From NCBI GenBank assembly GCA_017414705.1, contig JAFQKX010000048.1:1-34009 (forward strand): a stretch of DNA of 34,009 nucleotides, in the 5' to 3' direction. The stretch is from Clostridia bacterium (GTDB lineage Bacteria; Bacillota; Clostridia; Oscillospirales; Acutalibacteraceae). Under the pieces are notes generated by a model that had not been told where the DNA came from, ran no database searches, and saw only the letters and a program-made list of their open reading frames with translations. Below, in pieces: positions 1 through 34,009 of the stretch. A program made the translations under genes and the position numbers. How positions within the stretch are numbered: position 1 is the first letter of the stretch; each line of letters opens with the position of its first letter.

Positions 1-1
1 A

Positions 2-868
2 CTTGCTTTAGGATTATTGTTGTTAATCGGATGCTCAAAAGAAACGGCATCGTCATCTCTTTCGAAAAAATATCCGTTTGAAATTAAAAAAGCTTCTGCA
101 CTGCTGCCGTTGCAAGAATTTAAAATGAAGACCTTCTATTCTAAAAGAATGCACGTCATAAAGTATGAGGATATTGTGAAAGACTGGTGGGCAACCCACG
201 ATATTCCGGATCAGCACTTTTATTTTGAATCAAATGACCATATTTTGGCGTTTTTTCTCTCGGAGAGATCCGATGTTTTAGCAACTGCAGCTTCTTTTTC
301 TACCTATCGTGATGAGGTCCGCCGTCTTCCTCAATTCGCCATTCCTTGCTGGGACGGAAAGCCTATGGCGTGCATCTCAAGATATTTGCTTTGGAAACAA
401 GACGTTTGGGCAGATCAACCTTACAATGACAATTTCCCTTGTATCGTTTTTCGTGACGAAGATTTTATTGTAGAGATCCTGAAATTAACACAAGAACAGA
501 AACAGGCCGCAGAGAACCTCTCTTTATGGGAATTATATCAAGAAATACAACGACCTCGTTTACTGCTGGAAGAAAATACTGTAAATTCAAGTACTGATGA
601 AGATGACACCGAAACTCCTTTTTCAGAATATCCAATTACTTTGATGGACGCTCAAACATCAGCCTTGGTTACGGATTGTACTTCCTCCGGAGAAGATCAA
701 CCCCCGAAAAGAAAGGTCTATTTTCGGTACCACGATTGGTTTATTTCAGTCACAGGAGCAGCAGATACGCTCAACAATGAACAGATTCATCGTTTTAGTT
801 TGGCTTATTATGCACAAGATCCCGAACAACCAATTTCAGTTTCCTCTGCAACTTCGTCCATATCCTGA
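2..868 (+). CDS. Putative lipoprotein, 5' partial, 3' end altered by an inserted palindromic element
   Basis: The frame is open from base 2 and reads a hydrophobic run ending in a lipobox (LLIGC, Cys codon at 32-34), so the true start lies just outside the window and the mature protein should be a lipid-anchored surface protein. About 280 residues are visible. They are rich in aromatic residues with an acidic, Ser/Thr-rich stretch near the middle (EENTVNSSTDEDDTETP). I recognise no domain. The stop at 866-868 falls immediately before a palindromic element, and a plausible coding remnant in another frame follows it, so the last residues are probably not the ancestral C terminus. The gene heads an operon-like set with three membrane-protein paralogs, suggesting a shared surface role. 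Base composition is AT-richer than in the housekeeping genes. Function is unknown. Confidence 0.75.
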   Translation, partial: LALGLLLLIGCSKETASSSLSKKYPFEIKKASALLPLQEFKMKTFYSKRMHVIKYEDIVKDWWATHDIPDQHFYFESNDHILAFFLSERSDVLATAASFSTYRDEVRRLPQFAIPCWDGKPMACISRYLLWKQDVWADQPYNDNFPCIVFRDEDFIVEILKLTQEQKQAAENLSLWELYQEIQRPRLLLEENTVNSSTDEDDTETPFSEYPITLMDAQTSALVTDCTSSGEDQPPKRKVYFRYHDWFISVTGAADTLNNEQIHRFSLAYYAQDPEQPISVSSATSSIS

Positions 869-873
869 GCACT

Positions 874-949
874 AACACAAAAGGACGACCTTGAACACAA
901 GGGACGGTTCTGTGATTGCGCAGAACACAAGAGAACCGTCCCCTTGTGT
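874..949. repeat. REP-like palindromic element (acacaaggg-acggttct hairpin)
   Basis: Arm 895-911 (acacaagggacggttct) is the reverse complement of 932-949 apart from one extra base. The motif AACACAA occurs three times in direct orientation (874, 894, 924), and a smaller nested hairpin is possible (ttctg 908-912 with cagaa 921-925). From memory, very similar GGGACGGTTCT...CTTGTGT palindromes are dispersed in many clostridial genomes and go with REP-associated Y1 transposases. No transposase is in this window. It lies exactly where the lipoprotein reading frame breaks off, as expected for a mobile palindrome that landed in a gene. Confidence 0.7.
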
Positions 950-950
950 A

Positions 951-1067
951 CGAGCGTATGTAGTCAGTAATGGAAAAACATCGCCTGTCTGGACATTTTC
1001 TGAAAGTGCAGCGTATTTGCATTCAACTTATGTCAGTGCCTTAATGGAAGGAGGAGCAGCGAAATGA
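951..1067 (+). pseudogene. Out-of-frame 3' remnant of the upstream lipoprotein gene
   Basis: Downstream of the palindrome, one frame is open to a TGA at 1065-1067 and gives a protein-like tail (VVSNGKTSPVWTFSESAAYL at 960-1019, then HSTYVSALMEGGAAK). That stop overlaps the ATG of the next gene as ATGA, the same coupling used between the later genes of this operon. The natural reading is that this was the original C terminus of the lipoprotein, now separated from its 5' part by the inserted element and a change of frame. No start codon with a ribosome binding site precedes it, so it is unlikely to be made on its own. The evidence is the junction pattern and composition, not homology. Confidence 0.5.
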
Positions 1068-1644
1068 GTTTTCTCGAACAAAAAAACTGAAACAACTGCG
1101 CCCTGTGGCATTTCTTCTGCGCCATCGGGTCTGGAGCAGCATTCTTGCCGTTGTGTTGGTGATCGCTATCGCATGGACGGTTTTGGCACAGTTTGCATCG
1201 TGGAGCTTGGTACGGTTATGCACCAATGTTTTTACAGACAGTCATTCTATATGGTTCGTGACCGATAAGCAGAGGGTAAACGCAGTAGATTGTATTGTTT
1301 TGGAGCGGGAGAATACTTCTCTTGAAATAAAAAACGAGTCATTGAAAAAAGTATTGATTCGTAATGCTGACTTTTCGGATTCTAACGATATCACTTGCTT
1401 TCACTGTTTCGGTTTTATGACCTTCTATCTGTATCAAGGAGATGAGGTTGTACGGACTCTTTTTGTAACGGTCTCTGCACACGAGCCTGCAAAGCTGTTT
1501 GTTGGAAAACAAACAGATCCCAACAGTGAAGAAAATTGTTTGGGATATGTCAAATTTACAAAAAGAGAACATCAACGCATCCTTAAGGCTTTTAGCGAAC
1601 TTCAAAAACACGAGCAGTCTGCTATGAAAGAGGTGATTCAATGA
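1064..1644 (+). CDS. Single-pass membrane protein, paralog A (frameshifted in an A7 run)
   Basis: A strong ribosome binding site (ggaaggaggag, 1046-1056) precedes ATG 1064, but that frame stops at 1088-1090. Adding one base to the A7 run at 1080-1086 would join MSFLEQKK to LKQLRPVAFLLRHRVW, which matches the start of the next gene. As it stands, the long frame has no good start before GTG 1105. Either the gene is broken, it depends on slippage at the A run, or the base is an assembly error. The product has one N-terminal membrane helix (SSILAVVLVIAIAWTVL) and an outer domain sharing TDKQ.VNAVD, a Cys-rich segment (CFHC), FYLYQGDEVVRTLF and GKQ with paralogs B and C. It lacks their C-terminal module. 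No known family recognised; function unknown. Confidence 0.65.
1088..1209 (+). repeat. Duplicated 5' module, copy 1 (paralog A)
   Basis: This 122-bp stretch matches 1678-1799 at a constant offset of 590 bases, with about six mismatches counted by eye. It encodes the basic juxtamembrane segment and the membrane helix. The rest of the two genes is much more diverged, so the similarity is local. Confidence 0.85.
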
Positions 1645-2507
1645 GCACCGAAGCAATGCAAACCCAACGAAAAAAGTTGAAACAACTGCGCCCTGTGGCA
1701 TTTCTTCTGCGCCATCGGATTTGGAGCAGCATTCTGGCCGTTGTGTTGGTGATGGCTATCGTATGGACGGTTTTGGCGCAGTTTGCATCGTGGAGCTTGA
1801 TGCAGTTGATCAATAATATCGGGGCGGAAAACCCGAGGATTTGGGTCATTACCGATAAGCAACAAGTCAATGCCGTGGATACCATCACGATGGAAAAGGA
1901 CGGTTTTGCAATTGAAGTCATCGACCCCACCCTCAAAAAAGATCTGATCCGCCACGCAGATTACAGTGAAACTTTTTATTTTGATTCCTGTCATGAATGT
2001 TACCCGCCGGAAAAATTCTATCTGTATCACAACGGTCAGGTCATTCGCACCTTGTTCGTTCCTGTCGCTCTTGATCAGCCTTCCACATTGTATTTGGGCA
2101 AACAAGAAAGTTTGCGTGACGAGGGCACCTTGCTTGGTTACGTGACCTTATCCCGAAAAGCTCATCAGCCTCTTTTGGATCTGATCGAACAGCATGAAAA
2201 AGAGCTTCTGGAGCAGACTGTCAGAGACGTTGACGCCATCCTGCGTGTTCGGGGTGCGGGCGTGTACGGTGAGGTGCAGGGGGTCTTGAAGGGTACTTGC
2301 GATTACGAGCAGATTCGATTGACCAACCATACCTTTGAGGATCACGAAGAATACATCATTTTGGTCAATCAACGCCACAACACGTTGTACGAGCTGCCGC
2401 AATTGCCCAAAGAATCACGGATGCAAGAGGTCTTTGTCCTCAGCATTGACAAGCAGGCAGAGATCGAGCAATTGATCGATGCAGTAAAAGGAGCGGCAGA
2501 CATATGA
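1641..2507 (+). CDS. Single-pass membrane protein, paralog B
   Basis: ATG 1641 overlaps the stop of paralog A (ATGA), implying translational coupling. The 288-aa product starts with a basic segment (RKKLKQLRPVAFLLRHR), then one membrane helix at about residues 29-47, so the remainder is probably outside the cell. The middle domain (about 55-175) carries WVITDKQQVNAVD, a CHEC motif, EKFYLYHNGQVIRTLF and LYLGKQ. A C-terminal module (about 182-280) begins EQHEKELL and contains VRGAGVYGEVQGVLKGTCDY and YELPQLP. The N-terminal stretch is shared at DNA level with A and the C-terminal module with C, making B a mosaic of its neighbours. I recognise no Pfam family. A surface role together with the lipoprotein is inferred from topology and operon layout only. 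Confidence 0.75.
   Translation: MSTEAMQTQRKKLKQLRPVAFLLRHRIWSSILAVVLVMAIVWTVLAQFASWSLMQLINNIGAENPRIWVITDKQQVNAVDTITMEKDGFAIEVIDPTLKKDLIRHADYSETFYFDSCHECYPPEKFYLYHNGQVIRTLFVPVALDQPSTLYLGKQESLRDEGTLLGYVTLSRKAHQPLLDLIEQHEKELLEQTVRDVDAILRVRGAGVYGEVQGVLKGTCDYEQIRLTNHTFEDHEEYIILVNQRHNTLYELPQLPKESRMQEVFVLSIDKQAEIEQLIDAVKGAADI
1678..1799 (+). repeat. Duplicated 5' module, copy 2 (paralog B)
   Basis: Second copy of 1088-1209. It encodes the same basic segment and membrane helix. Confidence 0.85.
2183..2478 (+). repeat. Duplicated 3' module, copy 1 (paralog B)
   Basis: This 296-bp segment matches 3013-3308 with no gaps and about 20 mismatches counted by eye, many of them silent. It encodes the C-terminal module from EQHEKELL onward. 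Similarity drops sharply on the 5' side, suggesting recent duplication or gene conversion limited to the module. Confidence 0.9.
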
Positions 2508-3331
2508 ATTGTCGGACGATTGAAAAAATAAAAAGCTTTTTCAAAAAACCGATGCTTTTACGGCATAAAATATTGTTGGTTTGTTTGGCTTTGTTTCTGC
2601 TGACGCGTTTTTTTGCAATCAATTTTGAGTTTTTGGCAAACGAGGTTTTAAGCAAGACGGAAGGCGGCTGCTCGGAAAGTTGGTTGGTAACCGATAAGTG
2701 GAAGGTGCATCATCCGCAACGTATCGTTCTGGAACTTGACGGAGTGCAGACGGAGGTTACGGATTTTTGGCTTGGTCTGGATTTAACGCGTGATGCTGTA
2801 ATTGCCGATGGATGTGGTCACAGCGTTCCCTGCTATCCCAAAACAGTGTTTTATTTCTACTGGGGTGACGAGGTCGTTCGTACGCTGGCTTTTTCACAAA
2901 CATTTCAAACAGAGGCTAAATTATTTAAGGGGAAACCAACGGATATTCAGAATGGTCCCTGCATGGGAGCGGTAAAGTTATCTCCGCGGACTGTGAAACG
3001 AATCAACGCAATGATCGAACAGCACGAAAAAGAGCTTTTGAAGCAGACGGTCAGAGACGTTGACGCGATCCTGCGTGTTCGGGGTGCAGGCGTGTACGGT
3101 GAGGTGCAGGAGGTCTTGAAGGGTACTTGCGATTACGAGCAGATCCGATTGACCAACCATACCTTTGAGGATCACGAGGAATACGTCGTCTTGGTCAATC
3201 AACGCCACAACACGTTGTACGAGCTGCCGCAATTGCCCGAAGAATCACGGATGCAAGAGTTCTTTGTGCTCAGTATTGACAAGCAGGCGGAGCTTGAGCG
3301 ATTGATCGCGCAGGTTGAATCATTGAGTTAA
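2504..3331 (+). CDS. Single-pass membrane protein, paralog C
   Basis: ATG 2504 overlaps the stop of B (ATGA), with an SD-like aaaggag upstream. The 275-aa product has a different N terminus from A and B: a basic segment (KIKSFFKKPMLLRHK) and one membrane helix at about residues 24-43 (ILLVCLALFLLTRFF). The middle domain is recognisably related (WLVTDKWKV, a Cys-rich GCGHSVPC, FYFYWGDEVVRTL, LFKGKPT), while the last ~95 residues are nearly identical to B. It ends the operon, ahead of a terminator. Three tandem paralogs with swapped modules look like a diversifying surface-protein set. No known family recognised. Confidence 0.75.
   Translation: MNCRTIEKIKSFFKKPMLLRHKILLVCLALFLLTRFFAINFEFLANEVLSKTEGGCSESWLVTDKWKVHHPQRIVLELDGVQTEVTDFWLGLDLTRDAVIADGCGHSVPCYPKTVFYFYWGDEVVRTLAFSQTFQTEAKLFKGKPTDIQNGPCMGAVKLSPRTVKRINAMIEQHEKELLKQTVRDVDAILRVRGAGVYGEVQEVLKGTCDYEQIRLTNHTFEDHEEYVVLVNQRHNTLYELPQLPEESRMQEFFVLSIDKQAELERLIAQVESLS
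3013..3308 (+). repeat. Duplicated 3' module, copy 2 (paralog C)
   Basis: Second copy of 2183-2478, offset by 830 bases. Confidence 0.9.
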
Positions 3332-3338
3332 CGACTCC

Positions 3339-3402
3339 GTCGGGGAGAGATTCCTCGCGCTCCCCGACCCTTGTCCCACGGGCAAAGCCCGTGGGATTTT
3401 TT
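3339..3402 (+). terminator. Hairpin plus Rho-independent terminator after paralog C
   Basis: A first hairpin pairs gtcggggag (3339-3347) with ctccccgac (3360-3368). The terminator proper pairs tcccacgggc (3374-3383) with gcccgtggga (3387-3396) around an AAA loop, and is followed by six T. It closes the left accessory operon. Confidence 0.9.
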
Positions 3403-3508
3403 GATGCAAAAAACAGCGGAAAATCCACGGAAAAACGGCAAAAAACGGTGTTTTTTACTTGGAAGGATTTTCCTGCGCGGGGAAAACAGAAAATTTTGCT
3501 GAAAATCA
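3403..3508. other. AT-rich spacer with an inverted repeat
   Basis: I see no gene here. An inverted repeat (ggaaaatcc 3418-3426 and ggattttcc 3465-3473) encloses A-run/T-run sequence that could form an inner stem. It lies just upstream of the pot promoter and could be an operator or a leftover terminator. Nothing decides between these. Confidence 0.35.
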
Positions 3509-3537
3509 TTGACTTTTTGCGGTTTTTGCAATATATT
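3509..3537 (+). promoter_or_regulatory. Promoter for potABCD
   Basis: TTGACT (3509-3514), a 17-base spacer and TATATT (3532-3537) make a near-consensus sigma-A promoter. Transcription would start near 3544, giving a leader of about 208 nt before the potA ATG. Confidence 0.75.
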
Positions 3538-3587
3538 ATACAGTGCGCAAACATTTTATTTGCTGCATCTATTTTTTATGTCCAAAA

Positions 3588-3741
3588 GCGAGATCAAGTC
3601 CTGTGCCGCAGCCGCATTGCGCCGGCTGTGAAAAACCCTTTGCGGAGGGCACCCGACAGCGATCTTGCGGGCAGGTGCGCACGGGCGTGGGAGAAGTGAG
3701 GCTCCTTTTGAGACCCAGACCTGCCGATTCCGCAAAGGGGG
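3588..3741 (+). promoter_or_regulatory. Structured 5' leader of potA that can sequester the ribosome binding site
   Basis: Several helices can be read directly: gcgagatc 3588-3595 with gatcttgc 3661-3668 (one G-U); gtgcc 3603-3607 with ggcac 3648-3652; cagccg 3609-3614 with cggctg 3623-3628; ggcaggt 3670-3676 with acctgcc 3719-3725. In addition ccctttgcgg 3636-3645 is a perfect complement of ccgcaaaggg 3730-3739, which contains most of the potA Shine-Dalgarno (aaaggggg, 3734-3741). That last pairing would form a pseudoknot-like lock on translation. It fits none of the riboswitch consensus sequences I can recall. A role in polyamine feedback is inference from the downstream genes. A stand-alone small RNA is the alternative. 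Confidence 0.45.
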
Positions 3742-3752
3742 ATGCATTCATT

Positions 3753-4907
3753 ATGACAGAAAAGAATATTATTGATCTGAAAAACATCGTAGTGGAGTAC
3801 GACGGTGAGCAGGTGCTCAAGGGAATCGACCTTTCCATCAAGGACGGCGAATTCGTAACCTTGCTCGGTCCGTCGGGCTGCGGCAAGACCACGACGCTTC
3901 GTATCGTCGGCGGTTTTGTGGAGCCGGACTCCGGAGATGTTTTTTTTGACGGCAAACGCATCAACGGACTGCAGCCGTACAAGCGGCAGGTCAGCACCAT
4001 TTTTCAGCGTTACGCCCTGTTTCCGCATCTGAACGTATACGAGAATATCGCATTCGGTCTGCGGGTCAATAAGGTGCCGGAAAAGGAGCTGCAGCAGCGG
4101 GTACGCGACGCGGTAGAGCTGGTGGGTCTGCGCGGATTTGAAAAGCGCAAGATCGACACGCTTTCGGGCGGTCAGCAGCAGCGTGTTGCCATTGCCCGCA
4201 GCATTGTGACCCGTCCCAAGGTACTGCTGTTGGACGAACCGTTGGCGGCGTTGGATCTCAAGCTGCGCAAGGATATGCAGGTGGAGCTTAAAAGCATTCA
4301 GCAAAGTCTGGGCATTACCTTCCTGTTCGTTACGCACGATCAGGAGGAAGCACTTTCCATGTCCGACACGGTAGTAGTTATGGACAAGGGTGTCATTCAG
4401 CAGATCGGCACGCCGCAGGATATTTATAACGAGCCGGTCAACGCCTTCGTTGCCGACTTTATCGGCGAAAGTAACATCGTAGACGGTGTCATGCTTAAGG
4501 ATAATTTGGTGCGCTTTGCGGGGCAGAGCATTGCCTGCGTGGACAAGGGATTCGGCAAAAACGAGCCGGTCGACGTGGTCATCCGTCCCGAGGACATCGA
4601 CGTGGTACGCCCCGACGAATCGCCGCTGCACGGCTTGGTGGATTCGGTCACCTTTAAGGGTGTACATTACGAGGCCATCGTGGACGTGGACGGCTTTAAA
4701 TGGATGATCCAGACCACCGATGTGGTGCGCGCGGGTGAGGAGATCGGCATTCTGCTCAACCCCGACGACATCCACGTTATGAAAAAGAGTGAATATTCGG
4801 GCAAGTTCGGCGACTATTCCACCTTCAGTGAAGAGATGGATCTGCTCTCCGATCCCAATTACCAAGAAGACGCGGAGGAATCCGTGGCAGCGGAGGCAGA
4901 GGAATGA
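3753..4907 (+). CDS. potA: Spermidine/putrescine ABC transporter, ATP-binding protein PotA
   Basis: ATPase of a polyamine importer; it energises uptake through PotB/PotC. Walker A is GPSGCGKT at residues 39-46, a Q-loop (FQRYALFPH) near 84-92, the ABC signature LSGGQQQR at 137-144, Walker B VLLLDEP at 157-163 and the switch His at 195. The C-terminal third (about 235-370) is the TOBE-type regulatory region typical of PotA/MalK proteins, and the tail is acidic. Start ATG 3753 is chosen because the frame is open further upstream but the alignable protein begins here and aaaggggg lies 11 bases before it. The 384-aa length is normal for PotA. It is first of four genes joined by ATGA overlaps. Confidence 0.95.
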
Positions 4908-5725
4908 AAAAACGATTCTCCTCTCATTTGGTGGGATGCCCGTATTACGTTTGGGCTGCTATTTTTATCGTGGTGCCGGTGCTGATGGTTTTGTACTATT
5001 CGCTGACCGACGCCAATGGTGCTTTTACGCTGGATAATCTGAAAAACCTGGTGGGTTTTTCGGATACCTTGGTGCTTTCCATTTGGTTAGGCGCCATTGC
5101 CACCGTCATCTGTCTAATCATTTCGTATCCGATGGCGTATATTCTGTCCCGCTCGGGTGCCAACACGCAGCGCACGCTGTTGCTGCTGGTCATGCTGCCC
5201 ATGTGGATCAATCTTCTGCTGCGCACCTATTCATGGATGACCATTTTGGAGGACACGGGACTCATCAACACCCTGCTGGGCAAGCTGGGAATCGGCCCCA
5301 TTCACATGATCAACACCTCGGGTGCCGTGGTGTTGGGCATGGTATATAACTTTATGCCGTACATGATCATGCCGTTATACTCCATTATGACCAAGATCGA
5401 CAAGACCACCATTGAAGCCGCACAGGATCTGGGCGCTTCGGGTCTGCAGGTATTGGGCAAGGTGATTTTTCCGCTGAGCGTCCCGGGCATTGCTTCGGGT
5501 ATTACCATGGTATTCGTGCCCAGCGTCAGTACCTTCTATATTTCCCAAAAATTAGGCGGCACCGGCTACACGCTGATCGGTGACGTCATTGACAATCAGT
5601 TTACCAACAACGCACGCAACATGGGCGCCACGCTATCGCTGGTGCTGATGGTGCTGATCTTACTGTGCATGGCGGTTATGAATCAGTTCACCGCCGAGGA
5701 TGATGAGGGGGCGATCTTGGTATGA
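4904..5725 (+). CDS. potB: Spermidine/putrescine ABC transporter permease PotB
   Basis: 273-aa integral membrane protein with about six hydrophobic segments, starting with [20 protein letters not shown]. The permease EAA loop that contacts the ATPase is visible as [20 protein letters not shown] followed by LSVPGI. Its ATG overlaps the potA stop by ATGA. The order potA-B-C-D and the pairing with a second permease identify it as PotB. It forms the membrane channel for polyamine uptake together with PotC. Confidence 0.93.
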
Positions 5726-6528
5726 AAGCGGCTTCCAAGCTTTACGTATTCCTCATTATGCTGTTTTTGTATCTGCCCATTTTGGTATTGATCGTTTTTT
5801 CGTTCAATGCCTCGAATTCTACCAGCGTTTTTACCGGATTTTCGCTGCAGTGGTACCGCGAGCTGTTCCAAGACAAGGAGACGCTGCAAACGCTTTATAA
5901 CACGTTGTTGGTTGCCGTTTTATCGGCAGTCATTGCAACCGTTCTGGGTACCGCTGCTGCATTGGGCATCGTCAGGCTGTCCAAATGGGGGCAAAAGCTG
6001 GTGATGAACGTTACCAATCTACCGCTGATGAACCCCGATATCGTGACCGGCGTTTCCATGATGCTGCTGTTCGTATTTATCATGACGCTGTTCGGCGGGA
6101 GCGACGTATTGGGCTTTTGGACCATTTTGATCGCGCATATCACCTTTAACCTGCCGTACGTTATTTTGTCAGTCATGCCCAAACTCAAGCAGATGGATCC
6201 GCATTTGGTAGAGGCGGCACAGGATCTGGGCTGCCCGCAGTCCAAGGCGTTTTTCAAGGTCATTCTGCCCTCCATCATGCCGGGCATCATCACCGGATTT
6301 ATTATGGCGTTTACCCTTTCGATCGACGATTTCGTCATCAGTTATTTTGTCAGCGGCCCCTCCTTCCAGACGCTGCCGCTGCGCATTTACTCTATGACCA
6401 AGCGCAGAGTGGAGCCCAGCATCAACGCATTGTCCACACTGATCTTCGTGGCAGTCTTGGTGCTGCTGATCATCATTAATCTGCGTCAAAGCGCGCCACA
6501 CAAGCCGAAGAAAGGAGCCACGCGATGA
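5722..6528 (+). CDS. potC: Spermidine/putrescine ABC transporter permease PotC
   Basis: 268-aa second permease subunit, again with about six membrane segments and an EAA motif (EAAQDLGCPQSKAFFKVILP). The segment TLSIDDFVISYFVSGPSFQT is characteristic of PotC-type permeases, and the usual basic C terminus (APHKPKKGATR) follows the last helix. ATG 5722 overlaps the potB stop by ATGA. It pairs with PotB to form the translocation pore. Confidence 0.93.
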   Translation: MKAASKLYVFLIMLFLYLPILVLIVFSFNASNSTSVFTGFSLQWYRELFQDKETLQTLYNTLLVAVLSAVIATVLGTAAALGIVRLSKWGQKLVMNVTNLPLMNPDIVTGVSMMLLFVFIMTLFGGSDVLGFWTILIAHITFNLPYVILSVMPKLKQMDPHLVEAAQDLGCPQSKAFFKVILPSIMPGIITGFIMAFTLSIDDFVISYFVSGPSFQTLPLRIYSMTKRRVEPSINALSTLIFVAVLVLLIIINLRQSAPHKPKKGATR

Positions 6529-7757
6529 AACGACTCCTTTGCATCCTGCTGTGTGCGGGACTTCTTGCTATGCTGCCTATGACAGCGGCGGCAGACGGTG
6601 CCGAGGCGACACCGTACGAAAGCAACTACACCAAAGAATTTGAAGGCACGACGCTCAACGTATACAACTGGGGCGAATATATCGACGAGAGTATCTTTGA
6701 GGATTTCGAAGATCTGACCGGCATCCGCGTCAATTATTCGACCTACGAGACCAACGAGTCGATGTACACCAAATTGGTAGCAGGCGGTGCCAGCTACGAC
6801 ATCATCATTCCGTCGGATTATATGGTGGCTCGTCTGATCAATGAGGATCGGTTGGAAAAGCTGGATTGGTCTCGCATTCCCAACAAGCAATTCACCGATC
6901 CCACCTTGGATACCACCACCTACGATCCCACCAACGAATACAGCATCCCCTTTACCTGGGGTTTCGTGGGTGTGGTGTATAACAGCAAATACGTCACTGA
7001 TCCGGTGACGGGATTTGCCGATCTTTGGAACGGAAATTACGCCGGCAAGATCCTGACCATGAACAATTCCCGCGACGTATTTGCCATTGCACTGTCGCGC
7101 CTTGGGATGGATTACAACACCGAAGATCCTGCGCATTGGCAGGCGGCGTTGGATTTGTTGCGTCAGCAAAAGCCGTTGCTGCAGGGCTACGTGACCGACG
7201 AGATCTATAACAAGATGGAAAGCGGCGAGGCTTGGATTGCTCCCTGCTACGTGGGCGATTATCTGGCTATGGTGGAGAACAATCCCGACCTGCGCTTTGT
7301 GTATCCCGCTGAGGGCTCCAACACCTTTATTGATGCCGTTTGTATCCCGAAGAGCTCCAAAAACAAGGCGGCTGCCGAGGTGTTTATCAACTTTTTATGC
7401 GAGCCGGAGATCGCGCTGCGCAACATCAACGAGATCTGGTATTTTACCCCCAACACGGTGACCGCCGAAATGGAGGATTACTTTCTGACCTGCGAGGTGG
7501 CAGACGAATCTCTGCTGCAGTTGTTGGAAGATAAGACCCCGCAGACCAAGGGACAGATCTTTCACGCACTCTCCCCCGCGACCCAAAAGAATCTGGAGGA
7601 ACTTTGGCTGACCCTCAAGCGTTCCTCGGTGGGTTGGTACGTTTACGCCGTTTTGGGCGGAGCGTTGGTGTTGGCTTTGCTGCTTTCGGTCATCCGCCGC
7701 ATCAAAAAGAAAAAGGCCGAGGCGCTGTATGAAAGCGATTACGGCAGATCGGCATAA
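6525..7757 (+). CDS. potD: Spermidine/putrescine-binding protein PotD with C-terminal membrane anchor
   Basis: Extracytoplasmic polyamine receptor (type 2 periplasmic-binding fold). Residues 1-23 form a Sec signal (ILLCAGLLAMLPMTAAA) without a lipobox cysteine. The PotD landmarks follow: LNVYNWGEYIDESIFEDFED, YDIIIPSDYMVARLI, IPFTWGFVGVVYN and EAWIAPCYVGD. The unusual part is the C terminus: after the binding domain comes a hydrophobic helix (about 371-388, VYAVLGGALVLALLLSVI) and a basic tail (RRIKKKK), which should tether the receptor to the membrane in place of a lipid anchor. Length is 410 aa against roughly 350 for soluble PotD. It ends the pot operon, coupled to potC by ATGA. Confidence 0.93.
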   Translation: MKRLLCILLCAGLLAMLPMTAAADGAEATPYESNYTKEFEGTTLNVYNWGEYIDESIFEDFEDLTGIRVNYSTYETNESMYTKLVAGGASYDIIIPSDYMVARLINEDRLEKLDWSRIPNKQFTDPTLDTTTYDPTNEYSIPFTWGFVGVVYNSKYVTDPVTGFADLWNGNYAGKILTMNNSRDVFAIALSRLGMDYNTEDPAHWQAALDLLRQQKPLLQGYVTDEIYNKMESGEAWIAPCYVGDYLAMVENNPDLRFVYPAEGSNTFIDAVCIPKSSKNKAAAEVFINFLCEPEIALRNINEIWYFTPNTVTAEMEDYFLTCEVADESLLQLLEDKTPQTKGQIFHALSPATQKNLEELWLTLKRSSVGWYVYAVLGGALVLALLLSVIRRIKKKKAEALYESDYGRSA

Positions 7758-7777
7758 ATTTTGCATTGATTTTTCCT

Positions 7778-7784
7778 AAAAGGG
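7778..7784 (+). promoter_or_regulatory. Ribosome binding site deciding the TTG start of recD2
   Basis: aaaaggg (7778-7784) sits 8 bases before TTG 7793. The alternative upstream TTG at 7766 has no Shine-Dalgarno in front of it. Confidence 0.6.
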
Positions 7785-7792
7785 CTGATTTT

Positions 7793-10000
7793 TTGTCTGA
7801 GCAGACGACGCTGCGCGGCACCGTGGAAGCGGTGACCTTTCGCAATGAACAAAACGGATATACCGTACTGTCTCTCAATACCGACGAGGAATTGGTAACA
7901 GTCGTAGGCTGTCTCCCGCAGATCGCGGCGGGGGACGGTCTTTTATTGTCGGGCGAATGGACTACGCATAAGGTATACGGCAAGCAGTTTCGCGCCGACA
8001 CCGCAGAACGGTTGCAGCCCGAGACGGCGCAGGAGATCTACCGCTATTTATCCTCGCGCACCATCCGCGGAATCGGCCCCGTCACGGCACGGCAGATCGT
8101 GGATCGGTTTGGCTCGGACAGCCTTTCGATCATTGAAAACGAGCCGTTTCGCTTGGCGCAGATCCGCGGCATCTCTCTTGCTAAGGCGCAAAAGATCAGC
8201 GAGGAGTACCGCGCGCAGGCAGGACTGCGCAATTGCATCATCGGACTTTCCAAGTACGGTATGACGCCGGAGCAATGCATCCGAATCTACAAGCAATACG
8301 GTCCTGCGTCCATTGATCTGATCAAAGAAAATCCCTATCGTATCTGCTCCCCCGAGATCGGCATGAGCTTTGACAGCGCAGAACAGCTGGCACGCGCCAT
8401 CGGGCTTGCCTGCAACAACGTATTTCGTCTGCAGGGCGGAATCCGCTACGTATTGCGGCACAACTTAGGCAACGGACACACCTGTCTTCCCCGCCACAAA
8501 TTATTGGAGGCAACAACTCGCTTGTTAGACTGTGCACCGGATGATCTGGACGTTTGCTGCCAGCAAATGACCGATGGCGGTGAGCTATCCTTTTTCCTGC
8601 GCGACGGTGTGGAATTTATCGCATTACCCAATTATTACGAAAGCGAGCGATACATTGCAGGACGCTTGGAGCTGCTGATGCGCTTTCCCTTCCCCACTTA
8701 CCGCAACATCAATTCCGAGCTGCGCAAGATCGAGCAGCAGCAAAATATCGTTTATGAAGAAAAGCAGCGGCAGGCCATCGAGGCCGCCGTCAACCGCGGT
8801 GCGCTGATTCTGACCGGCGGTCCCGGCACGGGTAAGACCACCACGCTGCGCGCCATTATCGCCATTTTGGAAAAGAACGGACTGAAGCCTGCGCTTGCTG
8901 CTCCCACGGGGCGCGCCGCCAAACGCATGGAGGAACTGACGGGGCAGGAAGCCAAGACCATTCACAGACTGCTTGAGGTGGAATGGGATTCCAACGACCG
9001 ACCCTATTTTTGCAAAAACGAGACCAACACGCTGGATGCCGACGCCGTGGTGATCGACGAGCTTTCCATGGTGGACGTGCCGCTTCTGGAAGCATTGCTG
9101 CGCGCCATGAAGCTGGGCTGCCGTCTCATTTTGGTCGGCGATACCGATCAGCTGCCGTCGGTCGGCCCCGGCAATATTATCGGCGATCTCATCGAGTGCG
9201 GAAAGATCCCCGTGGTGCGACTGACCGAGATCTTCCGTCAGTCTATGCAAAGCCTCATCGTCACCAACGCACACCGCATTGTCAGCGGGCAAATGCCGGA
9301 GCTGACCAACCGTGATTCCGACTTTTTCTTTTTGTCGGAAACGGTCCCGATGCGTGCCGCCAAGCTCATCTGCGATCTATGCAGTCAGCGATTGCCGGAT
9401 GCTTACGGCTTTTCTCCCGTGCAGGATATTCAGGTGCTTTGTCCCTCCAAAAAGCTGGAGACCGGCAGCGCAAACCTGAATAACCAACTGCAGGGTGTTC
9501 TCAATCCGCCTGCCGAGGAAAAGGCAGAGCTGCTGCTTTCGGGATATCTGCTGCGTATGGGCGACAAGGTCATGCAGACCAAAAATAACTACAATATTCC
9601 CTTTACCCGCGCCGACGGCTCAATGGGCAGCGGGGTATACAACGGTGACATCGGCCGTTTGTTGCTGATCGACCGTCGAAATGCTGAGCTGAAGGTTCAA
9701 TTTGAAGATCGCACCGCCACCTATACCTTTGACGAGGCGCCCGATCTGGAGCTGGCTTACGCCGTAACGGTACACAAAAGTCAGGGCAGCGAATACCCCT
9801 GCGTGATTCTGCCGGTCATCGGCGTGCCGACGCCGTTGTGCTTCCGTAATCTGTTATATACCGGCGTCACGCGTGCCAAAAAGCTGCTCATTCTCATCGG
9901 TACGGAAAACGCAGTGCAGCGCATGACCGAAAATGATCGAAGGACGCTTCGGTACACGGCTTTACAAACCTTCTTTTCCCCATCGGAGCAACAAATATGA
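7793..10000 (+). CDS. recD2: RecD2-type 5'-3' DNA helicase (RecD/TraA family)
   Basis: SF1B helicase acting in DNA repair or replication-fork maintenance in bacteria without RecBC. The N-terminal RecD2 domain is followed by helix-hairpin-helix repeats (IRGIGPVTARQIVDRFG, residues 91-107, and IRGISLAKAQKISEEYR). Walker A is GGPGTGKTT (342-350), Walker B VIDELS (420-425), then LVGDTDQLPSVGPG and the LTEIFRQ motif. A C-terminal SH3-like/UvrD_C2 region includes AVTVHKSQGSEYPCVILP. At 735 aa it is normal for RecD2. The start is taken as TTG 7793 on the Shine-Dalgarno. It lies 35 bases after potD with no terminator and overlaps comFC by ATGA. Confidence 0.93.
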   Translation: MSEQTTLRGTVEAVTFRNEQNGYTVLSLNTDEELVTVVGCLPQIAAGDGLLLSGEWTTHKVYGKQFRADTAERLQPETAQEIYRYLSSRTIRGIGPVTARQIVDRFGSDSLSIIENEPFRLAQIRGISLAKAQKISEEYRAQAGLRNCIIGLSKYGMTPEQCIRIYKQYGPASIDLIKENPYRICSPEIGMSFDSAEQLARAIGLACNNVFRLQGGIRYVLRHNLGNGHTCLPRHKLLEATTRLLDCAPDDLDVCCQQMTDGGELSFFLRDGVEFIALPNYYESERYIAGRLELLMRFPFPTYRNINSELRKIEQQQNIVYEEKQRQAIEAAVNRGALILTGGPGTGKTTTLRAIIAILEKNGLKPALAAPTGRAAKRMEELTGQEAKTIHRLLEVEWDSNDRPYFCKNETNTLDADAVVIDELSMVDVPLLEALLRAMKLGCRLILVGDTDQLPSVGPGNIIGDLIECGKIPVVRLTEIFRQSMQSLIVTNAHRIVSGQMPELTNRDSDFFFLSETVPMRAAKLICDLCSQRLPDAYGFSPVQDIQVLCPSKKLETGSANLNNQLQGVLNPPAEEKAELLLSGYLLRMGDKVMQTKNNYNIPFTRADGSMGSGVYNGDIGRLLLIDRRNAELKVQFEDRTATYTFDEAPDLELAYAVTVHKSQGSEYPCVILPVIGVPTPLCFRNLLYTGVTRAKKLLILIGTENAVQRMTENDRRTLRYTALQTFFSPSEQQI

Positions 10001-10668
10001 GCGGTATCTTTGTCAACAAATGCGCTGTCTGCGGGCAGCTGCTGCGCGAGGGTGAACATTTATGCTATAATTGCCGCCGTGTCCTGATTCCCATCAATGG
10101 CAAGATCTGTGCCAAATGTGGACGCGAAAAATTTTTCTGCGTCTGCGGCAAGGCACCCATTCGCTTCGTTTCCCGCACGGCAGCTCCGTTTTATTACGAC
10201 GGCGCCGCGCGTCAGGCGGTGGTGCGGCTCAAGTTTGGAGGTGGCTACGGTGCTTTGGAGTTCTTTGCCGACAAGATGCAACAATCATTTGAAGCTCATC
10301 TTTCGGACCAAGAATTTGACGCCATCTGCTGCGTGCCGTCGAGCGCACGTTCCTTACAGCAGCGCGGCTTCAATCAAAGCGCGCAGTTGGCCAAGCGGTT
10401 GAGTCGGCGCCTCAATCTCCCGTTCATGCCGCGGCTGTTACGGCGGGTATTACCCGCAAGCACGCAGCACACTCTCCCCGCACTGCATCTGCGCAGCGGC
10501 AACGTGTTCGGTATTTTCGAGGCCGACGTGCGACGCGTGCGCGGTCTTCGCATTCTGTTGGTGGATGACGTCATGACCACCGGCTCCACGGCGGGAGAAT
10601 GTGCCAAGATGCTGCGCCTGCGCGGAGCATCACAGGTCTGCGTTCTGACCGCCGCATTGGGAAAATAA
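9997..10668 (+). CDS. comFC: ComFC-family phosphoribosyltransferase-like protein
   Basis: 223-aa member of the ComF/GntX family. The N terminus has zinc-finger cysteines (CAVC at 9-12, CYNC at 23-26, then CAKC and CVC). The C-terminal half has a PRTase fold with a PRPP-binding loop ILLVDDVMTTGST and RSLQQRGFNQSAQLAKRL upstream of it. In competent bacteria ComFC is needed for handling incoming single-stranded DNA; here the cytoplasmic role is inferred from the family. ATG 9997 overlaps the recD2 stop by ATGA, so the two DNA-processing proteins are co-translated. A terminator follows at once. Confidence 0.9.
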   Translation: MSGIFVNKCAVCGQLLREGEHLCYNCRRVLIPINGKICAKCGREKFFCVCGKAPIRFVSRTAAPFYYDGAARQAVVRLKFGGGYGALEFFADKMQQSFEAHLSDQEFDAICCVPSSARSLQQRGFNQSAQLAKRLSRRLNLPFMPRLLRRVLPASTQHTLPALHLRSGNVFGIFEADVRRVRGLRILLVDDVMTTGSTAGECAKMLRLRGASQVCVLTAALGK

Positions 10669-10678
10669 ACAACGACGC

Positions 10679-10709
10679 AAAGCAGTCCCCGAAAGGAAGA
10701 CTGCTTTTT
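10679..10709 (+). terminator. Rho-independent terminator after comFC
   Basis: aaagcagtc (10679-10687) pairs with gactgcttt (10699-10707), followed by a short T run. Confidence 0.85.
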
Positions 10710-10785
10710 CTGTTGATCCGTTCTCAGCGCAGGAAGATTTTACTGTTTTTTAAGAAGATTTTAACTATTCTTTCGGGCTGATCTG

Positions 10786-10826
10786 TGGTATTCTATCATT
10801 AGTGAGGAGCGATATATTTAAGGGAG
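10786..10826 (+). promoter_or_regulatory. Possible extended -10 promoter and RBS of the glycosidase pair
   Basis: TGGTATTCT (extended -10; hexamer 10789-10794) has no convincing -35 at 17 bases; a TTAACT lies 22 bases upstream. A clear Shine-Dalgarno aagggag (10820-10826) precedes ATG 10836 by 9 bases. A weak core promoter would fit activator-dependent expression. Confidence 0.4.
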
Positions 10827-10835
10827 TTGTGACAT

Positions 10836-13670
10836 ATGCAACAAAAATTTCAAAAAAGAGACTTGTATTCTCTCTTGGCCGACGCGTCTGTCTGCCTTTC
10901 TACTGACCGAGGAAACATCACGCTATGCCACACACCGCAGGTGTTTGAAAATAATCAATATTCTTATGAAACCGATTTTTGCCGCGTAGTCGTCTCTGTG
11001 TATGACAAAGGGTCGCAAACGGTCTATCGCAACATTACCATTACCTGCAAGGAGGATTTGGTGCTTTATCGCATCGATCTGCTAATGCAATTGCCCAAGC
11101 GACCAAACGAATTCATCGAATACAAAACACTCATCAATGCTCCTGCCGCCGCATTGATCCGTTATCAAGGAACCGGGTTGTTCACCGGTGCGGAAAACCC
11201 TTTCTTTCGCGCAACGCTGCAAAAAGAAACGGTTTGTATTTCTTATGAGCCCTCCTTGATTCTGAAAAAAGGAGAAACCTATCAGGGAGATCCTCAATTT
11301 TTGGGCAGTTATTCCAGCACGGGAAAGATGGTCAAGGAAAAGCCCCCTGTCACGGTTGATTCTATTTCCCGCGGTATCAAGCGCCCGCGTTTTTTCAATC
11401 CTTGCGGTGCAGTCGCGTTGGATCTTGGGGAGATCAATGCCATGCGTAATTACGTCAAGGAATATTATGACGTGATTCAAAAGCAATTCGATAACATTTT
11501 GTATTTTTTCTTCTATCCCAAAAAGCAGCTACCGCAAACCGAACAAGAGGTGCAGGACTATCTTGACAGCATTGACCGTTTTTGCCAATTAGACGGGACG
11601 GTAGTTGCTTTTAACCCACACGTCAATACGGTTTTGCCTACGGCTGAACAGCCTTTTTGGGAAATGGCACCCGAAGGCTCTGCCGCACAACGCATCCTGC
11701 GATATGCACAAGACAAAGGTCTACGCTGCGGATATTATATGGGGACCGCCTTTAATGGCTACGGCGGAAACGCTGCTTTGTTGCCCTTTATGCCGCAAGA
11801 GAAAGCATGGAAAAAAGTAGACAGTCTCGGCAACGTTGCCAAGGAAAATTGCTTGGGCTGTGATGAATATCTTGACTGGTGGTACACGGTGCAAGCCAAC
11901 ACCATTGAGCGCTACGATCTGGGTTATTGGTCTTGGGATCCCGGCCCCGGAAACGGAAATGATTGCTATGCCACCAACCACGGGCACCTGCCCGGCAAAG
12001 GCGAATACAAGGGCTGGCGCAATTCTATGCGGTTATTGGAACGCCTCAAAACCCGTTTCCCGCAGTTATTCCTCATGTCCTTTTACGGACGCAAGGAATA
12101 CGGCATTTGGGGATTTCGTTGGTTCTCGCAGCACGAGGTCTTTTGGGAGGAAACTCTTTCTGCCGACGCCTCTTTGCACAGTGATCCGCACGATGACCGT
12201 CAAATCGCCCACGGCATTCGTCTGCAAAATCAGTGGTGCATGGATTTCCGTTTTCAACCCTCGCACCTTGGACACGGTTTGGTCACCAAAATGAGCGACA
12301 TGTATTGTGATCCTGCATTGGATCAGGTATATGATCACGGCGGATGGAAAACGGCTTTGCTGTCTTCCATTGCCTGCTGCGGCAGCGTCACGCATTGCTC
12401 ACTGCCCGATCGTTTGGAAAACATCCCGGGATTTGCGGAATTTCACCGTAAATGGATCAAATGGGCAACAGAAAATTATCATTACTGTAATTTCACCCGT
12501 CCCATTGAAGACACCGTATCCAATGAGGTAATCGACGGATTTGCTCGCATTGACCGCGATCGCGGACAAATCTTTTTGTTCAATTCCTCTCCCAAGGTCA
12601 TACGCAAAAAACTACCGCTCACCCAACAGCTTGGACTGGATACCGACCGCGCTTTTTATTTTGACATTCTGCATTATGATGGATTGGACATCGAACAAAC
12701 GCCCTTACAATACGGCGGCACATTTCATATGGGAGATGTGTTGGACATCACATTGCCCGCTTATGCTTGTGTTGTGTTGTCCCTCTCTGATACCAAGGGA
12801 CAAGCAATTGACACACTGCCGTGCATGCAGCATACCATCCATGATTTCCGGGATGAGTCGGGAAAAGAATTCGAATGCTGTGCACACAAATCCTACGAGC
12901 GTGTCATACTGCAAGCACAAGCAGTATTTCACAAGGAACTCAAGCAACAATTAGATGTAATGCACCCTGAAAACGAGGACCAACTACGCAAAAAAATAGA
13001 CGAGTGGCGCAAAGATGATTCTCCTTTTACCTTCTTTTCTGCATTGCCTTGTCGCCTGCCCGTTTACTTCGCGTTTGACGGTGTAAATCTGCCTCGGTCG
13101 GTCCGCTTCTGGGTCAATGATACCGAAATTTCCGTAGAGGCACTTCGACTGCGGGAGATTCCGGTCTCCTATTATGCATTCATTGAGGATTTTGTTCTTT
13201 GGGACACCTCCAACCAACTGCGCGTTGAGATTGAAAATTTGGCAGAAAACAGTTTTCTGGGACTATACGTGGAGTATGCGGACACCTGCCAAGGAATGAC
13301 CGCAAAACAACGCGTTTTTGAGGAAAACAACCGCGAATCTCCCTTGCATTTTGATGATACGCTGCGGATTGATTCCTTTACTTTAACCCCCGATTTCATT
13401 GCCGATATCGACTCGCTCTTTACCGTTAATATCAAAACCTCAGTTGCACCACAAAAAATTGAGTCCGTTTATTTCCTTCATCCCACCATCGCTCAAATGC
13501 CGGCACTGTGTTATGATGCAAAAAGTGATGTTTGGACCGCCACCTTCAATACCGGTGAGCGGTGTCGCAATATTTTCTGTAACTCCACCTTGACGGCCTG
13601 GATTCATACCAAGGACGGCGGCGTAGGCCCGCGAGCAACCTGCAAAATTGATATGCACTATCAGCAATAA
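10836..13670 (+). CDS. Putative TIM-barrel glycoside hydrolase of unassigned family
   Basis: 944-aa protein without a signal peptide. Residues ~1-190 look like a beta-sandwich of the kind found in front of clan-D-like glycosidases (TGLFTGAENPFF, then SLILKKGETYQGDPQFLGSY). The middle (~215-600) looks like a TIM barrel: VVAFNPHVNTVLP, GLRCGYYMGTAFNGYGG, YDLGYWSWDPGPGNG with Asp368 as nucleophile candidate at a strand-4-like position, FLMSFYGRKEYG, and later YDHGGWKT and VTHCSLPDRLENIPGF. A beta-rich tail follows (FLFNSSPKVIRKKLPL onward). I cannot place it in a named GH family; resemblance to GH36/GH31-type enzymes is by motif layout only. The GH172 gene starts 35 bases downstream, so the two probably act on one glycan. 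Codon use is somewhat AT-richer than in the core genes. Confidence 0.6.
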   Translation: MQQKFQKRDLYSLLADASVCLSTDRGNITLCHTPQVFENNQYSYETDFCRVVVSVYDKGSQTVYRNITITCKEDLVLYRIDLLMQLPKRPNEFIEYKTLINAPAAALIRYQGTGLFTGAENPFFRATLQKETVCISYEPSLILKKGETYQGDPQFLGSYSSTGKMVKEKPPVTVDSISRGIKRPRFFNPCGAVALDLGEINAMRNYVKEYYDVIQKQFDNILYFFFYPKKQLPQTEQEVQDYLDSIDRFCQLDGTVVAFNPHVNTVLPTAEQPFWEMAPEGSAAQRILRYAQDKGLRCGYYMGTAFNGYGGNAALLPFMPQEKAWKKVDSLGNVAKENCLGCDEYLDWWYTVQANTIERYDLGYWSWDPGPGNGNDCYATNHGHLPGKGEYKGWRNSMRLLERLKTRFPQLFLMSFYGRKEYGIWGFRWFSQHEVFWEETLSADASLHSDPHDDRQIAHGIRLQNQWCMDFRFQPSHLGHGLVTKMSDMYCDPALDQVYDHGGWKTALLSSIACCGSVTHCSLPDRLENIPGFAEFHRKWIKWATENYHYCNFTRPIEDTVSNEVIDGFARIDRDRGQIFLFNSSPKVIRKKLPLTQQLGLDTDRAFYFDILHYDGLDIEQTPLQYGGTFHMGDVLDITLPAYACVVLSLSDTKGQAIDTLPCMQHTIHDFRDESGKEFECCAHKSYERVILQAQAVFHKELKQQLDVMHPENEDQLRKKIDEWRKDDSPFTFFSALPCRLPVYFAFDGVNLPRSVRFWVNDTEISVEALRLREIPVSYYAFIEDFVLWDTSNQLRVEIENLAENSFLGLYVEYADTCQGMTAKQRVFEENNRESPLHFDDTLRIDSFTLTPDFIADIDSLFTVNIKTSVAPQKIESVYFLHPTIAQMPALCYDAKSDVWTATFNTGERCRNIFCNSTLTAWIHTKDGGVGPRATCKIDMHYQQ

Positions 13671-13705
13671 TCTCATATTTTCGGATTTTCGGGGAGTGAT
13701 AACAT

Positions 13706-16303
13706 ATGCAAGAAAAATCAAAACAGCATTACAGTTTTTTAGATATCGTTTCCTTGTGCGAGGAGCGGCAACGCAATGCGTTGTTGCCCGAAGCGGGAGA
13801 AGTTTGCCGACAAATCTCATCCACCGACAGACGCTCTGCCTACGATGCCCAAACAGACACTTATCTGCATTGGGATGCCAACGACGGCGACGGATACGGC
13901 AACTGCGGTGTGATCACGGATGAACGCGGAGAGGCGCAGATCGCTTTAGATCTTACGGGAAGCGGTTACATTTCATCGATTTGGTTTGCGCGCCTCGACG
14001 AAGGCAACGCCGATCTGATCATTGACGGAGTACGCTACGAAAACGGCGGTGATCGCGCCAAGGATCTCTTTACCGCCAGCGGGAATTTCAAGGGTCTGGA
14101 CGGGTTGATCTATCAGACACCCGGCCCTGCTTGGTTGTTTAAGCTGCCCATTTCCTTTCAAAAAAGCTGTCGAATCTTATTGCGCAAGAATTGGGGCATT
14201 TATTATAACATCTCCTACGTTTTGTTCCCCGACGGCGTCACGGTAGAGCCGTTTCCGCAGCAGTTCTCGGCAGAACAAAAAGCTGCGTTACAGGCGCTCA
14301 GCGATCGTTTTCTGAAGCAACACGCCTACCTGCCGTCCATCGAAGCATTTACCGATATTACCGTCCCCGCAGGAAAAACAGTAACGGCGTTACAAGCAAC
14401 CGGTTGCGGTGCCTTGGATGGCCTTTGTATGCGCGTAAATGGTTTTGAGACGATGGACGCTGCGCAAAAAGAGACCATTGCCGAGGGGATCACGGTCGCC
14501 ATGTACTGGGACGGAGAAGAAAAACCCGCTGTTTGGGCACCCTTGGGTGCCTTGTTCGGCAGTCCGCTTGCGGATCCCTTCAGCACCTTCTCGCTTGGAT
14601 TGACCCAAGACGGTGTTTTTTACATGCGCTTTCTCCTACCGTATGCCAACGGTGCCAAGGTGGTGCTGTGCAACGAAACAGAGCAAGATGCTTCCTTTGG
14701 TATCGCGATGCAACAAGCTGCACTGCAAATGCCGATTGAGTATTATGGCAGATTCCACGCCAAGTGGAGCCGTAACTGCCATCCCGTTTTGCGCCCTGAC
14801 CGATTCCCCGATCACACTCTGCTCAAGACCTGCGGGCGCGGTCGGTTTATGGGGATAACCTTCCACGCCTATGAAAAGGAAGAATTCGGTTGGTGGGGCG
14901 AAGGTGACGAAAAGATCTTCGTGGACGGGGAAAAATTTCCCTCCTGGTACGGAACCGGCAGCGAGGATTATTTTGGCTTCAGCCATGGAAGAGCCATTAT
15001 GTTCGAACGTCCGTATCACGCGCAGCTGCGTCAGGACGGTGGATTTTACGGTGCGGGGCACAAGATCGACCTGCGCCTGCATCAGACCGACTCCATCCCC
15101 TTCCAAAACGAGATCGAGATCTGCATTGAAAAATATCTGGAGGACGAAAAGGTCTCCTACGATACCGTGGCGTACTGGTATTTATCGCCCGACGGCATCG
15201 ATGATTACGAGCCCGTGGCTCTACGAGAAAGAGTCAAGGTGTGGCGGGAATACGTCTGCCGCCCCGTGGAGCAGATCCTGCTGCGGCAGCAGACCGCAAC
15301 CCTGCGTGAAAACGAAGAGTTGCGCATCATTGCCAAGGTCATCCCCGCCGAATATACCGACAACCGCGCTTTGGTTTGGCATTGCTCCGACCCTGCCGTA
15401 GCGGCGGTAGATGCACGCGGGCAGGTCTTGGCCTTGAAGGCAGGGAATGCTACCATAACCGCCTCGATCGGCTGCGTGAAAGCCGCCTGCCGTGTGACGG
15501 TGCTGCCTCAAGCAGGATCCCCGTCCCCATCGCTCTCCAAACAGCAGCAAGAATGGTTGCAAGAGCATACCGTGGCGCATTATGACTTTGCGAATGCGAA
15601 CGAGCCCTGCAAGGATCGCAGCGGAAACGGTATGGATCTGTCCTTTTACACGCTCGTGGACGGACAGTACCGCGAATCACCCGAATTGTGCAAAACAGTT
15701 CCCGCACTACAAGGCAAGCGTGCGTTGGCGCTGGACGGCGTAACGTTTTTGCTGCAAAAGCAAGTCAACGCAGCCACGCCGATCGATGCACTGCAAAGCT
15801 TCACCGTGACCTATCGTGAGCATATGCCGTCGCGCTGCGCCGATGCTATCCGCGAAAACGGACGCAACTATAAAACCGTATTGGATAAAGGCGGCGCCAC
15901 CTGCGCAAGCGGTTGGTTCTTGGGCAGCGATACCGATACACAGGTTGCCTGCAACGAGTTTTTCTGCGCCCGCAGCAGCAACGGAGAATTATTGTTTAAC
16001 TGCGTCAATGCACCGCATTTCCGTGCGTTGTCATGGCAGCAGATCACCTACACGGTGGATGCAACAAACGGACGCATTGCAGTATATCTGAACGGGCATC
16101 CGATCCGAGAAGCCACCGTTGAGCAGCTTGCGTTGGCAAACGACCATCCGTTGACGGTGGGTGCCGCTGTGAGTAAAACGACCAACGGCTGGGAGATCGT
16201 CGACAACAGCGGTTTTGTTGGGGAACTGACCGACATCCGTATTTTGGACACGGCGCTGACCCCCGAACAGGTCCTCCTGCTGACCGCCGAATCAGCAAAA
16301 TAA
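13706..16303 (+). CDS. GH172 (DUF2961) protein with Big_2-like and LamG-like C-terminal domains
   Basis: The first ~515 residues carry DUF2961/GH172 hallmarks: RRSAYDAQTDTYLHWDANDG, GSGYISSIWFARL, LPISFQKSCRI, then WWGEGDEKIFVDGE and GTGSEDYFGFSHG. Glu399 (in GEGDE) and Glu420 (in GSEDY) are 21 residues apart, matching the spacing of the two catalytic glutamates I recall for the characterised family member from Bifidobacterium dentium. Known GH172 enzymes act on furanosides (alpha-D-fructofuranosides, D-arabinofuranosides). An Ig-like Big_2 domain (~517-600) and a LamG/concanavalin-like domain (~620-860, ending GFVGELTDIRILDTALTPEQ) follow. No signal peptide is present, odd for domains usually found outside the cell. 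SD ggggag lies 9 bases before ATG. Substrate unknown. Confidence 0.85.
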   Translation: MQEKSKQHYSFLDIVSLCEERQRNALLPEAGEVCRQISSTDRRSAYDAQTDTYLHWDANDGDGYGNCGVITDERGEAQIALDLTGSGYISSIWFARLDEGNADLIIDGVRYENGGDRAKDLFTASGNFKGLDGLIYQTPGPAWLFKLPISFQKSCRILLRKNWGIYYNISYVLFPDGVTVEPFPQQFSAEQKAALQALSDRFLKQHAYLPSIEAFTDITVPAGKTVTALQATGCGALDGLCMRVNGFETMDAAQKETIAEGITVAMYWDGEEKPAVWAPLGALFGSPLADPFSTFSLGLTQDGVFYMRFLLPYANGAKVVLCNETEQDASFGIAMQQAALQMPIEYYGRFHAKWSRNCHPVLRPDRFPDHTLLKTCGRGRFMGITFHAYEKEEFGWWGEGDEKIFVDGEKFPSWYGTGSEDYFGFSHGRAIMFERPYHAQLRQDGGFYGAGHKIDLRLHQTDSIPFQNEIEICIEKYLEDEKVSYDTVAYWYLSPDGIDDYEPVALRERVKVWREYVCRPVEQILLRQQTATLRENEELRIIAKVIPAEYTDNRALVWHCSDPAVAAVDARGQVLALKAGNATITASIGCVKAACRVTVLPQAGSPSPSLSKQQQEWLQEHTVAHYDFANANEPCKDRSGNGMDLSFYTLVDGQYRESPELCKTVPALQGKRALALDGVTFLLQKQVNAATPIDALQSFTVTYREHMPSRCADAIRENGRNYKTVLDKGGATCASGWFLGSDTDTQVACNEFFCARSSNGELLFNCVNAPHFRALSWQQITYTVDATNGRIAVYLNGHPIREATVEQLALANDHPLTVGAAVSKTTNGWEIVDNSGFVGELTDIRILDTALTPEQVLLLTAESAK

Positions 16304-16316
16304 ACAAAAGAAGTAA

Positions 16317-16356
16317 CCCCCTTGGATTTCATTGCTTCATCCAAGGGGGATTTTTT
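16317..16356 (+). terminator. Rho-independent terminator after the GH172 gene
   Basis: cccccttgga (16317-16326) pairs with tccaaggggg (16340-16349), followed by six T. Confidence 0.92.
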
Positions 16357-16388
16357 GCACAAATTCACGCATTTTTGTGATCTTGTAC

Positions 16389-16417
16389 TTGATAAGAGAT
16401 GCAAAATAAAGTATAAT
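16389..16417 (+). promoter_or_regulatory. Strong sigma-A promoter upstream of the mreB-family gene
   Basis: TTGATA (16389-16394), a 17-base spacer and TATAAT (16412-16417). A small hairpin in the leader (ggtgga 16432-16437 with tccacc 16448-16453) comes before the start codon. With no terminator seen before 26233, it may drive the whole following run. Confidence 0.85.
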
Positions 16418-16470
16418 AAATTGAATTATTAGGTGGAGTTTGTCTATTCCACCGGACTGGCGGTGAATTC

Positions 16471-17496
16471 ATGTACGCAAGTATCGGAATCGATTTGGGA
16501 AGCGACCGTACCCGTATCTATTCGGGCGACAGTGTTGTGCTGGATCTTCCTTCCTGCGTTGCCATCAAGAATCATTCCTCCGAGGCATTTGCCTTTGGTG
16601 AGGAAGCTCAGAAAATGATGGGAAAAACCTCGGAATATACTCAGGTGATTGCGCCCATTGAACGCGGCGTGATCGCAAGCTATAATGAAGCCGATGCCAT
16701 GCTCAAAAATTATTTGGGCAGGGTGTGCGGTAACAAGATGATCAAGCCACGCGTACTAGTTGCTATGCCGGCAGGCTTGACTGCGGTGCAGATGCGCTCG
16801 GTCATGAACGCGGTACGCGATGCCGGTGGGCGCTCGGTATGTCTGGTTGAAGCCCCCATTGCGGTGGCGGTAGCATTGGATATTGATTTCAGCACCCCGC
16901 ACGGCACGGTGATCATTGACATCGGTGCAGGTACCACCGATATTGCGGTGTTGTCCATGGGCTCGCTTGCGGCGTGTGAGTCGGCACGCTGCGCGGGGAT
17001 GGATTTTGACGAAGCCATTATCCGTTACGTGCGCCGCATTCACAACATCAACATCGGTCCGCGCACGGCGCGTCAGATCAAGGAACGCATCGGCTGCGTT
17101 TCGCCGCGTCCCGTGGAGATCGCCATGAAGGCAAAGGGCGTGCATATTTACACCGGTCGCCCCGAGGTGTTCGAGATCACCGCCAACGAGATCTGCGAGG
17201 CGGTCAGCGACGTGATGGACACCATGGTGCGCACGGTGCAGCAGGTATTGGAAAAGACTCCGCCCGAGCTGGTTGCCGACATGGCAAAGGATGGCGTTTT
17301 TCTGACCGGCGGCGGCTCTTTGATGCACGGTATGGTACAGGCACTGCAGGAGCGGCTTGGGGTACGTATTCGTCCGGTCAGCGATCCGCTGCAGATGGTG
17401 GCTCGCGGTGCTGGCAAGGCCATGCGTCAGTTCTCTGCGCTGCGTCGCGAAAATGATTACCGTTTGCGTCAGCTCAAGGAGCTTATCGTGAAATAA
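16471..17496 (+). CDS. mreB: MreB/Mbl-family actin-like cell-shape protein
   Basis: 341-aa actin fold ATPase that guides lateral cell-wall synthesis under the membrane. Nucleotide-binding motifs are in order: phosphate 1 GIDLGSDRTRIY (7-18), phosphate 2 DIGAGTTDIAVLSMG and the adenosine motif FLTGGGSLMHG. RVLVAMPAGLTAVQMRSVMN and VEAPIAVAVALDID are typical of MreB/Mbl. ATG 16471 has ggcggtga upstream. The gene stands alone without mreC/mreD, as is common for second MreB paralogs (Mbl/MreBH) in Bacillota, so which paralog it is cannot be settled here. The flavoprotein gene follows after 38 bases. Confidence 0.9.
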   Translation: MYASIGIDLGSDRTRIYSGDSVVLDLPSCVAIKNHSSEAFAFGEEAQKMMGKTSEYTQVIAPIERGVIASYNEADAMLKNYLGRVCGNKMIKPRVLVAMPAGLTAVQMRSVMNAVRDAGGRSVCLVEAPIAVAVALDIDFSTPHGTVIIDIGAGTTDIAVLSMGSLAACESARCAGMDFDEAIIRYVRRIHNINIGPRTARQIKERIGCVSPRPVEIAMKAKGVHIYTGRPEVFEITANEICEAVSDVMDTMVRTVQQVLEKTPPELVADMAKDGVFLTGGGSLMHGMVQALQERLGVRIRPVSDPLQMVARGAGKAMRQFSALRRENDYRLRQLKELIVK

Positions 17497-17534
17497 GCCA
17501 AATTACATTTCTTTTTCAGACAGGAGGGTCGGAT

Positions 17535-18737
17535 ATGGAAACGGTTGATCTTGCCATTGTAGGCGGCGGTGCTTCGGGACTGCTTGCTTGTATTTGTGCG
17601 TTGCGTACCGAGCCTTCTTTGTCGGTGACGGTATTGGAGGCGGCTGACCGCGTGGGCAAAAAGCTGTTGACCACCGGAAACGGACGCTGCAATCTGACCT
17701 CCAACGTAATTACGCCGCAGCGCTATCACGGTGACCGCGATTTTGCGGCGCGTGTGCTGCAAAATTTCAGCAAGACCCGCACGCTGGATCTGTTTGACGA
17801 TCTGTCGTTGCGTGTGGTTGCCATTGAGGACAAGGTGTTTCCGTACAGTCTGCAGGCTTCGGGCGTGTTGGACTGCTTGCGGTTTGCCTGCGAGGAGCTG
17901 GGCGCAGAGATACGCACCAACAGCGCAGTCACGATTTTGACCCCGACCAAGGAAAATTTCCTGTTGACGCTTGCCAACGGCAGCGCACTGCGCGCCAAGC
18001 GTGTGATCTGGGCAGTTGGGTCTCCTGCGGGAGTCAAATTCTCACCCGTGTCTTTATATGACCCCATCGTGCGTTTGGGACATCCGATGGCGCCGATCTA
18101 TCCCACCCTGGTGCAGGTACGCACCGAATTGGATCTGATCCGTCCGCTCAAGGGCATCAAGGTAGAGGCTGCCGTCAGCGCCATGCGCCGCGACAAGCTG
18201 CTGCGTCGCGAGGAGGGCGAGGTCTTATTTGCCGATTACGGCATTTCGGGACCGCCTGTCCTGCAGATCTCGCGGTTGGTATCTACCGGTGAATGTGATC
18301 GCATTGTGTTGGATCTGACCCCCGATCTGAGCATCAGTGAGGTCGAGGTGGAGCTGATGCGTCGTTTGACGCGTTGTGCCGATCGTCCCGATGCGGAATT
18401 TTTGACCGGATTTTTGAACAAACGCGTGGGACAAACCTTATTCAAATTGGCGGGCGGTGAACGCTCGGCGCAGGGAATGCGTCGATTGGCGGCCCTCATC
18501 AAGAGCTTTTCTCTGGTGCCCCGCGGTGTGACCGGATGGCAGAATGCACAGGCGGCTGCCGGTGGCATTGAGCCTATGAATTTCGACCCTGCCACCATGC
18601 AATCGCGCAAGGTTGCAGGACTTTACGTTTGCGGCGAGGTGCTCAACGTGGACGGCGACTGCGGCGGATTTAATCTGCAGTTTGCTTGGAGCACGGGAGC
18701 CTTGGCAGGCAGCAGTGCGGCAAGGAGTCTGCAATGA
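17535..18737 (+). CDS. HI0933/BaiN-like FAD-dependent oxidoreductase
   Basis: 400-aa flavoprotein of the HI0933-like family (aminoacetone oxidase/BaiN-type). The FAD dinucleotide fold starts at residue 4 (VDLAIVGGGASGLLA). The family signature KKLLTTGNGRCNLTSN follows, and the C-terminal FAD motif reads GEVLNVDGDCGGFNLQFAWS. Related proteins include BaiN, a flavoprotein reductase of bile-acid 7-dehydroxylation, but HI0933-like genes are widespread and no other bai genes are present, so a bile-acid role is not supported. A strong RBS (aggagg) precedes ATG 17535. The next gene overlaps by ATGA. Confidence 0.88.
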   Translation: METVDLAIVGGGASGLLACICALRTEPSLSVTVLEAADRVGKKLLTTGNGRCNLTSNVITPQRYHGDRDFAARVLQNFSKTRTLDLFDDLSLRVVAIEDKVFPYSLQASGVLDCLRFACEELGAEIRTNSAVTILTPTKENFLLTLANGSALRAKRVIWAVGSPAGVKFSPVSLYDPIVRLGHPMAPIYPTLVQVRTELDLIRPLKGIKVEAAVSAMRRDKLLRREEGEVLFADYGISGPPVLQISRLVSTGECDRIVLDLTPDLSISEVEVELMRRLTRCADRPDAEFLTGFLNKRVGQTLFKLAGGERSAQGMRRLAALIKSFSLVPRGVTGWQNAQAAAGGIEPMNFDPATMQSRKVAGLYVCGEVLNVDGDCGGFNLQFAWSTGALAGSSAARSLQ

Positions 18738-20326
18738 TCCGACTGACCGATATCAAGCTGCCGCTGAACACCGATCTGACCGACGCAATGGCCGTCTTGG
18801 CTGCTCTCCCCTCTTTCCCCATTCATTTGGTGCGGGAGGCGACGCTGAGCGGACGGTCGGTGGACGCACGAAAAAAGGATCAGATCTGTTTGACCTGCTC
18901 GTTTCTGTTGCAGGTGACCGATCCCGAAAAATTTTTCAAAAAATGCAAACAATATCATGTGCAGCCCTACACGCCGTTTGTATATCATCTGCCGCGGCTG
19001 CGCGCACAGGACGCCGCCAAGCGTTTTTTGGTGGTGGGTGCGGGGCCTGCGGGACTTTTCGCGGCGTTAACGCTGGCAAAGGCGGGTGCAGACGTTACGC
19101 TCATTGAGCGCGGCAGACCCGTAGAACAGCGTATGGAAGACGTACAACGATTTTTTCAAAGCGGCGTGCTTTGCACCGAATCCAACATTCAATTTGGAGA
19201 AGGCGGTGCGGGAACGTTTTCCGACGGCAAACTGACCACCGGCATCAAGTCGCCGTTGGTGGGTGTGGTATTGGACGCTTTGGTGCAGAGCGGTGCTCCT
19301 GCAGAAATCAAGGTGCTGGCCAAGCCGCACATCGGCACCGACCTGCTGCCGAATATCGTTAAAAACATTCGAAACAACATTCTGTCCTTAGGCGGAAAGG
19401 TGCGGTTTGGGACCAAGCTGCAACGCTTGCTGATCAAGGACGGTGCCGTCCGCGGCGCGGTACTCAAGACCCCGCAAGGAATCACCGAGGAGCCGTTTGA
19501 TGCTTGTATTCTGGCCATCGGCCACAGCGCGCGGGACACGCTGGAGGAATTATTTGCCTGCGGTGTTCCCATGATGCAAAAGCCGTTTGCGGCGGGGGTA
19601 CGCATTGAGCATCCGCAAGCTCTGATCGACCGCGGCCGTTACGGCCGTTTTGCGGGGCATCCCGCTTTGGGTGCAGCGGATTACAAGCTGGTGGCACACA
19701 CGCCCGATCACCGCAGCGCATACACCTTTTGTATGTGCCCGGGCGGTGAGGTGGTAGCGGCTGCCAGCGAAGAAAATATGGTCGTCACCAACGGTATGAG
19801 CCGTTACGCGCGCGATGGGCAAAACGCCAACGCTGCTTTGCTGGTGGGGGTTGGTGCCGAGGATTTCGGCAGCGATCATCCGTTGGCGGGTATGGCTTGG
19901 CAGCGCAAGATCGAACGCGCGGCATTCGTTGCCGGCGGCGGTGAATACCGTGCACCGGTGCAGCGGGTGGAGGATCTGCTTTGTCATCGCGCCACCACAC
20001 GCTTGGGCGAGGTACGACCGACCTATTCCCGCGGTGTGACCCCCTCCTCGTTAGACGCTTATCTTCCCGATGCGGTGACCGATGCCATTCGTGCCGCAAT
20101 TGCGGATCTGGATCGCAAGCTGCCGGGCTTTGCACATCCCGACGCGCTGCTGACGGGTGCTGAGACACGCTCCAGCTCTCCCGTGCGCATTTTGCGAGAC
20201 GATGGCTTGGAAAGCAGTCTGCGCGGACTGTTTCCTTGCGGTGAGGGTGCAGGCTACGCCGGCGGTATCATCTCGGCGGCGGTAGACGGCATTCGCTGCG
20301 CACACGCCGTGCTGGAGGTATCATGA
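18734..20326 (+). CDS. COG2509-type FAD-dependent dehydrogenase
   Basis: 530-aa protein. A short N-terminal domain (about 1-90, IRLTDIKLPLNTDLTDAMAV) of the type seen in COG2509 proteins precedes an FAD fold (FLVVGAGPAGLFAALTLAKA, about 98-117), then ESNIQFGEGGAGTFSDGKLT and a C-terminal GEGAGYAGGIISAAVDGIR. The frame is open upstream to 18686, but ATG 18734 is chosen because the conserved N terminus starts there and overlaps the previous stop as ATGA. The substrate is unknown; homologs are annotated only as uncharacterised dehydrogenases. Two flavoproteins in direct translational coupling suggest linked redox work. Confidence 0.85.
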   Translation: MIRLTDIKLPLNTDLTDAMAVLAALPSFPIHLVREATLSGRSVDARKKDQICLTCSFLLQVTDPEKFFKKCKQYHVQPYTPFVYHLPRLRAQDAAKRFLVVGAGPAGLFAALTLAKAGADVTLIERGRPVEQRMEDVQRFFQSGVLCTESNIQFGEGGAGTFSDGKLTTGIKSPLVGVVLDALVQSGAPAEIKVLAKPHIGTDLLPNIVKNIRNNILSLGGKVRFGTKLQRLLIKDGAVRGAVLKTPQGITEEPFDACILAIGHSARDTLEELFACGVPMMQKPFAAGVRIEHPQALIDRGRYGRFAGHPALGAADYKLVAHTPDHRSAYTFCMCPGGEVVAAASEENMVVTNGMSRYARDGQNANAALLVGVGAEDFGSDHPLAGMAWQRKIERAAFVAGGGEYRAPVQRVEDLLCHRATTRLGEVRPTYSRGVTPSSLDAYLPDAVTDAIRAAIADLDRKLPGFAHPDALLTGAETRSSSPVRILRDDGLESSLRGLFPCGEGAGYAGGIISAAVDGIRCAHAVLEVS

Positions 20327-20712
20327 ACAACGCAGAACGCATTTTATTGGGTACGGGCTTGTTGGGCTGTGCAGCTGTGATTGCATATAACTGCCTGAGC
20401 GTTCCGAAATTGGATGCTGCCTTGAGCAACGCGACCCAGAACACAAGCTCCTCGGTGCAAAGCAGTCCGGCCGACAGTCGACCGACCGCTTCGCAATTGG
20501 AGCAGGAATTATTTGTACAACGCGTCAATATCAATACCGCAACCGTCCAAGAGCTGGAGGCCTTGGATGAGATCGGCCCGACGCTTGCCAAGCGCATCGT
20601 GGAGCATCGCAAGCAAAACGGGCCGTTCGTTTCGGTGGACGCCTTGACCCAAGTGAAGGGAATCGGGCAAGAGACCGTTGATCTGCTTCGAGAGCAATTG
20701 ACGGTAGAATAA
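20323..20712 (+). CDS. ComEA-like helix-hairpin-helix protein
   Basis: 129-aa protein: one N-terminal membrane helix (LLGTGLLGCAAVIAYN), a Ser/Thr/Gln-rich linker (about 35-62), then a ComEA-type double HhH domain (VNINTATVQELEALDEIGPT, then KRIVEHRKQNGPFVSVDALT and VKGIGQETVDLLR). Such proteins bind double-stranded DNA non-specifically at the cell surface during transformation. It lacks the SLBB domain that usually lies before the HhH in Bacillus ComEA, so it is a short form, and comEB/comEC are not next to it. ATG overlaps the upstream stop by ATGA. A competence role is possible given comFC in the same window, but unproven. Confidence 0.85.
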   Translation: MNNAERILLGTGLLGCAAVIAYNCLSVPKLDAALSNATQNTSSSVQSSPADSRPTASQLEQELFVQRVNINTATVQELEALDEIGPTLAKRIVEHRKQNGPFVSVDALTQVKGIGQETVDLLREQLTVE

Positions 20713-20740
20713 TCAAAAGCAAAGAAAGGAAGTGTACGGA

Positions 20741-22153
20741 ATGAAGCATTGGTCACGTAAGCTGCGTGCCGCCGGTTGCCTTTTGGCATGCCTGCTGCTG
20801 TGCGGGTGTTCTTCCGTGCGCTTTTTAACGCCTATGGAAACGCTGCAGGCACCCCGCTCCGACGGGCATTATGAGGGTGTTCGCGATGCGTTGGAGGCGG
20901 CGGTGGGCAACAATATCGTCATGAAATATCCCAAGGGAGACGACGGCGTTGCTTCTTATATGACAGCGGATCTGGACGGCGACGGCGCAGACGAGGTGTT
21001 GGCGTTTTACCGTCAGAACACCGAGGGCGCCACCACCCGCATTCATTTGCTGCGACAAAACAAAGACGGCAAATGGGTGTCGGTACAGGACATCGGTTCA
21101 AGCGGTGTGGAATTGGATACGGTACAGTTTGCCGATCTGGACAACGACGGGATCCCCGAGGTCGTGACCGGTTGGAGCCTTTACGATTCGCGCAACAGCA
21201 CCATGGCACTGTACAAAATGTCGGACGGTCAGCTAAATCAGCGCGCCGAGGAATTATACACCGACTACGTATTGTTTGACATCAACGCCGATCAGGTGAC
21301 CGAGATCGTGCTGCTGATGCTTTCTGCCGACAAAACGGCCTACTGTTCCGCACTCAATTTCAGCGAGACCGACGGCGTCACGCTGGCGGGTCGCGTACAA
21401 ATGGACGGCAACGTTGGTTCTTATTTGTCGATTTTGACCTCGACGGCAGATCCCGAGCATCCTGCGTTATTTATCGACGCCACCAAGGGAACCGACGCCA
21501 CGCTGACCGAAGTCATTTATTGGAACGACGGCTTGATCAACGCATTTTTCGATCCCGCGACCGGCGAAACGGCCCAGACCTACCGTCCGTTCTTTGCGGT
21601 TTGTCGGGAAGAAGTGATGCAGGAGCAGCCGCAGCTGCCCGTCAACAGTGATCCTCTGCAGGAAAGCACCCAAGAGTCCAAGCAGGACGAGGAGAATGCT
21701 GAGGACACGAACGAGCAGGAGCCGCAAACACGCATTCTCATTCCGTTTGCCAAAGCCGCTCCCCTGCGCAGTAACGAGAACGCTGCCAAATGGTATCTGG
21801 ACTGGCACACCTTTGCATTGGGAGAAACCCAAAGCGTCGGCGTCTTTTACGAAAATGAGGCGTATCACTATCGGTTCTGTCTGCCGCCGCAATGGGTGGG
21901 CAAGGTTACCTACACCGTTTCGGACGACTCCTCAACCGTTATGTTTTTTGCCGTGGATACACAAGCATCGGGGGAAGAACTGCTTCGGTTGCGTATTTTC
22001 GGAAAAACGCAGGTGGAGGATGCACAATCCATCGGCTACGAACTGCTGACCTCCGATAACACCTATATTTATACCGCGCGCCTGCGCAAGGATACTGCGT
22101 TGGCGGTGCCGCTGACACAGATTTCCGAGCTTTTTTCGTTGAAAGGAAGATAA
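20741..22153 (+). CDS. Lipoprotein with FG-GAP/VCBS-like repeats
   Basis: 470-aa surface lipoprotein. The signal KHWSRKLRAAGCLLACLLL ends in the lipobox LLCGC. Start ATG 20741 follows aaaggaag; an in-frame GTG at 20732 is possible but would overlap the RBS. Three acidic repeats resemble calcium-binding FG-GAP/VCBS propeller blades: ADLDGDGADEVLAFY (~76), FADLDNDGIPEVVTGW (~130) and FDINADQVTEIVLL (~176). A Gln/Glu/Asp/Ser-rich linker (~305-330) separates the propeller part from a C-terminal domain (YENEAYHYRFCLPPQWVGKV onward). The response regulator starts two bases after its stop, so it may be an accessory or input protein for that two-component system. No more precise function can be given. 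Confidence 0.8.
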   Translation: MKHWSRKLRAAGCLLACLLLCGCSSVRFLTPMETLQAPRSDGHYEGVRDALEAAVGNNIVMKYPKGDDGVASYMTADLDGDGADEVLAFYRQNTEGATTRIHLLRQNKDGKWVSVQDIGSSGVELDTVQFADLDNDGIPEVVTGWSLYDSRNSTMALYKMSDGQLNQRAEELYTDYVLFDINADQVTEIVLLMLSADKTAYCSALNFSETDGVTLAGRVQMDGNVGSYLSILTSTADPEHPALFIDATKGTDATLTEVIYWNDGLINAFFDPATGETAQTYRPFFAVCREEVMQEQPQLPVNSDPLQESTQESKQDEENAEDTNEQEPQTRILIPFAKAAPLRSNENAAKWYLDWHTFALGETQSVGVFYENEAYHYRFCLPPQWVGKVTYTVSDDSSTVMFFAVDTQASGEELLRLRIFGKTQVEDAQSIGYELLTSDNTYIYTARLRKDTALAVPLTQISELFSLKGR

Positions 22154-22155
22154 AT

Positions 22156-22866
22156 TTGAGTACGCTTCGTGTTTTGGTTGCGGAGGATGAGGAGACCATC
22201 CGCGATTTTATCGTCATCAATCTGCGCCGCCACGGATATGATCCGGTGGAGGCCTGCGACGGCGTGGAGGCAATGCGCATTTTTGAAGAACAGCAGGGCG
22301 ATTTTCAGTTGGCGCTGTTGGACGTTATGATGCCCAATATGGACGGCTTTGAACTGTGCCGTAAGCTGCGCAAGGAAAGCGAGAATCTGGGTATTATTAT
22401 GCTGACCGCCCGCTCGCAGGAGACCGACAAGGTCAACGGGCTGAGTTTGGGTGCCGACGACTATATTACCAAGCCGTTCAGTCCCGGAGAATTGATGGCG
22501 CGTTTGGAATCGCTGTCCCGCCGTGTGCAGCAGAGTATTGCGCTGACCAAGGGAAATCCCGTGGCAGAGGTCATCACCAGCGGCGATTTCACGCTCAATC
22601 TGCGTCGGCGTACCCTGCAAAAGGATAACGTGGATATTGAACTGACCCAGATGGAATATCAGATCATGGAATATTTTCTCACCCATCCCAATCAGGATCT
22701 TTCGCGCTCGGAAATCCTCAAGCGCGTTTGGGGTGAAAATTACTTCGGCGAGGAAAAGATCGTGGACGTCAACATCCGCCGTCTGCGCATGAAGGTGGAG
22801 GACAATCCCTCCGAGCCCGTCCATATTTTGACCATATGGGGTTACGGCTATAAATGGATCAAGTGA
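22156..22866 (+). CDS. OmpR/PhoB-family response regulator
   Basis: 236-aa DNA-binding response regulator. Receiver domain 1-120 with the acidic pocket (EDEE at 10-13), phospho-acceptor Asp56 (LALLDVMMPNMDG), Thr84 and Lys106 (DDYITKPF). A winged-helix output domain follows (~140-236, LTQMEYQIMEYFLTHPNQ, then VDVNIRRLRMKVE and TIWGYGYKW). The start is TTG 22156, preceded by gaaaggaag; no ATG fits the receiver N terminus. It lies two bases after the lipoprotein gene and 52 bases before its kinase. Target genes are unknown. Confidence 0.93.
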   Translation: MSTLRVLVAEDEETIRDFIVINLRRHGYDPVEACDGVEAMRIFEEQQGDFQLALLDVMMPNMDGFELCRKLRKESENLGIIMLTARSQETDKVNGLSLGADDYITKPFSPGELMARLESLSRRVQQSIALTKGNPVAEVITSGDFTLNLRRRTLQKDNVDIELTQMEYQIMEYFLTHPNQDLSRSEILKRVWGENYFGEEKIVDVNIRRLRMKVEDNPSEPVHILTIWGYGYKWIK

Positions 22867-22918
22867 TCCTGCTTTTTGAGATACTTGTCTGAATTTCGAC
22901 CGAAAGGAGTGCCGGCAC

Positions 22919-24352
22919 ATGAAGCTGCGCAAGAGCAGTCTGACCAAAAAATGGATGCTCAACGTCATGAGCGTTGTTTTCATTACGCTGGCCGTGGTGG
23001 AGGCTTCGATCATCGTATTCGCCAAGGAATACTACCACAATTCGGTCTATCAGGTCATGAATGCCCAGTTGGAAACGCTGGAGGATTATTTTAACTCGTA
23101 TAAGAACAGCAGCGACGACGAATTTGAAGCGGTGGCGCGCTCCTTTGCCGAGACCTACGACGACAAGGAACGCTTTGAGGTGCAGATCTTTGACCGTGAA
23201 GGCACCGTCATCGTTTCCACCAGCGGCTTTGTGCCGTCGGAAAATGAAAACGTTTCGGATTATCAGACGGCGATCGGAAATGCTGACGGCGGATATACCG
23301 CCAGCTACACCGGTGAATTGACCAGCAGTGAGCCGATTATGGCCGTCACGGTGGCGTTGGGTGACACCTGCCGCGCGGTACGTATGCTGACCTCGTTATC
23401 GGTTGCCAACGAGCAGCTGATGATCATCAACCTGATCACGGCGGGGGTGTGCTTGCTGCTGTTTTCGGTCATTGCAGCCATCGGCGCCTTCTTCCTGCGC
23501 GGAATTTTGCGTCCCATTCGCAAGATCTCTGCGGTGGCACGCACCATCGCGCAGGGTAACTTTGACGCGTATATCGAGACCAACGACCGCGGCGAGATTG
23601 GGGATCTGTGCAACTCCATCAACTATATGGCCACCGAGCTGGGCACCACCGAGCGAATGAAAAACGATTTTATTTCTTCCATCTCCCACGAGCTGCGCAC
23701 GCCGTTGACCGCTATTCGCGGTTGGGGCGAGACGGTGGCCGAGCTGCCCGACGATCCCAAAACCGTACAAAAGGGTGCTGCGGTCATTCTTAGTGAAAGC
23801 GAGCGCTTGAGCGGTCTGGTGGAAAATCTGTTGGACTTCTCGCGCATGCAAAACGGTGCGCTGACCGTCAATCCCGTTTCCTGCGATCTCAACGCCCTGG
23901 TGCGCGAAGCCATGCTGGCGTTTGATAAAGCAGTGGAAAAGGCCGGACTTTCCATGAATTTCAAGGAGCGCAAGCTGCCCTCCGTTCCCTGCGACCGCAA
24001 CCGACTCAAGCAGGTGTTGGCAAACATTTTGGATAATGCCATCAAAAACACGCCGCGCGGCGGTCGCATCGTAGTGAGCACTAAAATGCAGGGTGCCTTT
24101 GCCGAGATCATCGTTTCAGATACCGGCAAAGGAATCCCACTCAAGGATCTGGGACGGGTCAAACAGAAATTTTACAAGGCAGAGACCAATCAGACGGTAC
24201 GCGGATCGGGCATCGGTCTGGCGGTAGCGGATGAGATCGTGCAAAAGCACGGCGGATCGCTTGCCATTAACAGCGTAGAACACATCGGTACGACGGTCAC
24301 CATTTCGTTGCCCGTCAAGCCCGGAAAGGAAGCAGAGCATGAGTCAAAATGA
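22919..24352 (+). CDS. Membrane sensor histidine kinase
   Basis: 477-aa partner of the upstream regulator. Two membrane helices (~14-35 and ~168-192) flank an extracytoplasmic domain of ~130 residues (ETLEDYFNSYKNSSDDEFEA...). A HAMP linker (RPIRKISAVARTIAQGNF) follows, then the dimerisation domain with His257 (FISSISHELRTPLTAIRGWG), and a HATPase domain with N box (NILDNAIKNTP), G1 (VSDTGKGI) and G2 (GSGIGLAV). The layout resembles PhoR/WalK-type kinases without a PAS domain. RBS aaaggag precedes ATG. Its stop overlaps the next gene by 14 bases. Confidence 0.93.
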   Translation: MKLRKSSLTKKWMLNVMSVVFITLAVVEASIIVFAKEYYHNSVYQVMNAQLETLEDYFNSYKNSSDDEFEAVARSFAETYDDKERFEVQIFDREGTVIVSTSGFVPSENENVSDYQTAIGNADGGYTASYTGELTSSEPIMAVTVALGDTCRAVRMLTSLSVANEQLMIINLITAGVCLLLFSVIAAIGAFFLRGILRPIRKISAVARTIAQGNFDAYIETNDRGEIGDLCNSINYMATELGTTERMKNDFISSISHELRTPLTAIRGWGETVAELPDDPKTVQKGAAVILSESERLSGLVENLLDFSRMQNGALTVNPVSCDLNALVREAMLAFDKAVEKAGLSMNFKERKLPSVPCDRNRLKQVLANILDNAIKNTPRGGRIVVSTKMQGAFAEIIVSDTGKGIPLKDLGRVKQKFYKAETNQTVRGSGIGLAVADEIVQKHGGSLAINSVEHIGTTVTISLPVKPGKEAEHESK

Positions 24353-25418
24353 ACGTGCGCAGGAGGTCTGTGAGCAACAGATCTGCCGCGACAGCAAGCA
24401 ATGTAAAAAGACCTCCATCGGCGGTCAGGCCTTGATTGAAGGCATTATGATGCGCGGTCCGCGCCGCACCATGATGGCGGTGCGTCACCTCGACGGGCAT
24501 ATTGTGACCGAAGAGATCCATCAAAAACCTGCCGACAGTCGCCCCAAAATTTTGAGACTCCCCATCATCCGCGGCGTGATCGGATATATTGATTCCATGA
24601 TATTCGGCTACAAGGCCTTGATGCGCTCGGCCGATCTGAGCGGCTTTGCCGAAACGGAAGAGGAATCCAAGAAAAAAGAGCCTGTGTCACAGGAGCTGCC
24701 ACAAGCCGACGAGCTGCCCGCCGAGCCAAAAGCGCAGGAAGAAACAAAAGAAGAAGCAAAGAAGGAAAATAATGCTTTACTCTCGGTAATTATGGTTATC
24801 GGCACGGTATTAGGCGTGGCTTTGGCGTTATTCTTGTTCCTTTGGCTGCCCGCATGGATCTTCGATCTGGTCAAGGGCTTGGTGAGTGCCGATATCACCC
24901 GCTTTAAGGGATTGTTTGAGAACGTGCTCAAGATCTTGATCTTGGTGGGATATATGGCTGCGGTTTCTTTGATGAAGGATATTCGCCGCACCTTTATGTA
25001 TCACGGTGCCGAGCACAAGACCATTGCCTGCTATGAGGCGGGGCTTGAACTGACGGTGGAAAACTGTCGCACACAACGCAGATTTCACCCGCGCTGCGGT
25101 ACCTCGTTCCTGATCCTGATGCTGCTGGTCAGCATTCTGACCTCTACCCTGCTGATTCTGTGCTTCCCCTCGTTGGCACATCACAGACTGCTTTGGGTGG
25201 CCATTAAATTATTGCTCATTCCGCTGGTTTGCGGTTTGGGTTATGAGCTCATCAAATTCTGCGGGCGGCACGATAATCTGTTCACCCGCATCATTTCAGC
25301 TCCCGGTATGTGGCTGCAAAGACTGACCACCAAGGAGCCGACGGATGATATGCTGGAGATTGCAATCTGCGCCATGACCGCCGTCATCCCCGAAAACAAG
25401 GAGGAAGACCAATGGTAA
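24339..25418 (+). CDS. DUF1385 (YqhQ-like) membrane protein
   Basis: 359-aa DUF1385 protein: SIGGQALIEGIMMRGPRR near the N terminus, RLPIIRGVIGYIDSMIFGYK, and the conserved RTFMYHGAEHKTIACYEAG and HPRCGTSFLILM in the second half. About four membrane helices. A highly charged linker (~105-147, Glu/Lys/Pro-rich, EEESKKKEPVSQELPQ and on) splits the conserved blocks. The His/Cys-rich motif hints at metal binding, but the molecular role of the family is not established. ATG 24339 overlaps the kinase gene by 14 bases and the stop overlaps prmC by 7 bases. DUF1385 next to prmC is a common Clostridia arrangement. Confidence 0.9.
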   Translation: MSQNERAQEVCEQQICRDSKQCKKTSIGGQALIEGIMMRGPRRTMMAVRHLDGHIVTEEIHQKPADSRPKILRLPIIRGVIGYIDSMIFGYKALMRSADLSGFAETEEESKKKEPVSQELPQADELPAEPKAQEETKEEAKKENNALLSVIMVIGTVLGVALALFLFLWLPAWIFDLVKGLVSADITRFKGLFENVLKILILVGYMAAVSLMKDIRRTFMYHGAEHKTIACYEAGLELTVENCRTQRRFHPRCGTSFLILMLLVSILTSTLLILCFPSLAHHRLLWVAIKLLLIPLVCGLGYELIKFCGRHDNLFTRIISAPGMWLQRLTTKEPTDDMLEIAICAMTAVIPENKEEDQW

Positions 25419-26233
25419 TTGCCGATCTGCAGCGCGAGCTGTGCGGTTGGATCTCCAAAACCGACGTGCAGGAGCTGATCGCGTACGAGCTGGGCATCCG
25501 CAGAAGCGAGCTGGCGACTCACGCGCAGCAGGAGCTGACCGATCTGCAGCAAAAACGCATTTGCGATCATTTCACGCGCCGTCTCAACGGAGAGCCGCTG
25601 CAATATATTTTGGGAGAATGGGATTTTTACGGGCGCACCTTTCGCGTCACGCCCGGCGTTCTGATCCCGCGCGCCGACACCGAAACGCTGATCGATGCTG
25701 CAAAGCAGCTGCTGCAACCGGGAGACGAGATTCTGGATCTGTGTACCGGTTCGGGCTGCATTCCCATCACGCTGACGCTGGAGGTTCCCGAAACCAAGGC
25801 CATTGCGTTGGAGCTGTATCCGGCAGCGGTGGAATTGGCGTCACAGAATGCGACGGCGCTTTCGGCTCCCGTCACGGTGCGGTGTGCCAACGTCCTCAGC
25901 GAGCCGAATGCCGATCTGATAGGACGCTTCCCCGTCATCACGGCCAACCCGCCCTATATCCGCAGCTGCGATATGGCGACGCTGCCGGTTGAGGTACAGT
26001 TCGAGCCCAAGGAGGCTTTGGACGGCGGTGTGGACGGGTTGATCTTTTATCGCTTCATCGCAAACGTATGGAAGCCTTGTCTCCAAAAGGGCGGAAAATT
26101 AGTGCTTGAGATCGGCTACGATCAGGCCATTGCCGTCACCGAGATCCTATGGCAAGAGGGTTTTCGCGACATCAAAACGGTGCAGGATGCAGGCGGAAAC
26201 GACAGGGTCATTATTGGGACATTAGATAATTGA
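25412..26233 (+). CDS. prmC: Peptide chain release factor glutamine methyltransferase PrmC
   Basis: 273-aa SAM-dependent methyltransferase that modifies the GGQ glutamine of release factors. The N-terminal helical domain (1-75) contains GEPLQYILGEWDFYG. SAM motif I is DLCTGSGCIPITL (109-121), and the catalytic NPPY (179-182) sits in ITANPPYIRS. Normal length. The usual neighbour prfA is missing: a promoter and recA follow directly. It overlaps the DUF1385 gene by 7 bases and ends this run of genes. Confidence 0.95.
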   Translation: MVIADLQRELCGWISKTDVQELIAYELGIRRSELATHAQQELTDLQQKRICDHFTRRLNGEPLQYILGEWDFYGRTFRVTPGVLIPRADTETLIDAAKQLLQPGDEILDLCTGSGCIPITLTLEVPETKAIALELYPAAVELASQNATALSAPVTVRCANVLSEPNADLIGRFPVITANPPYIRSCDMATLPVEVQFEPKEALDGGVDGLIFYRFIANVWKPCLQKGGKLVLEIGYDQAIAVTEILWQEGFRDIKTVQDAGGNDRVIIGTLDN

Positions 26234-26258
26234 ATTCCCCCTTTTTCGACAATATAAT
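26230..26258 (+). promoter_or_regulatory. Promoter of recA
   Basis: TTGAAT (26230-26235), a 17-base spacer and TATAAT (26253-26258). The -35 overlaps the prmC stop codon. I see no Gram-positive LexA box (CGAAC-N4-GTTCG type) around it. Confidence 0.85.
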
Positions 26259-26309
26259 TAGACAAGAAAGACAATGATTTTTGTAAAAAACAAAGGAGTG
26301 TAACATCCC

Positions 26310-27401
26310 ATGGCAGACAAGAAAAAAGCTTTGGAAACCGCGCTGACCCAAATTGAAAAGCAGTTTGGAAAAGGCGCCGTTATGAAATTGGGAGAGAACG
26401 CCTCGATGAACGTGGAAGCCATCTCCACCGGCTCGTTATCCTTGGATCTGGCGTTGGGAATCGGCGGCATTCCCAAGGGACGCGTGGTTGAGATCTACGG
26501 CCCCGAATCCTCAGGTAAGACCACCATTGCCCTGCACGTCATTGCGCAGGCGCAAAAGGCAGGTGGCGAGGCTGCATTCATCGACGTAGAGCACGCACTG
26601 GATCCCGTTTATGCCGCAAATCTGGGCATTGACATTGATTCCCTGCTTGTGGCTCAGCCCGATACCGGCGAGCAGGCATTGGAGATTGCCGAAGCATTGG
26701 TACGCAGCGGCGCCATTGACGTGGTGGTCGTGGACTCGGTTGCAGCGTTGGTTCCCCGTGCTGAAATTGAAGGTGAGATGGGTGACAGCCACGTGGGTCT
26801 GCAGGCACGTTTGATGTCGCAGGCACTCAGAAAGCTGACCGGTGCCATCTCCAAATCCAACTGCGCCGTGATCTTTATCAACCAGCTGCGTGAAAAGGTC
26901 GGCGTGATGTACGGCAATCCCGAGGTCACCACCGGCGGCCGCGCACTCAAATATTATTCCACCGTGCGTATTGACATCCGTCGCGTGGAAACGCTGAAGG
27001 TCGGCACCGAAATGGTCGGCTCTCACACCAAGGCGAAGGTGGTCAAAAACAAGATCGCTCCGCCCTTCAAGACTGCAGAGTTTGATATTATGTACGGCAA
27101 GGGAATTTCCAAGACGGGTGAGATCGTGGATCTGGCAGTACAGTTCGATATCATTCAAAAGAGCGGTGCTTGGTTCTCCTACGGTGAGATGCGCATCGGT
27201 CAGGGTCGTGAGAACGCCAAGCAATTTTTGGAGGATCATCCCGAGATCTGTGACGAGGTGGAAGCCAAGGTACGCGAGGCCTTCAAGGCTGCTACCGCAA
27301 CGCCGCAGAGAAAATCTGCTGCTCCCGCTGCAGAGCCGATCGCTCCCGCGGTGCAGGAAAAGGCTGCGGCCAACGTTAACATTGATATTTCAGTAGACTG
27401 A
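26310..27401 (+). CDS. recA: Recombinase A
   Basis: 363-aa RecA, the strand-exchange ATPase and SOS co-protease. Walker A is GPESSGKT (64-71), followed by IDVEHALDP, the Walker B-type [12 protein letters not shown], loop L1 ([20 protein letters not shown]) and loop L2 ([20 protein letters not shown]). The C-terminal domain is normal and ends in an Ala/Pro-rich tail without the strongly acidic stretch of E. coli RecA. An SD (aaaggag, around 26291) precedes ATG. recX follows after 4 bases. Confidence 0.98.
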
Positions 27402-27405
27402 TCGA

Positions 27406-28035
27406 ATGAAAATTCTATCGATTCGACCGCGGCGAGGTCACCTGGCCGCGGTTTATTGTGACAACCGAGAAGAGCCGTGGCTGCTGGATAAGGATGTGGT
27501 CGAGGAACGCCTGCATCAAGGTATGACGGTTACCGAAGCGTTATTGACGGAATTATCTGACGATTCAGCACGCCGACGTGCTATGAGCCGTGCGTTGTAT
27601 TTATTGGGCTTTCGCGATCACAGCAAACGCGAACTGCGTCAAAAGCTGCTGCGCTTGTTCCCGGCTGAGGCGGTGACTGCCGCCATTGATCGTTGCGGTG
27701 AGCTGGGACTGTTGGATGACCTGCGGTTTGCCCACGCATTGGCATCCGACTGCATTCACCTCAAGGGCTTCGGTACGGCCCGTGTGCGGCAAGAGCTTGC
27801 CAAAAAAGGCATCGACCGAGACACGGTACAGACGGTGCTGGAGGAATTACAGCCCGACCCCGCAGATCAGCTGGATGAGATCCTTGCGCGCCGTTTTTCT
27901 CCCCTTCCCGAGGATGATAAGGGCAAACGGCGGATGATGAATTATCTGCTCAGCCGCGGGTATCACTATCACGACATTAAAGATGCTCTGCAACGAGCCG
28001 GCATACAAGAGGAAGAACAGGATTATGAGTATTAA
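27406..28035 (+). CDS. recX: Regulatory protein RecX
   Basis: 209-aa RecX, a modulator of RecA filaments. Residues ~1-60 are a beta-rich N-terminal extension typical of Bacillota RecX. Three-helix RecX repeats follow (ALYLLGFRDHSKRELRQKLL, then GLLDDLRFAHALASDCIHLK and GTARVRQELAKKGIDRDTVQ). The gene is only 4 bases after recA, the classic arrangement, and its start has little Shine-Dalgarno, consistent with coupling. Its end overlaps rimO by 11 bases. Confidence 0.93.
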   Translation: MKILSIRPRRGHLAAVYCDNREEPWLLDKDVVEERLHQGMTVTEALLTELSDDSARRRAMSRALYLLGFRDHSKRELRQKLLRLFPAEAVTAAIDRCGELGLLDDLRFAHALASDCIHLKGFGTARVRQELAKKGIDRDTVQTVLEELQPDPADQLDEILARRFSPLPEDDKGKRRMMNYLLSRGYHYHDIKDALQRAGIQEEEQDYEY

Positions 28036-29359
28036 GATCGGAATGGTATCCTTAGGATGCCCCAAAAATCAGGTGGATGCTGAACAGATGTTGTATCTGC
28101 TGCAGGAAAACGGCTTTGAAATCACGCCGGACGAAGCGCAGGCAGATGTCATTATCGTCAACACCTGCGGCTTTATTGATCGCGCAAAAAAAGAAAGCAT
28201 TGACACCATTTTGGACGTTGCCACATTAAAGACCGAAGGAAATCTGGAGGCCTTGATCGTAACCGGATGTTTGGCAGAACGGTATATGCAGGACATTCTG
28301 CATGAGCTGCCCGAGGTGGATGCGGTGGTTGGCATCGGTGCATCGAAGGATATCTGCCGAATTGTCAACGAGGTGCTGCAAAACGGCACAAAGCAGTCCT
28401 ACCCTGCCGACAAAACCTCCTTACTGCTGGACGGCAAGCGCATTTTGGCAAACGATCCGTATTATGCTTATCTGCGTATTGCAGACGGTTGTGACAACTG
28501 CTGCACCTACTGTGCCATTCCCGCCATCCGCGGACGGTATCGCTCGCGCAGCATGGAATCCATCGTGCAAGAGGCGCAGACGCTGGCACAAAACGGTGTC
28601 AAAGAGTTGATCGTGGTTGCACAGGACGTCACCCGTTACGGCATTGATCTGTACGGTGAGCTGAAATTACCCGCTCTGCTCAAGGAGCTTTGCAAAATCG
28701 ACGGTATCGTTTGGATCCGTCTGTTGTACACCTACCCCGACAAGATCACTGACGAGCTGCTGGAGGTCATTGGGCAGGAGCAAAAAATCGTCAAATATCT
28801 GGATATGCCTCTGCAGCACTGTAACGGCGAGATCCTGAAGCGTATGAACCGCAGCGGAGATCGCAAGAGCCTAACTGCACTCATTCAAAAGATCCGCCGT
28901 ATGATCCCCGATATGGTACTGCGTACCACCTTCATTGCGGGATTTCCCGGTGAGAGCGAGCAGCAATTCGAGGAGCTGTGCGAATTTGTGCAGGAGATTC
29001 GATTTGAACGCATGGGTGCCTTTGCCTATTCTGCCGAAGAGGGCACGATTGCCGCAACCATGCCCGAGCAGGTGGAGCAATCCGAGCGCACACGGCGCAT
29101 GGAGCTGCTGATGGAACGCCAGAGCGTCATCAATGAGCAATATAACACCTCACGCGTGGGTCAAACGCTGCAGGTGTTGTGCGAGGGCTACGATCCTTAC
29201 ATCAAGCACTACTACGGACGCAGCGCTGCCGATGCTCCCGACATCGACTGTAAGGTGTTTTTCCACTCGGCAAAAAAAGTTGCAGCAGGAAGCTTTGTTT
29301 TTGTTGCAATTTCCGACCAAATGGAGTATGATTTATTAGGCGACCGCGTCGACGGTTGA
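28025..29359 (+). CDS. rimO: Ribosomal protein uS12 methylthiotransferase RimO
   Basis: 444-aa radical-SAM enzyme that adds a methylthio group to an aspartate of ribosomal protein S12. The N-terminal UPF0004 domain has the auxiliary-cluster cysteines 12, 48 and 82 (SLGCPKN, VNTCGF, VTGCLAER). The radical-SAM cluster is C156/C160/C163 (GCDNCCTYCAIP). LLYTYPDKITDELLEVI and the C-terminal TRAM domain (GQTLQVLCEG onward) fit RimO rather than MiaB. ATG 28025 is chosen because the conserved N terminus (IKIGMVSLGCPKN) starts there, with gaggaag upstream; it lies inside the last codons of recX. Confidence 0.95.
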   Translation: MSIKIGMVSLGCPKNQVDAEQMLYLLQENGFEITPDEAQADVIIVNTCGFIDRAKKESIDTILDVATLKTEGNLEALIVTGCLAERYMQDILHELPEVDAVVGIGASKDICRIVNEVLQNGTKQSYPADKTSLLLDGKRILANDPYYAYLRIADGCDNCCTYCAIPAIRGRYRSRSMESIVQEAQTLAQNGVKELIVVAQDVTRYGIDLYGELKLPALLKELCKIDGIVWIRLLYTYPDKITDELLEVIGQEQKIVKYLDMPLQHCNGEILKRMNRSGDRKSLTALIQKIRRMIPDMVLRTTFIAGFPGESEQQFEELCEFVQEIRFERMGAFAYSAEEGTIAATMPEQVEQSERTRRMELLMERQSVINEQYNTSRVGQTLQVLCEGYDPYIKHYYGRSAADAPDIDCKVFFHSAKKVAAGSFVFVAISDQMEYDLLGDRVDG

Positions 29360-29397
29360 CGTTTTGAAAAAAGTACATTAGATTTTAGGAGAGAATC

Positions 29398-29997
29398 ATG
29401 AACTTACCCAATAAGCTTACCGTATTGCGTATGATCCTGGCACCGTTGTTTTTGGCGTTGATGCTGATCGATTTCCCCTTCCATTATTTTGCCGCGTTGG
29501 CGGTCTTCATCTTTGCTTCGGTCACCGATCTGCTGGACGGCAAGATCGCCCGCAAGCAGGGCATCGTCACAAACTTCGGAAAATTTTTGGATCCCATTGC
29601 CGATAAAGTGCTGACTACTGCGGCATTTTTAGGCATGATGGCGGCCGGTATGAACCAATACAAAGGCGTGGTATGGATCGTCATGATCATTCTCATCCGT
29701 GAATTTGCCGTCGCTTCCCTGCGTATGATCTGTGCCGCTGAGGGCGAGGTCATTGCCGCCGATTATTTCGGCAAGCTCAAGACCGTGATGCAGATGGTGG
29801 CCATCATTATGGTATTGGCATTTGAAGCCTTCAAGCCGGTACTTGCCATGCTGCTGCACACCGAAATCACCTCCGTTCTGTTTTTGGGTATGGATATCCT
29901 TGCAAACGTCGTTTTATGGGTGTCGGCTGTACTGACGCTGTTGTCCGGCATCAATTATTTGGTCAAAAACAGAAAAATGATTGACTATCGCAAGTAA
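29398..29997 (+). CDS. pgsA: CDP-diacylglycerol-glycerol-3-phosphate 3-phosphatidyltransferase
   Basis: 199-aa membrane enzyme that makes phosphatidylglycerophosphate, the committed step to phosphatidylglycerol. The CDP-alcohol phosphotransferase motif D-x2-DG-x2-AR-x8-G-x3-D-x3-D is complete: D44, D47, G48, A51, R52, G61, D65 and D69. About five hydrophobic helices. N terminus MNLPNKLTVLRMILAP is standard for PgsA. RBS taggag precedes ATG. The 3' end contains the promoter of the next operon. Confidence 0.95.
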   Translation: MNLPNKLTVLRMILAPLFLALMLIDFPFHYFAALAVFIFASVTDLLDGKIARKQGIVTNFGKFLDPIADKVLTTAAFLGMMAAGMNQYKGVVWIVMIILIREFAVASLRMICAAEGEVIAADYFGKLKTVMQMVAIIMVLAFEAFKPVLAMLLHTEITSVLFLGMDILANVVLWVSAVLTLLSGINYLVKNRKMIDYRK

Positions 29998-30009
29998 AGC
30001 GAATATAAT
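29981..30009 (+). promoter_or_regulatory. Promoter of the cysE-cysS operon (inside the pgsA 3' end)
   Basis: TTGACT (29981-29986), 17 bases, TATAAT (30004-30009). The -35 and most of the spacer are within the last codons of pgsA; the start point is near 30016. Confidence 0.88.
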
Positions 30010-30015
30010 AGTAGT

Positions 30016-30243
30016 GTTGTTAATGTTGCTGGGAACGACCCAAGTACGCACCGTCCTCTTGAAGCAGAGAGAAAGGGCCATCGGCTGAAAGCCTTTTTGT
30101 CAATGGCGATGCGGAATGCAGTCGGGAGCACTCGGGAGGAAATGCCCGACGGAAGGGTGCCGTTATCTTCATCCGCAAAAGTGAGAAACCGGAGTGGAAC
30201 CGCGACTTTTCGCCTCCGATGCCTTTTGGCATCGGAGTTTTTT
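30016..30243 (+). promoter_or_regulatory. Cysteine T-box leader with terminator
   Basis: The T-box sequence AGTGGAACCGCG is at 30193-30204. Stem I shows an AGTA loop-E motif (30049 area) facing GAATGCA, in which TGC (30117-30119) is the candidate specifier for tRNA-Cys; cgca/tgcg and cgac/gtcg pairings flank it. The terminator is ctccgatgcc (30214-30223) with ggcatcggag (30228-30237) and six T. The competing antiterminator pairs ggag (30191-30194) with ctcc (30214-30217). Uncharged tRNA-Cys should allow read-through into cysE-cysS. Confidence 0.93.
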
Positions 30244-30263
30244 ATTTTGAAAGGAGATTTCTC

Positions 30264-30917
30264 ATGTTTTTTCAAAAAGCAAGAGAAGACGTTGCTGCCG
30301 TTCGTGAACGCGACCCCGCAGCGCGGTCTTTTTGGGAGGTCTATCTGCTATATCCCGGCGTACGTGCCATTCGTATGCATCGCCGTGCCAACTGGCTGTA
30401 TCGCCATCGCTGTTACTTTTTGGCACGCTGGATCTCGCAGCGTGCGGTACGCAAGACCGGCATTGAGATCCACCCTGCCGCAACGCTGGGCAAGGGATTG
30501 GTCATCGACCACGGCGCCGGCGTTGTGATCGGTGAGACCGCAGAGATCGGTGATAACGTCACCATTTATCAAGGGGTCACGCTGGGCGGTACCGGCAAGG
30601 ATACCGGCAAGCGTCATCCCACCATCGGAAACAACGTGGTCATCGGCTCGGGTGCCAAGGTGTTGGGGCCCTTTAAGGTGGGCAACAACTGCCGCATTGC
30701 AGCAGGTGCCGTGGTGCTGGATGAGATTCCCGACGATTGTACCGCCGTGGGTGTTCCCGCACGCGTGGTACGCCGCAAAGGACGCAAGGTAGATGCGCTG
30801 GATCACGTACACATTCCGGACCCTATTTCCCAAAAATTCTGCGAGCTGGAGGGCAAGATCCAACGGCTTGAGCAGCAACTCAATGAAGCAAATCAACAAC
30901 AAGGAGAAAATCAATGA
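30264..30917 (+). CDS. cysE: Serine O-acetyltransferase
   Basis: 217-aa enzyme making O-acetylserine, the first step of cysteine synthesis. An N-terminal helical part ([20 protein letters not shown]) is followed by left-handed beta-helix hexapeptide repeats with the catalytic Asp/His pair at 82-83 ([12 protein letters not shown]), then [17 protein letters not shown] and [14 protein letters not shown]. The C-terminal tail is a charged, Gln-rich helix ([18 protein letters not shown]). Length equals the short Bacillus-type CysE. ATG 30264 follows aaaggag; the frame is open upstream into the T-box terminator, which is not coding. It overlaps cysS by ATGA. Confidence 0.96.
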
Positions 30918-32320
30918 AGATCTTTAACACTTTGACCCGCGAAAAGCAGGATTTCATCACCCTGCATGAAAATGAGGCACGCATTTACGTTTGCGGCCCC
31001 ACCGTCTATAACTTTATCCACATCGGCAACGCTCGTCCGCTGTGCGTGTTTGATACGCTGCGCCGTTATCTGGAATGGCGCGGTATGAAGGTGGTCTTCG
31101 TACAGAATTTCACCGACATTGACGATAAGATCATCCGCCGTGCCAACGAAGAGGGCATCGACTTTTTAGCGGTCAGCGAAAAATATATCGGCGAATTCAA
31201 GACCGATGCAGCAGGGCTGAACGTGCGCGAGGCATCGTATCATCCCCGCGCCACCGAGACCATTGACGAGATCATCGGCATCGTTTCCGATCTGATCGAA
31301 AACGGCTATGCTTATGAATCCAACGGTGACGTGTATTTCCGCGCGGGCAAATTCAACGAGTACGGCAAGTTGTCTCACCTGCCGCTGGATGAGTTGGAGG
31401 CAGGCGCACGCATTGACGTCAGCGAGGTCAAGGAAAACGCCGTAGACTTTGCTCTGTGGAAGGCAGCAAAGCCCGGCGAGCCGTTTTGGGAATCGCCGTG
31501 GGGCAAGGGACGCCCCGGTTGGCACATTGAATGCTCTGCCATGGCACGAAAATTCTTGGGCGAGACCATCGACCTGCATTGCGGCGGTCAGGATCTGATC
31601 TTCCCGCACCACGAAAACGAGATCGCACAGTCCGAATGCGCCAACGGCTGCGAGTTTGCCCGCTATTGGATGCACAACGGCTATATCAACGTGGACAACC
31701 GCAAGATGAGCAAATCGCTGGGCAATTTCTTTACCGTGCGCGACGTCGCTGCGCAGTACGGCTACGAGCCCATCCGCTTTTTAATGATCTCTTCCCACTA
31801 CCGCTCCCCCATCAATTACAGCGTAGAGATCATTGAGCAGAACATCCGTGCATTGGATCGTTTGTACAATTGCCGCGATGCCCTGAAATTTGCCCTACAG
31901 AACGCGCAGGACATTGCAGCAGACACGGACACCCTTTCTGCGTTTGAAGCCAAAAAGACGAAATTTATCGAAGAAATGGAGGATGATCTCAACACCGCCA
32001 ACGCCATTTCGGCGGTATTTGAGTTGGTCGCAGAGATCAACGCTGCCTGCATCGGTAAGCAGACGGTATCCAAGGAGCTTTGCCAAGCGGCGCTTGATCT
32101 GTTAGAGGAGCTGTGCGGCGTGCTGGGTCTGCTGTACGAGCGCAAGGACGAACAAGGCGACGACGATGAAACCGCCCGCATTGAGGCACTCATCGAGGAG
32201 CGTCAAGCCGCCCGAAAGGCACGCGACTTTGCCCGCGCCGACGCCATTCGCGACGAGTTAAAAGCCGAAGGCATCATCCTGGAGGACACCCCGCAGGGCG
32301 TCAAATGGAAACGCGCATAA
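30914..32320 (+). CDS. cysS: Cysteinyl-tRNA synthetase
   Basis: 468-aa class I synthetase. The N terminus [19 protein letters not shown] holds zinc ligand C27 and the HIGH-type motif HIGN (36-39). The central [10 protein letters not shown] and [16 protein letters not shown] supply the remaining zinc and cysteine-binding residues. KMSKS is at 264-268. A C-terminal DALR-type helical domain and anticodon-binding tail ([20 protein letters not shown]) complete it. It is coupled to cysE by ATGA and controlled by the same Cys T-box, so cysteine supply and tRNA charging rise together. Confidence 0.98.
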
Positions 32321-32325
32321 AAATA

Positions 32326-32352
32326 AAAAGCTCGGTTAAACCGAGCTTTTTT
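32326..32352 (+). terminator. Rho-independent terminator after cysS
   Basis: aaaagctcggt (32326-32336) pairs with accgagctttt around a TAA loop, followed by TT. Confidence 0.9.
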
Positions 32353-32354
32353 AG

Positions 32355-32383
32355 TTGTGGATCTTAAAAATATATGGTATACT
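32355..32383 (+). promoter_or_regulatory. Promoter of the NERD-domain gene
   Basis: TTGTGG (32355-32360), 17 bases, and an extended -10 TGGTATACT (hexamer 32378-32383). Directly after the cysS terminator, so the gene is its own transcription unit. A strong RBS (aaaggagg) lies ahead of ATG 32406. Confidence 0.7.
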
Positions 32384-32405
32384 TTATTTCAAAGGAGGTT
32401 TACAT

Positions 32406-33773
32406 ATGGATTTAAAAAATACATATAAACAACTTACAAGTGTTGATATAGATGAACAACGACGACTTTGGGATGAGCGCGGCAAAGGATATTATGGAGA
32501 ATTTTTGGTCTTTTGCGAATTGTATAAATCTATCAATGGGTTTGGGAAGATCTTAATGAACTTAAACATTCCAACTCAAAACTCCAAGTATACAGAAATT
32601 GATTTATTATTAATTCACGAAACAGGACTATATGTTTTTGAAATTAAGCATTATAAAGGAACTATTTACGGAAGAGACACAGACCCCATCTGGACCCAAT
32701 ATTTTCCTACATTTCCAAATCAAACTTTTAAAAACCCCATTCAACAAAACGAATACCATATTCAAGCTTTAAAACAGATTTTTCCTAATTTGCCCATTCA
32801 TTCTGTTGTGGTATTTACAAATTTGGATTGTAATTTAAAAGTCGCTATTTCAAATCAAGAAATAGATGTTTGTACCCTCAGAACGATTCTGCCTGCTTTG
32901 AATAGAAGATTTCAAATGCCATATCCGACTGTATCTTTGGAAGGAATCAATGATATCTTTAATTATTTATCGGCTTTTTCAAAAATGCAGAAACCAGTAA
33001 CAATTAATGCTCAAGAGGCCTCCTTCTTTTCTTGGATTGAACCTGCTATTATCGAACTTGAAAATAAAAAAAACGAAGTAGAACAAATCAAAAACTCATG
33101 GACTATAAACAATGAAAATCTTAAAAAAACAAAAAAGAAACATATTGCTCTTTCAATCTCTGTTGTTACTCTATGCGTTATAGTTTCCTTTTTTACAATT
33201 TTTGATTTTAACCAAAATTATAATGATAAAATATCATCTCTTGAACAAAAACACGCCAGCGAAATTTCTGCTCTTGAAGAAAAACAAAAGAATGAAATTG
33301 CCTATCTCGAGCAAAAACACGAGGAAGATCTTTTTTCTTTTAAACAAAAATTTTTGCATGTTGATGAAATTGGAAACGAATATATTGATGCATTAAATGA
33401 ATATGTCAAAGTTTCAAATGTTAAGTTTTCCACGCTGTCAAAAGATGCTGTTTCATTTACTGCAAGAATTGCAATGAACAATGATACTTACGGCATATTG
33501 CTCACGCAGAGTTCAAAATACATCGTAATGACAACTTCAGGAAAAGTGTACGAATATGATGTATTTGGCGAGCATTTGAAATATAGCGTCATTGCCAACC
33601 GAATAGGAAAAGGAATTCGTTCCTATGGTGATCTTGCAAAAGCCCAATTTTTCGGAATCTCTAATGTCAAACACATCTCTTATATTAAAATTACGGGAAT
33701 TGAACTTTTTAAATTAGATACAAATCGTACCACAGTTAAAACAGATCTTGAAATTGAATTGTACTCCAAATAA
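32406..33773 (+). CDS. NERD-domain membrane protein with periodic coiled coil
   Basis: 455-aa protein. Residues ~25-140 form a NERD (nuclease-related, PD-(D/E)XK-like) domain: GEFLV with E32, EIDLLLI with D66, and YVFEIKHYKG with E79 and K81, the expected acid-acid-x-Lys set. A linker leads to one membrane helix (~246-267, preceded by KKTKKKH), so the NERD domain should be cytoplasmic. Outside, a coiled coil (~274-316) repeats LEQKHASEISALEEK with an 11-residue-like period, followed by an unknown C-terminal domain (~317-455). The start follows an aaaggagg RBS; upstream codons overlap the promoter. Strikingly AT-rich against cysS next to it, suggesting horizontal gain. NERD proteins are thought to act on nucleic acids, but this architecture has no function I can name. 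Confidence 0.85.
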   Translation: MDLKNTYKQLTSVDIDEQRRLWDERGKGYYGEFLVFCELYKSINGFGKILMNLNIPTQNSKYTEIDLLLIHETGLYVFEIKHYKGTIYGRDTDPIWTQYFPTFPNQTFKNPIQQNEYHIQALKQIFPNLPIHSVVVFTNLDCNLKVAISNQEIDVCTLRTILPALNRRFQMPYPTVSLEGINDIFNYLSAFSKMQKPVTINAQEASFFSWIEPAIIELENKKNEVEQIKNSWTINNENLKKTKKKHIALSISVVTLCVIVSFFTIFDFNQNYNDKISSLEQKHASEISALEEKQKNEIAYLEQKHEEDLFSFKQKFLHVDEIGNEYIDALNEYVKVSNVKFSTLSKDAVSFTARIAMNNDTYGILLTQSSKYIVMTTSGKVYEYDVFGEHLKYSVIANRIGKGIRSYGDLAKAQFFGISNVKHISYIKITGIELFKLDTNRTTVKTDLEIELYSK

Positions 33774-33810
33774 AAGAATCGGCATGTAAATATTACATGC
33801 CGATTCTTTT
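33772..33810. terminator. Bidirectional terminator between convergent genes
   Basis: A perfect 18-bp stem (33772-33789 with 33793-33810, loop ATA) is flanked by A-rich sequence on the left and TTTT on the right. It overlaps the last codon region of the NERD gene and the stop codon of the minus-strand gene, so it serves both. Confidence 0.92.
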
Positions 33811-34009
33811 ATTTTACACAGATACGGTGGATGGAGAGGGATCGTCCGGTTTTGGGGTCGATTTCGATGACGGCGCCCTGCACCGTGCACGGGGTCTGTG
33901 CGGTGGTGAAACGCACCGGTAACTTGTCCTTCATCATAGCAATTGCCAACGATGGCTCCACGCCCAAGCAAGACAAGGTGGGACCACTCATACCGGCATC
34001 GGTCAGGTA
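33809..34009 (-). CDS. C-terminal fragment of an unidentified protein (possible GHMP-kinase-like tail)
   Basis: The minus-strand frame is open from the window edge to TAA at 33811-33809, giving 66 residues with YLTDAGMSGPTLSCLG at the visible start and GAVIEIDPKTGRSLSIHRIC near the end. The GMSGPT motif recalls the glycine-rich C-terminal motif of GHMP kinases (IspE, homoserine or threonine kinase), but the motif is short and the tail does not settle it. Its GC-rich codon use matches the core genes. The gene continues beyond the window. Identity is a guess; coding status is fairly secure. Confidence 0.6.
   Translation of the reverse strand, partial: YLTDAGMSGPTLSCLGVEPSLAIAMMKDKLPVRFTTAQTPCTVQGAVIEIDPKTGRSLSIHRICVK

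Follow-up and report, generated by a model that had tools for sequence, protein, structure and literature searches.

The gene at positions 10836-13670 (plus strand) was found to encode a 944-aa protein that is probably, at odds of about three to one, a cytosolic retaining exo-alpha-glycosidase from a large unnamed family of the same stock as the GH36 alpha-galactosidases (clan GH-D). Three features were shown computationally: the GH36 domain plan, an aspartate (Asp368) placed at the end of barrel strand 4, and an acidic residue conserved at position 438. The best reading of these data is a divergent, GH36-related family of retaining alpha-glycosidases carrying GH2-like beta domains at the C-terminus. 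The window analyzed, 34,009 bases in length, is an entire contig of a genome of about 1.04 Mb (70% complete).

The open reading frame begins with ATG and is preceded by a good Shine-Dalgarno sequence, AAGGGAG (10820-10826, plus strand). Two orthologues, 52-54% identical to it over the full length, could be identified in other genomes, and since the protein is conserved and also matches a known fold, the frame is not a chance product. Upstream of it lies a comF-like gene (PF18912 and PF00156), which in turn follows a recD2-like helicase gene and is itself followed by an intrinsic terminator (10681-10709, plus strand; AGCAGTC..GACTGCT followed by TTTTT, hairpin of -11.6 kcal/mol). As proposed in a reading of the sequence alone, the 944-aa gene is located directly 5′ of a GH172 gene (13706-16303, plus strand), which starts 36 bases after its stop codon, has its own ribosome site GGGGAG and is followed by mreB. 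Because of the terminator and the short gap, the two genes probably form a short transcription unit of their own, flanked by housekeeping genes.

The 865-aa product of the downstream gene contains the GH172 domain (DUF2961; PF11175, E 4.1e-52) together with Big_2 (PF02368) and LamG_3 (PF13385) domains. Its residues Glu399 and Glu420 are 21 positions apart, as are the catalytic glutamates E270 and E291 of the enzyme on which the GH172 family was founded (PMC8605356). The double jelly-roll fold of the GH172/DUF2961 proteins (PMC10509167) is unrelated to the 944-aa protein. No sugar transporter or regulator was found adjoining the gene pair, and no signal peptide is evident on either protein as judged from N-terminal hydropathy; both absences had been noted from the sequence alone. 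The ABC genes 3 kb upstream of the 944-aa gene (SBP_bac_8 and BPD_transp_1 domains) look polyamine-like. Big_2 and LamG_3 domains are usual for secreted proteins, yet the GH172 protein carrying them has no evident signal peptide.

The plan of beta-sandwich, barrel and beta-tail expected from the sequence was seen in an AlphaFold2 model, calculated from a multiple alignment of 7 rows (mean pLDDT 67.6), and is matched by GH36 structures. The N-terminal beta-sandwich (residues 18-160; 10887-11315, plus strand) resembles the GH36 N-domain, the VIA alignment starting at residue 7. It is followed by a (beta/alpha)8 barrel (residues ~211-556; 11466-12503, plus strand), with strands at 222, 256, 297, 364, 412, 480 and 517. 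The model resolves strand 6 poorly, and the pLDDT of residues 432-458 is below 50. The GH36 and GH27 barrels align over residues 211-654. A post-barrel beta domain similar to the GH36 C-domain (566-653; 12531-12794, plus strand) completes the plan, and the VIA range extends to residue 653.

In a Foldseek search of the PDB, ranks 1-21 were occupied by chains of GH36 alpha-galactosidases (best E 8.6e-17), followed by a galactosaminidase of F. plautii. Using VIA, residues 7-653 of the model were superposed on SpAga (6phv) with a Z of 18.6 over 532 residues and 4.1 A, with the GH27 barrels next (Z 14). GH31, GH13 and GH97 structures appear lower in the Foldseek list, which would be expected if the GH36 match reflected the common barrel only and the protein were of one of these types. 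The DUF6259 profile (PF19773) also gave a weak match (E 1.3e-4 over 75 columns), as it would for a DUF6259 protein. Both explanations are very improbable, since GH36 ranks first, stands above the other families and spans all three domains, a profile search placed it first over the full length, and the protein is below the DUF6259 cut-off.

The GH36 relationship was also found from sequences, without use of the model. A profile built from 11 relatives and free of GH36 members yielded only three PDB matches at E <=1, all of them GH36 alpha-galactosidases: 3mi6 (E 2.6e-6), 2yfn (E 2.5e-4) and 2xn0 (E 0.0056). Using hhalign, an alignment of three GH36-like proteins was matched with E 7.3e-20 over 459 columns, and a further uncharacterized subfamily (L044, L048) with E 4.2e-42 over 625 columns.

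Compared with GH36 enzymes, the 944-aa protein has a C-terminal extension of about 290 residues. These residues (655-944) were modelled separately, using three sequences (pLDDT 66.4), and tentatively resemble the jelly-roll and Ig-like pair of GH2 beta-glucuronidases and galactosidases. The first domain (residues ~664-817; 12825-13286, plus strand) is similar to the GH2 sugar-binding jelly roll (8u01; VIA Z 9.0, 116 residues, 3.5 A). The terminal beta domain (~845-938; 13368-13649, plus strand) would be Ig-like by its order after the jelly roll, a weak assignment drawn from the model and structure comparison, and superposing both domains together on GH2 was poor (rmsd 11-12 A). In GH2 the beta pair precedes a clan GH-A barrel, whereas here it follows a GH-D barrel. 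Two relatives from the phylum of the armatimonadete L033 (L044 and L048) appear in the alignment to have part of the extension, so the extra C-terminal beta domain may be ancestral.

In the alpha-galactosidase superfamily, strand 4 ends with the nucleophile and strand 6 with the proton donor (PMC1249566), for example D327 and D387 in TmGalA (PMC6089974). The motif WSWDPGPGNG, in which a nucleophile-like aspartate had been suspected, is present, and Asp368 (codon 11937-11939, plus strand) is exactly its D. The residue directly follows strand 4 (364-367), aligns with the strand-4 catalytic Asp of 3mi6, 2yfn and 2xn0, and is the sole invariant column (18 of 18 rows) in an alignment that includes GH36 and DUF6259 proteins. 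Model and alignments thus agree with a clan GH-D fold having Asp368 at strand 4, the support sought for the original proposal. For the clan, or alpha-galactosidase superfamily, the barrel fold and the strand-4 Asp are present, the retaining mechanism being predicted.

Besides column 368, position 438 is the only one in the barrel to be acidic in 15 or more of the 18 rows; Asp or Glu was found there in 14 of 14 and in 16 of 18 rows. The spacing of 70 residues between Asp368 and Glu438 is identical to that of D478/D548 in AgaA (PDB entry titles) and of the equivalent residues in a GH36 protein identified here (L025). Due to this conservation and spacing, Glu438 (codon 12147-12149, plus strand) is favoured as the general acid/base on strand 6. 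Glu434 (codon 12135-12137, plus strand) is kept as an alternative because hhalign pairs it with the GH36 acid/base and because the model is unreliable at residues 432-458, where the low pLDDT does not allow the two to be separated by structure. At position 438 the family thus conserves an acid, which is a Glu in the 944-aa protein.

A second conserved element, CYATNHGH (residues 377-384; 11964-11987, plus strand), follows strand 4, and its C377, H382 and H384 are invariant in the alignment of 11 family sequences. Motifs of this type are common to DUF6259 and some GH36 proteins. In two bona fide Melibiase (PF02065) proteins, L052 and L025, NHGH also comes just past the strand-4 Asp, which makes the motif older than the unnamed family. 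The uncharacterized DUF6259 proteins share CYAxNHGHxxG after the strand-4 Asp with the 944-aa protein, the similarity being limited to about 75 columns.

The claim that the protein falls into no named family was only partly upheld. No significant match was obtained in Pfam, NCBIfam, PHROGs or PDB sequences, and the claim is true for Pfam and NCBIfam; by fold and profiles, the protein is nevertheless demonstrably a remote GH36 relative and is not unrelated to all families. Melibiase did not match it even at E 5, nor did it match the other members of the unnamed family that were scanned, whereas the GH36 proteins L025 and L052 do match. For DUF6259, no match was found for the 944-aa protein, and the orthologue L028 reached 14.1 bits against a cut-off of 28.7. 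HrpA_pilin and BEN domain matches of the 944-aa protein (E about 0.09) were regarded as noise, and GHL6 and GH97 matches of some relatives were below cut-off. Among the relatives, only GH36 proteins (L025, L052) or DUF6259 proteins (L032, L034, L065) reached a Pfam cut-off. The family is therefore large, real and unnamed as judged against Pfam and NCBIfam profiles, a CAZy listing being a separate matter. No literature on DUF6259 or on a new clan GH-D family was found.

With the GH36 alpha-galactosidases (SpAga 6phv, AgaA 4fnr, L. brevis 3mi6) the protein shares the beta-sandwich, (beta/alpha)8 barrel and C-terminal beta domain, the strand-4 Asp, the acid about 70 residues after it and profile similarity over the whole length. 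A highly diverged GH36 alpha-galactosidase that retains activity on alpha-galactosides, e.g., raffinose-type sugars, would account for this similarity and for the GH36 fold, and also for the GH32 gene next to the orthologue L028, GH32 being the usual partner for such sugars. Such an enzyme is unlikely, since identity to GH36 is only ~10-12% and Melibiase does not match, the Lys366 of the GH36 motif KxD, invariant in three GH36-like proteins, is replaced by Ser366, and the GH36 motif CxxGxxR is absent (no Cys in residues 409-440). For the same reasons the protein was not filed as GH36, and because the KxD lysine is a serine here, galactose is not assured as the sugar removed. A GH-D-type retaining glycosidase is thus a stronger claim than a GH36 alpha-galactosidase.

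When about 1,000 genomes (300 from the same family, 394 from the order and 398 from the phylum) were searched with the single sequence, only the protein itself and noise were returned. The weak matches L002 and L003 were a histidine kinase and an unrelated protein. No close relative was found in phage, plasmid and viral collections, where the pattern match L034 is a DUF6259 protein. Using the barrel alone as query, a 747-aa protein (L005) was detected with E 6e-13 (pairwise BLAST 5e-26). The patterns NCxxCDEY and CYAxNHGH were taken from this pair and used to find loci in public genomes. Further weak matches (L012, L013, L018 and L021) were a Lon-like protease, a membrane protein, another hydrolase-like protein and a UDP-sugar dehydrogenase, and are not relatives.

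The orthologues originate from a Lachnospiraceae genome of sheep colon (L027, 950 aa) and a Clostridia genome of roe deer caecum (L028, 944 aa); across the motif region they are 75-76% identical to the 944-aa protein. Remoter relatives occur in Omnitrophota, Acidobacteriaceae (Acidobacteriota) and Armatimonadetes (Armatimonadota). A seven-sequence profile matched 45 of the 151 sampled genomes of the phylum of L033 (Armatimonadetes) at E <=0.001, and 11 of the 151 at E <1e-30. In the family of L028, matches of any strength were obtained in 5 of 146 genomes. The weaker matches of this profile may be GH36 or DUF6259 proteins. In a tree with long branches, the deep forks had support values of 48 and 23, and the clade of the 944-aa protein was placed neither nearer DUF6259 nor nearer GH36. 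Some of the remoter relatives (L030, L044) begin with a hydrophobic stretch, so exported and cytosolic forms of the unnamed family probably both exist. In one relative (L063, genome G1539) the matched frame is broken by a single in-frame TGA. Another relative (L061) is adjoined by a 574-aa protein (L066, 2775-4499, minus strand) with no Pfam match, the start of which reads like a barrel enzyme.

In the proposed mechanism, Asp368 would attack the anomeric carbon and form a covalent glycosyl-enzyme, the leaving group being protonated by Glu438. Water would then free the sugar with its configuration retained, and the GH2-like beta domains may aid substrate binding or oligomer formation. Transferases are known both on GH-D scaffolds and in the families next to them. 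An enzyme with a GH-D scaffold that acts as a transglycosidase, as a lyase or like a phosphorylase, and not as a hydrolase, would agree with this and with an active-site periphery (CYATNHGH, WSWDPGPGNG) that is unlike GH36. It is nonetheless improbable, as the catalytic Asp and the second acid are conserved family-wide and the neighbouring genes mostly encode hydrolases. The predicted catalytic pair makes the function proposed here, retaining hydrolysis of an alpha-glycoside, directly testable.

Glycosidases recur beside family members: GH172 in the window, GH92 beside L027, GH32 with a DeoR-type regulator beside L028, and GH116 with GH106 beside L033. In the D-arabinan cluster of Microbacterium, GH172 and GH116 enzymes are alpha- and beta-D-arabinofuranosidases (PMC10509167). 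That one genome places the family beside GH172 and another beside GH116 is no more than a lead. Read most economically, the neighbourhood would point to an exo-acting alpha-glycosidase whose substrate is a short, furanoside-containing oligosaccharide; the enzyme may trim the imported oligosaccharide while the co-transcribed GH172 protein removes the furanoside. This substrate assignment is weak because the neighbouring enzymes differ among genomes. The intracellular or unconventionally exported substrate suggested from the sequence alone is likewise conjectural. Going further, we tentatively consider, as a possibility short of an even chance, that the protein founds a clan GH-D family unnamed by CAZy. 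It would be a cytosolic retaining alpha-glycosidase whose acid/base is Glu in place of Asp, whose active-site loop reads CYxxNHGH and whose specificity is for a sugar other than galactose. The substrate on which it would act together with the GH172 furanosidase would be an undescribed oligosaccharide of furanoside and pyranoside units. At another locus (L065, 3656-9038), a family member (943 aa) has a DUF6259 gene (738 aa) of the same orientation as its immediate neighbour, with a SASA esterase as a further one. These two proteins possibly have paired functions.

Since the family is found in several phyla and has no Pfam or NCBIfam profile, annotation pipelines will label its members hypothetical. 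A characterized member would give a function to this whole GH36-related branch and a lead for the uncharacterized DUF6259, and would reveal the working partner of GH172 in gut Clostridia.

The GC3 of the 944-aa gene is 0.52, whereas the values of the other 15 measured genes of the window, the GH172 gene among them, range from 0.63 to 0.70. Its codon-usage correlation with reference genes is 0.63, that of the GH172 gene 0.84. The atypical GC3 and codon usage, together with the absence of the gene from the sampled relatives, suggest a recent horizontal acquisition.
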